Source: Xanthomonas sontii
GTDB lineage: Bacteria; Pseudomonadota; Gammaproteobacteria; Xanthomonadales; Xanthomonadaceae
NCBI RefSeq assembly: GCF_040529055.1
Contig: NZ_CP132342.1
Location: 2,416,001 to 2,480,000 of the forward strand
Reading direction: 5' to 3'
Length of the DNA stretch: 64,000 bases
In this document: in pieces, positions 1 to 64,000 of the stretch
How positions within the stretch are numbered: the first letter of the stretch is position 1
Layout of the letters: the number at the start of each line of letters is the position of its first letter
Translations under genes and position numbers: made by a program
The notes under the pieces: generated by a model
The model's input: the letters and a program-made list of their open reading frames with translations, nothing else
The model's database searches: none
Told to the model about the DNA's origin: nothing

Positions 1-606
1 ACGCTGCTCGCCGTAGAAGTCCGGCATGATCTTCAGCGCCGCGGCGAAGCCGATCGCGCCGATCGGCAGGTTGATCAGGAATACCCAGTGCCAGGACGCC
101 ACCTGCACCAGCCAGCCGCCCAGGGTCGGGCCAACCAGCGGCCCGATCAGCGCGGGGATGGCGATGAAGCTCATCGCGCTGAGGAACTGCGCGCGCGACA
201 CCGAGCGCATCACCGCCAGCCGGCCCACCGGCAGCAGCATCGCGCCGCCGATCCCCTGCAGCACCCGCGCGGCCACCAGATACGGCAGCCGCGGCGCCGC
301 CGCGCACAGCAGCGAGCCGAGGGTGAACAGCACGATCGCGGCCAGGAAGGTGCGGCGGGTGCCGTAGCGGTCGGCGATCCAGCCCGAGGCGGGAATGAAC
401 ATCGCCACCGCCAGCGCGTAGCTGAACACCACCGACTGCATCTGCAAGGGGCTCTCGCCCAGGCTGCGCGCCATCGCCGGCAACGCGGTGTTGACGATGG
501 TCGCATCCAGCATCTGCATGAAGATGGCCAGCGACACCAGCCACAGCAGCGGACGGAAACTGCGCGCGTTGGGAACGGCGATCGGATCGGAGGAGGGCGC
601 GGACAT
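1..606 (-). CDS. DHA2-type MFS multidrug exporter, 3'-truncated by window edge
   Basis: Only the first 202 codons are present; the gene runs off the left edge. The protein would be an inner-membrane proton-coupled drug exporter. Visible family features are the N-terminal [11 protein letters not shown] signature in the first membrane segment, the loop motif [11 protein letters not shown], and the antiporter-type [11 protein letters not shown] segment, with six hydrophobic helices recognisable so far. This is the pattern of 14-helix EmrB/DHA2 exporters, though 12-helix forms cannot be excluded from a partial gene. The ATG at 604-606 is followed by a hydrophilic leader of about 20 residues, as usual. 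No adaptor gene is visible upstream; hemE lies 305 bases away on the same strand. Confidence 0.85.
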
Positions 607-757
607 CGGCACGCAGGGCGACGCGAGGGGGCGATAGGATCGCGCAGATCGCGTCGCCGTGTCGTGCAGTTGCGCGCGTTGCGCGCTTGCGATGCAGCGC
701 GCGCTCAGCGATCAGCGCGGTCGACGCAGGTATGGACGGCGCCCTGCAGGCGCCCGC

Positions 758-822
758 GTAGGAGCGGCTTCAGCCGCGATGGGCATTCGCAAAATATCCT
801 GTCGCGGCTGAAGCCGCTCCTG
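758..822. repeat. REP-like hairpin repeat, short form
   Basis: A perfect 20-base inverted repeat (760-779 with 802-821) around a 22-base loop, built on GTAGGAGCGGC. Relatives occur at 17223-17302, 40233-40317 and 52367-52449, so it is a dispersed intergenic family. It lies between hemE and the MFS gene. Confidence 0.85.
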
Positions 823-879
823 CGCGAAAGCGCAAGAGATCGAGCGCACGGTCAGATCGCCGACCGTGCGCGAGACTGG

Positions 880-907
880 AATCCCGAATCCCGAATCCCG
901 AATCCCG
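880..907. repeat. Four tandem AATCCCG heptads
   Basis: Exactly four copies of AATCCCG stand directly 3' of the hemE stop. The same heptad, in both orientations, recurs in three other gaps (23232-23334, 58258-58290, 61115-61198). The rest of the 607-911 gap holds only the hairpin repeat and the presumed MFS promoter region. Confidence 0.8.
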
Positions 908-911
908 GCGT

Positions 912-1979
912 TCAACCACGCCGACTATGCCGCTGCACCGCCGCCACCAATGCCCCGACATGCTCGGGCTGCATGTCCGGCGACAGCCCATGGCCCAGGT
1001 TGAACACGTGGCCGTCCAGCGAGCCGCCGTTGCCGTCGACGTAGCTGCGCAGCACGCGCTGCACTTCGCGGTCGATCGCCTCCGGCGCGCCGTACAGCAT
1101 CGCCGGGTCGAGGTTGCCCTGCAGGGCGACGCGGCCGCCGGTGCGGCGCGCGGCGTCGGCCAGGTCGATGGTCCAGTCCACGCCCACGCCCTCCGCACCG
1201 GAGCCGGCCAGCTCTTCCAGGTAGGGCGCATTGCCCTTGCCGAACAGGATCAGCGGGGTGCGCTCGGCGCCGTCGCCGCGCGCCAGTTCGCGGGCGATGC
1301 GCTGCAGGTAGGGCAGGGAGAACTCGCGGTACATCGCCGGGCTCAGCACACCGCCCCAGGTGTCGAACACCTGCAACGCCTGCGCACCGGCCGCGCGCTG
1401 CGCCGCCAGGTAGGCGATCACCGCGTCGGTGTTGACCGACAGCAGCGCGTGCAGCGCCGCGGGGTCGTTCAGCGCCAGCGCCTTGATCCGCGCGTAGTTG
1501 TCGCTGCCGCCGCCCTCGACCATGTAGCAGGCCAGGGTCCAGGGGCTGCCGGAGAAGCCGATCAGCGGCACGCTGCCGTCCAGTTCGCGGCGGATCACCC
1601 GCACCGCGTCCATCACGTAGCGTAGCTCGGTCTCCATGTCCGGCACGCCGAGCCGGGCGATCGCCGCGGCGTCGCGCACCGGGTGGCGGAACTTGGGGCC
1701 TTCGCCTTCGACGAAGTACAGCTCCAGGCCCATCGCATCGGGAATGGTGAGGATGTCGGAGAACAGGATCGCCGCGTCCAGCGGGAACCGCGCCAGCGGC
1801 TGCAGGGTCACTTCGCAGGCCAGTTCCGGGGTCTTGGCCATGGCCAGGAAGCTGCCGGCGCGGGCGCGGGTGGCGCGGTACTCGGGCAGGTAGCGCCCGG
1901 CCTGGCGCATCAGCCACACGGGGGTCTGGTCCACGGGCTCGCGGCGCAGCGCGCGCAGCAGGCGGTCGTTCTTGAGCAT
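912..1979 (-). CDS. hemE: Uroporphyrinogen decarboxylase
   Basis: A 355-residue cytoplasmic enzyme that removes the four acetate carboxyls of uroporphyrinogen III to give coproporphyrinogen III in heme synthesis. The N-terminal family signature [16 protein letters not shown] is intact, as are [12 protein letters not shown] and the second signature [16 protein letters not shown]; length is typical. An upstream in-frame ATG at 2012 would add 11 residues, but the chosen ATG is preceded by AGGAATCCCC, a good ribosome site, and gives the usual N-terminus (MLKNDRLL). It lies 10 bases after the WGR-domain gene and is probably cotranscribed with it. Shape and length match family members throughout. 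Confidence 0.97.
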
Positions 1980-1989
1980 GGGGGATTCC

Positions 1990-2244
1990 TTAGCGCGGCG
2001 CGTCGGCGCCACGGGTGAACATGACCTGGAAGCCGCGCTTGAGCTGGGCGTCGCGGGCTTTCTCGAAGGCGGCGTTGGCGTCTTCCTGCTGCAGGTAGAG
2101 CTCGCGCCGCAGCTGCGCGCGGCCGCCGATCTGGCCGCTCTCGCGCAACAGTTCCCAGCCGCCGAGCAGGTCCGGCTGCAGGGTCAGCTGCAGGTAGCGT
2201 GGCGGCTCGTTGCCGTCGGGGCGTTGCTGGAGGAAGACGCGCAT
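1990..2244 (-). CDS. WGR-domain protein
   Basis: An 84-residue protein that is almost entirely one WGR-like domain: [19 protein letters not shown] followed by [14 protein letters not shown] and a helix with [14 protein letters not shown] domains occur in PARPs, in MolR-type regulators and as stand-alone bacterial proteins; some bind nucleic acid. The central WGR-type turn here reads IGGR. No catalytic domain is attached, so the function cannot be assigned. It stands immediately upstream of hemE on the same strand, an arrangement that suggests an operon but gives no functional link. Confidence 0.8.
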
Positions 2245-2307
2245 GTGCCGATTGTAGCGGGTGCCGGTGCAGGCGACGTGGCCCGGTCGGCGGAACGCAG
2301 CGGCCGC

Positions 2308-3261
2308 TCAGCCGGCACGGAAGCCGCGGCGATACGCCGACGGCGGCAACCCCAGGTCGCGCGTGAACTGCAGGCGCAGCGCGCCGGCACTGCCGAAGCC
2401 GCAGTCGGCGGCGATGCGCTCCAGCGGCAGGTCGGTGCGCTCCAGCAGTTGCTGGGCGCGGACCAGGCGCTGGTGCGCCAGCCACTGCACCACGGTGGTC
2501 CCGGTCACCTGGCGGAACTGCCGGGTGAAGCTGCGCCGACTCATCCGCGCGTGCGCGGCCAGCGCGTCCAGGCGCAGCGGCTGGTCCAGGCGCTGCAGCA
2601 TCCAGTCCAGGGTCGGGCCCAACTGGGCGTCGCGGCGGCTGGCCGGCAGCGGCTGTTCGATGTACTGCGCCTGCCCGCCCTGGCGGTGCGGTGCCACCAC
2701 CAGGCGCCGGGCGATGCGGTTGGCGACCTCGGCGCCGTGGCGGCGCCGCACCAGGTGCAGGCAGCAGTCGATGCCGGCGACGGTGCCGGCCGAGGTCAGC
2801 ACGTCGCCGTCGTCCACGTACAGCACGTCCGGCTGCAGCCGTACCTGTGGATGGCGCTGCGCGAAGCGCGTCAGCGCCGCCCAGTGGGTGGTGGCGGGGC
2901 GGTCGTCGAGCAGGCCGGCGTCGGCCAGCACGAAGGTGCCCAGGCACAGGCCCACCACCTGTGCTCCGGCGGCGTGGGCGCGGCGCAGCGCCTGGCACAG
3001 CGCCGCCGGCGCCGGCTCGGCGGCGTCGCGCCAGGACGGCACGATCACCGTGTCGGCGCCGTCCAGCGCCTCCAGGCCGTGCTGCACCTGGATGGCGAAG
3101 CCGGCGTCGGTGCGCAGCAGTCCCGGCTCGGCGGCACACACGCGCAGGTCGAAGGCCGGCAGGTCGGTGTCCGGCCGCGCCTCGAACACCTGGCAGGGCA
3201 CCGCCAGGTGGAAGGGGCTGATGCGATCGAAGGCGACCACGGCGATGCAATGCGGCGACAT
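2308..3261 (-). CDS. GlxA-family transcriptional regulator (DJ-1/PfpI plus AraC)
   Basis: A 317-residue two-domain regulator. Residues 1-175 form a DJ-1/PfpI (class I glutamine amidotransferase-like) fold with a nucleophile-elbow-like Cys106 in VVGLCLGTF; residues about 218-315 are an AraC helix-turn-helix pair ending in the typical GFGSAGALRLQFTRDLGLPPSAYR. Such proteins sense small amine or amino-acid-related ligands and regulate nearby catabolic genes. It is divergent from the cysteine hydrolase-cupin pair starting 90 bases away, which makes those genes the likely targets (inference). The start ATG at 3261 leaves a conventional IAVVAFDRISPFHLAVP first strand. Confidence 0.9.
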   Translation of the reverse strand: MSPHCIAVVAFDRISPFHLAVPCQVFEARPDTDLPAFDLRVCAAEPGLLRTDAGFAIQVQHGLEALDGADTVIVPSWRDAAEPAPAALCQALRRAHAAGAQVVGLCLGTFVLADAGLLDDRPATTHWAALTRFAQRHPQVRLQPDVLYVDDGDVLTSAGTVAGIDCCLHLVRRRHGAEVANRIARRLVVAPHRQGGQAQYIEQPLPASRRDAQLGPTLDWMLQRLDQPLRLDALAAHARMSRRSFTRQFRQVTGTTVVQWLAHQRLVRAQQLLERTDLPLERIAADCGFGSAGALRLQFTRDLGLPPSAYRRGFRAG

Positions 3262-3350
3262 GGCCCGATTTTAGCGAAAACGGTGTTTCGGGCCACTCGT
3301 CGGCGCAGGTGCGGCCACCGACACTGGCTGCCCCTTCGCCGGAGTCACCC

Positions 3351-3974
3351 ATGTCCTCTCCCCGCCGCGCCCTGCTGGTCATCGACGTCCAGAACGAGTA
3401 CTTCGACGGCGCGCTGCCCATCGCCCATCCGCCGGTGGCGCAGTCGTTGCCCAACATCCTGCAGGCCATGGACGCGGCGCAGGCGCACGGCGTGCCGGTG
3501 CTGGTGGTGCAGCACACCGCGCCGGCGCAGGCGCCGGTGTTCGCCGAGGGCAGCGCCGGTTGGGCGTTGCACCCGCAGGTCGCCGCGCGGCCGCATGCGC
3601 GCCTGCTGCGCAAGACCCGGCCGAGCGTGTTCGCCGACACCGAGCTGGCCGACTGGCTGCAGCAGCACGTGATCGACACGCTGACCGTGGCCGGCTACAT
3701 GACCCACAACTGCAACGCCTCCACCGTGTACGAGGCCTTCCACCGCGGGTTGGCGGTGGAAGTGCTGGGCGACGCCAGCGGCGCGCTGCCGTATGCCAAC
3801 GCCGCCGGCCAGGCCAGCGCCGAGGAGATCCATCGGGTGTTAGGGGTGGTGTTCCACAGCAACTTCGCCGCGGTCGCCGACACCGCGCAGTGGATCGCGG
3901 CGGTGCAGGCAGGGCAGCCGCTGCCGCGCGACAACGTGCTGCAGTCCAACCGCCGCGCGCGGGACCTGGCATGA
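3351..3974 (+). CDS. Isochorismatase-family cysteine hydrolase
   Basis: A 207-residue hydrolase of the isochorismatase/nicotinamidase superfamily. The catalytic triad is visible as Asp12 (LLVIDVQNEY), Lys88 (LLRKTRPSVF) and Cys121 (GYMTHNCNAST), with the family cis-peptide region just before the cysteine. Substrates in this family range from isochorismate to amides and carbamoyl compounds; specificity cannot be read here. The ATG at 3351 follows GGAG at good spacing; an in-frame start at 3309 is less likely. The stop overlaps the ATG of the following cupin gene by four bases, so the two are translationally coupled. Confidence 0.9.
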   Translation: MSSPRRALLVIDVQNEYFDGALPIAHPPVAQSLPNILQAMDAAQAHGVPVLVVQHTAPAQAPVFAEGSAGWALHPQVAARPHARLLRKTRPSVFADTELADWLQQHVIDTLTVAGYMTHNCNASTVYEAFHRGLAVEVLGDASGALPYANAAGQASAEEIHRVLGVVFHSNFAAVADTAQWIAAVQAGQPLPRDNVLQSNRRARDLA

Positions 3975-4294
3975 GCGGCATGCCGCGGGTGCTGCGTGCG
4001 CGCGAGTTCACCGGCAGCCGCGCCTGGGAGGCGCTGCCGGTGGCGCTGCTGGACGGGATCGGCGTGCGCATCCATTGGACGGACCAATCGTACGTTTGGC
4101 ACGTCAACGACGGGGCGGAAGTATTCGTGGTGCTGGATGGGCAGGTGCAGATGCGCTGGCGCGCGCACGGCACCGAGCAGGCGGCGCTGCTGCAAGCCGG
4201 CGACGTGTTCCATGCGCCGGAAGGCACCGAGCACGTGGCGCACCCGCAGGGTCCGGCGCGGGTGCTGGTGGTGGAGCGCGACGGCAGTCCGTGA
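3971..4294 (+). CDS. Single-domain cupin protein
   Basis: A 107-residue small cupin. The first cupin motif contains His44 and Glu50 in YVWHVNDGAEVFVVLDG and the second contains His88 in HAPEGTEHVAHP, so a metal site is plausible. The first motif has one histidine rather than the usual HxH. It starts inside the stop codon of the cysteine hydrolase (ATGA), indicating one operon and probably one pathway, possibly under the divergent GlxA-type regulator. Reaction unknown; it could be an isomerase, a dioxygenase-like enzyme or a ligand-binding accessory protein. Confidence 0.85.
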   Translation: MSGMPRVLRAREFTGSRAWEALPVALLDGIGVRIHWTDQSYVWHVNDGAEVFVVLDGQVQMRWRAHGTEQAALLQAGDVFHAPEGTEHVAHPQGPARVLVVERDGSP

Positions 4295-4662
4295 GCGTTC
4301 GGGATCCGCTCCTGACCGGCGGGGGCTTCGATAGCGCCCGGGACGTGCCGCCGTCGATGACGCGTGTACAGGGCGAAGCACACTGCGCGTTCTGATGTGC
4401 GTTCTATCACGGAGCCATCACTGGCGATCTGGCGTCATTGGGACAGGCTATGCCGCTGCGTGCGCACAGAGATCCTGGTGTCACGGCATCGCCAATCACC
4501 ACGAGTGCGGACGCGGCCGGCATGCGAAGCCAGAGCGATGGGCGGTTCCCTGGGCAGCACCCAAACATCGGCGCGGAACGCGATCACGTCGCGCGCCACG
4601 TTGCCATCCACGATGACAGTGCGGCGCCGCGCGCAACACGCTGGCGTGCGGCGGGGTATGCG
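4295..4662 (+). other. Gap before the RND operon
   Basis: 368 bases without a convincing gene. The adaptor reading frame is open back to a TTG at 4438, but the translated stretch is atypical (rich in Arg and His, no conserved start). It presumably holds the efflux-operon promoter; no clear -35/-10 pair was recognised. Confidence 0.5.
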
Positions 4663-5838
4663 ATGCCACACGCTGCGCGCGGCATGGGCCGGGTGGCACT
4701 GCTGGCCGGACTGGCCGCGCTCAGCCTGATGATCCTCGGCGCATGGGTTTGGCACGCGCACCGCCAGCAGCCCGCGCCGGCGCAGGAACCATTGCGCGTG
4801 CAGACCATGACCGTCGCGCCGCACCGGGTGCCGGACATCATCGAGACCTCCGGCACCCTGTTGTCGCCGCAGACCGTGGAAGTGCGCGCGCAGGCCGACG
4901 GGGTGCTGCAGTCGGTGCTGATCCATGACGGCGAGCAGGTCCACGCCGGGCAACTGCTGTTCACCATCGATCCGCGTCCGCTGCGCGCGGCGTTGGCGCA
5001 GGCGCGCGCCACCCTGGCCCGCGACCAGGCGCTGGCGGCGGATGCGGCCGATACCGAGGCGCGCTACGCCAAGCTGTCCAGGACCGGCGCGGTCGATCCC
5101 AAGACCTACACCACCGCGGCCGACACGCTGCGCTCGCTGCGCGGCACCGTCGCCGCCGACCAGGCGCAGGTCGAGCAGACGCAGCTGTCGCTGGCCTACA
5201 CCCAGGTCCGCGCGCCCATCGACGGCCGCGCCGGCGCCATCGCGGTCAAGCCGGGCAACCTGGTGTCCAGCGGGTCCAGCACCGCGCTGGTCACGCTCAA
5301 CGTCAGCACGCCGATCGAGGTGCGGTTCGCCCTGGCGCATGTGCAGGTCGATGCGGTGCGCGCCGCGCCGCTGGGGCACCAGGGCCTGGGGCTGCCGGTG
5401 CTGGCGCTGGATGCGGTGAGCGGCACGCTGCTCGAGCGCGGCGAGGTGGCGTTTCTCGACAACGCCTTCGACACCAGCAGCGGCACGCTGGAGCTGCGCG
5501 CACGCTTCGCCAACGCCGGCGCCACGTTGTGGCCGGGGCAGTTCGTCACCGTGCGGGTGATCCTGGCAGAGGACCCGCAGGCGCTGTCGGTGCCCGAGAG
5601 CGCTTTGCAGCAGGGACAGAAGGGGCCGTACGTGTACTGCGTGGTCGATGGCCACGCCGCGGCGCGGCCGCTGACCGTGGCGCGGATGGTCGACGGGCAG
5701 GCGGTGATCGCCAAGGGCCTGCGCGCGGGCGATCGCGTCATCCTCACCGTGCCCAACGAACTGCGCGACGGCACCGCGGTGCAATCCGGCAACCCGCACG
5801 CCACGCCGACCGCGGCGGCGACCGGACGGCCTGCGTGA
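4663..5838 (+). CDS. RND efflux periplasmic adaptor (membrane fusion protein)
   Basis: About 391 residues from the chosen ATG. It links the inner-membrane RND pump to the outer-membrane channel. A single N-terminal membrane segment (roughly residues 8-28) anchors it. The barrel-sandwich half-motifs flank a coiled-coil hairpin (ALAQARATLARDQALAADA... to AQVEQTQLSLAYTQVRAP), the usual HlyD/AcrA layout. ATGs at 4522 and 4663 and a TTG at 4438 are in frame; 4663 places the membrane anchor at the N-terminus and is preferred. The end overlaps the pump's GTG start (GTGA), so translation is coupled. Closest type is MdtA/MexE-like; substrate unknown. Confidence 0.9.
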   Translation: MPHAARGMGRVALLAGLAALSLMILGAWVWHAHRQQPAPAQEPLRVQTMTVAPHRVPDIIETSGTLLSPQTVEVRAQADGVLQSVLIHDGEQVHAGQLLFTIDPRPLRAALAQARATLARDQALAADAADTEARYAKLSRTGAVDPKTYTTAADTLRSLRGTVAADQAQVEQTQLSLAYTQVRAPIDGRAGAIAVKPGNLVSSGSSTALVTLNVSTPIEVRFALAHVQVDAVRAAPLGHQGLGLPVLALDAVSGTLLERGEVAFLDNAFDTSSGTLELRARFANAGATLWPGQFVTVRVILAEDPQALSVPESALQQGQKGPYVYCVVDGHAAARPLTVARMVDGQAVIAKGLRAGDRVILTVPNELRDGTAVQSGNPHATPTAAATGRPA

Positions 5839-8800
5839 ATCTGTCGGCGCTGTTCATCCGCCGCGCGGTGATGACCTCGGTGCTGATGATCGCGCTGGTG
5901 CTGGCCGGCGGCATGGCCTACTTCGCGCTGCCGGTCAGCGAGCTGCCCGACGTCAGCTTCCCGACCATCACCGTCAACATGTCGCTGCCCGGCGCCAATC
6001 CCGAGACCATGGCCGCGGCCGTGGCGACGCCGCTGGAGCGCCAGTTCAGCGGCCTGCCCGGGCTGGACACGATGAGTTCGACCAGCAGCGTCGGCAGTAC
6101 GCGCATCGTGTTGCAGTTCGCGTTGAGCCGCAATGTCGATGCCGCCGCGCAGGACGTGCAGAACGCGGTGTCGCAGGCGGCCGGCCTGCTGCCGCGCGAG
6201 ATCAACCCCGCGCAGATCCAGAAGGAGGATCCCAGCGCCGCGCCGATCATGCACCTGATCCTGCGCTCGAAGACCATCGCGCTGCCGCTGCTCAACCAGT
6301 TCGCCAAGGATCGCGTGGCGCTGCGCCTGGCCTCGGTGCCGGGCGCCGGCCAGATCGATGTCAACGGCGCGCAGAAGTACGCGGTGCGCCTGTTCGTCAA
6401 TCCGCACCTGCTCGCCGCCCGCCACCTGGGCTTCGACCAGGTGGTCTCGGCGGTGCAGGCGGGCAACAGCAACGCGCCGGCCGGCACGCTGATGGGGCGC
6501 GCGCGGTCCTACACCGTGCGCGCCGACGGCCAGCTCAAGCGCGCGGCCGATTTCGACGCCATGGTGCTGAGCTATGCGGACGGTGCGCCGGTGCGCCTGC
6601 GCGACGTCGGCCATGCCGAGGACAGCGTCGAGAACCTGCAGACCGCCGCCTCGCTCAACGGCCAGCGCGCGATCGAGATCAACATCCACCGCCAGCCGGG
6701 CGCCAACACGCTGTCGGTGACCCAGGGCATCCAGGCGGCGCTGCCGGGGATCCGCGCGCAGTTGCCCGGCGACGCCCAGCTCGACGTGCTCTACGACCGC
6801 GGCGACTACATCGGCGCCTCGGTGGAGGATGTGGAGTGGACCTTGGTCGGCTCGCTGGTGCTGGTGATCGTGGTGATCCTGCTGTTCCTGCGCAGCTGGA
6901 TGGCGACCCTGATCGTGGCGCTGGTGCTGCCGACCTCGCTGATCGGCACCTTCGCGGTGATGCGCCTGCTGCACTTCAGCCTGGACAACATCTCGATGCT
7001 GGCGCTGACCCTGTCGGTCGGCTTCGTGGTCGACGATGCCATCGTGGTCATCGAGAACATCGTCCGCCACGCCGAGCAGGGCGCCAGCCGCATGGACGCG
7101 GCCATCGCCGCCTCGCGCGAGATCGGCTTCACCGTGCTGTCGATGACGGTGTCGCTGTCGGCGGTATTCCTGCCGATCGTGTTCATGGGCGGGCTGGTCG
7201 GAAGGCTGTTCTCCGAGTTCGGCATGGTGATCGCGATCGCGGTGATCCTGTCCGGCATCGTCTCGCTGACCCTGACGCCGATGCTCGCCAGCCGCTGGCT
7301 CGATCCGAAGAAGAGCACGGGCTGGGTATTCGAGCGCTTCGACCGGCTGGTCGACGCCAGCGAACGCGGCTACGCGCGCTCGCTGGCCTGGGCGACCGAG
7401 CGCATCGGCCTGATGTGCGTCATCGGTGTGGCCACCCTGGTCGGCACCGCCGGCGTCTACGCCGTGGTCGAGAAGGGCTTCATCCCGCAGGTGGATTCGG
7501 GAAAGATCGACGGCGATACCCGCGTGCCCGAGGGCACCGCCTTCGCCGACTTCGTGGCCAAGCAGGCGGCGGTGGTGAAGATCATCCAGCGCAATCCCAA
7601 CGTGGCCAACGTGGAGTCGGTGATCGGTTCGGACAATTCGCTCAGCAACAGCGGGCGCCTGCTGATCGGGCTCAAGCCGCTGTCCGAGCGCAGCGGCAGC
7701 GCCGAGGAGGTGATCCAGGACGTGCGCAAGCAGGTCGCCGCGATCCAGGGCATCACCCTCAACATGCGCAATCCGCCGGCGATCGACATGGGGCCGACGG
7801 CCTCGAACGGATCGCTGCAGTACGTGCTGCAATCCACCGACCAGAAGGCGCTGTACGCCCAGTCCGACAGCATCCTGCAGCGCCTGCGGCAATTGCGCGA
7901 CGTGCAGGATCCGCAGAGCGACCTGCAGCTCAAGAACCCGGAGATCGAGGTGGTCCTGCACCGCGAGCAGGCCGCCGCGCTGGGCGTCACCGCCGCCGGC
8001 CTGCAGGACACCCTGGCCAGCGCCTACGGTGGCCGCAAGATCAGCACCATCTACGGCGACACCGATCAGTACGAAGTGCTGCTGCAGGTCGACCCCGCGG
8101 CGCAGGCCGACCTCAACGGCCTGGATGCGCTGTCGTTCAACGGCAACCAGAATCCCGGCATCACCGCGATCGGCACGCAGACCTCCAACAGCAGCTCCGG
8201 CACCAGCGCAGTGCTGACCGCCGCCGGCGGCCCGATGGTGCCGCTGCGCGCGGTGGCCGACGTGCGCATGGGCGTGGGGCCGGTGGCGATCAACCATTAC
8301 GCCGGCCTGCCGGCGGTGACGCTGTCGATGAACCTGGCGCCGGGCGTGTCGCTGGGCGAGGCCGCCGCCGGCATCGGCAACCTGATGGCGCAGACCCTGG
8401 GCAAGGACGACGCGCGCGCCATCAGCGGCCAGTTCGCCGGTTCGGCGCAGGCCTTCGAGAATTCGATGAAGACCTTGCCGATGCTGCTGCTGATCACCGT
8501 GCTGCTGATCTATGGCGTGCTGGCGATCCTGTACGAGAACGCGCTGCACCCGATCACCATCCTGACCTCGCTGCCGCTGGCCGGGTTCGGTGCCATCCTG
8601 ATGCTGGTGCTGTTCCGCCAGGAGCTCAATCTCTTCAGCTTCGTCGGCCTGATCCTGCTGGTCGGGCTGGTCAAGAAGAACGGCATCATGATGGTGGACT
8701 GCGCGCTGGACCTTGAGCGCTCGGGCGATGCGCGCTGGCAGCAGCCGCGCGCGGCGATGCTGGAAGCGGCGACGGTGCGCTTCCGCCCGATCATGATGAC

Positions 8801-9035
8801 CACCCTGGCGGCGGTGCTGGGCTCGTTGCCGATCGCGCTGGGTTTCGGCGCCGGCGCCGAGGCGCGGCGCCCGCTCGGCATCGCCGTGGTCGGCGGCCTG
8901 CTGTTCTCGCAGGCGCTGACCCTGTATCTGACCCCGGCCTTCCACATCGCGATGGCCGAGTGGCTGGCGCGCCGCCGCGCACGTCGCAACGGCACCGCGC
9001 CGCCATCGGCGCCGACGCTGCCGGAGCCGGCCTGA
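5835..9035 (+). CDS. RND multidrug efflux pump permease (MdtB/MdtC-like)
   Basis: A 1066-residue inner-membrane proton antiporter, full length for the HAE-1/MdtB type. It opens with NLSALFIRRAVMTSVLM and has the two-fold repeated layout of 12 helices with large periplasmic loops. The proton-relay aspartates Asp400-Asp401 are present in helix 4 (GFVVDDAIVVIEN), and a conserved lysine pair stands in GLVKKNGIMMVD. The GTG start overlaps the adaptor stop and the TGA overlaps the ATG of the outer-membrane factor, giving a tightly coupled three-gene operon. The drug profile cannot be predicted from sequence. Confidence 0.95.
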   Translation: MNLSALFIRRAVMTSVLMIALVLAGGMAYFALPVSELPDVSFPTITVNMSLPGANPETMAAAVATPLERQFSGLPGLDTMSSTSSVGSTRIVLQFALSRNVDAAAQDVQNAVSQAAGLLPREINPAQIQKEDPSAAPIMHLILRSKTIALPLLNQFAKDRVALRLASVPGAGQIDVNGAQKYAVRLFVNPHLLAARHLGFDQVVSAVQAGNSNAPAGTLMGRARSYTVRADGQLKRAADFDAMVLSYADGAPVRLRDVGHAEDSVENLQTAASLNGQRAIEINIHRQPGANTLSVTQGIQAALPGIRAQLPGDAQLDVLYDRGDYIGASVEDVEWTLVGSLVLVIVVILLFLRSWMATLIVALVLPTSLIGTFAVMRLLHFSLDNISMLALTLSVGFVVDDAIVVIENIVRHAEQGASRMDAAIAASREIGFTVLSMTVSLSAVFLPIVFMGGLVGRLFSEFGMVIAIAVILSGIVSLTLTPMLASRWLDPKKSTGWVFERFDRLVDASERGYARSLAWATERIGLMCVIGVATLVGTAGVYAVVEKGFIPQVDSGKIDGDTRVPEGTAFADFVAKQAAVVKIIQRNPNVANVESVIGSDNSLSNSGRLLIGLKPLSERSGSAEEVIQDVRKQVAAIQGITLNMRNPPAIDMGPTASNGSLQYVLQSTDQKALYAQSDSILQRLRQLRDVQDPQSDLQLKNPEIEVVLHREQAAALGVTAAGLQDTLASAYGGRKISTIYGDTDQYEVLLQVDPAAQADLNGLDALSFNGNQNPGITAIGTQTSNSSSGTSAVLTAAGGPMVPLRAVADVRMGVGPVAINHYAGLPAVTLSMNLAPGVSLGEAAAGIGNLMAQTLGKDDARAISGQFAGSAQAFENSMKTLPMLLLITVLLIYGVLAILYENALHPITILTSLPLAGFGAILMLVLFRQELNLFSFVGLILLVGLVKKNGIMMVDCALDLERSGDARWQQPRAAMLEAATVRFRPIMMTTLAAVLGSLPIALGFGAGAEARRPLGIAVVGGLLFSQALTLYLTPAFHIAMAEWLARRRARRNGTAPPSAPTLPEPA

Positions 9036-10480
9036 TGCGCGCGCTCGCGCTTGGCGCCGCGTGTCTGCTGTCGGCGTGCAGCCTGGCCCCGGCCTATGTG
9101 CGTCCCGCCGCACCGATCCCGCCGTCGTGGCCGGTGGGCGACGCCTACCTGGCGCAGCACGAGGCCACGCTGCCGTCGCTGAGCTACCGGCAGGTGTTCG
9201 CCGACCCGCGGCTGCAGGCGCTGATCGCGCAGGCGCTGGACAACAACCGCGACCTGCGGATCGCGCTCGCCGATATCGCCCAGGCGCGCGCGCAGTACCG
9301 GATCCAGCGCGCGGCCCTGCTGCCGGAGGTGGGGACCAGCGCGACCTACACGCGCTCCTATCGCGGCAAGGGTGCGGCGCCGGGCAACGACGCGACCCAG
9401 GGCGGCAACGCAGCGGCCGCACCGGCTGCCGGTTATGCCAGCAACTACGACCTGGGCCTGGGCGTCACCGCGTTCGAACTCGACCTGTTCGGCCGGCTGC
9501 ACGCGCTGAGCACGGCCGCGCAGCAGCGCTATCTGGAACAGGAAGCCGCGGCCCGGGCCACGCGCCTGACCCTGGTCGGCGACATCGCCACGACCTGGCT
9601 GACCTATGCCAGCGACCGCAGCCTGCTGACGCTCGCGCAGGACACCGAACGCAGCGCCGGCGCCAGCGTGGCGCTGACCGCACAGCGGGTGGATGGCGGC
9701 ATCGTGCCGCATTCGGACCTGGATCAGGCCAACCAGGTGCTGCATGCCGCGCAGGCCGACCTGGCTGCGCAGACCACGGCGCTGGCGCAGGACGTCAATG
9801 CGCTGCAGTTGCTGGTGGGCGCTCCGGTCGATCCGGCACTGTTGCCGGGTTCGATCGAGGAGGTCGCGGCCAGCATCGGCGATCCGCCGGCCGGCCTGGA
9901 CACCAGCGTGCTGCTGCGTCGGCCCGACGTGGTGCAGGCCGAATACGAACTGCGCGCTGTCAACGCCCAGATCGGTGCGGCGCGTGCCGCGTTGTTTCCC
10001 AGCATCAGCCTGAGCGGCCTGCTGGGCCTGACCAGCAGCGCGCTGTCGCAGCTGTTCACCCACGACGCGCGCACCGCGTCGGTGGGTGCCGGCGTCGCCT
10101 ACACGGTGTTCGATGGCGGCGCGGCGCGCGCCAACGTGCGCTACACCGAGGCGCAGCGCGATGCCGCGGTGGCCGGCTACGAAAAGACCGTGCAGACCGC
10201 TTTCGGCGAAGTGGCCGATGCCCTGGCCCGGCGCGGCACCATCGATGCGCAGGTGCAGGCGCAGCGCGCGCTCCTCGCCGATGCCGCCAACACCTACGAC
10301 GCCAGCGCGCAGCGCTACCGCGAGGGCGTGGAAAGCGCGCTGTCCAACCTGGATGCGCAGCGCAGCTACTACGCCGCGCAGCGCAGCCTGGTCGCGGTGG
10401 AACTGACCGCGGCCACCAATCGGGTGACGCTGTATCGCACCCTGGGTGGGGATGCGTCGCTGGAGCCCGGGCCGCGCTGA
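9035..10480 (+). CDS. RND efflux outer-membrane lipoprotein (OprM/NodT family)
   Basis: A 481-residue TolC-type channel lipoprotein. The signal peptide ends in lipobox LSAC with Cys15 as the acylated residue, followed by LAPAYVRP, the typical start of mature NodT proteins. Two repeated outer-membrane efflux domains follow, with the conserved ALDNNRDLRIAL and RPDVVQAEYELRAVNAQIGAA stretches. It is the last gene of the adaptor-pump-channel operon, overlapping the pump stop by one base. aroB follows convergently 79 bases away. Confidence 0.94.
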   Translation: MRALALGAACLLSACSLAPAYVRPAAPIPPSWPVGDAYLAQHEATLPSLSYRQVFADPRLQALIAQALDNNRDLRIALADIAQARAQYRIQRAALLPEVGTSATYTRSYRGKGAAPGNDATQGGNAAAAPAAGYASNYDLGLGVTAFELDLFGRLHALSTAAQQRYLEQEAAARATRLTLVGDIATTWLTYASDRSLLTLAQDTERSAGASVALTAQRVDGGIVPHSDLDQANQVLHAAQADLAAQTTALAQDVNALQLLVGAPVDPALLPGSIEEVAASIGDPPAGLDTSVLLRRPDVVQAEYELRAVNAQIGAARAALFPSISLSGLLGLTSSALSQLFTHDARTASVGAGVAYTVFDGGAARANVRYTEAQRDAAVAGYEKTVQTAFGEVADALARRGTIDAQVQAQRALLADAANTYDASAQRYREGVESALSNLDAQRSYYAAQRSLVAVELTAATNRVTLYRTLGGDASLEPGPR

Positions 10481-10559
10481 GCCCGCGCAGCCGCATGGAC
10501 CGGTGCGCGAGTGCCGCTGCGGAGAACAACAGCGGCCGGTCGCTTGGTGCGCCCGTGTT

Positions 10560-11669
10560 TCAGCCGGCGGCCAGCACCGCCAGCACCTCGGCCTCGTCCA
10601 CGTCGGGGACGATCTCGGCGTGGCCGATGCCGCGCCACAGCACCAGCCGCAGGCGGCCGGCCAGATTCTTCTTGTCCAGGCGCATGCGCGCCAGCAACGC
10701 CTCGGGCGCCAGCCCGGCCGGCAGCGCGGTGGGCAAGCCGAAGTCGTGCAGCAGCGCGCGCAGCTGCGCGGTGTCCTGCGCGCTGGCCATGCCCAGCCGC
10801 GCCGACAGCTCCGCGGCCAGCACCATGCCCACCGCCACCGCTTCGCCGTGGTTGAGGTTGGCGTTGTCCGGGGCGCCGTAGCCCTGTTCGGTCTCGATGG
10901 CGTGGCCGAAGGTGTGGCCGAGGTTGAGCAGGGCGCGCTCGCCCTTTTCCAGCGGATCGCGGGCGACGATCTCGGCCTTGTGCTCGCAGCTGCGCGCGAT
11001 CGCCTGCGCCAGCGCCGCCGGCTCGCCGGCCAGCAGCGCGCGACGTTCGGCATGCAGCCATTCGAAGAACAGCGGGTCGCGGATGGCGCCGTACTTGATC
11101 ACCTCGGCCAGCCCGGCGCGCAGTTCGCGCGGCGGCAGGCTGCGCAGCGCGGCGGTGTCGGCCAGCACCGCGCGCGGCGGATGGAAGGCGCCGACCAGGT
11201 TCTTGCCCTGCGGGATGTCCACCGCGGTCTTGCCGCCGACCGAGGAGTCGACCATCGCCAGCAGCGTGGTCGGCAGTTGCACGCAGTCCACGCCGCGCAT
11301 CCAGCAGGCGGCGGCGAAGCCGGCCAGGTCGCCGACCACGCCGCCGCCCAGCGCCAGCACGCAGGCGTCGCGGGTGGCGCCCAGGGCGGCCAGCGCGGCG
11401 ATCGCCGCGGCGAAGTGGTCCAGGGTCTTGGAGGCCTCGCCGGCGGGGATCACGAAGTCGCCGATCTGCAACTCCGGGCGTGCCGCCAGCAGCGCGCTGC
11501 GAACCTGCGCGGCATACAGCGGCGCCACCTGGCTGTCGCTGAGCAGCAGCACATGGCGGCCGCGCACGTGCGCGGCGAGGGCGGCGCCGTCGTCGAGCAG
11601 GCCGGGGCCGATGTGGATGGTGTAGGCCGGGTCGCCAGCGACCTGGACCGTGCGCGATGCTGCGGTCAT
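10560..11669 (-). CDS. aroB: 3-dehydroquinate synthase
   Basis: A 369-residue cytoplasmic enzyme that converts DAHP to 3-dehydroquinate, the second step of the shikimate pathway. The NAD-binding [13 protein letters not shown], the [11 protein letters not shown] loop with its catalytic lysine, and the metal-binding HTFGHAIE and [10 protein letters not shown] segments are all intact. The ATG at 11669 overlaps the aroK stop by four bases, the classic aroK-aroB order, so the two are cotranscribed and coupled. Longer readings of this frame upstream run into aroK and are not genuine. Confidence 0.97.
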
Positions 11670-12208
11670 GCAGTGGGTTCCGGAAGTTTCCACGACGCGG
11701 CCAGGCGCACGACCAGTTGCGCGGTGGCCTCGGCCGGGGTGAGGTGGTCGGTGTCCAGGATCAGGTCGGCGACCTCCCGGTACAGCGGTTCGCGCACCGC
11801 GTGCAGATCGCGCAGCACCTGCTCGCGGTCGCCACGCTGCAGCAGCGGGCGGCTGCGGTCGCGGTGCAGGCGCTGCAGTTGCGCGGCCACGCCCACCCGC
11901 AGGTACACCACGAAGCCGTGCTCGCGCATCTCGCGGCGGCTGTCGGCGTTGAGCACGGCGCCGCCGCCGGTGGAGATCAGGTGGCCGGGCGTGCTCAGGA
12001 TGCTTTCCAGCACCGCGCGCTCGTGCTCGCGGAAACCGGCTTCGCCGGCGTGTTCGAACAGCGAAGCGATGCTGGCGCCGGTGCGCTCGACGATGGTCTG
12101 GTCGCTGTCGACGAAGACCAGGCCGAAGCGCTCGGCCAGGCGGCGACCGATGACGCTCTTGCCGGCGCCCATCGGGCCGACCAGCACCAGGTTGGGGGCG
12201 GGATTCAT
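11666..12208 (-). CDS. aroK: Shikimate kinase
   Basis: A 180-residue kinase phosphorylating shikimate at the 3-hydroxyl with ATP. Walker A is [11 protein letters not shown] near residues 11-21; the shikimate-binding Asp in [13 protein letters not shown], the STGGGAVL glycine turn and the lid-region RSRPLLQ arginine are visible. It is the first gene of the aroK-aroB pair and is divergent from pdxH, whose ATG is 133 bases away, so promoters for both lie in that short gap. Confidence 0.96.
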
Positions 12209-12341
12209 CCGCCGATGCTAGCAGAGACCGACGCCGCCCCGCGCGCCGCGCAGGCGCGTGCGCGGGGCCTTGCGCGGCGAAGCGTGCGTCGCGCGGTGCA
12301 TGGCGCGACAATGGCGCATCGTCCGCCGAGTGCCTGTCGCC

Positions 12342-12941
12342 ATGCCCGATCTCTACGCCGAAGCCCTGTCCACGTTCGCCGACCTGTTCGCCGAGGCGCG
12401 CACCAGCGACGAGGCCGAATACAACGCCATGGTCGTGTCCTCGGCCACGCTGGAGGCGCGCCCGTCGTCGCGGGTGGTGCTGCTGAAGGCCTACGACGCG
12501 CGCGGTTTCGTGTTCTACACCCATCTGGACAGCCAGAAGGGCCGCGAGCTGCAGGCCAATCCGCAGGCCTCGCTGCTGTTCCTGTGGCGGCGCATGCGCG
12601 AGGACGGGGTGCAGGTGCGCATCGACGGCGAGGTGCAACTGGTCGCCGCGGCCGAGGCCGATGCCTATTTCGCCTCGCGCCCGCGCATGAGCCAGATCGG
12701 CGCCTGGGCCTCGGCGCAGTCGCGCACGCTGGCCTCGCGCGAGGAATTCGAGGAACGCGTGGCCAAGGCCGAGGCCACCTTCGAGGGCCGCGAGGTGCCG
12801 CGTCCGGACGGCTGGGGCGGGTTCCGCGTGGTGCCGCGCAGTTTCGAGTTCTGGTACGGCGCCAAGTACCGCCTGCACGAGCGCTGGCGCTACGAGGCCG
12901 ACGCCGCCGGCCACTGGAGCAAGCGGATGCTGTTCCCGTGA
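12342..12941 (+). CDS. pdxH: Pyridoxine/pyridoxamine 5'-phosphate oxidase
   Basis: A 199-residue FMN enzyme that oxidises pyridoxine or pyridoxamine 5'-phosphate to PLP. It carries the FMN-binding segment [19 protein letters not shown], the [11 protein letters not shown] loop and the C-terminal signature [17 protein letters not shown]. The dimer-type [13 protein letters not shown] segment is also present. ATG 12342 gives the family N-terminus; the frame is open further upstream but without a comparable start. Confidence 0.95.
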
Positions 12942-13011
12942 GCGGCGCCGGCCCCGCCTGCCGCGGCACCGCCGCCGCGGTGCGCGCGTGCTCGGGCGGG
13001 GCGCACTGAGC

Positions 13012-13812
13012 GTGGGCCCGCAGCGCATCGTCTGCCTGACCGAGGAGCCGACCGAGACGCTGTACGCGCTCGGCGAACAGCAGCGTATCGTCGGCATCAG
13101 CGGCTTCACCGTGCGCCCGCCGCAGGCGCGCCGCGACAAGCCCAAGGTCAGCGCCTTCACCAGCGCCAAGATCGGCGAGATCCTCAAGCTGCAGCCGGAC
13201 CTCGCCATCGGCTTCTCCGACATCCAGGCCGACATCGCCGCCGAACTGGTACGGCATGGCGTGGAGGTGTGGATCGCCAACCATCGCAGTGTCGACGGCA
13301 TCCTCGACTACATCCGCCGCCTCGGCGCGCTGGTCGGCGCCGGGCCACGCGCCGTGGCCTATGCCGACGAACTGCAGCGCGGCCTCGACGCCATCGCCGC
13401 GCAGGCCGCCACCTTGCCGCGGCGGCCGCGGGTGTACCTGGAGGAATGGGACGAGCCCATCATCACCGGGATCCGCTGGGTGGCCGAACTGGTCGGCATC
13501 GCCGGCGGCGACGACGTGTTCCCGGAACTGTCGGTGCAGCCGCTGGCCAAGGCGCGGATCCTGGCCAACGGCGACGAGGTGGTGCGGCGCGCGCCGGACA
13601 TCATCCTCGGCTCCTGGTGCGGCAAGCGCTTCCGCCCCGAGCGCGTCGCCGCGCGGCCGGGCTGGGCGGCGATTCCGGCGGTGCGCGACGGGCAACTGTT
13701 CGAGATCAAGTCGCCGCTGATCCTGCAGCCGGGGCCGGCGGCCCTCACCGACGGCGTGCGTGCCATCGCCGACATCATCCAGGCCTGGGCCAGGGGTGTG
13801 GGCGCTCGCTAG
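13012..13812 (+). CDS. BtuF-like cobalamin/siderophore-type binding protein
   Basis: A 266-residue protein of the helical-backbone class III periplasmic binding family (BtuF/FhuD fold). It starts [17 protein letters not shown], the usual first strand, and has the [18 protein letters not shown] and [14 protein letters not shown] elements. No signal peptide is seen, so a cytoplasmic or unusual location is possible; related stand-alone proteins are often annotated cobalamin-binding. No permease or ATPase gene is adjacent. Two GTG starts (12988 and 13012) are possible; 13012 follows a GGCGGGG tract and is preferred. Confidence 0.8.
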
Positions 13813-13955
13813 GGCGCGTCTTCCAGGCCAAGAGTCGAACAGGCGCGACGTTCGTGTGTCGCCGCGGCATCGCCCCGCGAACGGATCGCTCTTCCTCGAT
13901 CCTGCTTGTGGCGCGCGCCACCACGCCGCGGCGGGCGCCGGACGCGACGATTCCG

Positions 13956-15341
13956 TTAGCCCGGCGCCGGCTGGGTGCGGCCGGCGATGCCCAGGCCGAG
14001 CAGCGCCATGAGCGCGGCGACGGCGAAGGTCGACAGGTATGCAGCGGCGGCCGAGTACGCCAGCAGTGCAGCGAACAGGGAGCCGCCGACCGCCAGCGTG
14101 GTTGCCACCGCGATCGCCTCGCTCAACTGCAGCGCCGAACTGTTGCGGCCCTGCCGCGCCGGCGGCGACAGGGTCAGGGTCAGCACCGCCAGGGTCGGGT
14201 AGATCAGGCCCATGCCCAGGCCGGTCGCGGTCCAGCCGCCGATCGCCAGCGCTGCCGGCACTGCCGGCAGCAGCGCCAGCGTGGTGGTCGCGATGCCCAG
14301 CGCCATCAGCGTGCAGCCCAGCCGCAGCCGCCGCAGGCGGGTGGCATCGCGGCCGTAGTGGCCCTGATGCCAGGAACCGGCGAACCAGCCCAGCGCGCCG
14401 GCGCTCAGCGCCACGCCGGCCCACACCGGCGACAGCCCGCGTTCGCGCGACAGCAGTAGCGGCAGGAACGCCTCGCAGCCGAAGAACGCCGAGCCGGCGA
14501 TGCCGCGCAGCGCGATCACGCTGGGCAGGCCGCGCGCGGCGCGCAGGGTGCCGGCCGGCAGCAGCCGCCAGGTGCACAGCGCCAACAGCGCCAGCGCCGA
14601 CGGCAGCAGCAGCGCCGCCCACAGCCCACGCTGCTGGCCGCCCAGGTACAGCAGGCAGACGCCGGCCGCGGCGCCCAGCGACCACCGCCGCGCCGCGCCG
14701 CTGGCGCCGTCCGCGCTCGCGGCGGGCGGCAGGCGCCGCAGCGCCGGCCACAGCATCGCCGCCGCCGGCAGCGCCAGCAGCGGTACCGCCAGGAACACCC
14801 AACGCCAGCCGACGTGCTCGACGATCAGCCCGCTGATGCTGGGGCCGATCAGCGACGGCACCACCCAGCCGGCGGAGAACGCGGCGAACATGCGCGGGCG
14901 GATCGCCTGCGGATACAGCCGCGCGACCAGCACGTACAGCACGACCGAGATCGCGCCGGCGCCCAGGCCCTGCACCAGTCGGCCGGCGAGCAGGAATCCC
15001 ATCGACGGAGCGAAGCCGGCCAGCAGCAGCCCGCAGACGAAGCAGGCCAGGCCGGTCCACAGCGGCGTCGCCGGCCCGTGCAGGTCGCTCCAGCGCCCGG
15101 CCACGGTCATGCCGATCACGCTGGTGGCCAGGGTGCCGCCGAACGCCAGCGCGTACAGCCGCAGGCCGTCCAGTTCGCGGGCCACGGTCGGCATCGCCGC
15201 GGCCACCGCCAGCGCCTCGAAGGCGATCAGCGACACCAGTGCGACCATGCCGATGGTGGTGGCGCGGTAGGCCGGCGCCAGCACGGAGCCGGCAGCGGCA
15301 GGGGCGGGTGGAGCAGCGGCGGTGGTGGCGTGGTCTTGCAT
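13956..15341 (-). CDS. MFS exporter, predicted SoxR target
   Basis: A 461-residue major facilitator transporter with about 14 hydrophobic segments, a GRLVQGLGAGAISVVLY helix and the first-helix pattern SLIAFEALAVAAAMPTVARELDG typical of DHA-type drug exporters. The ATG at 15341 is preceded by AGGTTCGCCG; an upstream in-frame ATG at 15413 would fall inside the promoter described below and is rejected. It is divergent from soxR, and its promoter contains a SoxR box, so it probably exports redox-active compounds or antibiotics when SoxR is oxidised (inference). Confidence 0.9.
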   Translation of the reverse strand: MQDHATTAAAPPAPAAAGSVLAPAYRATTIGMVALVSLIAFEALAVAAAMPTVARELDGLRLYALAFGGTLATSVIGMTVAGRWSDLHGPATPLWTGLACFVCGLLLAGFAPSMGFLLAGRLVQGLGAGAISVVLYVLVARLYPQAIRPRMFAAFSAGWVVPSLIGPSISGLIVEHVGWRWVFLAVPLLALPAAAMLWPALRRLPPAASADGASGAARRWSLGAAAGVCLLYLGGQQRGLWAALLLPSALALLALCTWRLLPAGTLRAARGLPSVIALRGIAGSAFFGCEAFLPLLLSRERGLSPVWAGVALSAGALGWFAGSWHQGHYGRDATRLRRLRLGCTLMALGIATTTLALLPAVPAALAIGGWTATGLGMGLIYPTLAVLTLTLSPPARQGRNSSALQLSEAIAVATTLAVGGSLFAALLAYSAAAAYLSTFAVAALMALLGLGIAGRTQPAPG

Positions 15342-15408
15342 CGGCGAACCTGGGGAAAAGGGTGGACGTCTGCCGGCGGCGACTTGCGTGGGCGCGTGCA
15401 GCCCGTGC

Positions 15409-15439
15409 AGCATGCAACCTCAACCGGACTCGAGGTCAA
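15409..15439 (-). promoter_or_regulatory. SoxR-type promoter of the MFS exporter
   Basis: Reading the minus strand: -35 TTGACC (15439-15434), a 19-base spacer, and -10 CATGCT (15414-15409). The over-long 19-base spacer is the hallmark of MerR/SoxR-activated promoters. Inside it lies the imperfect palindrome 15418-15435 reading CCTCAACCGGACTCGAGG, close to the known enterobacterial SoxR site CCTCAAGTTAACTTGAGG. Confidence 0.82.
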
Positions 15440-15442
15440 GCG

Positions 15443-15880
15443 ATGCAGGAAGAACTGAGCGTCGGACAGGTCGCCGCGCGCAGCGGCGTGGCGGTGTCGG
15501 CGCTGCATTTCTACGAGAGCAAGGGCCTGATCCGCAGCATGCGTACCGCCGGCAACCAGCGCCGCTACGCGCGCGACGTGCTGCGCCGGCTGGCGGTGAT
15601 CCGCGTGGCGCAACGCGTCGGCGTGCCGCTGGACAGCGTCAAGGCGGCCTTCGCGCAGTTGCCCGACGCGCGCACCCCGACCCGCGCCGAGTGGGCACGG
15701 ATGTCGGCGGTGTGGCGCGAGGAACTGGACGCACGCATCCTGCAGCTGACCCGCCTGCGCCACCAGCTCACCGACTGCATCGGCTGCGGCTGCCTGTCGC
15801 TGCGCCGCTGCCGGCTCAGCAACCCGGCCGACACCCTGGCCGCGCACGGCGATGGGCCGCAGCGCTGGACGGAGGAGTGA
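15443..15880 (+). CDS. soxR: Redox-sensing transcriptional activator SoxR
   Basis: A 145-residue MerR-family regulator with a [2Fe-2S] cluster. The winged-helix segment begins ELSVGQVAARSGVAVSALHFYE, followed by the dimerisation helix and the four cluster ligands Cys112, Cys115, Cys117 and Cys123 with the exact C-x2-C-x-C-x5-C spacing of SoxR. Cluster oxidation by redox-cycling compounds switches on target promoters. The ATG lies only 8 bases from the SoxR box of the divergent MFS promoter, so bound SoxR may also affect its own transcription. Confidence 0.95.
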   Translation: MQEELSVGQVAARSGVAVSALHFYESKGLIRSMRTAGNQRRYARDVLRRLAVIRVAQRVGVPLDSVKAAFAQLPDARTPTRAEWARMSAVWREELDARILQLTRLRHQLTDCIGCGCLSLRRCRLSNPADTLAAHGDGPQRWTEE

Positions 15881-15948
15881 GCGCTGCGTGCGCGCGCAGC
15901 CGCCGCGTGCAATGTCGCCCCGTCCACCGCTACCGCGTCGGGACTGAA

Positions 15949-17156
15949 GGGCACCTCTAAAAACCCCGCCTTTGGCATCATTGGTCTGGAGAACACGCCG
16001 AGGACGCCACGATGATCAGCCTGTTTGCCGGCCACGAACGCGAAGCCAAGCGGCAGCAGATCGGCGATCCTCTGGCTCTGCTGTCACGGCATATCGACTT
16101 TGCCGGGATTGCTCACGTCGTAGACGCGAAGCTGTCCTTGGGTACTGGCAAGCGCGGTGGCCGTCCGGCTTGGCCGACGCAGGTGATGATCAAGCTGCTG
16201 CTGTTGCAGCAGTTGTACAACCTCTCCGACGATGCGCTGGAGTACCAGGTGCTGGATCGGCGCAGCTTCCAGCAATTCCTCGGACTGGAACACAGCGGCA
16301 AGGTGCCCGACGCCAAGACGATCTGGGTGTGGCGCGAACGGCTCAAGACCAAGGATCTGATGGGCGACATCAGCGCGGCGATCGGTGAGCAATTGCAACG
16401 TGCCGGGTTCATTGCCCGCGGCGGTCAGATCATCGACGCCAGCATCGTCAGCGCTCCGATCCAGCGCAACACGCGCGAAGAGAACGCGCAGATCAAGCAG
16501 GGCGATGACGTCGGCCAGGACTGGAGCGATGCCAAGCGTGCGCAGAAGGATATGCAGGCACGTTGGACCAGGAAGCATGGGGTGGCGTTCTACGGCTACA
16601 AGCTGCACGCCAGCACGGACCGTCGCTGGGGCTTCATCCGCCGCTACGACGTGAGCGCGGCCAACGTGCACGACAGCCGTCACTTCGAGCAGGTGCTGGA
16701 CCCGGACAACACCGGCCGCACGGTATGGGCCGATAGCGGGTATGCCGATGCAGCGCGGGAAGCAGACCTGAAAAGGCGTGGTTACCGCCCCGCGATCCAA
16801 CATCAAGGGCATGCGCGCAAGCCCTTGAGCGAGGCAGCAAAGCGCCGGAACCGTCGAATTGCCAAGGATCGGGTGTTCGGCGAGCACCCGTTTGCGCGCT
16901 TGGCCCAACAAGGCGGCAAGTTCGTACGCTGCATCGGCTTGGCGCGGGCAAAGGTGGTGATCGGGCTGAAGGTCGCCAGCCATAACGTGATGCGGCTGGC
17001 ACGGCTACAGGAGCGGGCCATGGCGCCAGCGTGATCGGCTGAGGTAGCCCAGCGGCCACCTCAGCCTCCCAACCACCACGATCAGGCGCCGCTCTGGTGC
17101 CGTTGCGACAGATGCTACCCCTGGCTCCAGGTCGTGGCAGGTTGTTCGAGGTGCCC
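15949..17156 (+). mobile_element. IS5-family insertion sequence, complete
   Basis: A 1208-base element with imperfect terminal inverted repeats: the left end reads GGGCACCTCTAAAAACC and the complement of the right end GGGCACCTCGAACAACC, two mismatches in 17. A four-base target duplication TGAA flanks it (15945-15948 and 17157-17160). Removing the element rebuilds GGGACTGAAGTCCC followed by TCCCAC, identical to the hairpin arm at 58578-58604, so it inserted into a copy of that repeat. One intact transposase gene fills it. Confidence 0.92.
16012..17034 (+). CDS. IS5-family transposase
   Basis: A 340-residue DDE transposase. It begins MISLFAGHEREAKRQQIGD, has the N-terminal DUF772-type region (MIKLLLLQQLYNLSDDALEYQ), the first catalytic Asp in QIIDASIVSAP, the second in VWADSGYADAAREADL and the final Glu within a Y-x2-R-like region near KRRNRRIAKDRVFGEHPF. 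No frameshift or stop interrupts it, so it is probably active. It occupies almost the whole element between the inverted repeats. Confidence 0.93.
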   Translation: MISLFAGHEREAKRQQIGDPLALLSRHIDFAGIAHVVDAKLSLGTGKRGGRPAWPTQVMIKLLLLQQLYNLSDDALEYQVLDRRSFQQFLGLEHSGKVPDAKTIWVWRERLKTKDLMGDISAAIGEQLQRAGFIARGGQIIDASIVSAPIQRNTREENAQIKQGDDVGQDWSDAKRAQKDMQARWTRKHGVAFYGYKLHASTDRRWGFIRRYDVSAANVHDSRHFEQVLDPDNTGRTVWADSGYADAAREADLKRRGYRPAIQHQGHARKPLSEAAKRRNRRIAKDRVFGEHPFARLAQQGGKFVRCIGLARAKVVIGLKVASHNVMRLARLQERAMAPA

Positions 17157-17222
17157 TGAAGTCCCTCCCACAATTGACATTGACCGCGCTCGCTCTGCGC
17201 CGGTCGGTCTATGGATATTTCC

Positions 17223-17302
17223 GTAGGCGCGGTTGCAGCCGCGACCGGGGATTCCCGGTAATGCCAGTCGCGGCTGATCCCAAACAGGCGACAAGAGCCG
17301 CT
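17223..17302 (-). repeat. REP-like hairpin repeat, long form, split by the IS110 element
   Basis: On the minus strand this matches the long-form repeat at 40233-40317 nearly throughout (GGGATCAGCCGCGAC, TTACCGGGAAT and flanks). Its outer GTAGGAG end is missing here but is found as CTCCTACGG at 18449-18457 on the other side of the IS110 element, showing that one repeat was split by the insertion. Confidence 0.82.
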
Positions 17303-17331
17303 TGTGTCAAATAAGGGTCTATCGTTGTAGG

Positions 17332-17490
17332 TGAGAGCGGAGTGCGGCAGGCCGTTTAGCCGCAGTGCCAGCAAGCACGAGTAGGAGTCAGCGCCGCCGC
17401 ACTCCGGTTCTCCTGCCTGACAAGCCCGAACAGTTGCCCGAGTGACGAGCTCGAACTCCACAAGCATGGGCATCGGCAGGAGCGCTCTCG
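17332..17490 (+). ncRNA. Predicted IS110 bridge RNA with target and donor guide loops
   Basis: Two stem-loops can be drawn. Stem 1 pairs 17339-17348 with 17396-17405 (10 perfect pairs) and encloses AGCCGC at 17358-17363, identical to the left target 17296-17301, and GTAGGAG at 17381-17387, the exact complement of the right target CTCCTAC at 18449-18455. Stem 2 pairs 17410-17417 with 17475-17482 (8 perfect pairs) and encloses ACAGTTG at 17430-17436, identical to the element's right end 18441-18447, and CACAAG at 17459-17464, the complement of its left end CTTGTG at 17301-17306. This matches the target-binding and donor-binding loops known for IS110 bridge RNAs. RNA ends are estimated. Confidence 0.8.
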
Positions 17491-17517
17491 TCCATGAGTC
17501 TACTGCGGAGAACGTCT

Positions 17518-18441
17518 ATGCGGCGCCATGTCGGGATCGATGTATCCAAGGCTGAGCTGGTCATTCATGTCCTGCCGGACGAGCAGGCCTGGACCCAGCC
17601 CAATACGCCACAGGGGCAGCGTGCGCTGGCCCAACGTCTGGCTGGGATGGACTGCGAGCGGATCGTGCTGGAAGCCAGTGGCGGCTACGAACATGCCGTG
17701 CTGCAGGTGCTCCGAGAGGCGGACCTGCCGGCAGTGCGGATGGCCGCCGATCGTCCGCGCAAGCTCGCCCAGGCCTTGGGCCTGCATGCCAAGACCGATG
17801 CCCTGGACGCGCGCCTGCTGGCCATCGCCGCCCAGCACATCCCGACCACCCCCACGCCCGTGGTGCCCGGGCACCAGCAGTCTCTTCGCGAACTGCTGGA
17901 CCTGCGTGCCACCCTGGTGGGCCAGCGCGATGCCCATCGGCGGCGCTTGGAACACATTACCAGCGCCAAGGCGCAACACCGCTGCCGAGAGGTGATCGCC
18001 CTGCTGAACCAGCAGATCCAGACGTTGACGCAGGAGATCGAGCAGCAGGGCAAGACCTGCTCGAGCCTACCCAAGGTGCCTGGGCTCGGGACGATCCTGC
18101 GCGCGGTTCTGGCCGCGCGGCTGCCAGAGCTGGGCACGCTGCCGCCACGCAAGCTCGCTGCCCTGGTCGGGCTGGCCCCGTTCAATCACGACAGCGGTTG
18201 CTGGAAAGGCCAGCGCCGCATCAAAGGCGGACGTGCCGACGTGCGGCGCGTGCTGTACATGGCCACCTGGGCCAGCATCCGCGCCAAATCCCCCTTGGCC
18301 AACACCTACGCACGTCTGCGCGCAGCGGGCAAGCCGGCCAAGGTCGCCATCGTCGCCTGCATGCACAAGTTCCTGCGCTGGCTCAATGCCATCGCGCGCG
18401 ATCAGGCCCCGTACGCTCCTCCTGTCATCGCAGGTGCATGA
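17518..18441 (+). CDS. IS110-family recombinase (DEDD transposase)
   Basis: A 307-residue recombinase. The N-terminal RuvC-like domain carries the DEDD tetrad Asp8 (GIDVSKAEL), Glu52 (LEASGGYE), Asp94 and Asp97 (KTDALDAR). A coiled-coil-like region around 125-185 precedes the C-terminal Tnp domain with PGLGTILRAVLA and the presumed nucleophile Ser227 (FNHDSGCWKG). It would cut and rejoin donor and target strands guided by the bridge RNA. ATG 17518 is chosen over 17494 because GGAG at 17507-17510 is ideally spaced for it, while the only purine tract before 17494 is part of the donor-loop stem. The frame is intact. Confidence 0.92.
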   Translation: MRRHVGIDVSKAELVIHVLPDEQAWTQPNTPQGQRALAQRLAGMDCERIVLEASGGYEHAVLQVLREADLPAVRMAADRPRKLAQALGLHAKTDALDARLLAIAAQHIPTTPTPVVPGHQQSLRELLDLRATLVGQRDAHRRRLEHITSAKAQHRCREVIALLNQQIQTLTQEIEQQGKTCSSLPKVPGLGTILRAVLAARLPELGTLPPRKLAALVGLAPFNHDSGCWKGQRRIKGGRADVRRVLYMATWASIRAKSPLANTYARLRAAGKPAKVAIVACMHKFLRWLNAIARDQAPYAPPVIAGA

Positions 18442-18497
18442 CAGTTGACTCCTACGGCGGTTTGTGTTGCCTGCGCAACGCGGACGCGCGCTACGCG

Positions 18498-18950
18498 CTA
18501 GAAGTTGCGGGTGAAGCGCACCGTGCCGGTGCCGTCGGCACTGCGCACCTGCACCACGAAGCGCAACTGGTCGTGGGCGCTGCTGCGCACCGTTCCTACG
18601 TAGTCGGTGTAGGCGTCGGTGCGGACCGCGCGCAGCGCCACCGGCTGGCGCTGGCCGCTGAGGTCGGTCGCCACCGCCTCCACCGTGCCCACCGCCGGTG
18701 CTTCCTCGCCGCCATGCAGGGTGCGCAGCGCGATCATCACCAACGCGGTGTCGGCTTCGCGGGCGATGCCGTAGCGGCGCGCCACGTCTTCGCTCATCGC
18801 CAGGGTGGGCAAGGCGTTGTAGTGCACGCGTAGCGCGCCGAAGTCGGCCTGCGCCGGGGTAGCGGCGAGCAGTGTCGCCGGGCGTGGGGTGTCCTGGTCC
18901 GAGCAGGCGGCCAGGGCCAGGCACAGCAGCGCAACGGGCAGGACACGCAT
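18498..18950 (-). CDS. DUF4426-type lipoprotein
   Basis: A 150-residue exported lipoprotein: signal peptide with lipobox LAAC (Cys16), then a compact domain containing VHYNALPTLAMSEDVARRYGIAREAD and the LRFVVQV strand near the end. This resembles the DUF4426 family, whose genes commonly sit beside proC, as here. Function unknown. GGAGAA precedes the ATG at 18950; an in-frame ATG 30 bases upstream is less likely. It follows proC on the same strand after a 142-base gap. Confidence 0.82.
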   Translation of the reverse strand: MRVLPVALLCLALAACSDQDTPRPATLLAATPAQADFGALRVHYNALPTLAMSEDVARRYGIAREADTALVMIALRTLHGGEEAPAVGTVEAVATDLSGQRQPVALRAVRTDAYTDYVGTVRSSAHDQLRFVVQVRSADGTGTVRFTRNF

Positions 18951-19092
18951 CGGCGTTCTCCGGGTTGGCGTGGCGAACAACAGGTCTTACGCAGTCGCCC
19001 GGGGGGATACGGACGGCGCACAGGAGTCGCAGTGTACGAGGGGGCGACGCCGATGCCGAGTACCGTCCGTGCCCGTCTGGTGCCCGCCGCGC

Positions 19093-19938
19093 TCAGTCGT
19101 CGTTGGCGGCGGACAGGGCACGGCCGCGTTGCGCCGCCGCGGCGATCGCGGCTTCAGTCAGCGCCTCGAAGCCGCCCCGCTGGAAGGTCTCGATCGCCGC
19201 CTGGGTGGTGCCGTTGGGCGAGGTCACCCGCCGGCGCAGTTCGCTCGGCGCCTCGCCGGATTCGGTGAGCATGCGCGCCGCGCCGAGCACGGTCTGCAGG
19301 GTCAGGGTACGCGCGGTGTCGGCGGGCAGGCCCTGCGCGATGCCGGCCGCTTCCATCGCCTCGGCGAGCAGGAACACGTAGGCGGGCCCACTGCCGGACA
19401 CCGCGGTGACCGCATCGATCAGCGCCTCGTCCTCGACCCACACGGTGACCCCGGCGGCGGCCAAGACGCGCTCGGCGTGGGCGCGCTGGCCGGCATCGAC
19501 GCCGGCGCTGGCGAACAGGCCGGTGACGCCGGCGCCGAGCAGGGCCGGGGTGTTGGGCATCGCGCGGACCAGGGCGTGCCCGCCGCCGAGCCAGCGGTCC
19601 AGTTGCGCGGTGGTGATGCCGGCGGCGATGGACACCAGCAATGGCCGCTGCGCCTGCGCCAGCGTGGCCAGTTCGGTGCAGACCCCGCGCAGCACCTGCG
19701 GCTTGACCGCGAACATCCACAGCGCCGCGCCGTCGGCGGCCTCGGCCGCGGAGGCGACGGCGTGGACGCCGTACTCGGCGACCAGGGCCTCGCGCAGCGC
19801 CGCCACCGGCTCGGCCACACGGATGCGGCGCGGATCGGCGCCCTGCCGGACCAGCCCGGCGATCAGGCTGCGCGCCATGTTGCCGCCGCCGATGAAGGCG
19901 ATATCGGCCGCTTGGGAATCGGGGGAAGCGGAAGCCAT
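19093..19938 (-). CDS. proC: Pyrroline-5-carboxylate reductase
   Basis: A 281-residue cytoplasmic enzyme reducing pyrroline-5-carboxylate to proline with NAD(P)H. The Rossmann turn IAFIGGGNMARSLIAG lies at residues 13-28, followed by AVKPQVL, RAMPNTPALLGAGVTG and the C-terminal substrate segment AVSGSGPAYVFLLAEAM, TSPNGTT. ATG 19938 is preferred over an upstream in-frame ATG at 19968 because it leaves a short standard leader. In related genomes proC usually follows yggS directly; here a secreted-protein gene separates them. Confidence 0.96.
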   Translation of the reverse strand: MASASPDSQAADIAFIGGGNMARSLIAGLVRQGADPRRIRVAEPVAALREALVAEYGVHAVASAAEAADGAALWMFAVKPQVLRGVCTELATLAQAQRPLLVSIAAGITTAQLDRWLGGGHALVRAMPNTPALLGAGVTGLFASAGVDAGQRAHAERVLAAAGVTVWVEDEALIDAVTAVSGSGPAYVFLLAEAMEAAGIAQGLPADTARTLTLQTVLGAARMLTESGEAPSELRRRVTSPNGTTQAAIETFQRGGFEALTEAAIAAAAQRGRALSAANDD

Positions 19939-20066
19939 GTGCGCACCGTCGCAAAGAGGGAGCGCCATGGTAGCGGCTGCGCCGGGCCGCGTTGCTGCGG
20001 TGCGGCGCAGTCCGGGTCACGCTGCGGAAGAACGCGCCGGCCGCCATGCGGACCGGCGCGACGGAC

Positions 20067-21113
20067 TCAGTTGGACTCGGTGAAGGTGATCGACGGCGTG
20101 CTGCCGCCGGCCGTCGAGCAGCTGCCCAGGTTGAGGTTGTTGGTCTCGCCGGTGCTGCCGGCATTGGCCGCGCAGGTCGGGGCGGCGGTGGAGCCGTTGG
20201 TGGCGGCCACCTTCACCGTGATCGACGAGCCGGAGTTGAAGTTGGCGCTGGAACCGCCGGCGTTGCCGACCACGTTGAACTCGGCGTCCTTCCACACGGT
20301 GGCCAGCTTGACCACGCTGTCCCTGGCGCTGACGCTGTAGGCGGTGCCGTTGTTGGTGAAGGTGATGGTGTCGTTGCCGTTGGCGGTGGCCGAACCGGTC
20401 AGCTTGAGGTTGGCCAGTTGCGTGGCCGGCACGTCCGGCGCGCTGACCGCATTGCTGTTGCGGTAGCAGTCCGAACCGCCGCCGCTCATCCAGCCGCTCG
20501 GGCAGCTGCTGCCGTAGCCGATCAGCCAGTACTGCATGAACACCGCGGCCTGGCCCTGGGTCTCGTAGTCGGTGGCGTAGACGAACTGCTGCCACACGGT
20601 GCAGCCGGAGCGGCCGCCGCAGACGCTGGTGGTGGCGTTGTAGTTGGAGTTGATCTGCAGCGAGTACTCGTTCGGGCCGAGGATGCCGCCGCCGCCGAAG
20701 GAGGCCACGCCCACGCCTTTCTCCGAGGTCACGCCGGTCACCTGCGGGAAGCTGCCCACGACCTTGCTGATCAGGCTGCTGGAACGCAGCGCGTAGTCGT
20801 AGCCGTTGCCGGTGGTCTCGGTGGCGCCGAACAGGATCTTGTGCGGGATCGGATGCACGCGGCGGGTCAGGGTCTTGCAGACGTCCGTTTGCCACTGCGT
20901 ATCGGGGAAGTTGGCATGGAAGCAGCCTTCCGCCGGCGTCGGTTGATGCGCCATGGTTTCGCGCCAGGCGGTGCGTGCCTGGACTTCCGCGGGCGACATC
21001 ATCGCTTCTTCGTTGGTCCAGGCCGGCGTCGCCGTCGGCGCGGCCATGGCCGCGGGGACGTGCAGCAGACCAATGACGCAGGAGGCGAACAGCAATCGGG
21101 TGGATGCTTGCAT
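20067..21113 (-). CDS. Secreted protein of unknown function, cysteine-rich
   Basis: A 348-residue protein with a clear signal peptide (hydrophobic stretch LLFASCVIGLL, likely cut after AAMA). The mature part has about ten cysteines spread in pairs (for example VCGGRSGC and SCPSGW...DCYR), suggesting disulfides in the periplasm or outside the cell, and a C-terminal half rich in Thr, Ser, Asn and Gly with alternating beta-like pattern. No catalytic motif was recognised. It stands alone between yggS and proC, which are normally adjacent, and its upstream DNA is noticeably AT-rich, so it may be a later insertion. Confidence 0.82.
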   Translation of the reverse strand: MQASTRLLFASCVIGLLHVPAAMAAPTATPAWTNEEAMMSPAEVQARTAWRETMAHQPTPAEGCFHANFPDTQWQTDVCKTLTRRVHPIPHKILFGATETTGNGYDYALRSSSLISKVVGSFPQVTGVTSEKGVGVASFGGGGILGPNEYSLQINSNYNATTSVCGGRSGCTVWQQFVYATDYETQGQAAVFMQYWLIGYGSSCPSGWMSGGGSDCYRNSNAVSAPDVPATQLANLKLTGSATANGNDTITFTNNGTAYSVSARDSVVKLATVWKDAEFNVVGNAGGSSANFNSGSSITVKVAATNGSTAAPTCAANAGSTGETNNLNLGSCSTAGGSTPSITFTESN

Positions 21114-21411
21114 CTGTGACCTCGTTCGAGCCGAGCGCATTCGGCAATGGACTGCGGAGTACCCGCGGTCGGCCGACATGGAAGCGAAGCGCGTGCGTCT
21201 GAAACGTGACTGAATTAACGGTTTGCAACCGTGTCGCATGGTTCAGGAAGCGCTGTCGGCGCGAACCTTTCATTCATCCCGAAATTCTATGGTTTTCAAC
21301 GAGATCGCCTACGACAGAATTCCGATGTTGGTGAATCGTTTTTGAAGCGGCCGTAGACAAATCATCACGGTGTCACGGGCACTGCGGTAATGCGGCGCGG
21401 CAGCAGCCGGT

Positions 21412-22104
21412 TCAGCCGGAAGCGCGCGGACCGCGCGCCCCGAACAGGGCGGTGCCGACCCGCACCATGGTGGCGCCGGCGGCGATGGCGTCGGCGAAGT
21501 CGCCGCTCATGCCCATCGACAAGGTGTCGACCTGCGGGTGGGCGGTGCGCAGCCGCGCGAACAGGGCGTGCATGCGCGCGAACGCGTCGATGCGGCGTTC
21601 GGCCTCCGGCCATGGCGCGGGAATGGCCATCAGCCCGCGCAGCGTCAGCGCCGGCTGCGCGGCGATGGCCGCGGCCAGCACGTCCACGGCGTCGGGCTGG
21701 CAGCCATGCTTGCTGGCCTCGTCGTCGATGTTGACCTGGATCAGCACGTTCAGCGGCGCGCGTTCGGGTGCTGCCGCGCGGCCCTTGGCCAGGGCGGCGA
21801 CCAGCTTGGGCCGGTCCACGGTCTGCACCCAGTCGAACAGCGTCGCCGCCTGTTCGGCCTTGTTCGACTGCAGGTGGCCGATCAGATGCCATTCCAGTCC
21901 GGCCTCGGCCAGCGCGGCGATCTTGGCCGCCGCTTCCTGCACGTAGTTCTCGCCGAAGGCGCGCTGCCCCTGCGCGGCCAGCGCCGCCACGGCCTCGGCC
22001 GGCTGGGTCTTGGACACCGCCAGCAACTGCGCGTGCGGGCGCCCTGCGGCGTCGGCGGCGCGGTCCATGTCCAGGCGAATCTGTTGCAGCGGAGAGAGGG
22101 GCAC
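21412..22104 (-). CDS. yggS: YggS/PLPBP-family pyridoxal-phosphate homeostasis protein
   Basis: A 230-residue single-barrel PLP-binding protein that buffers free pyridoxal phosphate; it is not known to be an enzyme. The PLP lysine is Lys32 in LLAVSKTQ, followed by FGENYVQEA, WHLIGHLQSNK, the SMGMSGDF phosphate-binding turn and VRVGTALFG. It is divergent from pilT with an 85-base gap, the arrangement commonly seen in proteobacteria. Confidence 0.95.
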   Translation of the reverse strand: MPLSPLQQIRLDMDRAADAAGRPHAQLLAVSKTQPAEAVAALAAQGQRAFGENYVQEAAAKIAALAEAGLEWHLIGHLQSNKAEQAATLFDWVQTVDRPKLVAALAKGRAAAPERAPLNVLIQVNIDDEASKHGCQPDAVDVLAAAIAAQPALTLRGLMAIPAPWPEAERRIDAFARMHALFARLRTAHPQVDTLSMGMSGDFADAIAAGATMVRVGTALFGARGPRASG

Positions 22105-22132
22105 GGCGGCGTTCCGGCAAAGGGAAGGGCGC

Positions 22133-22138
22133 TATACT
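22133..22138 (+). promoter_or_regulatory. Candidate -10 element for pilT
   Basis: TATACT, four or five positions matching TATAAT, lies 52 bases before the pilT ATG in the yggS-pilT gap. No good -35 hexamer stands 16-18 bases upstream, so this may need an activator or be fortuitous. Confidence 0.35.
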
Positions 22139-22189
22139 GCAGGCCGGGGAATCATCCTTCCAGTCGCAGCCCAAGGGGAAAAGCAGCGT

Positions 22190-23227
22190 ATGGATATCGC
22201 TGAACTATTGGCGTTCTCGGTCAAGAACAAGGCGTCCGACCTGCACCTGTCCGCGGGCCTGCCGCCGATGATCCGGGTCGATGGCGACGTCCGCCGCATC
22301 AACATTCCGGCGCTGGACCACAAGCAGGTGCATGCGCTTGTCTACGACATCATGTCGGACAAGCAGCGCCGCGACTACGAGGAATTCCTCGAGGTCGACT
22401 TCTCCTTCGAGATTCCCAGCCTGGCGCGCTTCCGCGTCAACGCGTTCAACCAGAACCGCGGCGCCGGCGCGGTGTTCCGCACCATTCCCTCGGAAGTGCT
22501 GACCCTGGAAGACCTCGGCTGCCCGCCGATCTTCCGCCAGCTGATCGACCAGCCGCAGGGCCTGATCCTGGTCACCGGGCCGACCGGCTCGGGCAAGTCG
22601 ACCACGCTCGCCGGCATGATCGACTACATCAACAAGAACGAATACGGCCACATCCTCACCGTCGAGGATCCGATCGAATTCGTGCACACCTCGCAGAAGT
22701 GCCTGATCAACCAGCGCGAGGTGCACCGCGACACCCACGGCTTCAACGAGGCGCTGCGCTCGGCGTTGCGCGAAGACCCGGACATCATCCTGGTCGGCGA
22801 GTTGCGCGACCTGGAAACCATCCGCCTGGCGCTGACCGCGGCGGAGACCGGCCACCTGGTGTTCGGCACCCTGCACACCAGCTCGGCGGCCAAGACCATC
22901 GACCGCATCATCGACGTGTTCCCCGCCGGCGAGAAGCCGATGGTGCGCTCGATGCTGTCCGAGTCGCTGCGCGCGGTGATCTCGCAGGCGCTGCTGAAGA
23001 AGGTCGGCGGCGGCCGCACCGCGGCCTGGGAAATCATGGTCGGCACCCCCGCCATCCGCAACCTGATCCGCGAGGACAAGGTCGCGCAGATGTACTCGGC
23101 GATCCAGACCGGCCAGCAGAACGGCATGCAGACCCTGGACCAGCACCTGCAGGACCTGGTCAAGCGCAGCCTGATCACCCGCAACCAGGCCCGCGAGTAC
23201 GCCAAGGACAAGCGGTTGTTCGAGTGA
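22190..23227 (+). CDS. pilT: Type IV pilus retraction ATPase
   Basis: A 345-residue hexameric ATPase that depolymerises type IV pili, powering twitching motility and DNA uptake. Walker A is GPTGSGKST at residues 130-138; the Asp and His boxes (LTVEDPIEFVH, LHTSSAAKTID), Walker B (DIILVGELRD) and the PilT-specific retraction motif AIRNLIRE are all intact. It begins MDIAELLAFSVKNKASDLHLSAG as usual. The paralogue pilU follows 127 bases downstream, separated by a heptad-repeat inverted array. Confidence 0.97.
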   Translation: MDIAELLAFSVKNKASDLHLSAGLPPMIRVDGDVRRINIPALDHKQVHALVYDIMSDKQRRDYEEFLEVDFSFEIPSLARFRVNAFNQNRGAGAVFRTIPSEVLTLEDLGCPPIFRQLIDQPQGLILVTGPTGSGKSTTLAGMIDYINKNEYGHILTVEDPIEFVHTSQKCLINQREVHRDTHGFNEALRSALREDPDIILVGELRDLETIRLALTAAETGHLVFGTLHTSSAAKTIDRIIDVFPAGEKPMVRSMLSESLRAVISQALLKKVGGGRTAAWEIMVGTPAIRNLIREDKVAQMYSAIQTGQQNGMQTLDQHLQDLVKRSLITRNQAREYAKDKRLFE

Positions 23228-23231
23228 GGCC

Positions 23232-23334
23232 GGGAATCGGGAATAGGGAATCGGGAATGGGAAGAGCAACCGCCCCATCCTTCCCGCTTCCGGATGCCCG
23301 CTGCTGCGATTCCCGATTCTCCATTCCCGATTCT
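23232..23334. repeat. Inverted array of GGGAATC-type heptads between pilT and pilU
   Basis: Left part repeats GGGAATCGGGAAT (23232-23260), right part repeats the complement ATTCCCGATTC (23308-23334), so the transcript can form a long imperfect hairpin between the two genes. Same family as 880-907, 58258-58290 and 61115-61198. Confidence 0.75.
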
Positions 23335-23354
23335 CAGCTCCGAAGGAGCCGACC

Positions 23355-24485
23355 ATGAGCACCATCGACTTCACCTCCTTCCTGAAACTGATGGCGCACC
23401 AGAAGGCGTCGGACCTGTTCATCACCTCGGGCATGCCGCCGGCGATCAAGGTGCACGGCAAGATCACCCCGATCACGCAGACGCCGCTGACCCCGCAGCA
23501 GAGCCGCGACCTGGTGCTGAACGTGATGACGCCGGCGCAGCGCGAGGAGTTCGAGAAGACCCACGAGTGCAACTTCGCCATCGGCGTGGCCGGGGTCGGG
23601 CGCTTCCGCGTCAGCTGCTTCTACCAGCGCAACCAGGTCGGCATGGTGCTGCGCCGGATCGAGACGCGCATTCCCAGCGTGGACGAGCTGAACCTGCCGC
23701 CGGTGATCAAGACCCTGGCGATGACCAAGCGCGGCATCATCATCTTCGTCGGCGCCACCGGCACCGGCAAGTCGACCTCGCTGGCGGCGATGATCGGCTA
23801 CCGCAACCAGAACTCCACCGGGCACATCATCACCATCGAGGACCCGATCGAGTTCGTGCACAAGCACGAGGGCTGCATCATCACCCAGCGCGAGGTCGGC
23901 ATCGACACCGACAGCTGGGAGAACGCGCTGAAGAACACACTGCGCCAGGCGCCGGACGTGATCATGATCGGCGAGGTGCGCACCCGCGAGGGCATGGACC
24001 ATGCCATCTCCTTCGCCGAGACCGGCCACCTGGTGCTGTGCACCCTGCACGCCAACAACGCCAACCAGGCGATGGACCGCGTCATCAACTTCTTCCCCGA
24101 GGACCGCCGCAGCCAGCTGCTGATGGACCTGTCGCTGAACCTGCGCGGCGTGGTCGCGCAGCAGCTGATCCCGACCCCGGACGGCAAGGGCCGCCGCGTG
24201 GCCATGGAGATCATGCTCGGTACGCCGCTGGTGCAGGACTACATCCGCGAGGGCGAGATCCACAAGCTCAAGGACGTGATGAAGGAGTCCACCAACCTGG
24301 GCATGAAGACCTTCGACCAGAGCCTGTTCGAGCTGTACCAGGCCGGCGAGATCAGCTACGAGGATGCGCTGCGCCACGCCGATTCGCAGAACGAGGTGCG
24401 CCTGCGCATCAAGCTGGCGCAGGGTGGCGACGCGCGCACCCTGGCGCAGGGCCTGGATGGGGTCGAGATCGCCGAGGTGCGCTGA
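23355..24485 (+). CDS. pilU: Type IV pilus retraction-assisting ATPase
   Basis: A 376-residue PilT paralogue that assists pilus retraction under load. Walker A is GATGTGKST, with ITIEDPIEFVHKHEG, Walker B DVIMIGEVRTREGMDHA, and LHANNANQAMDRVINFFPED. The C-terminal extension of about 30 residues beyond PilT (ALRHADSQNEVRLRIKL) is characteristic. GAAGGAG stands before the ATG at 23355. It forms a unit with pilT. Confidence 0.97.
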   Translation: MSTIDFTSFLKLMAHQKASDLFITSGMPPAIKVHGKITPITQTPLTPQQSRDLVLNVMTPAQREEFEKTHECNFAIGVAGVGRFRVSCFYQRNQVGMVLRRIETRIPSVDELNLPPVIKTLAMTKRGIIIFVGATGTGKSTSLAAMIGYRNQNSTGHIITIEDPIEFVHKHEGCIITQREVGIDTDSWENALKNTLRQAPDVIMIGEVRTREGMDHAISFAETGHLVLCTLHANNANQAMDRVINFFPEDRRSQLLMDLSLNLRGVVAQQLIPTPDGKGRRVAMEIMLGTPLVQDYIREGEIHKLKDVMKESTNLGMKTFDQSLFELYQAGEISYEDALRHADSQNEVRLRIKLAQGGDARTLAQGLDGVEIAEVR

Positions 24486-24640
24486 GCCTGGTGGGCGAGC
24501 GCAGGGCCGGCCGCAGGGTGCGCCGGTGCGGAACCAGGATCGCGCCGGTTGTCTCGCGTTCTTGTACGGGTGTCGAGTTTTCAATCAAGCGTCCGTCGTC
24601 GGTCCATCGTGGACGCGTCAGCCGAAGGAGGGAAGCCGCC

Positions 24641-25918
24641 ATGAACGAACTGCCTGAAGTGCTTTGGTCGAACGAGCCGCATGCCGGCGACTACATCAAT
24701 TCCGTGGCGGTGTCCGACGATGGCAATGTCATCGTCGCCGGCACCTTCTTTCACGATTACGGCGATACGACGCAGACGTCCGGGCTGGACGCAGTGCCTG
24801 TCGAGCAGCGCAAGGTCTTCGAGCGTATCGCGCCTGCTGCCACGCGCAGCGACGTCGGCAACGATCAGCAAGGGTGTTACGGCACCTACGCCTGGGATGG
24901 GGCCGGCAACCTGCTGCTGAAGAAGGAATTCGAAGGCTGGCAGGGCGTGTACTGGGTCGATGTCGCGGGGGACGGGGGCACCATGGCCAGCTGCGGCTGG
25001 AAGAGCCAGCAACCGTACGCCGGCTTCATCGGTGCCTGGGCGGTCTCGGGCGGGAAGGAATTGCTGTCCTATGCGCTCCCCGGTCGCGGCAACATGGTGT
25101 CGCTGGACGCGCGTGGGCAAACGTTGCTGGCCGGGGCCGAGCAGGGCTATCTGTTCTGCCGCGAGGGCGACGCGTCCTTCGGTGCGCCCGTGTGCATCGC
25201 GCTGAGCGCCGGCGGCACCGGCGACAGCGCTGACAGCGTCATCGCCACCGGCCTCGCCGCCGATGGCACGATCGGACTGGTGGCCAGCGCACAGGGCGAG
25301 ATCATCCTGTTCTCGATCGCAGCGGGACAGCCGGGGACGCTGACGCGTTGGCAGTTGCCCAAGCAGGCCCGCGTCCATGCCGCGGCGCTGTCGGGCGATG
25401 GCCGTCGCGCCTATGCCGGCGCCAGCGACGGCACGCTGTATGCGTTCGACGTGGCGGCGTTCCAGAAAACGCCTGGGCCGGCCTGGACCGAGACGGTGCC
25501 CGAGGGCGCCACCACCATCTACGGGGTGGCCTGCGATCGCGCCGGCAACAAGGCCGCGATCGCCGGCAATCTCAAGGGCGGTGGCGTCGTCGCCGTGTAC
25601 GCCGATGCCGGCACCGCCGCGACGCTGCAGTGGACCGCGCACAGCGCGCACTCGCCCAACTGCCTGGCGTTCGACCCCGACGGGCGCTGGCTGGGGCTGG
25701 CCGATGGTCATCCCGACGGGACGCCCGGCGGGTTCACCCTCTGGAACGCGGTCGACGGCACGGCGCTTTGGTCCTATGGCACGGACAACATGAGCTGGCC
25801 GATCCGTCTGAACAGCGGTGCCACGGTAGTGGTGGGCGGCAGCGACGACGGCTCGGTCACCGCCTTCGCCGGCCCCGGTTCGGCGATCGGCCGTGGCCGC
25901 GCGGAGTCGGATGGATGA
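24641..25918 (+). CDS. Beta-propeller (WD40/PQQ-like) protein
   Basis: A 425-residue protein made almost wholly of propeller-type repeats: recurring blades such as INSVAVSDDGNVIVAG, HAAALSGDGRRAYAGASDGTLYAFD, and NCLAFDPDGRWLGLADG. No signal peptide is visible at the ATG, which is well placed after AAGGAGG (24625-24631), so a cytoplasmic location is likely. Such propellers are interaction or sensory platforms; no catalytic residue is evident. Its stop overlaps the start of the diguanylate cyclase that follows, suggesting it works with or modulates that enzyme (inference). Confidence 0.82.
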   Translation: MNELPEVLWSNEPHAGDYINSVAVSDDGNVIVAGTFFHDYGDTTQTSGLDAVPVEQRKVFERIAPAATRSDVGNDQQGCYGTYAWDGAGNLLLKKEFEGWQGVYWVDVAGDGGTMASCGWKSQQPYAGFIGAWAVSGGKELLSYALPGRGNMVSLDARGQTLLAGAEQGYLFCREGDASFGAPVCIALSAGGTGDSADSVIATGLAADGTIGLVASAQGEIILFSIAAGQPGTLTRWQLPKQARVHAAALSGDGRRAYAGASDGTLYAFDVAAFQKTPGPAWTETVPEGATTIYGVACDRAGNKAAIAGNLKGGGVVAVYADAGTAATLQWTAHSAHSPNCLAFDPDGRWLGLADGHPDGTPGGFTLWNAVDGTALWSYGTDNMSWPIRLNSGATVVVGGSDDGSVTAFAGPGSAIGRGRAESDG

Positions 25919-27414
25919 CAGGCCGGGACGCCGAGGCGCCGTTGCGTACGCGCGTCGCGGCGCCGCGCCGTCCCGGCGCGCTGCTGGTGCTGTCGGTGGT
26001 GCTGGTGGCGGCGTGGCTGGCGGTCTTCGAGTTGGCGCGGGTCCTGGACTACCAGCCGCATGCGAGCCTGTGGTTCCCGCCGGTGGCGGTGACGCTGGCC
26101 ACGTTCATGGTGCTGGGCTGGCGCGGTGCGCCGGCGATCGCCAGCGCCTGCGTGCTGGCCACGCTGCTCAGCTTCTATCGCACCAGCGGCCACCCTGTGG
26201 TCCCCGGTCGGGCGGTGCTGGGATACGCGCTGTTGTTCACCGCCCAGCAGTTCTGCGTCTGGGGTGGGCTGGCCTGGCTGCTGCGCCTGGTCGGCCGTGG
26301 GGTGTCCTCGAGCAGCCTGCCGCGTGTGGTCACCTGCTTCATCCTGGGGGGCGGCGTGGCGTCGCTGCTGTCTGCCTGCCTGGGCGGCGCGGGGCTGGCC
26401 GTCACCGGCGCGACCGACTTGCCGAGCATGCTGGCGCAATTGATCCCATGGGCGATCGGCGACTACGCCGGCCTGCTGGCGCTCGCCCCGCTGGCGATCG
26501 TCGGGGTGCTGCGCCTGGCCGAGTGGCTGCAGATCGTGCCGCAGCCGGGTATCCCGCGCCTGTCGGGGATGGTCGCGCCGGCCGGAAGCGTCTCTGCCTA
26601 CCTGGTCAAGCTCGCGTTGCTGCTCGGCGTCACCCTGGCGGTGATGGCGCTGGCGGCGGCGTTGCCGCGGCAGCCGGCCGTGGTGTTCGCGCTGTTCGTG
26701 GTGGTGGTGATCCAGTTGTGGATCGTGCATACCCACGGGATGCTGCAGGCGCTGGTGGCGATTGCGGCCTTCAGCCTGCTGATTGCCGTGGCCACGCCGT
26801 TGCTGCGGCTCGAGGCGCAGGCGCTCGCGCTGCAGTTCGCCATGATCAGCCTGGCGGCGAACAGCTACTTCGGCCTGGCCGTCCCCGGGCTCTATGCCGA
26901 CAACACGCGGCTGCGCCATGCGCTGGTGCGCGATCCGGTGACCGCGGCGCTGTCGCGCACCGGATTCCTGGAGCAGGTGCTCAACGATCTGCAAGTGGCC
27001 GCGCAGGACTCACGTCCGCTGGCGGTGATCGTCGCCGACATGGACAACCTCAAGGCGATCAACGACCAGTTCGGACACGCCGCCGGGGATGCGGCCCTGC
27101 GCGCCTTCGTCAAGCGCTGCCGGCGTTGCCTGCGACCGGGCCAGTTGCTGGGGCGCCGGGGCGGGGACGAGTTCGCGCTCTACCTGCCGCTGACCACGCC
27201 GGAGAGGGCGCAGGGGCTGATCGACGCGCTGCGCGGTGCGCTTGCCAAGCCCGGCGACGACGACGGATTCGCGACCGCACTGTCGGCCAGCTTCGGCCTG
27301 GCCCTGTGCCACCGCCGGGATCTGGACGCGGAGGCGCTGGAGGAATTGCTCGCCCGCGCGGATGCGGAGATGTACGCGGACAAGCGGCAGCGCCGCGCGG
27401 TGGCTGTGCGCTGA
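25915..27414 (+). CDS. MASE1-type membrane diguanylate cyclase (GGDEF)
   Basis: A 499-residue protein with eight or so N-terminal membrane helices arranged like a MASE1 sensor (YQPHASLWFPPVAVTLA near the start; QLIPWAIGDYAGLLALAPLAI further in) and a C-terminal GGDEF domain. The active-site signature is intact at residues 416-420 (RRGGDEFALYLP) and metal-site Asp in VIVADMDNLKAIND is present, so it should make cyclic di-GMP. No RxxD inhibitory site precedes the signature. The ATG overlaps the propeller gene stop (ATGA), so the two are coupled. Confidence 0.9.
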   Translation: MTGRDAEAPLRTRVAAPRRPGALLVLSVVLVAAWLAVFELARVLDYQPHASLWFPPVAVTLATFMVLGWRGAPAIASACVLATLLSFYRTSGHPVVPGRAVLGYALLFTAQQFCVWGGLAWLLRLVGRGVSSSSLPRVVTCFILGGGVASLLSACLGGAGLAVTGATDLPSMLAQLIPWAIGDYAGLLALAPLAIVGVLRLAEWLQIVPQPGIPRLSGMVAPAGSVSAYLVKLALLLGVTLAVMALAAALPRQPAVVFALFVVVVIQLWIVHTHGMLQALVAIAAFSLLIAVATPLLRLEAQALALQFAMISLAANSYFGLAVPGLYADNTRLRHALVRDPVTAALSRTGFLEQVLNDLQVAAQDSRPLAVIVADMDNLKAINDQFGHAAGDAALRAFVKRCRRCLRPGQLLGRRGGDEFALYLPLTTPERAQGLIDALRGALAKPGDDDGFATALSASFGLALCHRRDLDAEALEELLARADAEMYADKRQRRAVAVR

Positions 27415-27535
27415 GTGTTCTCCGTTTCCCGTCGGGACCATGGCGCCCTTCTCGAGGGAAGGTGCCCCGAAGGGGGTATGACGGTAAGGGCGAAGTCTCG
27501 CGTTTCTGTTTCGGCGGGACGCTTCGCGCCGTACC

Positions 27536-27626
27536 CTCACCCCAACCCCTCTCCCGAGGGGAGAGGGGCTTTAGCTGTTCCTTCTCCCCTCGGGAGAAGG
27601 TGCCCCGAAGGGGCGGATGAGGGGAC
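27536..27626. repeat. Intergenic CCCTCTCCC/GGGAGAGGG hairpin repeat
   Basis: Two consecutive stem-loops, CCCCTCTCCCGAGGGGAGAGG and CCTTCTCCCCTCGGGAGAAGG in part, fill most of the 232-base gap after the cyclase gene, together with a shorter degenerate piece at 27445-27478. They look like mobile intergenic palindromes and may also stop transcription. Confidence 0.65.
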
Positions 27627-27646
27627 GGTGCGCCAGAATACGAGCC

Positions 27647-28243
27647 ATGCAAACCGACAACCCCTACGCCGCCCCGGTCGCCGCGCTGCCTGACACCGCG
27701 GCCGCTGCGGCACCCGCCGACCCGCTGTCCACGCTGTTCGCGCCCTCGGCGGCCAAGCTGGTGCTGCTGTGCGCGACCAGCTTCGGCTGGTATGCGCTGT
27801 ACTGGTTCTACCGCAACTGGCGCGCCTTGCGCCTGCTGTCCGGGCGACGACGCATCTCGCCGGTGTGGCGCTCGGTGTTCTCGCTGCTTTGGGTATTCGC
27901 CTGCTTTCGCGGGCTGGAACGCATCATCGGCCCGCAGCGTGGCGCCCTGGTCGGCTGGCTGGGGCCGGCGTTGGCCTATGTCTGCCTGAGCCTGCTCGGC
28001 GTGTGGCCCTCGGCGCTGTCGCTGTTGACGCTGCTGACCTGGACGCCGGTCCTGCTGGTCAACCAGCGCCTGGCGCGGTTCAAGCAGGCGCGTGGCCTGC
28101 CGCAGAGCGCGGCCGAGCGCTTCACTGCCTGGACTTGGGCGTGGCTGGCGATCGCCGGGCCGTTGGCGCTGCTGGTGATGATCACGATGATCAGGGCGGT
28201 GACCATCGGCCACTCCATCGACATCGATCTGCCGCAGCGATAG
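27647..28243 (+). CDS. Four-helix membrane protein, unknown function
   Basis: A 198-residue inner-membrane protein starting MQTDNPYAAPVAALPD, a proline/alanine-rich cytoplasmic leader like that of many small DUF membrane proteins, then about four hydrophobic helices (SAAKLVLLCATSFGWYALYWFY is the first). The FGWYALYWFYRNWR segment resembles the DUF4234-type motif but the match is loose. No charged catalytic residues stand out. It lies between a hairpin-repeat gap and the YitT-like gene on the same strand. Confidence 0.78.
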   Translation: MQTDNPYAAPVAALPDTAAAAAPADPLSTLFAPSAAKLVLLCATSFGWYALYWFYRNWRALRLLSGRRRISPVWRSVFSLLWVFACFRGLERIIGPQRGALVGWLGPALAYVCLSLLGVWPSALSLLTLLTWTPVLLVNQRLARFKQARGLPQSAAERFTAWTWAWLAIAGPLALLVMITMIRAVTIGHSIDIDLPQR

Positions 28244-28395
28244 GTCACGAACGCCAGGCGGAATCGGGGAGGCCACAGGGGCGGCATCCGGCGTCGACAC
28301 GCGGCAGGGGCGATCCGCTGCGAGTCTTCAAAGTTTCATATGCAACCACCCCTCGCCTGGTGTCTAATACCGCCCCCCACGCTGTGCCCCCTCCC

Positions 28396-29112
28396 GTGAG
28401 CCTTCCCAATTCCGATCTGCGTCCGGACCTGGACCCGTTGCCCGACGACGGCACCGTCGTCACCGCCGGACCGCTGACCCCGCCGCCGGATTCGGCCGGC
28501 ACCGTGCAGGATGCGCGCGCGCTGCGCCACAGCGTGGCCGAGGACGTGCAGGGCATGCTGCTGGCGACCCTGGTGGCCTCGCTGGGGCTGGCGGTGTTCG
28601 CCCATGGCGGATTGATGATCGGCGGCATGGCCGGCGTGGCCTTCCTGCTGCACTACGCGCTGGGCTGGAACTTCGGCCTGATGTTCGTGCTGGTCAACCT
28701 GCCGTTCTACTGGCTGGCGGTGCGGCGCATGGGCTGGGAATTCACCCTCAAGACCTTCGTCGCGGTCGCCGCCTGCGGCCTGCTCACCGATCTGCTGCCG
28801 CGCTGGGCGCAGTGGGCGACGATGACGCCGCTGTTCTCGGCACTGGTCGGCGGCGCCCTGGTCGGCCTGGGTATCCTGTTCTTCATCCGCCACCGCGCCA
28901 GCCTCGGCGGCGTCGGCATCCTCGCGGTCTACCTGCAACGTAGCCGCGGCTGGAGCGCGGGCAAGGTGCAGATGAGCTTCGACGCGGCGCTGATGGCGGT
29001 GGCGTTCTGGCTGCTGGCGCCGCAGCAGGTGCTGTACTCGGCGATCGGCGCGGTGGTGCTGAGCCTGGTGCTGATGTTCAACCACCGCGCCGGCCGCTAC
29101 ATGGGCGTGTGA
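28396..29112 (+). CDS. YitT-family membrane protein
   Basis: About 238 residues with five hydrophobic segments. The order GLAVFAHGGLMIGGMAGVAFLLHY, GWNFGLMFVLVNLPFYWLAVRRMGWEF (in parts) and ASLGGVGILAVYLQ matches the YitT/DUF161 integral membrane family; function is uncharacterised. There is no ATG: GTG codons at 28360, 28384 and 28396 are in frame. The last gives the N-terminus VSLPNSDLRPD. A TAATAC hexamer at 28365-28370 could be a -10, which would rule out the earliest start; the choice remains uncertain. Confidence 0.82.
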   Translation: MSLPNSDLRPDLDPLPDDGTVVTAGPLTPPPDSAGTVQDARALRHSVAEDVQGMLLATLVASLGLAVFAHGGLMIGGMAGVAFLLHYALGWNFGLMFVLVNLPFYWLAVRRMGWEFTLKTFVAVAACGLLTDLLPRWAQWATMTPLFSALVGGALVGLGILFFIRHRASLGGVGILAVYLQRSRGWSAGKVQMSFDAALMAVAFWLLAPQQVLYSAIGAVVLSLVLMFNHRAGRYMGV

Positions 29113-29555
29113 GGTCCGCCGCCGGTCGCCGTCGCGCGATCGGCGACGCGCGCATCGCAGCACGCGGGTGTTCCTTGCGGGTGCGCGAACGTCGCGCGAT
29201 CTGCGCGTGCTGCGCTTGGTCATGCAGGACATGCACGCAATGCCCGCCGTCCATCGGCGTGCCGCTGCACTGTGCTGGGCACGGCATCGCCCGTGCATGA
29301 CGGCAACTGTCTACGGAATCTCCGCGGTGTCTACGAAACAGCCTTGCTGTCCAAGTGTGACGCAGCGCACGCTGCTGTCGAAGAAAGGATGAGTGCGCAC
29401 AGACGGCGCATGCGATCGCGGGGAGCGCGATCCACCCGCATGCCATGACCACGATGTTCGACGCCGCGCCTGCGCGGCGGCGCGGTGCTGCCTGTCCGGC
29501 GTGCCGCGACGGATGCCGGCGCTTACAGCTTTTCCACGGAACGAGGGGCAGTGCG
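29113..29555. other. Gap before the LodA-type operon
   Basis: 443 bases with no supported gene. It contains two nearby GTCTACG-type direct repeats around 29309-29336 and presumably the operon promoter, though no convincing -35/-10 pair was recognised. Confidence 0.5.
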
Positions 29556-31016
29556 ATGAAACGTGCGATGGGATTCGCGGCATTGGTCTGTGTAGTGGTC
29601 GCGGCGTGCTCTGCCGTGAATCCTGGGTCGGGATCGAAGCCCGGCAGCGGTGGCGGGACGGTCACGGCGACACCCACGCCGGTGGCGGGATCCGGATCGG
29701 GGCCCGCGCCAGGCGCAGCGGCCTGCACGCCGCCGGGGCCGCCGGCGCCGTCGTGGTTCCCGCATGCGCAAACGCCGGCGCCGGATTCGGCGGGCTTCGC
29801 GTCCAGCAGCAATTGCGAGTTCCATCAGTGGTCGTGGAATACGTTCCTGTGGCTGACCCAGGATGTGGGCGGGCAGCCGCGCTTCCTGAGCATGTCCAGC
29901 GATGGCATCGGCGGCGTTGCCGACGGCGTCCTCGATCCGTTGATCGGCCGCTCGCAGCAGGCGCGCACCGTCGAACTGATCGATCAGGCGGGCCCGGACG
30001 GCGTGCTGGTGGATCGGCATGGGCGCGCGGTCTATTACTCGATCCATTCCAACGACGTGTTCGGCCAGTTCATCGCCAGCAATCACCTGCAGAATCCGAA
30101 GGCGTTGCGCGCCTTCGATCCGAAGGCGGCATTTCCGGTCGGCAGCATGACCCTGAAGGCGGCGTGGAAAGTGGTGCAGCCGGGCGAGGACGTATCCACG
30201 TTCTATACCCGCCAGGCGCAGATCGCCAAGCTGGGCATGCGCAAGGGCAAGATCATCGCCACCGGCGACACCGAAACCCAGACCGTGGCGCTGGTCGGCT
30301 TCCACATCGGCGGCACGGTCGCCGGCCATCCGGAGATGATCTGGGCCACGTTCGAGCACCGCGAAAATGCGCCGGACGTGGACACCTCGCTCGATCCGGG
30401 CCAGCCCGTCTCCGACAAGGACTGGACCTTCTACAAGGCCGGTACCCCGATCGAACAGTGCAACGTCAACGCCGCCGGTGCCGGTGCGCTGACCTTGAAC
30501 GCGCAGACGCAGACCCTGAGTCCGGTGACCCAGGTCTGCCGCATGGTGCCGTACGGCGGGCAGAAGCCGTGCCCGAGCGGCCAGGACTGCAACATCGCCA
30601 ACATCCAGTCGATGAACGCCTCGGTGCAGAGCCAGTTGAACGACGTGTGGAAGAACTACTTCGAGGTCGGCGCGATCTGGTTCGTGGCCAAGGATGCGTT
30701 GGCGCCCAACTGCACGTTCCAGCCGGGTTCGGCCCTGGAATGCATTCCCTCGCCGACACCCGAAGGTGCGCCGCCGCTGCTCACCGGCTCGATCAAGCTG
30801 TCCAATTCCACCATCGAGACCTTCACCCAGGTGCAGAGCACGCAGAACAACTGCTTCGCCTGCCACAACACCACCCAGGTGATTTCGCCCGATCCGCGCG
30901 CGCAGTCGTTGCCGGGGCTGAACGTCAACATCAGCCATGTGGTGATCAACGACTACTTCCAGGCGCAGTTGCCGCAGAAGGCCCCACCGGCGGCGCGGCC
31001 GGCCACGCCGCGCTGA
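29556..31016 (+). CDS. Lipoprotein with a single heme-c-like CxxCH motif
   Basis: A 486-residue exported lipoprotein: lipobox VAAC with Cys18, then a Gly/Ser/Pro/Thr-rich linker to about residue 85, then a globular part with several tryptophans (HQWSWNTFLWLTQD). Near the C-terminus CFACHNT (residues 433-437) offers one covalent heme attachment site; a distal methionine cannot be identified. It is the first gene of a three-gene run with the LodA-like oxidase and its LodB-like flavoprotein, 37 bases ahead. It might pass electrons or anchor the oxidase (inference). The ATG follows CGAGGGG. Confidence 0.8.
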   Translation: MKRAMGFAALVCVVVAACSAVNPGSGSKPGSGGGTVTATPTPVAGSGSGPAPGAAACTPPGPPAPSWFPHAQTPAPDSAGFASSSNCEFHQWSWNTFLWLTQDVGGQPRFLSMSSDGIGGVADGVLDPLIGRSQQARTVELIDQAGPDGVLVDRHGRAVYYSIHSNDVFGQFIASNHLQNPKALRAFDPKAAFPVGSMTLKAAWKVVQPGEDVSTFYTRQAQIAKLGMRKGKIIATGDTETQTVALVGFHIGGTVAGHPEMIWATFEHRENAPDVDTSLDPGQPVSDKDWTFYKAGTPIEQCNVNAAGAGALTLNAQTQTLSPVTQVCRMVPYGGQKPCPSGQDCNIANIQSMNASVQSQLNDVWKNYFEVGAIWFVAKDALAPNCTFQPGSALECIPSPTPEGAPPLLTGSIKLSNSTIETFTQVQSTQNNCFACHNTTQVISPDPRAQSLPGLNVNISHVVINDYFQAQLPQKAPPAARPATPR

Positions 31017-31053
31017 GGCGCGCCCCTCTCATCCGGATCAGGAGCAAGTCACC

Positions 31054-33123
31054 ATGACCAGCAACGTGTTTCGCGTGCATCCGGCAATCGGCATCGGCCG
31101 CGTTGGCGACAGCCAGGAGTTCTATCTCGCACCGGTGACCGCGGCCGGCACCCGCGGTGCCGACGGGCTGATGGGCGGGCTGCCGGTGCAGCCCGGCACC
31201 GAGTCCACGCCGATCACCGCCGAGCAGTTCCGCGACGCCGCCGGCAACGTCAAGCGCCAGGCCGCGCGCTTCCACATCTATGCCTACCCCAGCGGCAGTT
31301 CCGGCACGTATCCCAACGGCGGCGGCGTGCGCGTGGACGTCGGCAGCACGATCGACGGCAAGACGGTCAAGGACATCGTCTGGACCGTGCATCTGGCCAA
31401 CAAGAAGCTCAACAACTACTCGACGGTGAGCCAGGGCGGCCAGTTTCGCGGCATCGGCGCCTACGAGGAGCCCGGGCTGCTGGAACTGCGCAACCCGAAC
31501 TATCCCGATGCCGCAAATCCCAGCGATCCCAACGATCCGACACGGTTGCGGCAGTTGGTGATCGATGCAGGACCGCGCGCGCTCAGCGCCGCCGCGGCGG
31601 GCAGCGCCGTGGTTGGCTTCGACATGACCAGCACCGCCAGCTACGCCGATGCTAGCGGCACGATCCACCCGCAGCCGGCCTATCCGGTCAGCTTTCCCTC
31701 GATGTTCCATACGCTGCACGAACCGCTCGGCAAGCTCGATTCGTTGGGCGACATGCGCGTGGAGGCCAACGGCGCGCTGATCGTGGCCGGCGGCTTCGCC
31801 CGCACCTCGGCGGTGATCGGGGCCGATGGCAGCTATCCGCCGCTGGAGGACGCGACCGAGAACGGCCTGTGGTACGACGACGCGGCCGATGGCCCGGTCA
31901 ATGCCGTGCTGATCTTCAACGACGGATCCACCGCCAGCGTGCAGGGTGCCTGGTACGTCACCGGCGATCCGGGCTATGCGCCGCAGACCCGCAACGTGGT
32001 GTCCACCTGGGACGACGTCTACGACGTGTGGGTGCGCGCATTGGGTCTGGTGCCGTCGCTGTACGCCAACAACGCATTCGTCGCCACCTACCAGCCGTCC
32101 TTCAGCGACGACATCCAGCCGATCTTCCACGCGGCGATGCTGCAGCGCTGGAACACCAATCTGCCGTCGGGAGCGGTCAAGGGCCACGACATGATCGGGC
32201 AGATCCAGCCCACCGACGATCCGAGCGCGAAGATTCCCAACCTGAAGACGCTGATCCGCGACCCGGCCTCCGCCGCCGACACCGAGACCGGCTCGCCGAT
32301 GATGCCGCTGTCGCTGGGCGATGCGCAGAAGAGCTTTCTCAGCGTCAGTTCCACCCAGTACTTCCTGCTGAGCCAGTGGCACGGCAAGAACTACGTGCAG
32401 GGCGGCGCACCTGTGCTGGGCCCTGGCGAAGCGCTGGACCGCGTCACCCTGCAGAACTGCCTCGGCGGCCGCTACAGCCCGGGCATCGAGGTGTCGTTCC
32501 CGATCCGCGACGTGAACCTCTACGTGCAGGACTGGAAGGCCCAGGACTGCGGGCCGTTCCGCATCAACCAGGCGCCGCTGGACTACAGCAAGGCGAACCA
32601 GGGCAGCGCGTTCCTGAGCTTCGGCTATGTGCCGCTGCAGCAGCACCTGGTGGAGCCGGGCGACCTGTCCAAGTTCATGTCGGTGCCCTGGCACACCGAC
32701 TACAACTCCTGCGCCACCCATCTGCCCGATCCCAATCCGGGGCAGCAGACCGTCAATCCGAACAACACCTTGTTCTGGTCTTGGCCGGCCGAGCGGCCGT
32801 TCGCGGTCTACCCGGCTGCGCTGTGCCAGGTCGACCCCGACGACGACACCTGGTACCTGGGGCCGCAGGTCTATTCGGTGCGTGGCGAAGGCACCGACAG
32901 TCCGTATCCGACCAGGGCCGGACGCTTCCAGGCGTACGCGGACTTCGTCGCCAACTGGGCCAAGGTGGGCTTCGTCATCAGTGGCGCGCAGATCGCGCAG
33001 GTTTCCGGCAAGCCGCCGTACCCGGCCGAGCTGTTCCTCGAAGTGGCGAGCCAGTTCGATCCGGGCCAGGAGTTCGTGGCGCCGTGGCCGATGGCGAACA
33101 TGCCGGTCGATCCGAAGGTGTGA
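31054..33123 (+). CDS. lodA: LodA/GoxA-type CTQ-dependent oxidase
   Basis: A 689-residue protein of the family of L-lysine epsilon-oxidase and glycine oxidase, which carry a cysteine tryptophylquinone made from their own residues and release H2O2. The start FRVHPAIGIGRVGDS is the family hallmark, with GGFARTSAV and NCLGGRYSPGIEVSFPIRDV further on. Asp549 and Cys553 (TDYNSC) have the D-x3-C spacing of the LodA cofactor cysteine; Trp577 or Trp635 may be the partner. There is no signal peptide, as in other members. Substrate cannot be predicted. LodB-like maturation gene follows. Confidence 0.88.
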   Translation: MTSNVFRVHPAIGIGRVGDSQEFYLAPVTAAGTRGADGLMGGLPVQPGTESTPITAEQFRDAAGNVKRQAARFHIYAYPSGSSGTYPNGGGVRVDVGSTIDGKTVKDIVWTVHLANKKLNNYSTVSQGGQFRGIGAYEEPGLLELRNPNYPDAANPSDPNDPTRLRQLVIDAGPRALSAAAAGSAVVGFDMTSTASYADASGTIHPQPAYPVSFPSMFHTLHEPLGKLDSLGDMRVEANGALIVAGGFARTSAVIGADGSYPPLEDATENGLWYDDAADGPVNAVLIFNDGSTASVQGAWYVTGDPGYAPQTRNVVSTWDDVYDVWVRALGLVPSLYANNAFVATYQPSFSDDIQPIFHAAMLQRWNTNLPSGAVKGHDMIGQIQPTDDPSAKIPNLKTLIRDPASAADTETGSPMMPLSLGDAQKSFLSVSSTQYFLLSQWHGKNYVQGGAPVLGPGEALDRVTLQNCLGGRYSPGIEVSFPIRDVNLYVQDWKAQDCGPFRINQAPLDYSKANQGSAFLSFGYVPLQQHLVEPGDLSKFMSVPWHTDYNSCATHLPDPNPGQQTVNPNNTLFWSWPAERPFAVYPAALCQVDPDDDTWYLGPQVYSVRGEGTDSPYPTRAGRFQAYADFVANWAKVGFVISGAQIAQVSGKPPYPAELFLEVASQFDPGQEFVAPWPMANMPVDPKV

Positions 33124-33172
33124 CGAGCATGCACCTCGGGAGCATATGGACGTCTCTGGACGGGACACGCCG

Positions 33173-34288
33173 ATGAGCGCGGACGACCGCTGCGCCGTCG
33201 CCATCGTCGGCGGCGGCGTGGCCGGCTGCGCCACGGCGCTGGCGCTGGCCGCGCGCGGGGTCGAGGACGTGGTCGTGGTCGACATGGGCCGCGCTGCAGG
33301 CTGGCGGCTGGGCGAGGCGCTGGCGCCGACCGCCAGTGCCGCGCTGCAGCGGCTGGGCGTGTGGGAGGCGTTCCTGGCGCAGCGGCCGCTGGCCTCGGCC
33401 GGCAGTTGCGCCAGCTGGGGCCGGCCGGAGCTGGGCTACAACGATTTCATCGTCGCCGGCCACGGCAAGGGCTGGCACGTGGACCGCGCCGCATTCGACG
33501 CGATGCTGGCCGCGGCGGTGCCGGCGCAGGGCGGCACGCTGCTGCGCGGCCTGCGCCTGGGCGCGGTCGGCCGCGCCGCCGATGGCGATCAGGTGCTGGA
33601 GCTGCACGAAGAGCAGGGCGGCGTGCGCCGGCTGCGCGCCGGGTTCCTGGTGGACGCCAGCGGCATCGCCGCCGCGGCGGTGCGGCGGCTGGGCGTTGCC
33701 CGCAACGAGGTGGATTGCCTGGCCTTCGTCGCCGGTGTGTTCGCGCTGGAGCGGGCTGAGGCGATTCCGTCGCAGGCCTTGTTGGAGGCCTGCGCCGACG
33801 GCTGGTGGTATGCGGCGAAGTTGCCGCATGAGCGCTTGATGCTGGCCCTGGCGCTGGAGCCGCGCCGGCAACGTCAGTACCTGGACCGCGACGTGTGGCT
33901 GGCGGCGGCGCACCAGACCCGGCATGTCGCGCAGTGGTTGGCGCAGGGCGCGGCGTGCGCACCCGAGGCCGATGGCCTGATCGCCGCACTGGGGCCGTCG
34001 GCGATTCTCAGCCGCGTGGTGGGCGCCGACTGGTTGGCAGTGGGCGACGCGGCCAGCGCCTACGATCCGCTGACCGCGCACGGCATCGTCAAGGCCCTGC
34101 AGGACGGCGAGGCCGCCGCGCACGCACTGGCAGCGCATCTGCAGGGTGCCGGCCCGGCGCCGCTGGCGGCGTACCAGGAGGGCGTGTTCGCGCGCTTTCG
34201 CGCCTACCTGCGCGAACGCGGGGCGCTGTACGCGCGCGAGCGGCGTTGGGCGCAGGCGCCGTTCTGGCAGGCGCGGCTGGCGGGGTGA
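33173..34288 (+). CDS. lodB: LodB/GoxB-type FAD-dependent maturation enzyme
   Basis: A 371-residue flavoprotein of the tryptophan-halogenase-like monooxygenase group. The FAD-binding VAIVGGGVAGCATA lies at residues 9-22; GLRLGAV and DWLAVGDAASAYDPLTAHGI (second FAD motif) follow. In characterised systems LodB or GoxB is required to form the CTQ cofactor in the oxidase encoded next to it; the position directly after the LodA-type gene supports the same role. An in-frame ATG at 33146 adds nine residues; 33173 is chosen for normal FAD-motif position. Confidence 0.87.
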   Translation: MSADDRCAVAIVGGGVAGCATALALAARGVEDVVVVDMGRAAGWRLGEALAPTASAALQRLGVWEAFLAQRPLASAGSCASWGRPELGYNDFIVAGHGKGWHVDRAAFDAMLAAAVPAQGGTLLRGLRLGAVGRAADGDQVLELHEEQGGVRRLRAGFLVDASGIAAAAVRRLGVARNEVDCLAFVAGVFALERAEAIPSQALLEACADGWWYAAKLPHERLMLALALEPRRQRQYLDRDVWLAAAHQTRHVAQWLAQGAACAPEADGLIAALGPSAILSRVVGADWLAVGDAASAYDPLTAHGIVKALQDGEAAAHALAAHLQGAGPAPLAAYQEGVFARFRAYLRERGALYARERRWAQAPFWQARLAG

Positions 34289-34498
34289 TGCCGACCGCCA
34301 CGCCGTGCGCGAGCGGTAGAGGACGCTGGCGCTCAGATCCCTTCAACGCCAACCACTTGCCGGAGGTATGGGGCTGCCACCGGCGCTATCCGTGCTCGCG
34401 TGCCAACGCCGCCGTTTCCGGCGTGACCCAGCGGGGGCGCATTTCCGTTGCATCGCGCGCGAGCCGGTGGCGACCGATCCGCGGTGATCCGCCCACGT

Positions 34499-35719
34499 TC
34501 ACTGCGCGGGCGGTGCCGCCGCGGTCAGCTTGACGCTGCTGCGCTCGCGCTTGGACAGCAGCGGCAAGGTCACCGCCTGCTCGCCGGGCGCGGCGTACAG
34601 CCACAGCGCACAGCAGGCAGCGTAGGAGGTCAGGTTGCTGCTGCGGAAGGCGACGATGCTGGCGCTGTAGCAATCCGATCCGTCCCGCAGGCGTATGTCG
34701 GCGACGTAGTCGAACGTATAGTGACCGGGCCCGTGCCACGGCCATTGCGCGCGTTCTTCGGGGTCGCTGGTCGCTGCTGGAACCGGGCAGCGCGCGTCCG
34801 GGTTCGGCCGGCGTTGCCGGCCCTGTGCGTCGAAGCCGAGGCGCTGCAACTCCCGGTCCGCGACCGCGCGCAGTTGCGGGTGCTGCGTCAGCCAGCGTGC
34901 GGCGTCCTGCTCTTCGGTCGTGGCGTTCGCAGTATCTGGCGCAGGCGCCAGCGTATGCCGATAGCGGTAGCGCACCTGCAGCACGCGGGAGCTGCTGTGC
35001 TCTTGCGGCAGCGGAGATAGCGGGCGCGACAGCTTCAGCGTGTCCTGGAAGTAGTCGCCGTCGCGATAGGCGGCATAGCTGCGGCCGTCGATGCGCAGCC
35101 AGTACAGGGTCTGATCGCTGCCGCGGCCGTTGATGCTGAAGGTGCCTGTCGCCGGCGCTGTGTCGGGTGCGGTGTTGGGCAGGGCAAGGAAGCCGTGTAC
35201 GGGGTCGCGGCGCAGCACCGTGATCTCGGTGAACAGGCCAGTGCCACCGACATAGGATGTGATCACCAGATCGCGTTGCCCGTCTTCGTCAAGATCGAGC
35301 AGGGTGTAGTGGTCGTCGCCGTTTTCGGAAACGTCGTCCTGCGCGGTGCCGGCGTCACCCCTGTATGTGCGCACCGCTTGCCATTCGTCTGCGGTGACGC
35401 CGGCCGGTTGCACGAGTGGCGCGGCTGCGGCGCCCGCTGCGGCGAGGTCGAAGCTCACGCCAGTGGTGTCCTCATGGCGCTGTAGCACCGTGTCGATCGG
35501 CGTGGGGTTGCTGGCTGGTTCGGCCTCGATCTCGCGGCGCAGCTGCTCGAGTACCTGCGGCAGCGTCGCCGTCCCGGGGGCGGCCGCATGCGCGGGCGCC
35601 GGGCATGCGGCCAGTGCGAGCAGCGCCGCCGTCGCCCACGATGTCGGCCGTATCCGTGGCATCCAGCGTGGTGCGGCGGCGAAGCGTGCAGGCGCAGCAG
35701 GCGCTGCGGCGCCGTTCAT
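34499..35719 (-). CDS. Exported protein with a Ca-binding-like aspartate loop
   Basis: A 406-residue protein with an N-terminal hydrophobic stretch (ATAALLALAACPAPAHA) likely to be a signal peptide. Around 142-150 is DLDEDGQRD, a calcium-binding-type loop as in VCBS/FG-GAP propellers. The C-terminal half has YTFDYVADIRLRDGSDC and paired cysteines. Function unknown. Its ATG overlaps the stop of tag (ATGA); a second start at 35662 would give a more normal signal peptide. The neighbouring DUF4153 protein has a similar aspartate loop at its C-terminus. Confidence 0.75.
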   Translation of the reverse strand: MNGAAAPAAPARFAAAPRWMPRIRPTSWATAALLALAACPAPAHAAAPGTATLPQVLEQLRREIEAEPASNPTPIDTVLQRHEDTTGVSFDLAAAGAAAAPLVQPAGVTADEWQAVRTYRGDAGTAQDDVSENGDDHYTLLDLDEDGQRDLVITSYVGGTGLFTEITVLRRDPVHGFLALPNTAPDTAPATGTFSINGRGSDQTLYWLRIDGRSYAAYRDGDYFQDTLKLSRPLSPLPQEHSSSRVLQVRYRYRHTLAPAPDTANATTEEQDAARWLTQHPQLRAVADRELQRLGFDAQGRQRRPNPDARCPVPAATSDPEERAQWPWHGPGHYTFDYVADIRLRDGSDCYSASIVAFRSSNLTSYAACCALWLYAAPGEQAVTLPLLSKRERSSVKLTAAAPPAQ

Positions 35720-36255
35720 GCGCTGCGCATCCACGGCGGATCCAACTGCGCGATGCGCGCGAACGCCGGGCAGTCTTCGCGGTGCGCGCCGGGCAGGTAG
35801 CCCAGGCTCATCAGGAACTCGCCGGTGATCTCGCCGCCGGTGAAGCGGAAAGTGCGCTTGAACAGCTTGATCCACTCGGCCTTGCTGCGCGGATGCTGCG
35901 CGTCCAGCCACGCGGCGAAGCTGCCGTGGCTGGCCCGCAGGCGCTGGATCACCTGCGCGTTGTGGATCGCCGCCTGCACCTTGAGCCGGTTGCGGATGAT
36001 CCCGGCATCGCCGAGCAGGCGCAGCACGTCGGCCTCGCCGAAGGCCGCCACCGTGTCCACGTCGAAGCCGGCGTAGGCGGCGCGGAAGCCGGCGCGCTTC
36101 TTCAGCATCAGCTCCCAGCTCAGCCCGGCCTGGTTGATCTCCAGCACCAGCCGCTCGAACAGGTCGGCTTCGGCGCGTTGCGGCACGCCGTACTCGTGGT
36201 CGTGGTAGTGGCCGTGCACCGGGTGCCCGGGGGCGATATCGCAGTAGCTGCTCAT
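35716..36255 (-). CDS. tag: DNA-3-methyladenine glycosylase I
   Basis: A 179-residue base-excision repair enzyme removing 3-methyladenine. The zinc ligands of the family are visible: Cys5 and His18 (YHDHEYG) near the N-terminus and His158 and Cys162 (HREDC) near the C-terminus. The pocket segment LFERLVLEINQAGLSWELML, the KRAGFRAAYAGFD stretch and GEITGEFLMSLGYLPGAH are typical. It lies between the DUF4153 gene (14-base gap) and an exported-protein gene that it overlaps, all on one strand. Confidence 0.94.
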   Translation of the reverse strand: MSSYCDIAPGHPVHGHYHDHEYGVPQRAEADLFERLVLEINQAGLSWELMLKKRAGFRAAYAGFDVDTVAAFGEADVLRLLGDAGIIRNRLKVQAAIHNAQVIQRLRASHGSFAAWLDAQHPRSKAEWIKLFKRTFRFTGGEITGEFLMSLGYLPGAHREDCPAFARIAQLDPPWMRSA

Positions 36256-36269
36256 GCGGCGGGTATCCG

Positions 36270-38063
36270 TCAGTCGATCTGGTCGTTGGGGTCGGCGGGG
36301 TACAGCTCGGTCCGCTGAGTACCGGGCAGTTGCAGGTCGGGCCAGCGCCGCGGCAGCACCTGCAGCTTGCCGTCGCGCAGTGCCTGGTACAGCGCCTCGG
36401 TGTTGTCGCCGTGGCGCGGGAAGAAATGCGTCCGCGCTACGTCGCGCCAGCCGCTGCCCGGGTCGGTGTGGATCCGGCATTCGACGCCGTAGCCGGCGCT
36501 GGCATTGCACAGCAACACGTCGTCGTGGCCATCGCCATCCAGGTCGCGGCGCAGCGCCACGCACTGCGCGCCCTCGCGCCGGCAATTGCCGTCCTCGATC
36601 TTGCCGGCCAGCAGCGCCTGCCACCAGGCGGCGTCGGGCTCGGCGCTGCCGGCGGCCGGCGCGATGCGTTGGCGCACCTGCAGCGGATCGGTGCTGCGCG
36701 GCGCATCCTCGTTGTCGCTGCCCCAGCGCTGCTGGCGCTGCAGCATCCGCTGCAGGCGCTCGCGCTGCACCGGATCGTCGGCGAACGCGGGCACCTCGCG
36801 CAGCGCCTGTACCGCCCGATAGCCACGGCGGCCGCTGTCGAAGCGCAGGTAGGCCAGGTCCAGTTGCGCGGCGCTGGTGCGGCCATCGGCCAGGCGCTGC
36901 AACTGGTCGCCGACGACCAGGCGGTAGGGGTCCAGCAGCGGCGAACTTGTCGCCAGCGCCAGGCCGATCACCACCCACGACAACACCCGGTTCACCGGCG
37001 CCAGCGGCTGCAGCCAGCGTGCGCCCGGGCGCAGCACCGCCCAGGCATAACCGCATGCGTAGCCGCAGGCGACCACCGCGACCAGCACCCCGGCAAAGCG
37101 CTCGGTACTCCAGCCGTACTGCGCGATGCGCAGCGACAGCGCGTACAGCGCCAGCCCTGCGTAAAGCGGCAGGCTCAGCAGCCCGGCGTCGATCACCCGT
37201 TGCAGCCAGGCCGGGTAGGGCGCGTCGGCGGTGCCGTCCTGGTACACCGCATTGACGAACACCACCAGCGTGGCCACCACCGCGATCAGGATGCTGGCCG
37301 CAGCCCGGGTCTCCCACAGCGGCTGCAGGCCGGTGAACGGCAGGCTCAGCGCGAACAGCACCGCCACGAACGCCAGCAGCGGCAGCAGCCCGGTGCAGAT
37401 CGCGAACAGGATCTGCCGCATCACCTGCACCGCGCGCTGCTGGGTGCGGCCGATCAGGATGCCCAGGCCGAACATGGTGCCGGTGGCCAGGTAGACGAAG
37501 GCGGTCTGCCGGAACAGGTCGCGGAACAGGGTCAGCTTGACCAGCGCGAACAGCGCGCCCCACAGCCACAGCACCAGCCAGCAAATCCCGACGAACAGCA
37601 GCGCCAGCGCCAGGGTCAGCGCGTTCTGCCAGGCATGCTCGAACAGGTCGCGGTACGGCGCCTGCCAGCGCCCGTGCTGCAGCCGGCACTGCAGCCACGG
37701 CAGCAGCACGAACATCGCCAGCGCCACGGTCGCAGCGAACGGGCCCAGCACCTGGCCGGCGCGCAGGCCGGGCGCGCCGGTGGCGTTCCACACCGCCCAG
37801 GCGGACAGGGCCGCCACCAGCACCGCCACCGCGATGGTGTGCTGCCACAGGCGCAGCGCGCCCAGGTGCCGCACCGACAGCAGGGTCATGGTCGGCACGG
37901 TCAGCACCAGGGTGTACCAGCACACCTGACCGCCCAGGGAGCCGAACGGCCACAGGCCGCGCTCGGCGCCGCGCTGCGCCAGGTACAGCAGCGCGCCCTG
38001 CAGCAGGGCCACCAGCACGATGAAGGCGCGGGTCTGGCGTGGCAGGTCGGGGGGCGTGTCCAT
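36270..38063 (-). CDS. DUF4153-type polytopic membrane protein
   Basis: A 597-residue protein with about ten membrane helices in the first 370 residues, including FVYLATGTMFGLGILIGRTQQRA, and a soluble C-terminal domain of some 220 residues. That domain holds DLDGDGHDD at 507-515, a calcium-loop-like motif, and paired cysteines. The membrane half resembles DUF4153 proteins of unknown function. The gene is followed closely by tag and the exported aspartate-loop protein, so the three may be one transcript. Confidence 0.82.
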   Translation of the reverse strand: MDTPPDLPRQTRAFIVLVALLQGALLYLAQRGAERGLWPFGSLGGQVCWYTLVLTVPTMTLLSVRHLGALRLWQHTIAVAVLVAALSAWAVWNATGAPGLRAGQVLGPFAATVALAMFVLLPWLQCRLQHGRWQAPYRDLFEHAWQNALTLALALLFVGICWLVLWLWGALFALVKLTLFRDLFRQTAFVYLATGTMFGLGILIGRTQQRAVQVMRQILFAICTGLLPLLAFVAVLFALSLPFTGLQPLWETRAAASILIAVVATLVVFVNAVYQDGTADAPYPAWLQRVIDAGLLSLPLYAGLALYALSLRIAQYGWSTERFAGVLVAVVACGYACGYAWAVLRPGARWLQPLAPVNRVLSWVVIGLALATSSPLLDPYRLVVGDQLQRLADGRTSAAQLDLAYLRFDSGRRGYRAVQALREVPAFADDPVQRERLQRMLQRQQRWGSDNEDAPRSTDPLQVRQRIAPAAGSAEPDAAWWQALLAGKIEDGNCRREGAQCVALRRDLDGDGHDDVLLCNASAGYGVECRIHTDPGSGWRDVARTHFFPRHGDNTEALYQALRDGKLQVLPRRWPDLQLPGTQRTELYPADPNDQID

Positions 38064-38168
38064 GCGTGCGTGCTCCTGGGCGACCGATCGCGGTCGCGGT
38101 CGGGCGGATTATGGCAGCCCGCCGCAGCCCGGGCAGCGCGCACGCGGGAGGGACGATAGAATGGGGCC

Positions 38169-38735
38169 ATGTCCGCTTTGCCCACGCCTCTGGCCAACCA
38201 ACTGCTGATCGCGCTGCCGGCGCTGTCCGATCCCAACTTCGCCCGCAGCGTGGCGCTGATCTGCCAGCACGACGAGAACGGCGCGATGGGCGTGGTGGTC
38301 AACCGCGCCTCCGAATACACCCTGGGGGAAGTGCTGGAGCAGATGGGCATCGAGACCATCGACGCCACGCTGCGCGAGCAGGTGGTGCTCAGCGGCGGCC
38401 CGGTGCATCCGGAGCGCGGCTTCGTCATCCACGACGGCGCGCACGGCTGGGATTCCAGCCTGGCGTTCGCCGACGGCCTGTACCTGACCACCTCGCGCGA
38501 CGTGCTCGAGGCGATGGCGCGCGGCGAAGGCCCGCGCAACGCGGTGGTCGCGCTGGGCTGCGCCGGCTGGGGCGCCGGCCAACTGGAGTACGAACTGGGC
38601 GAGAACAGCTGGCTGACCGCACCGGCCGATGCCGAACTGCTGTTCGAGCTGCCGCTGGAGCGGCGCTGGCAGACCGCGGCCGGGCGCATCGGCGTGGACC
38701 TGTTCCGCCTCACCGACTACAGCGGGCATGCCTGA
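38169..38735 (+). CDS. algH: AlgH/YqgE (UPF0301) family protein
   Basis: A 188-residue protein of the UPF0301 family, named for an effect on alginate gene expression in Pseudomonas but with no defined biochemistry. Conserved segments are [43 protein letters not shown] and [20 protein letters not shown]. It is the first gene of the common algH-ruvX-pyrB order and overlaps ruvX by eight bases. Confidence 0.95.
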
Positions 38736-39240
38736 GTCCGGCCTGCCTGCGCCTGGCGCGTCCGCGCCCGCCAGCGCCGCGCCCGCGACGATCCGCCGCG
38801 ACGGCACCGTGCTCGGTTTCGACGTCGGCCACCGCCGCATCGGCGTGGCCGTCGGCAGTTGTTTCGGCAACGGCGCGCGCGCGCTGGCGGTGATCGACGT
38901 GCATGCGCAGGGGCCGGACTGGCCGGCGCTGGACCGCCTGCATGCCGAATGGCGGCCGCACGGCCTGGTGGTCGGCGATCCGCTCACCCTCGACGGTGCC
39001 GACCAGCCCAACCGCAAGCGCGCGCACGCCTTCGCCCGCGAACTGGGCGCGCGCTACCGCCTGCCGGTGGTGCTGGTGGACGAACGCTCCAGTTCGGTCG
39101 AGGCCGCACAACGCTTCGCGGTGGACCGCGCGGCCGGCCGCAAGCGCCGCCGCGACGCCGCCGCGCTGGACGCGGTGGCCGCCGCGGTGATCGTGGAGCG
39201 CTGGCTGGCCGCGCCCGACGACGCCATTCCCCCTCCCTGA
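38728..39240 (+). CDS. ruvX: RuvX/YqgF family pre-16S rRNA nuclease
   Basis: A 170-residue RNase H-fold protein implicated in 16S rRNA 5'-end processing. Visible family elements are [15 protein letters not shown] with the first catalytic Asp, [22 protein letters not shown] and the final Asp in [12 protein letters not shown]. Starting ATG overlaps the end of algH. The N-terminal leader of about 25 Ala/Pro-rich residues is longer than usual. Confidence 0.94.
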
Positions 39241-39259
39241 TCCACTGCCCGGACCCGCC

Positions 39260-40207
39260 ATGACTGATCCGCAACTCGATTCGAACGGGCGCCTGCGCCA
39301 CCTGCTGACCCTGGAAGGGCTGCCGCGCGCGACCCTGCTGCAACTGCTGGACCGCGCCGGGCAGATCCGCGACGCGGCGGTGGGCCGGGTCGGCAAGCGC
39401 AACGTGCTGGCCGGCACCGCGGTGTGCACGCTGTTCTTCGAACCGTCCACGCGCACCCGCAGTTCGTTCCAGCTGGCCGCGCAGCGGCTCGGTGCCGACG
39501 TGCTGAACTTCGACGCCTCCACCTCGTCCACGCGCAAGGGCGAGACCGCGCGCGACACGCTGAAGAACCTGGAAGCGATGGGCGTGCGCGGCTTCGTCGT
39601 GCGCCACCCCGAGGACGGCGCGGTGGAGCGCCTGGCCGAGGCGGCGGGCGAGGGCACCGCGCTGATCAACGCCGGCGACGGCCGCAGCGCGCATCCCACC
39701 CAGGGTCTGCTCGACATGCTGACCCTGCGCCACGCCAAGGGCGGCGACTTCTCCAAGCTCAAGCTGGTCATCGTCGGCGACGTCAAGCACTCGCGGGTGG
39801 CGCGCTCGGACCTGCACGCGCTGCGCACCCTCGGTGCCGGCGAAGTGCGCGTGTGCGGCCCGCGCGCGCTGCTGCCCGACGACGGCACCCTCGACGGCTG
39901 CGTGGTCGGCGAGGACTTCGACGCCATGCTCGATGGCGTGGACGCGGTGATGATGTTGCGCCTGCAGCGCGAGCGCATGGAGGAAGGCCTGGTGACCTCG
40001 CTGGAGGACTACCACGGCCAGTACGGCCTCACCGCCGAGCGGCTGCGCCGCGCGTCGAAGGACGCAGTGGTGCTGCATCCGGGCCCGATCAACCGCGGCG
40101 TGGAGATCACCGACGAAGTCGCCGACGGCGCGCAGTCGTGCATCCTGCGCCAGGTCGCCAACGGCGTGGCGGTGCGCATGGCGGTGCTGGAGACCTTGCT
40201 GGGCTGA
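39260..40207 (+). CDS. pyrB: Aspartate carbamoyltransferase catalytic subunit
   Basis: A 315-residue enzyme joining carbamoyl phosphate and aspartate in pyrimidine synthesis. The carbamoyl-phosphate loop FFEPSTRTRSSF, the DASTSSTRKGET loop, HPTQGLLDML and HPGPINRGVEI are intact. No pyrI or inactive pyrC-like gene follows; a repeat element comes next. The gene follows ruvX after 19 bases. Confidence 0.97.
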   Translation: MTDPQLDSNGRLRHLLTLEGLPRATLLQLLDRAGQIRDAAVGRVGKRNVLAGTAVCTLFFEPSTRTRSSFQLAAQRLGADVLNFDASTSSTRKGETARDTLKNLEAMGVRGFVVRHPEDGAVERLAEAAGEGTALINAGDGRSAHPTQGLLDMLTLRHAKGGDFSKLKLVIVGDVKHSRVARSDLHALRTLGAGEVRVCGPRALLPDDGTLDGCVVGEDFDAMLDGVDAVMMLRLQRERMEEGLVTSLEDYHGQYGLTAERLRRASKDAVVLHPGPINRGVEITDEVADGAQSCILRQVANGVAVRMAVLETLLG

Positions 40208-40232
40208 GCCCGGCGCGCGTCGTCCTGTCGTC

Positions 40233-40317
40233 GTAGGAGCGGCGCTTGTCCCCTTTTCGGGGATCAGCCGCGACGGGCTTTACCGGGAATGCCCATCGCG
40301 GCTGAAGCCGCTGCTAC
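40233..40317. repeat. REP-like hairpin repeat, long form
   Basis: Begins GTAGGAGCGGC and ends GCCGCTGCTAC, with inner pairing of CAGCCGCGA and TCGCGGCTG. It is the intact counterpart of the copy split by the IS110 element and may also act as the pyrB transcription end. Confidence 0.82.
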
Positions 40318-40418
40318 TCCGTCTTGCCGAGCATCCGCTGCCGAAGGTGGCGAACGGCACATTCGCGCTACCCTCAATCGGCCTACCATCGGCGGCGATC
40401 CTCCCCACGGACGCCACC

Positions 40419-42422
40419 ATGCTCCTTGTCCTGCGCCGCGCTGCGTTCGCCGCGGCTTGTGTTTCCCTTGTCGCCGCCGCCGCCCAGGCCGATGCCGCCA
40501 CTGCCGCCGCCGCGGATGGTGCCGGCACCTACGATCCGCTGGCGCTGTTCGCACCGCTGCAGTTGCCGCAGCCGGCCAACGCCTACCGCAGCGGCGGCGG
40601 CGTGCCCGGCCCGCAGTACTGGCAGAACCGCGCCGACTACGACCTGCACGCCACCCTGGAACCGGCCACGCACACCCTGCGCGGCCAGGAGACCATCACC
40701 TACAGCAACCGCAGCCCGGACACGCTGGACGTGCTGTGGTTGCAGCTGGACCAGAACCTGTACCGCAGCGATGCCCGCGCCCGCAACTTGCGCGCCGCGC
40801 GTGCCGACCGGCCCGCGCCGCAGAGCACCGAGGGCTACCGCATCGCCAAGGTGGAACTGGAGCAGGGCGGCAAGCGCGTGGCGGCCACCTTCCTGATCGA
40901 CGACACGCGCATGCGCGTGGATCTGCCGCAGCCGCTGGCCAGCGGCAAGGCGCTCAAGCTGCACATCGACTACGCCTACACCGTGCCCGGCACATGGGGC
41001 GGCCGCACCGCGGTCACGCCCACCCCCGACGGCGACATCTACGAGATCGCGCAGTGGTATCCGCGCATGGCGGTGTACGACGACCTGCGCGGCTGGGACA
41101 CGCAGCCCTACCTGGGCGCGGAGTTCTACCTGGAGTACGGCGATTTCGACTACGCGGTGACGGTGCCGTGGGACTACCTGGTGGCCGGGTCCGGCGAGCT
41201 GGTGAACCCGGCGCAGGTGCTCACCGCCACCCAGCGCCAGCGCCTCGCGCAAGCCGCCGCCAGCGACAGCACGGTGACCATCCGCGGCGCCGATGAGGTG
41301 GGCACGCCGGACAGTCGGCCCAACGCCAGCGGCACCCAGACCTGGCGCTTCCACATGGACCACACCCGCGACGTCGCCTTCGCCGCTTCGCCTGCGTTCG
41401 TGTGGGATGCGGCGCGGATCAACCTGCCCGAGGGCAAGCATGCGCTGGCGATGTCGGTGTATCCGCGCAGCGCGGTCGGCAGCGACAAGTGGGGCCGCTC
41501 CACCGAGTTCGTCAAAGCCTCGATCGAACACTTCTCGCAGTGGTATCCGTACCCGTGGCCGGCGGCGGTGAACCTGGGCGGCCACGGCGCCGGCATGGAA
41601 TATCCGGGCATCGTCTTCGACGACATGGAGGACGGCGGCAAGCAACTGTTCTGGATCACCGCGCACGAACTCGGCCACGGCTGGTTCCCGATGATCGTCG
41701 GCTCCAACGAGCGTCGCCATGCGTTCATGGACGAGGGCTTCAATACCTTCATCGACGTCTACGCCTCCGACGCGATCAACCATGGCGAGTTCGCACCCAA
41801 GCGCGATGGCGAGTACGCGCCCGGCGGCGGCAACCCGGTGGACGAGATCCTGCCACTGCTGGCCGACGCGCAGGCGCCGACCCTGCTCGATCGCGCCGAC
41901 GCCACCAGCGAGAAATACCGGCATCCGCTGACCTACTTCAAGGGCGCGCTGGGCCTGGTGCTGCTGCGCGAGCAGATCCTCGGCCCGGCGCGCTTCGATC
42001 CGGCGTTCCGCAAGTACATCGCCACCTGGGCCTACAAGCACCCGACGCCGTCGGATTTCTTCCGGCTGATGGAGAGCGAGGCCGGCGAGGACCTGAGCTG
42101 GTGGTGGCGCGGCTGGTATTTCAACAACTGGCAGCTGGACATGGGCGTGCGCGCGGCCGCTTACGTCGACCATGATCCGGCCAAGGGCCTGCTGGTGACC
42201 TTGGGCAGCCGCCAGAAGCTGGTGATGCCGGCGACCTTGCGCATCGACTTCGCCGACGGCAGCCATCTCGATCAGCGCGTGCCGGTGGAGACCTGGATGC
42301 AGCAGACCCAGCCGCAGATCCGGGTGCCGAGTACGCAGAAGGTGCTGCACGTGACCCTGGATCCGGACCACGTGCTGCCCGACGCCGACCGCAGCGACAA
42401 CCGCCTGGACACGGTGAGCTGA
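40419..42422 (+). CDS. M1-family zinc metallopeptidase
   Basis: A 667-residue exported peptidase. The signal peptide is LRRAAFAAACVSLVAAAAQA, and the peptidase signature HELGH lies at 416-420 with the third zinc ligand Glu439 at the standard 18-residue spacing (MDEGFN). N-terminal beta-sandwich elements (YDLHATLEPATHTLRGQETITYSN, in parts) match the M1 aminopeptidase group, and GMEYPGIVFDD replaces the usual GxMEN exopeptidase motif, a known variant of this subgroup. It probably acts in the periplasm on peptides. The ATG at 40419 gives the proper signal. Confidence 0.9.
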   Translation: MLLVLRRAAFAAACVSLVAAAAQADAATAAAADGAGTYDPLALFAPLQLPQPANAYRSGGGVPGPQYWQNRADYDLHATLEPATHTLRGQETITYSNRSPDTLDVLWLQLDQNLYRSDARARNLRAARADRPAPQSTEGYRIAKVELEQGGKRVAATFLIDDTRMRVDLPQPLASGKALKLHIDYAYTVPGTWGGRTAVTPTPDGDIYEIAQWYPRMAVYDDLRGWDTQPYLGAEFYLEYGDFDYAVTVPWDYLVAGSGELVNPAQVLTATQRQRLAQAAASDSTVTIRGADEVGTPDSRPNASGTQTWRFHMDHTRDVAFAASPAFVWDAARINLPEGKHALAMSVYPRSAVGSDKWGRSTEFVKASIEHFSQWYPYPWPAAVNLGGHGAGMEYPGIVFDDMEDGGKQLFWITAHELGHGWFPMIVGSNERRHAFMDEGFNTFIDVYASDAINHGEFAPKRDGEYAPGGGNPVDEILPLLADAQAPTLLDRADATSEKYRHPLTYFKGALGLVLLREQILGPARFDPAFRKYIATWAYKHPTPSDFFRLMESEAGEDLSWWWRGWYFNNWQLDMGVRAAAYVDHDPAKGLLVTLGSRQKLVMPATLRIDFADGSHLDQRVPVETWMQQTQPQIRVPSTQKVLHVTLDPDHVLPDADRSDNRLDTVS

Positions 42423-42841
42423 GCGCGTTGCGGCCATTCGGCGCCTGTTCGGCGTCGGATGGCCCGCGCAAACGTGCTGCGGCCGCAACATTCGCGGCCG
42501 CGCAGCGCCGGCGTGCGCTTGTCCCTGCGCAGTGCGCCGACGGCGATGGCGATGCGTGCGATGCACGGCCGTTCGCCGTCGTTGCCGGCGAGGTGCGTCC
42601 AACGCAGCGTACGTGCGGGAAGCCTGTCCCCGGCTGTCGCTGTCTGTCTCCTGCGGACCGTGCGTGTCCGCTTGTCCTGTCCCGCGCGGCGAACGGAGCG
42701 CAGGGTTCCAGTTCTGCGTCGCGGCGATTGCGCGGGCCGCCGCGTGCATTCCAAGAATGCCGCCGGCCCCCACGCCCCGTGCCGGCGCATGCATGCACTG
42801 TCATGCGTCCTGCACTCATCGCGACAGATGGGAGAGACATC
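42423..42841. other. Gap upstream of the pectate lyase
   Basis: 419 bases without a supported gene; both strands are open in several frames only because of high GC. It should hold the lyase promoter. No plant-inducible-promoter box (TTCGC-N15-TTCGC) was seen. Confidence 0.5.
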
Positions 42842-43906
42842 ATGCAGCAGCAGTTCCGCAGGGGCGCACTGGCGCTCGCTCTGGCCGTCGGCGCCGCCCC
42901 GGCCTTCGCCGGCCCGGTCGGCTACGGCGCCAACACCACCGGTGGCGGCAACGCCATTCCGGTCAACGTCGCCACGATGGAGGCGATGCAGGCGGCGATC
43001 GACAACTACGCCGGCTCCGGCGGCCTGGTGCTCAACTACACCGGCAGTTTCAACTACGCCAGCATCACCGACGTATGCACGCAATGGAAGCTGCCGGCCA
43101 AGACCGTGCAGATCAAGAACAAGCGCGACATCACCATCAAAGGGGCGAACGGCTCCTCGGCCAACTTCGGCGTGCGCGTGGTCGGCAATGCGCACAACGT
43201 CATCATCCGCAACATGACCATCGGCCTGCTGCCCGGCGGCGAGGACGCCGATTCGATCTCGCTGGAAGGCAATTCCAGCGGCCAGCCGTCCAACATCTGG
43301 GTGGACCACAACACCATCTTCGCCTCGCTGACCAAATGCCCCGGCGCCGGCGACGCGTCCTTCGACGGCGGCATCGACATGAAGAAGGGCGTCAACCACG
43401 TCACCGTGTCGTACAACTACATCCACGACTACCAGAAGGTCGCGCTCAACGGCTACAGCGACAGCGATACCCAGAACGCCGCTGCGCGCACCACCTACCA
43501 TCACAACCGCTTCGAGAACGTGGAATCGCGCCTGCCGCTGCAGCGGCGCGGGTTGAGCCACATCTACAACAACTACTTCAACAACGTCTTCACCTCCGGC
43601 ATCAACGTGCGCATGGGCGGGGTGGCGCTGATCGAAGCCAACTACTTCGAGAACATCAAGAACCCGGTGACCTCGCGCGACAGCAGCGAGATCGGCTACT
43701 GGGACCTGATCAACAACTACGTCGGCAGCGGCATCACCTGGACGGTGCCGGAGAGCACCAGCAAGCCCTACGCCAACGCCACCACCTGGATCTCGTCCAA
43801 GACCTATCCTGAGTCGCTGGGTTACATGTACACGGCGATCCCTGCCGCGCAGGTCAAGGCCAAGGTCATCGCCACCGCCGGTGCCGGCACCAACCTGGCC
43901 GAGTGA
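42842..43906 (+). CDS. Secreted pectate lyase, polysaccharide lyase family 1
   Basis: A 354-residue enzyme that cleaves polygalacturonate by beta-elimination. Signal peptide ends at about Ala23 (AFA-GP). The PL1 parallel beta-helix motifs are present: IWVDHNTI with calcium-site Asp, SYNYIHDYQKVALNGYSDSD, and the catalytic-arginine region RLPLQRRGLSHIYNNYFNN. GGGAGAG stands before the ATG. It fits a plant-associated lifestyle. A stem-loop with an 11-base stem follows the stop. Confidence 0.95.
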   Translation: MQQQFRRGALALALAVGAAPAFAGPVGYGANTTGGGNAIPVNVATMEAMQAAIDNYAGSGGLVLNYTGSFNYASITDVCTQWKLPAKTVQIKNKRDITIKGANGSSANFGVRVVGNAHNVIIRNMTIGLLPGGEDADSISLEGNSSGQPSNIWVDHNTIFASLTKCPGAGDASFDGGIDMKKGVNHVTVSYNYIHDYQKVALNGYSDSDTQNAAARTTYHHNRFENVESRLPLQRRGLSHIYNNYFNNVFTSGINVRMGGVALIEANYFENIKNPVTSRDSSEIGYWDLINNYVGSGITWTVPESTSKPYANATTWISSKTYPESLGYMYTAIPAAQVKAKVIATAGAGTNLAE

Positions 43907-43914
43907 GGCACGCC

Positions 43915-43940
43915 GCCTCCGCGCCCGACGGCGCGGAGGC
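43915..43940 (+). terminator. Stem-loop after the pectate lyase
   Basis: GCCTCCGCGCC and GGCGCGGAGGC pair perfectly over 11 bases around a CGAC loop, eight bases after the stop. There is no T-run, so it is a hairpin candidate rather than a textbook intrinsic terminator. Confidence 0.6.
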
Positions 43941-44356
43941 CGGTCGCCCAGGCGGTCGCGGATATATGCCGTTTACGACATTCTTGGTGTGCGCGTGGCA
44001 ATGCCTGCGGCGGTAAGTGTGACGTGCGCCAGCACCGATGGGGCGCCTTCTAATCCTTGTTTCACGTGGAATTTACGGGTGCGCAACGGTGGCGTGAGGG
44101 AGACGCGCAACGTGCACTTCGTAGTCACGATGCTGAGGGGATTTAGGAAACTGTGCGCAGTTGCGCATCAAGATTCCAGGCGGGTCGCCGTTACCTAGTA
44201 CGAGTACCCGCATGGGACACCCCCGATGCGGCCGGTGCTGGAAGTGTCTTTTCCTTCTTCTCCGTCGCATCGCGCCCAGGCCGTTGGCCCGAGGGAGTCC
44301 TGCGCGATCCAGGTCGTGGCGCGGGCTGCTCTCCTTTTCTTACTTGGTGGCCCCTC
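43941..44356. other. Gap between pectate lyase and first chemoreceptor
   Basis: 416 bases with moderately lower GC around 43970-44200 and no supported gene. No sigma-28-type chemotaxis promoter was recognised. Confidence 0.45.
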
Positions 44357-46615
44357 ATGATCGGAATCCTGCAACGCTACAACGTCGGGACGCGGCTCGC
44401 GTCCGCCTTCGGCGTCCTCATCCTGCTCTCCTGTGCGCTCGTCGTCGCCGGGCTGCTGACGCTGAAACAGGCGCGCGAGATGATGGACACCATCGTCAAC
44501 CGGCGCATGCAGATCCTCGATTACACCGGCGAAATGCGCAATGCCAGCGCACAGGTGGCGGTCAATCTGCGCAACATCGTGCTGCCGACCACGCAGGAAG
44601 AGAACGAGCGGTTCGCCAAGGCCGTCGACCAGCAGCGCCGCTACTACGGCGAGGTCCACGACAAGCTCTATGCGATCCCGGTCAGCGATGCCACCGGCGC
44701 GCAGATGCGCAAGGCTATCGACGACGCCTACGATCGGACCCGTCTCGCCAACCAGAAGGTCCTGGACCTGGGCATGGCCAACAAGGCCGATGAGGCATTG
44801 AAAGTCCTGATGGCGGAGGCCGGACCGGCGACGCAGCAATGGCAGGAGGCGATCAATACCTATGCCAACCGGCAGCGCACGCGCGGTGCCGAGGCCTACG
44901 CCGGCGCCAACGTCGCGATGGACCGCGGCCGCAGCCTGCTGGTGGCCGGTGGCGTGCTCGTGGTGCTGGTCAGCGGCCTGCTGGCCTGGCTGATCACCCG
45001 CAGCCTGACCGTGCCGCTGACCCGCGCCACGCGCGTCGCCGAGGCCATCGCCAGCGGCAAGCTCGACAACGACGTACGCACCGACGCCCGCGACGAAACC
45101 GGACGTCTGCTGGTTGCGATGCAGGGCATGCAGCAGCAGGTCAGCAACCTGATCGGCGCGCAGTTGGAAATGGCCAAGCGCCACGACGCGGGCGAAGTCA
45201 GCCATCGCATCGAAGCGCAGGCCTTCCCGGGCGACTACGGGCGCATGGCGGCCGAGACCAATGCGCTGGTGGCCTCGCACCTGGCGGTGAAGACGCGCCT
45301 GGCGCAGATCATGGGCCGCTACGCGATCGGCGACCTGTCGCAGGACATGGACCGCCTGCCTGGCGAGGAGGCGGTGCTGAGCCAGACCATGGACGAGGTC
45401 AAGGCCAACCTGTCGGCGATGAACGGGCAGATCAAGCAGCTGGCGACGTCCGCCGCCGACGGCGACTTCAGCGCGCGCGGCGACGCTGAGCGCTTCCAGT
45501 ACGACTTCCGGGTGATGGTGGACAGCCTCAACCAGCTAATGGCCACCGCCGATGGCAACCTGCAGGCGCTGTCGACCCTGCTGCAGGCGATCGCCGCGGG
45601 CGATCTGACCGCGCGCATGCACGGCGACTTCCGCGGCGTGTTCGCACAGATGCGCGACGACGCCAACGCCACCGCCGAACAACTGGCCGGCATCGTCGGC
45701 CGCATCAAGCATTCGGCAGTGTCGATCAATGCCGCGGCCAGCGAGATCGCCGCCGGCAACGACGATCTATCGCGCCGCACCGAGCAGCAGGCCGCCAGCC
45801 TGGAAGAAACCGCAGCCTCGATGGAGGAACTGACCTCCACCGTTCGCCAGAACGCCGAGCACGCGCGCCAGGCCAATCAGCTCGCCGCCGGTGCGGCCTC
45901 GGTCGCCTCGCAGGGCGGCGACGTGGTCGGCCAGGTGGTGACCACCATGAGCGGCATCGAGGATGCGTCGCGGCGCATCGCCGACATCATCTCGGTGATC
46001 GACGGCATCGCCTTCCAGACCAACATCCTGGCCCTCAACGCGGCGGTGGAAGCCGCGCGTGCCGGCGACCAGGGACGCGGTTTCGCCGTGGTCGCCAGCG
46101 AGGTGCGCACCCTGGCGCAGCGCTCGGCCAGCGCGGCCAAGGAGATCAAGAGCCTGATCGACGATTCGGTGAGCCGCGTCGCCGAAGGTTCGGTCCTGGT
46201 CGACCAGGCCGGCAAGACCATGACCGAGATCGTGACCTCGGTGCAGCGTGTCACCGACATCATGGGGGAAATCTCCGCGGCCTCGCAGGAGCAGTCGGCC
46301 GGCATCGAGCAGGTCAACCAGACCGTGACGCAGATGGATGAGAGCACCCAGCAGAACGCGGCCTTGGTGGAAGAGGCCAGTGCGGCGGCGCGCTCGATGG
46401 AGCAGCAGGCGGTGGAACTGAGCCAGGCGGTGGCGCTGTTCAAGCTCGACGCATCCGCGGCCACGCCGGTAGCGCAGGCGCCGCGGCACCAGGCCACCGC
46501 GACGCCCGCGGGCAAGCGCAGCGTCCGTCCGGCAGCGGCCAAGGCCGCACCTGCGCGGCGTGCGGCGCAGCCGGCGGCGGCGATGGCGCTGGACAAGGAT
46601 TGGCAGGAGTTCTGA
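44357..46615 (+). CDS. Methyl-accepting chemotaxis protein
   Basis: A 752-residue transmembrane chemoreceptor. TM1 is roughly 13-35, a periplasmic four-helix-bundle-type sensor spans about 36-190, TM2 is about 193-215 ([20 protein letters not shown]), then HAMP ([21 protein letters not shown]) and a second HAMP-like segment before the long signalling coiled coil. The conserved tip region is [20 protein letters not shown] and [16 protein letters not shown]. It ends in DWQEF, which fits the xWxxF pentapeptide that docks CheR methyltransferase. Ligand unknown. It is a tandem paralogue of the gene at 47413. Confidence 0.95.
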
Positions 46616-47412
46616 GCCGCACGGCGCCTGTCATCGGCGAGCGGCGCAATGCGCGTCGCTCGCCTGTCGCGTGGCGGTTGCCTTGCGGCTGCCGGTGCCG
46701 CATCCCGCAGATCCGAGGATGTTCCACTGCGGTCGCGATGCCGTGCCTGCCTTGGCGCGGCACGCTGTTTCTGACCGACGCCCACGCCGCGCGCGTGGGC
46801 GTCCTGCTCCGTCCTCACGCCTGCCTGGGGCTTACGCGCGTGTTGCCCGCGTGAGCATCCAGCACGTCGTCACGTGCGCCGCCGCCGTGCGGCAGACGCC
46901 GTGCGCGTGATGCGACGCGTCCCTTGTACGACAGCATCGCTGCCGCCGCGGCTGCGGCCGCGGGTTGCCGGCTGACGCTGCGAAGTGACGGCGATCGCGT
47001 TCCTGGCCTTCGCATCGCGTGTCGAGGTCTCCGTTGTGCGGCCAATCGGAAAACTTTTTCCTCGCTGCGACCTCGCGCCGCAAGCAAGCGTCGTGCCGGC
47101 CGTTGCAACATGACGTGCACGCGGTATTCACGCGAAAACGCCGATCCGGATGCAGTGCGAATGGCCTCTCCACATCCCTGTGATGTGCCTGAGGGTGTTC
47201 AATAAATTCCGTGCAATCGCCTCTCAAGTCCCCGCGCCGGGCGCCGTTACATCGCCCGCACATCGAGCGGGATGCGTCATCAGGCGTCTGATTCAAAACG
47301 CTTTTTCACGACTCATTCATCTCGTTCGATGCGGGCGTGCACAACGGCGGCTGGTCGGCGTGCGTGGTCCGCGGCGTTCCATCGCCCCTCTCATTCCCCC
47401 AAAGGCCATTCC
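46616..47412. other. Gap between the two chemoreceptor genes
   Basis: 797 bases, unusually long between tandem paralogues. Apart from the hairpin at 46777-46803 nothing is recognised. The stretch 47030-47300 is less GC-rich and may hold the second receptor's promoter, implying separate transcription. Confidence 0.5.
46777..46803 (+). terminator. Stem-loop after the first chemoreceptor
   Basis: GACGCCCACGC and GCGTGGGCGTC pair over 11 bases around a five-base loop, 160 bases after the stop. There is no T-run. A transcription-end role is possible. Confidence 0.45.
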
Positions 47413-49665
47413 ATGATTGCATTCCTTCAGCGCTACAACGTCGGTGCCCGGCTCGCCACCGCGTTCGGCATTCTCATCCTGTTGTCCTCGGCGCTGGTCG
47501 TCGCCGGGCTGCTGACCCTGTTCCAGGCGCGCGAGCGACTGGACGGCATCGTCAACCGCAACATCGCCGCCATCCGCGCGTCCAGCGACATGCTCAACGC
47601 CAGTTCGGTCGTGGCCATCAATGTCCGCAACATCGTGTTGCCGACTTCCCAGGAAGACAACATCCGCTTCGCCAAGGTCGTCGTCGAGCAGCGCGCACGC
47701 TACCAGGAGGCGCGCAAGCGGGCGGGCGCCATCCCCAGCGGTGCGCAGAGCCAGGCCGTGCTGGAGGACGTCGATCGCGCCCGGCAGATGACCGTGGACG
47801 TCAACAACCGGGTGATGGATCTGGGCATGCACGACAAGCCGGACGAGGCCCTGGCCCTGCTGATGCGGGAGTCCGCGCCGCTGACGCAGAAATGGCAGGA
47901 CGCCATCGCCCGCTATGCCGATCTGCAGGCCACCCGCAGCAACGAGGCCTATGCGGAAGCGACGGCGGCGATGGCGCGTGGGCGCGCCATGCTCATCGCC
48001 GGCGGACTGGCGGTGGTGCTGGTCAGCAGCCTGCTGGCGTGGCTGATCACCCGCAGCCTGACCGTGCCGCTGAATCGCGCCACCCGTGCCGCCGAGGCCA
48101 TCGCAGCCGGCCGCCTGGACAACGACGTGGCCACCGACGCGCGTGACGAACCCGGCCGCCTGCTGCTGGCGATGGGTGGGATGCAGACGCAGTTGCAGCG
48201 CTTCTCCCGCGAAACCGCGTTGATGATCGAGCTGCACGCCGACAAGGACATCAGCCACCGCATGCCGCAGGACTTCCCCGGCGTGTACGGCGAACTGAGC
48301 AAGGGCATCAACACCATGATGTTCGAGCACCTGGACGCCATCGTCGAGGCGGTCGAGATCCTCAACGAATACGCCAACGGCGATCTGCGCCGCGATGCGC
48401 GCCGGCTGCCCGGCAGCCGTGCGGTGCTGCACGAGTCGATGGACGCGGCCAAGGCCAGCCTGCTGGCGATCAATACCGAGATCAAGCGCCTGGCCGCAGC
48501 GGCCGCGGCCGGCGACTTCAGCGCCCGCGGCGATGCGGCCAGTTTCCAGCACGACTTCCGGCTGATGGTGCAGGACCTCAACGCGATGATGGAGGTCAGC
48601 GACCGCAACCTGGGCAAGCTGTCCGCCCTGCTGCAGGCGATCGCCGCCGGCGACCTCACCGCACGCATGCATGGCGACTTCCACGGTGTGTTCGCGCGGA
48701 TGCGCGACGACGCCAACGCCACCGCCGACCAGTTGACCGGCATCGTCGGCCGCATCCAGACCGCCGCGGTCAGCATCAATGCCGCCGCCAGCGAAATCGC
48801 CACCGGCAACGACGACCTGTCGCGCCGCACCGAGCAGCAGGCCGCCAGTCTGGAAGAAACCGCCGCGTCGATGGAGGAATTGACCTCCACGGTCAAGCAG
48901 AACGCCGAGCACGCGCGCCAGGCCAACCAGCTCGCCAGCGGCGCGGCGTCGGTCGCGTCCCAGGGCGGTGCGGTGGTCGGTCAGGTGGTCGAGACCATGA
49001 GCGGCATCGAGGCCTCGTCGAAGAAGATCGCCGACATCATCGGCGTGATCGACGGCATCGCTTTCCAGACCAACATCCTGGCGCTCAACGCGGCGGTGGA
49101 AGCGGCACGTGCCGGCGAGCAGGGCCGCGGGTTCGCGGTCGTTGCCAGCGAAGTGCGCACCCTGGCGCAGCGTTCGGCCAATGCCGCCAAGGAGATCAAG
49201 ACGCTGATCGACGATTCGGTGACCCGCGTCGCCGAAGGCTCGGCGCTGGTCGACCGGGCCGGCAGCACCATGCAGGAGATCGTGGCGTCGGTGCAGCGGG
49301 TGACCGACATCATGGGCGAGATCTCGGCGGCGTCGCAGGAGCAGTCGGCCGGCATCGAGCAGGTCAACCAGACCGTCACCCAGATGGACGAAAGCACGCA
49401 GCAGAACGCGGCGCTGGTGGAAGAAGCCACCGCGGCCGCGCGCTCGATGGAGCAGCAGTCGGTGGAGCTGACTCAGGCGGTGGCGCTGTTCAAGCTGGAC
49501 GGCGCGCCGGCTGCGGCGCCGACGCCGACCCCGTTGCCGCGCGGCAGACACGCGACGCAGGCGATGACGCGCAGTCCGCGCCCGCAGGCCGCGGTCGCAC
49601 CGGCACGCCGCGCGCCGTCGTTCGCGGCGGCGGTGGCGCTGGACAAGGACTGGCAGGAGTTCTGA
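47413..49665 (+). CDS. Methyl-accepting chemotaxis protein, tandem paralogue
   Basis: A 750-residue chemoreceptor with the same plan as its upstream neighbour: [19 protein letters not shown] start, TM1 about 13-35, four-helix-bundle sensor, TM2 about 193-215, HAMP, extra HAMP-like segment, signalling domain and the DWQEF end. The last 400 residues are nearly identical to the neighbour's (shared [20 protein letters not shown] and following), while the sensor region and the 270-380 linker have diverged. This points to a duplication with new ligand specificity. Confidence 0.95.
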
Positions 49666-49697
49666 GTCGCTGCGGTCCGGTCGCCGGACTGTCGTTG

Positions 49698-49729
49698 GTG
49701 CGGCCGCCTTCCTCGGAAGGCGGCCGCAC
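49698..49729 (+). terminator. Strong stem-loop after the second chemoreceptor
   Basis: A perfect 14-base stem (GTGCGGCCGCCTTC with its complement) closes a CTCG tetraloop 32 bases after the stop, followed by CGCGTTT. A short T-run makes it a plausible intrinsic terminator. Confidence 0.72.
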
Positions 49730-49842
49730 GCGTTTGCCGATCGCTCGCCGGGCGACGGGGCCGATCAGGGCACCCGCGTCCGCCGATCGACGGCGGTGGG
49801 TCACGCTGCGGCCGCCGGGCGCGGCCGCAGCGCGGTCGGCAC

Positions 49843-50325
49843 TTACTGCGGCGGCTTGGTCTGCGGGCTCTTGATCACGTACGAGGTGATGTACTCGCCG
49901 TTGGAGCCGTAGACCACCACGATGGTGGTGTTGGCGTCGCGGTAGACCACGGTGGCGTTGCACGGGCAACTCGCCGCGGCGGTGACCATGCCCAGCGGCT
50001 GGTTCTTCGCGTCGTTGACCGCGATCATCTGCTCCTCGGCGGCGCTGCCGATCGGCAGCCGTGCCTCGGTGCCCGGCGTGGCGGTGAGCACGGTGATGAC
50101 CTCGTCCTGCAACGAGTTGATCTGCACGAAGCGCAGGCCGGCCTTCTCGAACGTGTAGACCTTGAACAGCGGCGACAGGCTGACGTTCTTCTTGCCGATG
50201 GGCAGGCGTTCGCCCATGCCCTGGATGGCATCGGCGGCGTTGAGCGGTGCGCGCTCGGCGGCCTGCAGGCAGGGCGCGGCCAGCGCAGCCGCCAGCACCG
50301 TCAGGGTCAGCAACGGTTTGATCAT
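49843..50325 (-). CDS. Small exported protein, unknown function
   Basis: A 160-residue protein with signal peptide (LLTLTVLAAALAAPCLQA), then a beta-rich domain (KVYTFEKAGLRFVQINSLQDEVITVL) with a CPC pair in AAASCPCNATVVYRD. No family was recognised. AAGGAGAG stands ideally before the ATG at 50325, ruling out the longer in-frame reading. It faces the chemoreceptor gene convergently and has its own promoter candidate at 50514-50542. Confidence 0.82.
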   Translation of the reverse strand: MIKPLLTLTVLAAALAAPCLQAAERAPLNAADAIQGMGERLPIGKKNVSLSPLFKVYTFEKAGLRFVQINSLQDEVITVLTATPGTEARLPIGSAAEEQMIAVNDAKNQPLGMVTAAASCPCNATVVYRDANTTIVVVYGSNGEYITSYVIKSPQTKPPQ

Positions 50326-50513
50326 GGTGTCTCTCCTTGTCTGGATGGTACGGACCTGTACGCCATGGGACGAGCGGCAGCCGTGGTCCTTTCCGGCCTG
50401 AGCGCCCGCAACGGGCCGTCTCCCGGTCCGTCGTCGCCTGCCGTCCTCCTGGCTCCGCGTGCATGCCCTCATCGGCTGGTACGGAGATAGGAGATTCGGC
50501 TGGCGTCGAGTTC

Positions 50514-50542
50514 AGTATTTCTGACGTTAGTATCGCTGTCAA
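50514..50542 (-). promoter_or_regulatory. Sigma-70-type promoter for the small exported protein
   Basis: On the minus strand TTGACA (50542-50537), a 17-base spacer, then AATACT (50519-50514): a perfect -35 and four of six -10 matches, in the only AT-rich patch of the 50326-50842 gap. The leader would be about 180 bases. A direct repeat AGTAT spaced within it could be an operator. The rest of the gap holds nothing recognised. Confidence 0.55.
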
Positions 50543-50842
50543 TATGCAAAATCAACGAGATGGAGCAAAAGTCAGCGATGGCTGCGGGTAAGGCAAATCC
50601 GTACCTGTCGGGCATCGAGCGGTGTCGTCGTCTTGCCGGACGTGGGAGGGCCGCCAGCAAGGCGCTCGCCGTCCGCCGCGGCGGTGTGCATCGCGGCCGC
50701 GTGCGCGGATCCGCGCTGCGTTGCAGCAGCCATGCCGCCGCTGTGCGCCGATCCGCGCTCGCAGGCGGCCAAACGCGCGCGCAGCCGCACGGCATCGTCG
50801 CCAGCCTGTATCGTGTCGCGTTTTCCGCACCCGACCGAGCCG

Positions 50843-52219
50843 ATGCCGCATCCGTCCGCGCCTGTCCCGCCTGCCGCCGCACCCGCCTTGCGCCATGCGC
50901 TGAAACCGCGGCAACTGATCATGATGGGATTGGGCAGCGCGATCGGCGCCGGCCTGTTCCTGGGCTCCGGCGTCGGCGTGCACGCGGCAGGGCCCGCGGT
51001 GCTGATTTCTTATCTGGTCGCCGGCGCGCTGGTGATCATCGTGATGAACGCGTTGGGCGAGATGGCGGCTGCCAAGCCGGCCAGCGGTGCGTTCTCGGTG
51101 TACGCCGCCGACGCGATGGGTCCGACTGCCGGCGCCACCGTGGGCTGGCTGTGGTGGCTGCAGTTGGTGATCGTGATCGCCGCCGAGGCCGTGGGCGCCG
51201 CCGGCCTGCTGGCGACGGTGTGGCCGGGCTTGCCCGTACCGCTGGCCGCGATCGCGTTCATGGCCGCGTTCACCGCGATCAACCTGTTGGGCGTGCGCAA
51301 TTTCGGCGAGTTCGAATTCTGGTTCGCCATCCTCAAGGTCGCGGCGATCGTCGGCTTCATCCTGGTCGGCATCGCCTTGCTGGCCGGCTGGCTGCCCGGG
51401 GTGGCCTCGCCGGGCCTGTCCAACGTCACCGGCAACGGCGGCTTCGCGCCGAAGGGCCTGGCTGGCATCGGTGCCGCGCTGCTGGTGGTGGTGTTCGCCT
51501 TTGGCGGCACCGAGATCGTGGCAGTCGCCGCGGCCGAGACCGCCGACCCGGAGCGCAGCATCGCCCGCGCCATCCGCACCGTCGCCTGGCGCATCCTGGT
51601 GTTCTACATCGGCTCGCTGAGCGTGATCATCGCGGTGGTGCCGTGGCAGAGCCAGGCGCTGAGTTCGCCGTTCGCCGCGGTGCTGCAGGTTGCCCGGATT
51701 CCCGGCGCCGCCACCGGCATCACCCTGATCGCGGTGATTGCGCTGCTGTCGGCGCTCAACGCCAATCTGTACGGTGCCTCGCGGATGATCTTCTCGCTGG
51801 CCCAGCGCGGCGAAGCGCCGCGCGCGCTGGCCGCGTCCAGCCGCCAGCAGGTGCCGTGGCTGGCGGTGCTGGCCAGCGTGCTGTTCGGCTTCGTCGCTGC
51901 GGTGCTGGAGCTGCTGTATCCCAACCGCGTGCTGCCGGTGCTGCTGAACATCGTCGGCGCCACCTGCCTGCTGGTGTGGACGATCTCGCTGCTGTCGCAG
52001 CTGATCCTGCGTGCGCGCGCCGACCGTGCCGGCACCCGCCTGCCGTTCCGCATGCGCGGCTATCCGGTGCTCACCGTGCTGGCGCTGGCGATCCTGGCGC
52101 TGATCTTCGGCCTGCTGGTGGCCTCGCCGGACACCCGTACGCAGTTCCTGTCGATGGCGGCGCTGACCGCGGTCATTGCCGTGGTCAGCGGCGTGGCGCG
52201 GCGGCTGCGCGCGGGGTAG
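50843..52219 (+). CDS. APC-family amino acid permease
   Basis: A 458-residue transporter with 12 hydrophobic segments. The first helix has the substrate-binding GLGSAIGAGLFLGSG typical of the amino-acid transporter subfamily (GabP/CycA/AnsP group), with EMAAAKPASGAFSVYAADAMGP and FAFGGTEIVAVAAAETADPERSI following. The specific amino acid cannot be told. ATG 50843 is chosen; the upstream frame is arginine-rich and not conserved in pattern. Confidence 0.93.
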   Translation: MPHPSAPVPPAAAPALRHALKPRQLIMMGLGSAIGAGLFLGSGVGVHAAGPAVLISYLVAGALVIIVMNALGEMAAAKPASGAFSVYAADAMGPTAGATVGWLWWLQLVIVIAAEAVGAAGLLATVWPGLPVPLAAIAFMAAFTAINLLGVRNFGEFEFWFAILKVAAIVGFILVGIALLAGWLPGVASPGLSNVTGNGGFAPKGLAGIGAALLVVVFAFGGTEIVAVAAAETADPERSIARAIRTVAWRILVFYIGSLSVIIAVVPWQSQALSSPFAAVLQVARIPGAATGITLIAVIALLSALNANLYGASRMIFSLAQRGEAPRALAASSRQQVPWLAVLASVLFGFVAAVLELLYPNRVLPVLLNIVGATCLLVWTISLLSQLILRARADRAGTRLPFRMRGYPVLTVLALAILALIFGLLVASPDTRTQFLSMAALTAVIAVVSGVARRLRAG

Positions 52220-52251
52220 GGCGCGCGCTCCAGCGGTGGCGGCATGCCGTT

Positions 52252-52277
52252 GTGGGAGGGACTTCCGTCCCCACGCG
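52252..52277. repeat. GTGGGAGGGACTTCC hairpin, degenerate copy
   Basis: A shortened version of the perfect hairpin at 58538-58604 and of the repeat hit by the IS5 element. GTGGG at one end pairs with CCCAC at the other around a GGACTTCCGTCC-type centre. Confidence 0.6.
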
Positions 52278-52366
52278 TGAGAGTGTCGGCCGGTGTCGGG
52301 CTTCGCTCGTGGCGACTGACGTCGCTCCCGCAGGCGCGGGCTCCGCGCGCGTCATGTCCGCTGCCG

Positions 52367-52449
52367 TAACAGCGGCGCTTGTTGCTTTTCATGGATCAAC
52401 CGCGGCAGTTGCCGTGGTAAGCCTGTCGCGGCTGAAGCCGCTCCTGTGA
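52367..52449. repeat. REP-like hairpin repeat, long form, degenerate
   Basis: Shares AGCGGCGCTTGT, GGATCA, CCGCGG and TCGCGGCTGAAGCCGCTCCT with the long-form copy at 40233-40317. A half copy (GTAGCAGCGGCTTC-type) follows at 52478-52500. Together these repeats occupy most of the 392-base gap 52220-52611. Confidence 0.7.
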
Positions 52450-52611
52450 CGGCACCGACAGCTCGCAGACTCCCTCGTAGCAGCGGCTTCGGCCGCGACG
52501 CGGTGCGGTAGAAGCCGCCGCGGCCGACCCGCGGTCGCTGCAGGCCGGGCCTGGGTGCCCATCCCGCGGGCTTGGCCGCCATGGGCAATCCGCGAAGTGG
52601 GCGCGCGCGAC

Positions 52612-53880
52612 TCAGCCCAGCAGCAGGCGCGCACCCAGCGCGCACAGCAGCGCCGGCGGCATCACCAGCGCGCCGACCTTGAGGAAGCGCCAGAAGCCCA
52701 CGTCCTCGCCTTCGCGGCGGATCGCGGTGAGCCACAGGATGGTCGCCAGCGAGCCGGTGATCGACAGGTTCGGGCCCAGGTCCACGCCGATCAGCAGCGC
52801 GTCCACCACCAGTTGCGGCGGCTGCGCCTGGGCGACGGTGGTGCTGGCGATCAGGCCGGCGGGCAGGTTGTTCATCAGGTTGGAGCCGAACGCCAGCAGG
52901 GTGCCGGCGATGCCGGCGGTGGCCTGCGGCGAGTGCGCAGCGGCGTCGGCCAGGGAGCGCGCGAGCAGGCCGATCACGCCGGTGCGCGACAGCGCCTCCA
53001 CCAGCACGAACAGGCCGGCGACCAGCGGCAGCACCGACCACGACACCGCCTTGGCCATCGGCAGCGGCGACTGGCGGCCACCCAGGCACACCACGCCCAG
53101 CGTCGCCAGGCCGGCCAGACAGGTCGGCAGGCCCAGGTCCAGGCCGAGCGCGGAGACGCCGACCAGCAGCGCGGCGGTGGCGAGGATGCCGACCAGGGCG
53201 AAGGTGCCGCCGCGGGTCAGCGGTACCGTGTCCACGCGCGCGGCGCAATGGCCGGTCAGGTCCTTGCGCTCGGCCCAGCGCAGCATCACGAAGGTCACCC
53301 CGATCGCCAGCAGCGACGGCAGTGCGAACGCGGCCATCCACGCGCCAAGGGTCGGCATCTTGCCGCCGTACAGCACCAGATTGGCGGGGTTGGAGATCGG
53401 CAGCACGAAGCTGGCGGCGTTGGCGATCAGCGCGCAGGCGAACAGCAGCGGCAGCGGCTTGGCGCCGGCCTTGCGCGCGGCCGCGTACACCGCCGGGGTC
53501 AGCACCACCGCGGTGGCGTCGTTGGACAGGAACGCGGTGACCACGATGCCGACGCCGAACACCAGCGCGAACAGGCGCTGGGTCGAGCCCTTGGCCAGGT
53601 TCACCGCATGCATCGCCACCCAGTCGAACAGGCCTTCGGCGCGCGCGGTTTCCGACAGCAGCATCATGCCGATCAGGAACAGGTACACGTCCAGGCCCTT
53701 CAGCACCGCCTGCCAGGCCTCGCCGCCGGGCATCAGCCCCAGCACCATCAGCAGCAGCGCGCCGCCCACCGCCCAGCACGCCTCGGGCAGCTTGAACGGC
53801 CGCGCGATCACGCCGGCCGTGGCCAGCGCGCAGATGCCCCAGGTGGCGAAATTGGCCGTGTGCGCGCCGGGCATGCTCAT
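52612..53880 (-). CDS. ArsB/SLC13-type ion permease
   Basis: A 422-residue integral membrane protein of the ion-transporter superfamily, with about 11 helices. Family marks are VVTAFLSNDATAVVLTPAVY (ion-binding SNDAT loop), ANAASFVLPISNPANLVLYG and the repeated FGSNLMNNLPAGLIA in the second half. Members export arsenite (ArsB) or import di/tricarboxylates or sodium; length and the pair of SN motifs favour the ArsB-like group. No ars regulator or reductase is adjacent, so arsenic resistance is only one possibility. MSMPGAHTANFATW is the chosen start. Confidence 0.88.
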   Translation of the reverse strand: MSMPGAHTANFATWGICALATAGVIARPFKLPEACWAVGGALLLMVLGLMPGGEAWQAVLKGLDVYLFLIGMMLLSETARAEGLFDWVAMHAVNLAKGSTQRLFALVFGVGIVVTAFLSNDATAVVLTPAVYAAARKAGAKPLPLLFACALIANAASFVLPISNPANLVLYGGKMPTLGAWMAAFALPSLLAIGVTFVMLRWAERKDLTGHCAARVDTVPLTRGGTFALVGILATAALLVGVSALGLDLGLPTCLAGLATLGVVCLGGRQSPLPMAKAVSWSVLPLVAGLFVLVEALSRTGVIGLLARSLADAAAHSPQATAGIAGTLLAFGSNLMNNLPAGLIASTTVAQAQPPQLVVDALLIGVDLGPNLSITGSLATILWLTAIRREGEDVGFWRFLKVGALVMPPALLCALGARLLLG

Positions 53881-54136
53881 GCCGCCGCCGTGGCACGGGC
53901 GCCGAGGCGCGTGCGCGAGCAGGCCGCCGGGGCAGGGCAGGGGAGGGCAACGAGAGCGGGCACGGGCATGGGGCGTCGGGCAGCGGAGTGCGAGGGGCGT
54001 GCAGGATAGCAGCGGGGCAGGTGCAGGCCGGGCTGGCATGGGCGCTCCGGCGCCCGCGGTTTAGCTTGCGTAGACACGCGCGGCGTGGCGGGCCGTATAT
54101 CGATGCACGCCCGGGCCGCGCGGCACCGCGGTGCCG

Positions 54137-54586
54137 CTACCCCAGATGGCGTGCGAGCCATCCTTGCACGAACGCCACCGGCCCGGTCCGCGGTGGTGGC
54201 GTCAGCCCGGCGCTGCGCACGAAGCCGGCGGCGGCCTGCGCCAGCGTCTGGTTGGCACGACGCACCGCCTGCTGCGCGGCCGCCTGCTGCTGGCGCAACT
54301 GCACCAGGTGCAGCGACGGCCGTCCCGGCGGTGCGAACTTCTGATCGCGGCGCAGCGCATCGGCGGACAGGCGGGTGGCCTGGCTTGCCTGGTGCAGCGC
54401 GTCCAGCGCATCCAGCACCTGCAACAGCCAGCGTCCGCTGTCGCTGAATTGCAACGCAGCGGCGTCGTCGTGTGCCGGCACCAGCAGTGGCGGAATCGCC
54501 GCGCCGGCGACCACCGCTGCGCTCGGTTGCAGGGCGCGCAGGCGGGCGTGGAACGCGGTCTGCGATGAAGAGGGGGCGGTCGCCAT
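54137..54586 (-). CDS. Hypothetical protein
   Basis: A 149-residue reading frame from ATG 54586, rich in Ala, Gln, Arg and Leu, with a central helix-forming stretch HLVQLRQQQAAAQQAVRRANQTLAQAAAGF that may form a coiled coil. No signal peptide, membrane segment or known motif is seen. The upstream part of the frame looks non-coding, so the shorter start is used. It could be spurious, but its hydrophobic/helical periodicity and lack of a better alternative gene here favour a real one. Confidence 0.55.
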   Translation of the reverse strand: MATAPSSSQTAFHARLRALQPSAAVVAGAAIPPLLVPAHDDAAALQFSDSGRWLLQVLDALDALHQASQATRLSADALRRDQKFAPPGRPSLHLVQLRQQQAAAQQAVRRANQTLAQAAAGFVRSAGLTPPPRTGPVAFVQGWLARHLG

Positions 54587-54927
54587 GCCGGGCCTATGCA
54601 CGAAAGCGCGGACTGTACGCGGTTTGGCGCGTCGCCGCACAGCGGATGGCGTCGCGCAGCTGGAACTGTCGTCGTCGACCGGACGCGTCACGCGGGGCCG
54701 CTGCCGCTGCGCACTGCCTGCAGCGCAGCGGCCATGTTCGCCGCGTTGGGCCCGATCGCACCGTCGGTGTTGCTGGCCATCGACGTACGCTGTGCGTGTC
54801 GGCGACGCACCTGCCAGGCCCGCGCCGATCGGCGTGGCAGTGGACCCATGCACACAGGCCTGCGGCGGTGCCGCTGCCGGAGGCGTGCATCACCTCGGCG
54901 CGGCATGCGTGGAAGCGTGGGCAGGGC
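54587..54927. other. Gap between hypothetical and TPR genes
   Basis: 341 bases in which I see no supported gene, repeat or promoter. Open frames on both strands look like GC-driven shadows. Confidence 0.45.
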
Positions 54928-55668
54928 CTAATGCGCTTGCGACGCTGCCGCCTCCATCTGGTCGAGATACCGCAGTTCGTGCAGGGCGACAGCATTGCCG
55001 GGTTCAAGCTCCAGCGACTGCTGCAGGGCCGCGCGGGCGCCGGCCTTGTCCGGGGTGTCGATCAACAGCGAGCCGATGCCGCGTAGCGCGATCGCGCGGC
55101 CTGCCCGCGCCCGCGGCGAGACGTCGGCCAGGGCCAGCGCCTGCCGATAGCTGGCGAGCGCTTCGTCCGTGCGCCCGAGGTTGCGCAACGCATAGCCGCG
55201 TTCGGTGTAGGCGGAGAACAGATACGGCCCGAGCGCGATGGCCTGATCAAGCCATGCCAGCGCCTCCGACCACTGCCGTTGTGCGGCGGCGGCAAAGCCA
55301 CGCATCTGCAGTGCGTTTGCGCAACTGAGGTCGATCCATTCGGTCGGCTGGCCGTCGTCATGGGCGGCCATGTAGGCCTCGTACTCGTGCACGTCGGCGA
55401 CGCTGATCACGCGCAGGCCGGGCCGTTGCCAGCTGCTGCAATGGGCGATGATCCGGTCCAGCAGGGCGATGTCCGCCGCATCCATGCTGTCCAAGCGTGT
55501 CTGCAGCGCGGCGATGTCCTTGCGGTATTCCACGCCGGGGCGGGCGGTCGCCGCCTTGCTCTGCAGGTAGGTGGTGACCGGTTCGGTCAGCGCCTGTGCC
55601 GTCGCGCCGTGGCCGGCGCAGGCCAACAGCGCGCACACGATGGCGCACAGCATCCCCTTGTGTCGCAT
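54928..55668 (-). CDS. Exported TPR-repeat protein
   Basis: A 246-residue protein with signal peptide (GMLCAIVCALLACAGHGATA) and three or so tetratricopeptide repeats in the second half: WSEALAWLDQAIALGPYLFSAYTERGYA, TDEALASYRQALALADVSPRAR and AGARAALQQSLELEPGNAVAL, in parts. TPRs mediate protein contacts; no enzyme domain is present. Its probable location is the periplasm. It stands alone between a hypothetical gene and the lipoprotein hydrolase on the same strand. Confidence 0.85.
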   Translation of the reverse strand: MRHKGMLCAIVCALLACAGHGATAQALTEPVTTYLQSKAATARPGVEYRKDIAALQTRLDSMDAADIALLDRIIAHCSSWQRPGLRVISVADVHEYEAYMAAHDDGQPTEWIDLSCANALQMRGFAAAAQRQWSEALAWLDQAIALGPYLFSAYTERGYALRNLGRTDEALASYRQALALADVSPRARAGRAIALRGIGSLLIDTPDKAGARAALQQSLELEPGNAVALHELRYLDQMEAAASQAH

Positions 55669-55765
55669 GCATCCCCCTGCATCGAACGGTGATCGAAGAT
55701 CGGCAGTGCGTGGCCAGGCCGGCTACGCCGTCGCGCAGGTGCGCGCGGCGCAGGGCAGGCCGCGC

Positions 55766-56584
55766 TCAGTTGTCGGCGGTCGTCTGCGTGGCGGCGTCGC
55801 TGCGCTTCTGGGCGAACAGCCACTGCCACATCTTCGGATCGCGGTAGGTGGCATCCCAGGCGTTGTGGTTGCCCTGCGGGTATTCGGTGTAGCGCACGTC
55901 GGCGTCGAGGTTCTTGAATGCACGGACGATCTTGCGGTCGTCGTGCGGCAGCACCACGTCGTCCTGGGCGCCGTGGAAGATCCACACCGGCACGTGCCGC
56001 AGGCGCTGCGCCAGGGCGCTGTAGGGATCGGCCAGATAGGCCACCGGCGTCACCACCAGGTATTCGCGGTCTTCGTGCGGGGAGAGGATCGCGCCGCAGA
56101 TCGGTACCAGCGCAGCGAAGCGCTGCGGCTGCTTCAGGGCGATCTCCCAGGTGCCGTAGCCGCCCATCGACATGCCGGTCAGGTAGGTGCGCTGCGGGTC
56201 GCCGTTGAACTCGGCGCTGCTGTCGTCCAGCGCCTGCAGCGCCATGGTCGCGTTGGCGCCGTTCCATTCCTCGCCGTCGGGTGCCTGCGGCATCACCACC
56301 AGGGCCGGGAAATCGGCCAGGTGGCGGCGCAGGTACGGGCCCAGTCCGGCCGTGGTCTGGTCGCGGCCATCGTCGCCGCGCTCGCCGGAGCCGTGCAGGA
56401 ACAGCACCACCGGCACCGGGCCCTGGCGATGCGCCGGCGCCGGCACGAACACCTGGTAGCGGTAGACGCGCCCGTCGAGGCTGAGCTGGCGGCTGACGAA
56501 GTGGCCGGTGGCCGGGTCGCTGGGCAAGCTGCTGCAGCCGACCATCGACAGGCACAGCAGAAGCAGCAACGAACGCATCGACAT
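55766..56584 (-). CDS. Lipoprotein alpha/beta hydrolase (esterase/peptidase type)
   Basis: A 272-residue exported lipoprotein with lipobox MVGC (Cys17). The alpha/beta-hydrolase core has the oxyanion region LFLHGSGERGDDG, nucleophile Ser139 in TGMSMGG, acid Asp208 or Asp209 in FHGAQDDVVLP and His240 in QGNHNAW. This resembles the PHB-depolymerase/prolyl-oligopeptidase-like esterases found near polysaccharide-degrading genes. The substrate is unknown. Start at 56584 or 56578 makes little difference. Confidence 0.88.
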   Translation of the reverse strand: MSMRSLLLLLCLSMVGCSSLPSDPATGHFVSRQLSLDGRVYRYQVFVPAPAHRQGPVPVVLFLHGSGERGDDGRDQTTAGLGPYLRRHLADFPALVVMPQAPDGEEWNGANATMALQALDDSSAEFNGDPQRTYLTGMSMGGYGTWEIALKQPQRFAALVPICGAILSPHEDREYLVVTPVAYLADPYSALAQRLRHVPVWIFHGAQDDVVLPHDDRKIVRAFKNLDADVRYTEYPQGNHNAWDATYRDPKMWQWLFAQKRSDAATQTTADN

Positions 56585-56795
56585 GGCCGGCCCTCGGATG
56601 GGAAGGCCGCAGTATCGTGGGCGCGACGTCTCCACGACAACCCGGGCAGGGGCGGCGGACATGCGCCAGTCAGCCGGCGGCCAAGGCGCGTGCTGGCGTG
56701 GCGTGCCCGTCGCGCACCGGTGGATGCGGCGACGCGCGCTGCTGCCGCTCCGTGCGGCGCGCCGGCGGGAATCGCGCCCGCCGCATGGAGATGCC

Positions 56796-58154
56796 TTACA
56801 GCAGGACCAGGGTGGCCAGGCCGAGGAAGCTGAGGAAGCCCATCACGTCGGTCAGCGTGGTCAGGATCACCCCGCCGGCCAGCGCCGGATCGAAGCCCAG
56901 GCGCTTGAGCGTCAGCGGCACCAGCACGCCGCCCAGCGCGGCGGTGAGCAGGTTGATGGTCAGCGCCGAGCCGATCACCAGCGACAGCAGCGGCTGCTTG
57001 AACCACAGCAGCACGATCAGGCCCAGGCCGATGCCCAGCGCCAGGCCGTTGATCAGCGCCACCGACAGCTCCTTGCGCAGCAGCACGATCACGTTGGAGG
57101 CGCCGATCTGGCCCAGGGCCAGGCCGCGCACCATCAGCGCCAGCACCTGGGTGCCGGCGTTGCCGCCCATGCCGGCCACGATCGGCATCAGCGCGGCCAG
57201 CGCCACCAGCTTGGCGATGGTGCCCTCGAACTGGCCGACCACGCTGGAGGCGATGAAGGCGGTGCCGAGGTTGATGGTCAGCCACAGCAGGCGGCGCCGG
57301 AACGCGCGCCGCACCGGGCTGAACAGGTCTTCGTCCTCGTCCAGGCCGGCGGCGCTCATCGCCTGGTGCTCGGCCTGGTCGCGGATGATGTCGACCACGT
57401 CGTCGATGGTGATGCGGCCGAGCAGGATGTTGTTGTCGTCCACCACCGGCGCGGAGATCCAGTCGTGGTCGGAGAACTGCCGCGCGACCTCGTCGGCGCC
57501 TTCACCGACGTCGATGGCCGGCTGCTCGTCGTCGATCAGCCGGTTGATCGGGGTGGAGTCCTCATGGGTGACCAGCGCCGCCAGCGACACCCGCCCCAGG
57601 TACTGGTGGCGGCGGCTGACCACGAACAGGTGGTCGGTGTGGTCCGGCAGTTCGCCGCGCAGGCGCAGGTAGCGCAGCACCACGTCGACGTTGACGTCGG
57701 CGCGCACGGTGACCACGTCGGGGTTCATCAGGCGGCCGGCGCTGTCCTCGGGATACGACAGCACCTGCTCGAGCCGCTCGCGGTTCTCGCGGTCCATCGA
57801 CTTGAGCACTTCGTCGATGACCGTGTCCGGCAAGTCCTCGACCAGGTTCGCCAGGTCGTCGATGTCCAGGTCTTCGACCGCGGCGACGATTTCGTCCGGG
57901 TCCATGTCCGCGAGCAGGCTCTCGCGCACTTCCTCGCCGACGTGGACCAGTACTTCGCCGTCGTCCTCCGGATCGACCAGCCCCCATACCACCTCGCGCT
58001 TGCCCGGCGGCAACGACTCCAGCAGGTTGCCGATCTCGGCCGGCGCCAGCGTATTGACCAGCCGCCGTACCGGGCCCAGGCGCCCGCTGTCCAGCGCATC
58101 GGACAGCATGCGCAGCTGCCGCGCGGTCTTGTCGTGGCGGACGGCGTCGGCCAT
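56796..58154 (-). CDS. mgtE: Magnesium transporter
   Basis: A 452-residue MgtE channel: N-terminal magnesium-sensing domain with acidic helices (EEVRESLLADMDPDEIVAAVEDLD in parts), two CBS domains (VVSRRHQYLGRVSLAALVTHED and SAPVVDDNNILLGRITIDDVVDII), a connecting helix and five membrane helices with the pore region GGNAGTQVLALMVRGLALGQI. Cytoplasmic magnesium closes such channels. GGGAG precedes the ATG. In this lineage it follows the PTS cluster, as here, after a 475-base gap. Confidence 0.96.
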   Translation of the reverse strand: MADAVRHDKTARQLRMLSDALDSGRLGPVRRLVNTLAPAEIGNLLESLPPGKREVVWGLVDPEDDGEVLVHVGEEVRESLLADMDPDEIVAAVEDLDIDDLANLVEDLPDTVIDEVLKSMDRENRERLEQVLSYPEDSAGRLMNPDVVTVRADVNVDVVLRYLRLRGELPDHTDHLFVVSRRHQYLGRVSLAALVTHEDSTPINRLIDDEQPAIDVGEGADEVARQFSDHDWISAPVVDDNNILLGRITIDDVVDIIRDQAEHQAMSAAGLDEDEDLFSPVRRAFRRRLLWLTINLGTAFIASSVVGQFEGTIAKLVALAALMPIVAGMGGNAGTQVLALMVRGLALGQIGASNVIVLLRKELSVALINGLALGIGLGLIVLLWFKQPLLSLVIGSALTINLLTAALGGVLVPLTLKRLGFDPALAGGVILTTLTDVMGFLSFLGLATLVLL

Positions 58155-58537
58155 GCGCTGCTCCCTTGGGTGAGGCCGCGCTCCGGAGAAACGCGGTCGG
58201 TCAGATGTTCATCCCAACATTATCGCCTGCATGTTGCGGGAAGCACAGTGTTGGTGGAGCCGGGATTGGGAAATGGGGAATCGGGAATCGCAAGTGCAGA
58301 GCGAAGCAGCGTCAGTGCGCGGGGAGAAAAGCGACGGGGTAGCAAGCGAAAAACTGCTCTTGGGGAAGCGGGCGAGAGGCAAAGGGCAGGGGGCAGGAAC
58401 AGGGGAGCAGGGGAATAGGTAGCACCGAGAAGGAAGCAGAGAGCAGTGCAGAAGCCAGGAAAAAGAAGGCAGGAAGCCAGGGAGAGGGATGTCGATCGGA
58501 ATGACGCATCTACGCCGGCACGCGGGCGACGGCTTTT
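58155..58537. other. Gap between ptsI and mgtE
   Basis: Contains GGGATTG/GGGAATC heptads at 58258-58290, belonging to the dispersed heptad family, and then a purine-rich plus strand (58310-58500) with no supported gene. mgtE's promoter should lie at its mgtE-proximal end. Confidence 0.5.
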
Positions 58538-58604
58538 TTGTGGGAGGGACTTCAGTCCCGACGCGATAAGGGTTCAGGCGTCGGGACTGAAGTCCCTCCC
58601 ACAA
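58538..58604. repeat. Perfect 27-base inverted repeat with GGGACTTCAGTCCC core
   Basis: The arms 58538-58564 and 58578-58604 are exact complements around a 13-base loop, preceded by TTTTTT on the plus strand. It lies 26 bases after the ptsI stop and, read on the minus strand, ends in an A/T-rich tract (CAAAAAA), so it could also end ptsI transcription. Half of it is identical to the site where the IS5 element inserted near 15945. Confidence 0.88.
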
Positions 58605-58629
58605 GGCAATGCCGCAACACGCACGGGAA

Positions 58630-60372
<1,743 letters not shown>

Positions 60373-60406
60373 CGCGTCCCTGCCTGCGGCCGCCGGCGGC
60401 GCATGC

Positions 60407-60676
60407 TCAACTGTCCTCGTCGAAGCGCCGCTCGAACAGGTCGACCACGGCCTTGAGTGCCTCGGCTTCGTCGGCGCCGTCCACCCGCACCGTCACCGGC
60501 GTGCCCTGTGCGGCGGCCAGCAGCATCACGCCCATGATGCTCTTGGCATTGACCTCGCGGCCCTTGGCCGCCAGCGTGGCGTTGCAGCGGAACGAGGACA
60601 GCGTCTGCACCAGCTTGGCGGTGGCGCGGGCGTGCAGGCCGAGGCGGTTGGAGACCAGCAGTTCGCGTTCAAGCAT
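60407..60676 (-). CDS. ptsH: Phosphocarrier protein HPr
   Basis: An 89-residue phosphocarrier. The catalytic His15 is in NRLGLHARATAKL and the regulatory Ser46 in NAKSIMGVMLLAA, so it can be phosphorylated both by enzyme I and by the HPr kinase encoded nearby. It overlaps the EIIA gene by eight bases and is followed by ptsI after 34 bases. Confidence 0.97.
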   Translation of the reverse strand: MLERELLVSNRLGLHARATAKLVQTLSSFRCNATLAAKGREVNAKSIMGVMLLAAAQGTPVTVRVDGADEAEALKAVVDLFERRFDEDS

Positions 60677-61061
60677 CGTCGATCACCACGCCGTTGCGCG
60701 AGCCGGCGGCGGCGGTCGCGGGCAACTGCTCCAGTCCTTGTTCGGGGTAGTTCATGATCCGCAGCAGCATCGGCAGGCTCAACGCCGACACGCGCCGCAC
60801 CGGCGTGCCCAGGCGCGCCAGCCGTGCGGCGAGGTTGCTCGGGCTGGCGCCGTACAGATCCGTCACCACCAGCACGCCATCGCCGTCGTCCACCCGCCGC
60901 AACGCGGCAGATGCGTTCGGTAGCAGCGCGTCGAGGTCGGCGTCGAACGGCACCTCGAAGGCTTCGGTTTTCAGCGGCAATTGCCGCAACAGCCGGGTCG
61001 CCACGCTCAGCAGCGCGGCGCCGATCCCAGGGTGGGTGATGAGGAGAATGCCACAGGCCAT
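60669..61061 (-). CDS. PTS EIIA component, mannose family
   Basis: A 130-residue EIIA domain of the mannose/fructose/sorbose superfamily with the phosphorylated His10 in ILLITHPGIGAALL. The dimer-type VLVVTDLYGASPSNLAARLA and PMLLRIMNYPE are typical. No EIIB, EIIC or EIID gene is nearby, so it probably serves a regulatory phosphate chain rather than sugar uptake. Confidence 0.92.
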   Translation of the reverse strand: MACGILLITHPGIGAALLSVATRLLRQLPLKTEAFEVPFDADLDALLPNASAALRRVDDGDGVLVVTDLYGASPSNLAARLARLGTPVRRVSALSLPMLLRIMNYPEQGLEQLPATAAAGSRNGVVIDDA

Positions 61062-61114
61062 GGGAGAACGTTAACAGGTCAGGCAGGGCGCAGGGAATGC
61101 CTGTGGGGAGCGGA

Positions 61115-61198
61115 GATTGGGGATTCGGGATTGGGGATTCGCAAGAGCCAGAGCAATGCCGCTTTTGCCAATCCCGAATCCCCGATCCCGAATCCCGG
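61115..61198. repeat. Inverted GGGATTC/GAATCCC heptad array
   Basis: GGGGATTCGGGATTGGGG-type heptads at 61115-61140 face CCAATCCCGAATCCCCG-type heptads at 61168-61198, forming an imperfect hairpin between rapZ and the EIIA gene. It fills most of the 145-base gap and could weaken read-through. Confidence 0.75.
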
Positions 61199-61206
61199 CT
61201 TTTCGA

Positions 61207-62085
61207 TCAATCCTGCTCGCGATGGAAGGTCGCCACTTCCGGCCAGCCCTGTTCGCGGGCGTGGCGGGCCAGGTGTTCGGCCAGGTAGACCGAGCGGTGC
61301 TTGCCGCCGGTGCAGCCGAAGGCGATGGTCACGTAGCTGCGGGTGTCGTTGCGCAGCCGCGGCAGCCAGGTGTCGAGGAAGTCGATCAGTTGCGCGGTGT
61401 AGCGCTGCACGTCCGGTTGCGCGTCCAGGTACTCGCGCACGCCGCTGTCGCGGCCGGTCATCGGCCGCAGTTCCGGGTCCCAGTGCGGATTCGGCAGCAC
61501 CCGCGCGTCGAACACGAAATCCGCCTCGGCCGGCACCCCGCGCTTGTAGGCGAAGGACTCGAACAGCAGCGACAGGGTGTTCTCGCTGGACAGCGCGAAC
61601 TCGGTGGTGACCCGCCGGCGCAACTGGTGCACGTTGAGCGTGCTGGTGTCGATCACCGCATCGGCCGCCTCGCGCAGCGGCTCGGTGAGGGCGCGCTCGC
61701 GCTCGATCGCTTCCGGCAGCGACAGGCCCTGGCGCGACAGCGGATGGCGCCGGCGGGTGTCGGCGTAGCGCTTGATCAGCGCCTCGTCGTTGGCGTCGAA
61801 GAACAGCAGCCGCGCATCCAGGCCGAACTGCGCCACCGCCTCGCGCCAGCGCGAGAGCTGACTCAGGTCGCTGTGGCGGCTGCGCACGTCGATGCCCACC
61901 GCCAGTTTGCTGGGGCCGGCATCCTCGCGCACCAGGCTCTTGACGAAGGCCGGCAGCAGTTCCACCGGCAGGTTGTCGACGCAGTAGTAGTCCAGGTCCT
62001 CGAAGGTCTTCAGCGCCACCGACTTGCCGGAGCCGGACAGGCCGCTGACGATGACCAGGGTGGAGGTGGGGGCGCCGTCGGTCAT
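61207..62085 (-). CDS. rapZ: RNase adapter RapZ
   Basis: A 292-residue P-loop protein. Walker A is GLSGSGKS at 15-22, followed by [16 protein letters not shown] and the C-terminal domain with [15 protein letters not shown]. In enterobacteria RapZ senses glucosamine-6-phosphate and delivers small RNAs to RNase E; whether that holds here is not known. The start overlaps the hprK end by four bases, so the two are coupled. Confidence 0.95.
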
Positions 62086-63032
62086 GGGCTGCGCCGCTCC
62101 AGCAGGTTGCTGTGGCGGGCGATGAACATCGCCGCCGGATCGATGCCCTTGGTGCGCAGGATGTGCAGGCGCGTGGCGGCCTCGGTCAGCACCGCCAGGT
62201 TGCGGCCGGGCATCACCGGCAGGGTGATCAGCGGCACGTCCAGGTCCAGCACGTGGCGGGTCCCGGAATCGCCGGTGAGGCGCTCGTAGCCATGGGGCGT
62301 GGGCTCGGTCATGGGCCGGGTCAGGTGCACGATGAGCCGAAGGTACTTGTTCTTCTTTACAGCCGTGTCGCCGAACATCTCGCGCACGTTGAGCACGCCG
62401 AGCCCGCGCACTTCCAGCAGGTCCTGCAGCAGTTCCGGGCAGGTGCCGTCGAGCACGTCGGGGGCGATCTGGGTGAATTCGGGGGCGTCGTCGGCGACCA
62501 GGCGGTGGCCGCGGCTGAGCAGTTCCAGCGCCAGTTCGCTCTTGCCCGAACCCGCCTCGCCGGTGATCAGCACGCCGATCGAGTAGATCTCCATGAACAC
62601 GCCATGCAGGATCACCCGCGGCGCCAGCGTGCGTGCCAGGTGGTAGGACAGGTGATTGAGCAGTTCGTGGCCGCGCTTGGGCGAGACCCACAGCGGCGTG
62701 TCGGATTCGTCGGCGGCCGCGCGCAGGTCTTCCGGGCACGACTGGTTCTTGGTGACCACCAGCGCCAGCGGCCGCACCTGCACGATCTTCTCGATGGTCT
62801 CCCAGCGCTGGCGCGCGTCCAGCGAGTCCAGCCAGGCCAGTTCCTCGGTGCCGAGGATCTGCACCTTGTTGGGGTAGATGGTGTTGAGATAGCCGGCCAG
62901 CGACGGGCGCCGCGAGACCGCATTGCCGGCCTCCAGCACCCGGTGTTCGCCCTTGTGCCCGGCGATCCAGCGCAGGCCCAGGCGGTCGCGCTGCTGGTCG
63001 AACAGCTCGCGTGCGTCGATGCTGGTGTTCAT
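62082..63032 (-). CDS. hprK: HPr kinase/phosphorylase
   Basis: A 316-residue bifunctional enzyme that phosphorylates HPr on Ser46 and can reverse it. The N-terminal domain is followed by the kinase domain with His143 ([10 protein letters not shown]), Walker [11 protein letters not shown] at 158-167, the DDAPEF segment and the family signature [16 protein letters not shown]. It overlaps ptsN and rapZ by four bases each. HPr kinase is best known in Firmicutes; a gammaproteobacterial copy beside ptsN is typical of Xanthomonas-like lineages. Confidence 0.96.
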
Positions 63033-63481
63033 GCGGCGGCCCGTGGCGCGCCGCCGAGCAGCGCATACAGTGCGGCGGCGTCCGGCGCATTGCGCAGGGC
63101 GTCGCGGAATTCCTCGATGGAGAACTGCTCGGCCAGTTCGGACAGCAGCATCAGGTGTTGGTGGGTGTAGTGCGCCGGGACGGCCATGGCGAAGATCAGG
63201 TCGACCAGGGTGCCCTGGCCGTCGAAATCGATCGGCTGTTGCAGGCGCAGCAGCGCGCCACGTGGGGCGTCCAGGCCCGGCGCGCGGCCGTGCGGGATGG
63301 CGATGCCGTGGCCGATGGCGGTGCTGCCGAGCTGCTCGCGCTCTCGCAGGCTGGCGAAGAGTTCATCGGCGCCGGCCTGCTGGCAGGCCAGCAGACCGGC
63401 AGCGGTGTGCAGCAGGGTGTCGCGATCGGCGGCCGGAAGCACCTGGGTGCTGACGGCCGCCATCAGATCGGTCAAGGGCAT
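63029..63481 (-). CDS. ptsN: PTS IIA-like nitrogen-regulatory protein
   Basis: A 150-residue EIIA-Ntr protein. The phosphorylated histidine is His64 in [10 protein letters not shown], and [26 protein letters not shown] is the usual second half. It regulates potassium uptake, stress and nitrogen functions in other bacteria through its phosphorylation state. It is separated from hpf by 21 bases and overlaps hprK. Confidence 0.95.
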
Positions 63482-63502
63482 GGCGGCGCAACGTGGGGAG
63501 GA

Positions 63503-63820
63503 TCACGCGAGATTGTCGCGCACCTCGGCCGCATGGTGGTCGTGCTTCTTTTCCTTGTGCTTGATGATCAGCCGGTCCAGCTTGTCGGCGAGCAGGTCGA
63601 TCGCCGCGTACATGGTCTGCGCGCTGGCGTCGGCGTGCAGGGTGCGGCCGGGGACGTTGACGGTGGCCTCGACGTGGTGGTCGGGCTTGCGCAGCGCCAG
63701 CTGGGCGCGGACCTCGATGGTTTCCTCGTAGTGTCGCTTCAGCCGTTGCAGCTTGGTCTCCACATACTCGCGCAGGGCGGGGGTGACTTCGATCTGCTGG
63801 CCGTAGGTCTCGATACGCAT
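63503..63820 (-). CDS. hpf: Ribosome hibernation promoting factor, short form
   Basis: A 105-residue protein that binds the 30S subunit and promotes ribosome dimers in stationary phase. It starts MRIETYGQQIEVTPALREYVETKLQRLKRH in parts and ends DLLADKLDRLIIKHKEKKHDHH. It lacks the long C-terminal extension. AAGGAG precedes the ATG at 63820, which is preferred over an in-frame ATG at 63859. It lies just downstream of rpoN, as in most proteobacteria. Confidence 0.95.
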   Translation of the reverse strand: MRIETYGQQIEVTPALREYVETKLQRLKRHYEETIEVRAQLALRKPDHHVEATVNVPGRTLHADASAQTMYAAIDLLADKLDRLIIKHKEKKHDHHAAEVRDNLA

Positions 63821-63867
63821 CGGATACTCCTTGGTTCGGGTTTCACACCTATGAACCATCGCCGCCG

Positions 63868-64000
63868 CTAGCCGATTCGAACGCGTTCGTGGGAGGCGGA
63901 AATGTTCATGGCCTCACGATACTTCGCTACGGTGCGGCGCGCTACAGGCACGCCGGCACTTTTCAGCAGGTCGGCCAGCTTGGCGTCAGAAAGCGGCTTG
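63868..64000 (-). CDS. rpoN: RNA polymerase sigma-54 factor, C-terminal 43 residues only
   Basis: The gene enters from the right edge. The visible end reads [19 protein letters not shown] and then contains the RpoN box [10 protein letters not shown], which contacts the -24 promoter element, ending in the typical ERVRIG. Its position before hpf and ptsN is the standard order. Confidence 0.95.

What the first reader, a model, noticed from the sequence alone, without database searches (positions are those of the whole stretch)
17301..18450. IS110 element whose bridge RNA and four guides can be read directly
Seen: the left non-coding end folds into two perfect-stem loops. Loop 1 carries AGCCGC (identical to the left target) and GTAGGAG (complement of the right target). 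Loop 2 carries ACAGTTG (identical to the right end of the element) and CACAAG (complement of its left end). Known: IS110 recombinases such as IS621 use a bridge RNA with exactly one target loop and one donor loop, each split into left and right guides around a CT core. All four guides agreeing in the right order is hard to explain by chance. The encoded recombinase has an intact DEDD tetrad and serine, so the system may be active.
Basis: partly seen in the sequence, partly recalled or inferred. Interest (0 to 1): 0.88.

Follow-up and report, generated by a model that had tools for sequence, protein, structure and literature searches.

The report
REP-hunting IS110 with readable bridge RNA
This 1.15-kb jumping gene, in what is likely a Xanthomonas genome, carries beside its recombinase gene a stretch predicted to make a two-loop guide RNA whose guides match its own ends and the repeated REP-like sequence it sits in; across dozens of related copies guides and target sites match more often than chance, so the RNA likely chooses where it lands.

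Summary
17301-18450 is a complete IS110-group element (CT...CT), one of three near-identical copies in this genome; a sister genome has the empty site, cut scarlessly at a 2-bp CT. All 62 insertions compared in 11 same-genus genomes lie in one REP-like motif, AGYCG or AACCG | CTCCYAC. The left-end fold is conserved: covariance-model matches in 59 of 297 family genomes, 97% of helix cells paired, 26 of 40 pairs with double-sided changes. Guides follow targets: against each genome's own REP variants, 52 of 62 insertions match exactly (37.5 expected, P 7e-11). In one genome 4 of 6 copies sit in a variant that is 2% of its REPs but is what its guide spells. Distant relatives carry guides for a Stenotrophomonas REP or an attC-like site and sit there. 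Limits: G019 matches 1 of 3; the handshake base fits 29 of 29 distinct RNAs, but this may be one evolutionary change; target class changes only three times on the recombinase tree; transcription and activity are untested. Known kind (IS621-type bridge RNA); new are the member, the REP-subtype choice and REP/attC retargeting in one lineage.

The parts
17223..17302 (.). left part of the REP pair (BIME-like) that was split: GTAGGCGCGGTTGCAGCCGCGAC...GTCGCGGCTGATCCCAAACAGGCGACAAGAGCCGCT; left target AGCCG|CT
   Evidence: sequence; unsplit in sister genome G010, locus L135
17301..17302 (+). left CT core
   Evidence: same position in the 62 compared insertions
17303..17308 (+). right donor (TGTGTC after CT); 3-bp GTC is the inverted copy of GAC at 18440-18442
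   Evidence: sequence; its beginning with CT is complementary to RDG CACAAG
17320..17325 (+). predicted -10 box TATCGT, 17 nt after TTGACT that would form at the closed-circle junction (18445-18450)
   Evidence: 9 of 12 matches; as good in 1% of 300 mononucleotide shuffles for the window copy; no promoter found in the linear element
17330..17489 (+). predicted bridge RNA body covered by covariance model R1
17338..17406 (+). target-binding loop (stem 17338-17348/17396-17406)
   Evidence: helix 2: 11 of 13 pairs with double-sided change
17358..17363 (+). left target guide AGCCGC
   Evidence: identical to left target; varies with target in relatives
17381..17387 (+). right target guide GTAGGAG (reads like the REP head)
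   Evidence: complement of right target CTCCTAC
17388..17389 (+). predicted handshake guide UC, complementary to donor A18448, G18447
   Evidence: first base complementary to donor position 7 in 29 of 29 distinct RNAs, possibly one evolutionary change
17410..17482 (+). donor-binding loop (outer stem CTCCTGCC / GGCAGGAG, inner GCCC/GGGC)
   Evidence: helices 4-6
17430..17436 (+). left donor guide ACAGTTG
   Evidence: identical to right end 18441-18447
17459..17464 (+). right donor guide CACAAG
   Evidence: complement of left end CTTGTG; UAAG where relatives' left end is CTTA
17465..17466 (+). predicted second handshake guide CA; C complements target position 7 (G), A does not complement position 6 (C)
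   Evidence: first base complementary in 20 of 29 distinct RNAs
17518..18441 (+). IS110 recombinase, 308 codons with stop (alternative start 17494, 315 aa); D8, E52, D94, D97, S226
   Evidence: (NF033542, above cut-off); the X. sacchari annotation spans 924 nt in the same place
18442..18450 (+). very short right end: left donor CAGTTG, A at position 7, CT core
18449..18455 (.). right target CTCCTAC (REP head read on the reverse strand)
   Evidence: continuous with the left target in the empty site L135

Best explanation
The element is an IS110-group insertion sequence whose left end is predicted to be transcribed as a bridge RNA that likely directs the DEDD-serine recombinase to REP-like repeats. 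Inferred cycle, by analogy with IS621: the element leaves as a circle; the closed junction forms a predicted promoter (TTGACT-17-TATCGT) that would drive the RNA; the donor loop would pair with the circle's own junction (CAGTTG / CTTGTG) and the target loop with a REP, where RTG GUAGGAG reads the REP head and LTG AGCCGC the adjoining half-stem; the recombinase would exchange strands at CT, helped by a handshake base (U17388 to donor A18448). Shown here from sequence: ends, copies, scarless empty site, conserved fold, guide-target matching beyond chance. Inferred or untested: transcription, binding, catalysis.
For: Recombinase: NF033542 192 bits over a cut-off of 140; nearest solved relatives ISCro4 and IS621, catalytic residues aligned. 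Copies: 3 in the own genome; 58 full-length in 10 same-genus genomes, the own one included (fetched). Empty site in G010: joined flanks align at 90% over 498 nt through the junction...AGCCGCTCCTACGG.... Target supply: 73 GAAGYCGCTCCYAC sites in the own genome, 62-679 in the 11 others counted, reversed control 0-1. Guide choice: 52 of 62 exact vs 37.5 expected, P 7e-11; G-U allowed 59 of 62 vs 46.4, P 6e-6; G003 4 of 6 in AGTCGC|CTCCTAC, which is 8 of its 408 REPs, P 2e-6. Fold: 97.1% of 1859 cells paired vs 76.6% shuffled and 34-51% slid. Retargeting: 23 distinct loops, own-target score 12.96 of 14 vs 10.98 permuted, 0 of 20000 as high. Handshake base 29 of 29. Junction promoter 9 of 12 in 10 of 11 genus elements scanned.
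Against: No RNA, circle or reaction was observed. MFE and RNAalifold pair the guides with each other. G019 copies match in 1 of 3 and L096 has a right mismatch; some distant copies fit the left guide poorly (L116 4 of 7; L121, L122, L126 4.5 of 7). The second handshake fails in 9 of 29. The junction promoter is no better than shuffles in the TTG|CT-type relatives, G018 of the same genus included. Kinship is not corrected: on the recombinase tree the target class changes only 3 times, and all TTGA|CT elements in it lie on one side of one branch, so the handshake and right-donor agreement may each be a single change. The family rows were picked with an ACAGTTG right end, so constancy of that donor half is by construction. 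A4 was fitted to the model's structure. At the one G003 site checked, the orthologous sites of relatives do not carry the AGTCGC variant, so its presence before insertion is not shown.
Confidence: 0.9

Rival explanations
1. The recombinase itself, or the cruciform shape of the REP, selects the site, and the guide-like matches are relics without a role.
For: All 62 genus insertions share one REP-like motif, and related elements share both loop and target class by descent.
Against: Shape alone does not explain why G003 copies favour the 2% REP sub-variant that their guide spells (4 of 6), or why other relatives lie in attC-like sites that their guides spell.
Confidence: 0.05
2. The rare-variant placement in G003 comes from exchange of flanks between IS copies, or from later change of the REP beside the element, not from guided choice.
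For: Several copies per genome make exchange possible. The orthologous sites of L098 in relatives read AAGCCG (G014, G015, G017) or AAACCG (G005) on the left, not AGTCG.
Against: The reciprocal hybrid is absent among the six. L098's two flanks are collinear with one orthologous stretch in G005 (left 1-196 at 1303-1496, right from 1501), and its left REP half keeps a matching palindrome CGACTGAAGTCG. L099-L101 were not tested this way.
Confidence: 0.08
3. The element is a decayed copy that no longer moves.
For: Some relatives have short frames (L059, L076, L078, L103).
Against: The window copy has an intact frame and ends; the three own copies differ at two bases, and a copy with one differing base sits in another REP-like site in X. 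sacchari R1.
Confidence: 0.1
4. Chance similarity of short guide strings.
For: Single guides are 6-7 nt.
Against: Same geometry, stems and guide order in relatives from several genera, with covariation.
Confidence: 0.005

Closest known systems
IS621 (E. coli), IS110 group, bridge RNA (PMC11208160 and PMC11208158; passages seen)
   Same: DEDD + serine recombinase, long left end with two loops, split guides around CT, handshake guides, junction promoter, REP as target
   Different: Distantly related recombinase (69.6 bits); RTG match of 7 nt against 4 in IS621; base after LTG (A17364) does not match core T; donor guide does not match donor position 7
ISCro4 transposase (PDB 9t56)
   Same: closest solved sequence (76.5 bits)
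   Different: its RNA and target were not examined here
ISEc11/ISXne4 and ISEc21/ISMch6 (seekRNA paper PMC11187229; abstract and passages seen)
   Same: natural redirection by changed guide segments
   Different: here the lineage spans REP, another REP and attC-like targets, with several insertions for many guides
ISPpu9, ISPpu10, ISPa11, ISRm19 (PMC1525189; passages seen)
   Same: listed there as IS110 family with all copies in REPs
   Different: Pseudomonas and Sinorhizobium; the word Xanthomonas does not occur in that paper's held main text

Membership tests
IS110 group (IS621-type) | DEDD RuvC-like domain plus Tnp domain with catalytic serine | tested here: met
   PF01548 and PF02371 over cut-off; residues aligned to IS621
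IS110 group (IS621-type) | long left end, short right end | tested here: met
   217 nt from the core to the probable start codon, 9 nt after the stop, cores included
IS110 group (IS621-type) | left-end RNA with target loop then donor loop | tested here: met
   covarying helices, CM matches in relatives; the RNA itself was not observed
IS110 group (IS621-type) | four guides matching target and donor around a CT core | tested here: met
IS110 group (IS621-type) | handshake guides | tested here: inconclusive
   first 29 of 29, second 20 of 29; window copy 3 of 4 bases; the first may be one evolutionary change
IS110 group (IS621-type) | scarless insertion with no duplication beyond the core | tested here: met
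   empty site L135
IS110 group (IS621-type) | promoter formed at the circle junction | tested here: inconclusive
   9 of 12 consensus bases in 10 of 11 genus elements scanned, 6-9 in other relatives; prediction only
IS110 group (IS621-type) | RNA-dependent recombination | not testable with these tools
   needs an assay
IS1111 group | long non-coding region downstream of the gene and 7-17 bp subterminal inverted repeats | tested here: not met
   9-nt right end; only TGAC/GTCA, 4 bp, around the donor

The most novel reading that the evidence does not exclude
A REP-tracking parasite: the target loop is split into a near-fixed half that reads the RAYT-type REP head (GTRGGAG) and an evolvable half that follows the REP stem. 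Single-base guide changes, including a C-to-U change that adds G-U wobble, shift which REP sub-population is used inside one genome, and loop replacement has moved the lineage between Xanthomonas REPs, Stenotrophomonas REPs and attC-like sites.
Probability: 0.5. Interest if true: 0.62.

Novelty: new member of a known kind. Interest (0 to 1): 0.5.

Why it matters
It gives a natural experiment on bridge-RNA specificity. Each of 12 genomes counted offers 62 to 679 near-identical candidate sites in a few sub-variants, and the insertions show which sub-variant a given guide ended up in. That lets mismatch, wobble and perhaps handshake rules, measured so far for example with IS621 in E. coli, be read from evolution. 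It also suggests how a REP-dwelling IS can follow its host's repeats, and offers a compact (308-codon), naturally diversified set of recombinase-guide pairs.

Tried and rejected
Rfam: no family reaches threshold in the window, so the fold was modelled here. A scan of named genome contigs gave 4 loci of 35-44% identity, not used further. Free folding and RNAalifold pair guides with each other; six such pairs were removed before counting helices. Considered and rejected: CM hits of 82-85 nt (G038, G020, G230) and 67 nt (G195) as one-loop RNAs; one stretch fetched for each of these four genomes stops at a contig end. No promoter or terminator in the linear element. One PF01797 gene was found in the own genome; near it lie GTGGGAGGGACTTCAGTCCCGAC-type repeats, a different REP class, so the RAYT of the target class is not identified.

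Rows dropped: genus statistics use 62 of 64 fetched loci (L102 right end not found, L103 left end missing). The test without L088, whose left target is AACCG, gives P 8e-11 and 6e-6. Family rows: 35 of 58 loci fetched were given, the other 23 being cut by contig ends; with 20 earlier loci and 11 representatives they make 66. Of these 46 were kept and 20 dropped for lack of a recognised core or of an ACAGTTG(A)CT right end; one more loop was dropped for masked letters, leaving 23. Scripts stopped on errors; coordinates printed by 35 and the table printed by 38 were used, the tests come. Junction shuffles keep only base composition.

Literature: PMC searches (IS110 with bridge RNA, seekRNA, REP, attC, Xanthomonas, handshake; one search listed 12 of 23 papers, 15 of 16, 14 of 15) showed no title or abstract start describing this element; subscription papers and ISfinder were not searchable.

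Full report
What is there. The stretch 17301-18450 begins and ends with CT and holds one recombinase gene, 217 nt from the left core to the probable start codon and 9 nt after the stop. The protein matches IS110 models; among solved proteins it is nearest to ISCro4 and IS621, with the DEDD residues and serine aligned. The start is probably 17518, since the ATG at 17494 is not kept in relatives and the 99.9% identical copy in Xanthomonas sacchari R1 is annotated over the matching 924 nt.

Copies and the empty site. The own genome holds three copies, two identical and the window's differing from them at two bases. Twenty same-genus genomes were searched; 17 have some match, and 58 full-length copies lie in 10 of them. 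These, four related copies in G018 and two partial ones (L102, L103) were fetched. In the 62 insertions with both ends the right flank is CTCCYAC in 62, the left AGYCG in 61 and AACCG in one. In G010 the ortholog of the right-flank gene is preceded by the unsplit site ...GACAAGAGCCGCTCCTACGGCGGTTTGTG..., and joined window flanks align to it at 90% over 498 nt. So insertion used a single CT. In G006, G007, G009, G011 and G013 the printed stretch before the ortholog also shows an unsplit REP-like pair. The X. sacchari R1 copy, one base different, sits in another such site, AAACCG|CTCCTAC.

What the target is. GTAGGAGCGGCTTCAGCCGCGAC-type palindromes have the form described for Xanthomonas REPs: GTRG head, GA, then a palindrome (PMC2817692, passages); the exact class here is not in that paper's passages. 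GAAGYCGCTCCYAC occurs 73 times in the own genome and 62-679 times in the other 11 counted, against 0-1 for the reversed pattern. RTG has the sequence of the REP head; LTG is half of the stem. Some flanks (L042, L057, L059) are poor palindromes.

Do guides predict sites? Two guide positions were tested, at which the REPs form class AGCCGC|CTCCTAC, class AGTCGC|CTCCCAC and two hybrids. Each insertion was compared with its genome's own class frequencies. Exact pairing at both positions: 52 of 62, expected 37.5, P 7e-11; with G-U allowed 59 of 62, expected 46.4, P 6e-6. G003's RNA reads AGUCGC and GUAGGAG, the rare hybrid; 4 of 6 copies sit in it though it is 8 of 408 sites (P 2e-6). L098, one of the four, has flanks collinear with an orthologous stretch in G005, which speaks against flank exchange there; but relatives' orthologous sites read AAGCCG or AAACCG, not AGTCG, so the variant's presence before insertion is not shown. 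Against the reading: G019 copies match in 1 of 3, L096 has a right mismatch, and on their own only G000, G003 and G011 reach P below 0.05. Frequencies count only sites preceded by GA.

The fold and distant relatives. A model from 19 left ends of the genus matched in 59 of 297 family genomes and 22 of 54 genera, the window's genus included. On 48 distinct aligned sequences 97.1% of helix cells pair, 26 of 40 pairs show changes on both sides, and slid controls fall to 34-51%; the alignment was fitted to the model, which favours it. Four G281 copies carry GUGGAUC and GAAGUAG and sit at GTGGAT|CTACT, whose surroundings, read backwards, are the published Stenotrophomonas REP AGTAGATCCACGCCATGCGTGGAT (PMC2817692). 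Seventeen copies carry UAAC(G/A)CCU and UAA(U/C)UC(A/G)G and sit at TAAC(G/A)C|CTGA(A/G)TTA, which I recognise from memory as the end of an attC site; that was not tested. In G148 guide and target share TAACAC in three of three copies. With 23 distinct loops the own-target score is 12.96 of 14, against 10.98 (sd 0.31) for permuted targets, 0 of 20000 as high. The recombinase tree (33 proteins) needs three changes of target class, so class switches are few independent events and the permutation does not correct for that.

Donor side and handshake. Family rows were selected by an ACAGTTG(A)CT right end, so its constancy is by construction; in the genus L058, L059 and L087 deviate. The right donor begins CTTG or CTTA and the RDG ends CAAG or UAAG accordingly in the 29 distinct RNAs. 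Donor position 7 is A or G as TTGA|CT or TTG|CT ends the element, and the base after RTG is U or C accordingly in 29 of 29 (Fisher P 3e-8). On the tree all TTGA|CT elements lie on one side of one branch, so this may be one change; the P value overstates it. It does match the handshake guide proposed for IS621 (PMC11208158, passages). The second handshake is complementary in 20 of 29; the attC-type elements fail. Closing the circle would place TTGACT 17 nt before TATCGT, 9 of 12 consensus bases, in 10 of 11 genus elements scanned (G018's scores 7); L124 also scores 9, the remaining relatives 6-7, no better than shuffles.

Mechanism and verdict. By close analogy to IS621, a circle-borne promoter would make the RNA, its donor loop would bind the junction, its target loop a REP, and the recombinase would exchange strands at CT. 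Sequence evidence for target recognition is strong, for donor recognition and handshake moderate; transcription, complex formation and reaction are untested. The element is a new member of a known kind. Its added value is the natural test of guide specificity among REP sub-variants and the REP/attC retargeting in one lineage; natural redirection itself is already reported for other pairs (PMC11187229, passages).

Noticed in passing
window 16012-17034: An IS5-family transposase gene (NF033581, 239 bits) ends 266 bp left of the element, so two unrelated ISs are neighbours here.
   Followed up: no
L001, L002 (own genome): Two copies of a second IS110 recombinase with a 369-aa open frame; its guides and target were not read.
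   Followed up: no
L130-L132, L160-L165, L168, L171, L172, L174, L186, L202-L204: Seventeen IS110-group copies at attC-like sites with matching guides; the attC-targeting ISs named in the seekRNA paper's passages are IS1111-type.
   Followed up: partly
L133, L191-L194, L181 (G239, G172): Elements whose right guide CGGGAGAG matches CTCTCCCG; the left target is masked or unclear, so that half is unresolved.
   Followed up: partly
G019 loci L057-L059, L103: Many truncated matches and a changed donor guide (CCGTTG); this genome seems to hold a decaying population.
   Followed up: partly
L212: The only PF01797 hit of the own genome lies among GTGGGAGGGACTTCAGTCCC-type repeats, a second REP class sharing head and centre with the target class.
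   Followed up: partly
L044-L050 (G010): Seven of eight G010 copies carry LTG AGCCGU, replacing the core-pairing C by U (a G-U pair with the core), yet all seven sit at AGCCG|CT.
   Followed up: no
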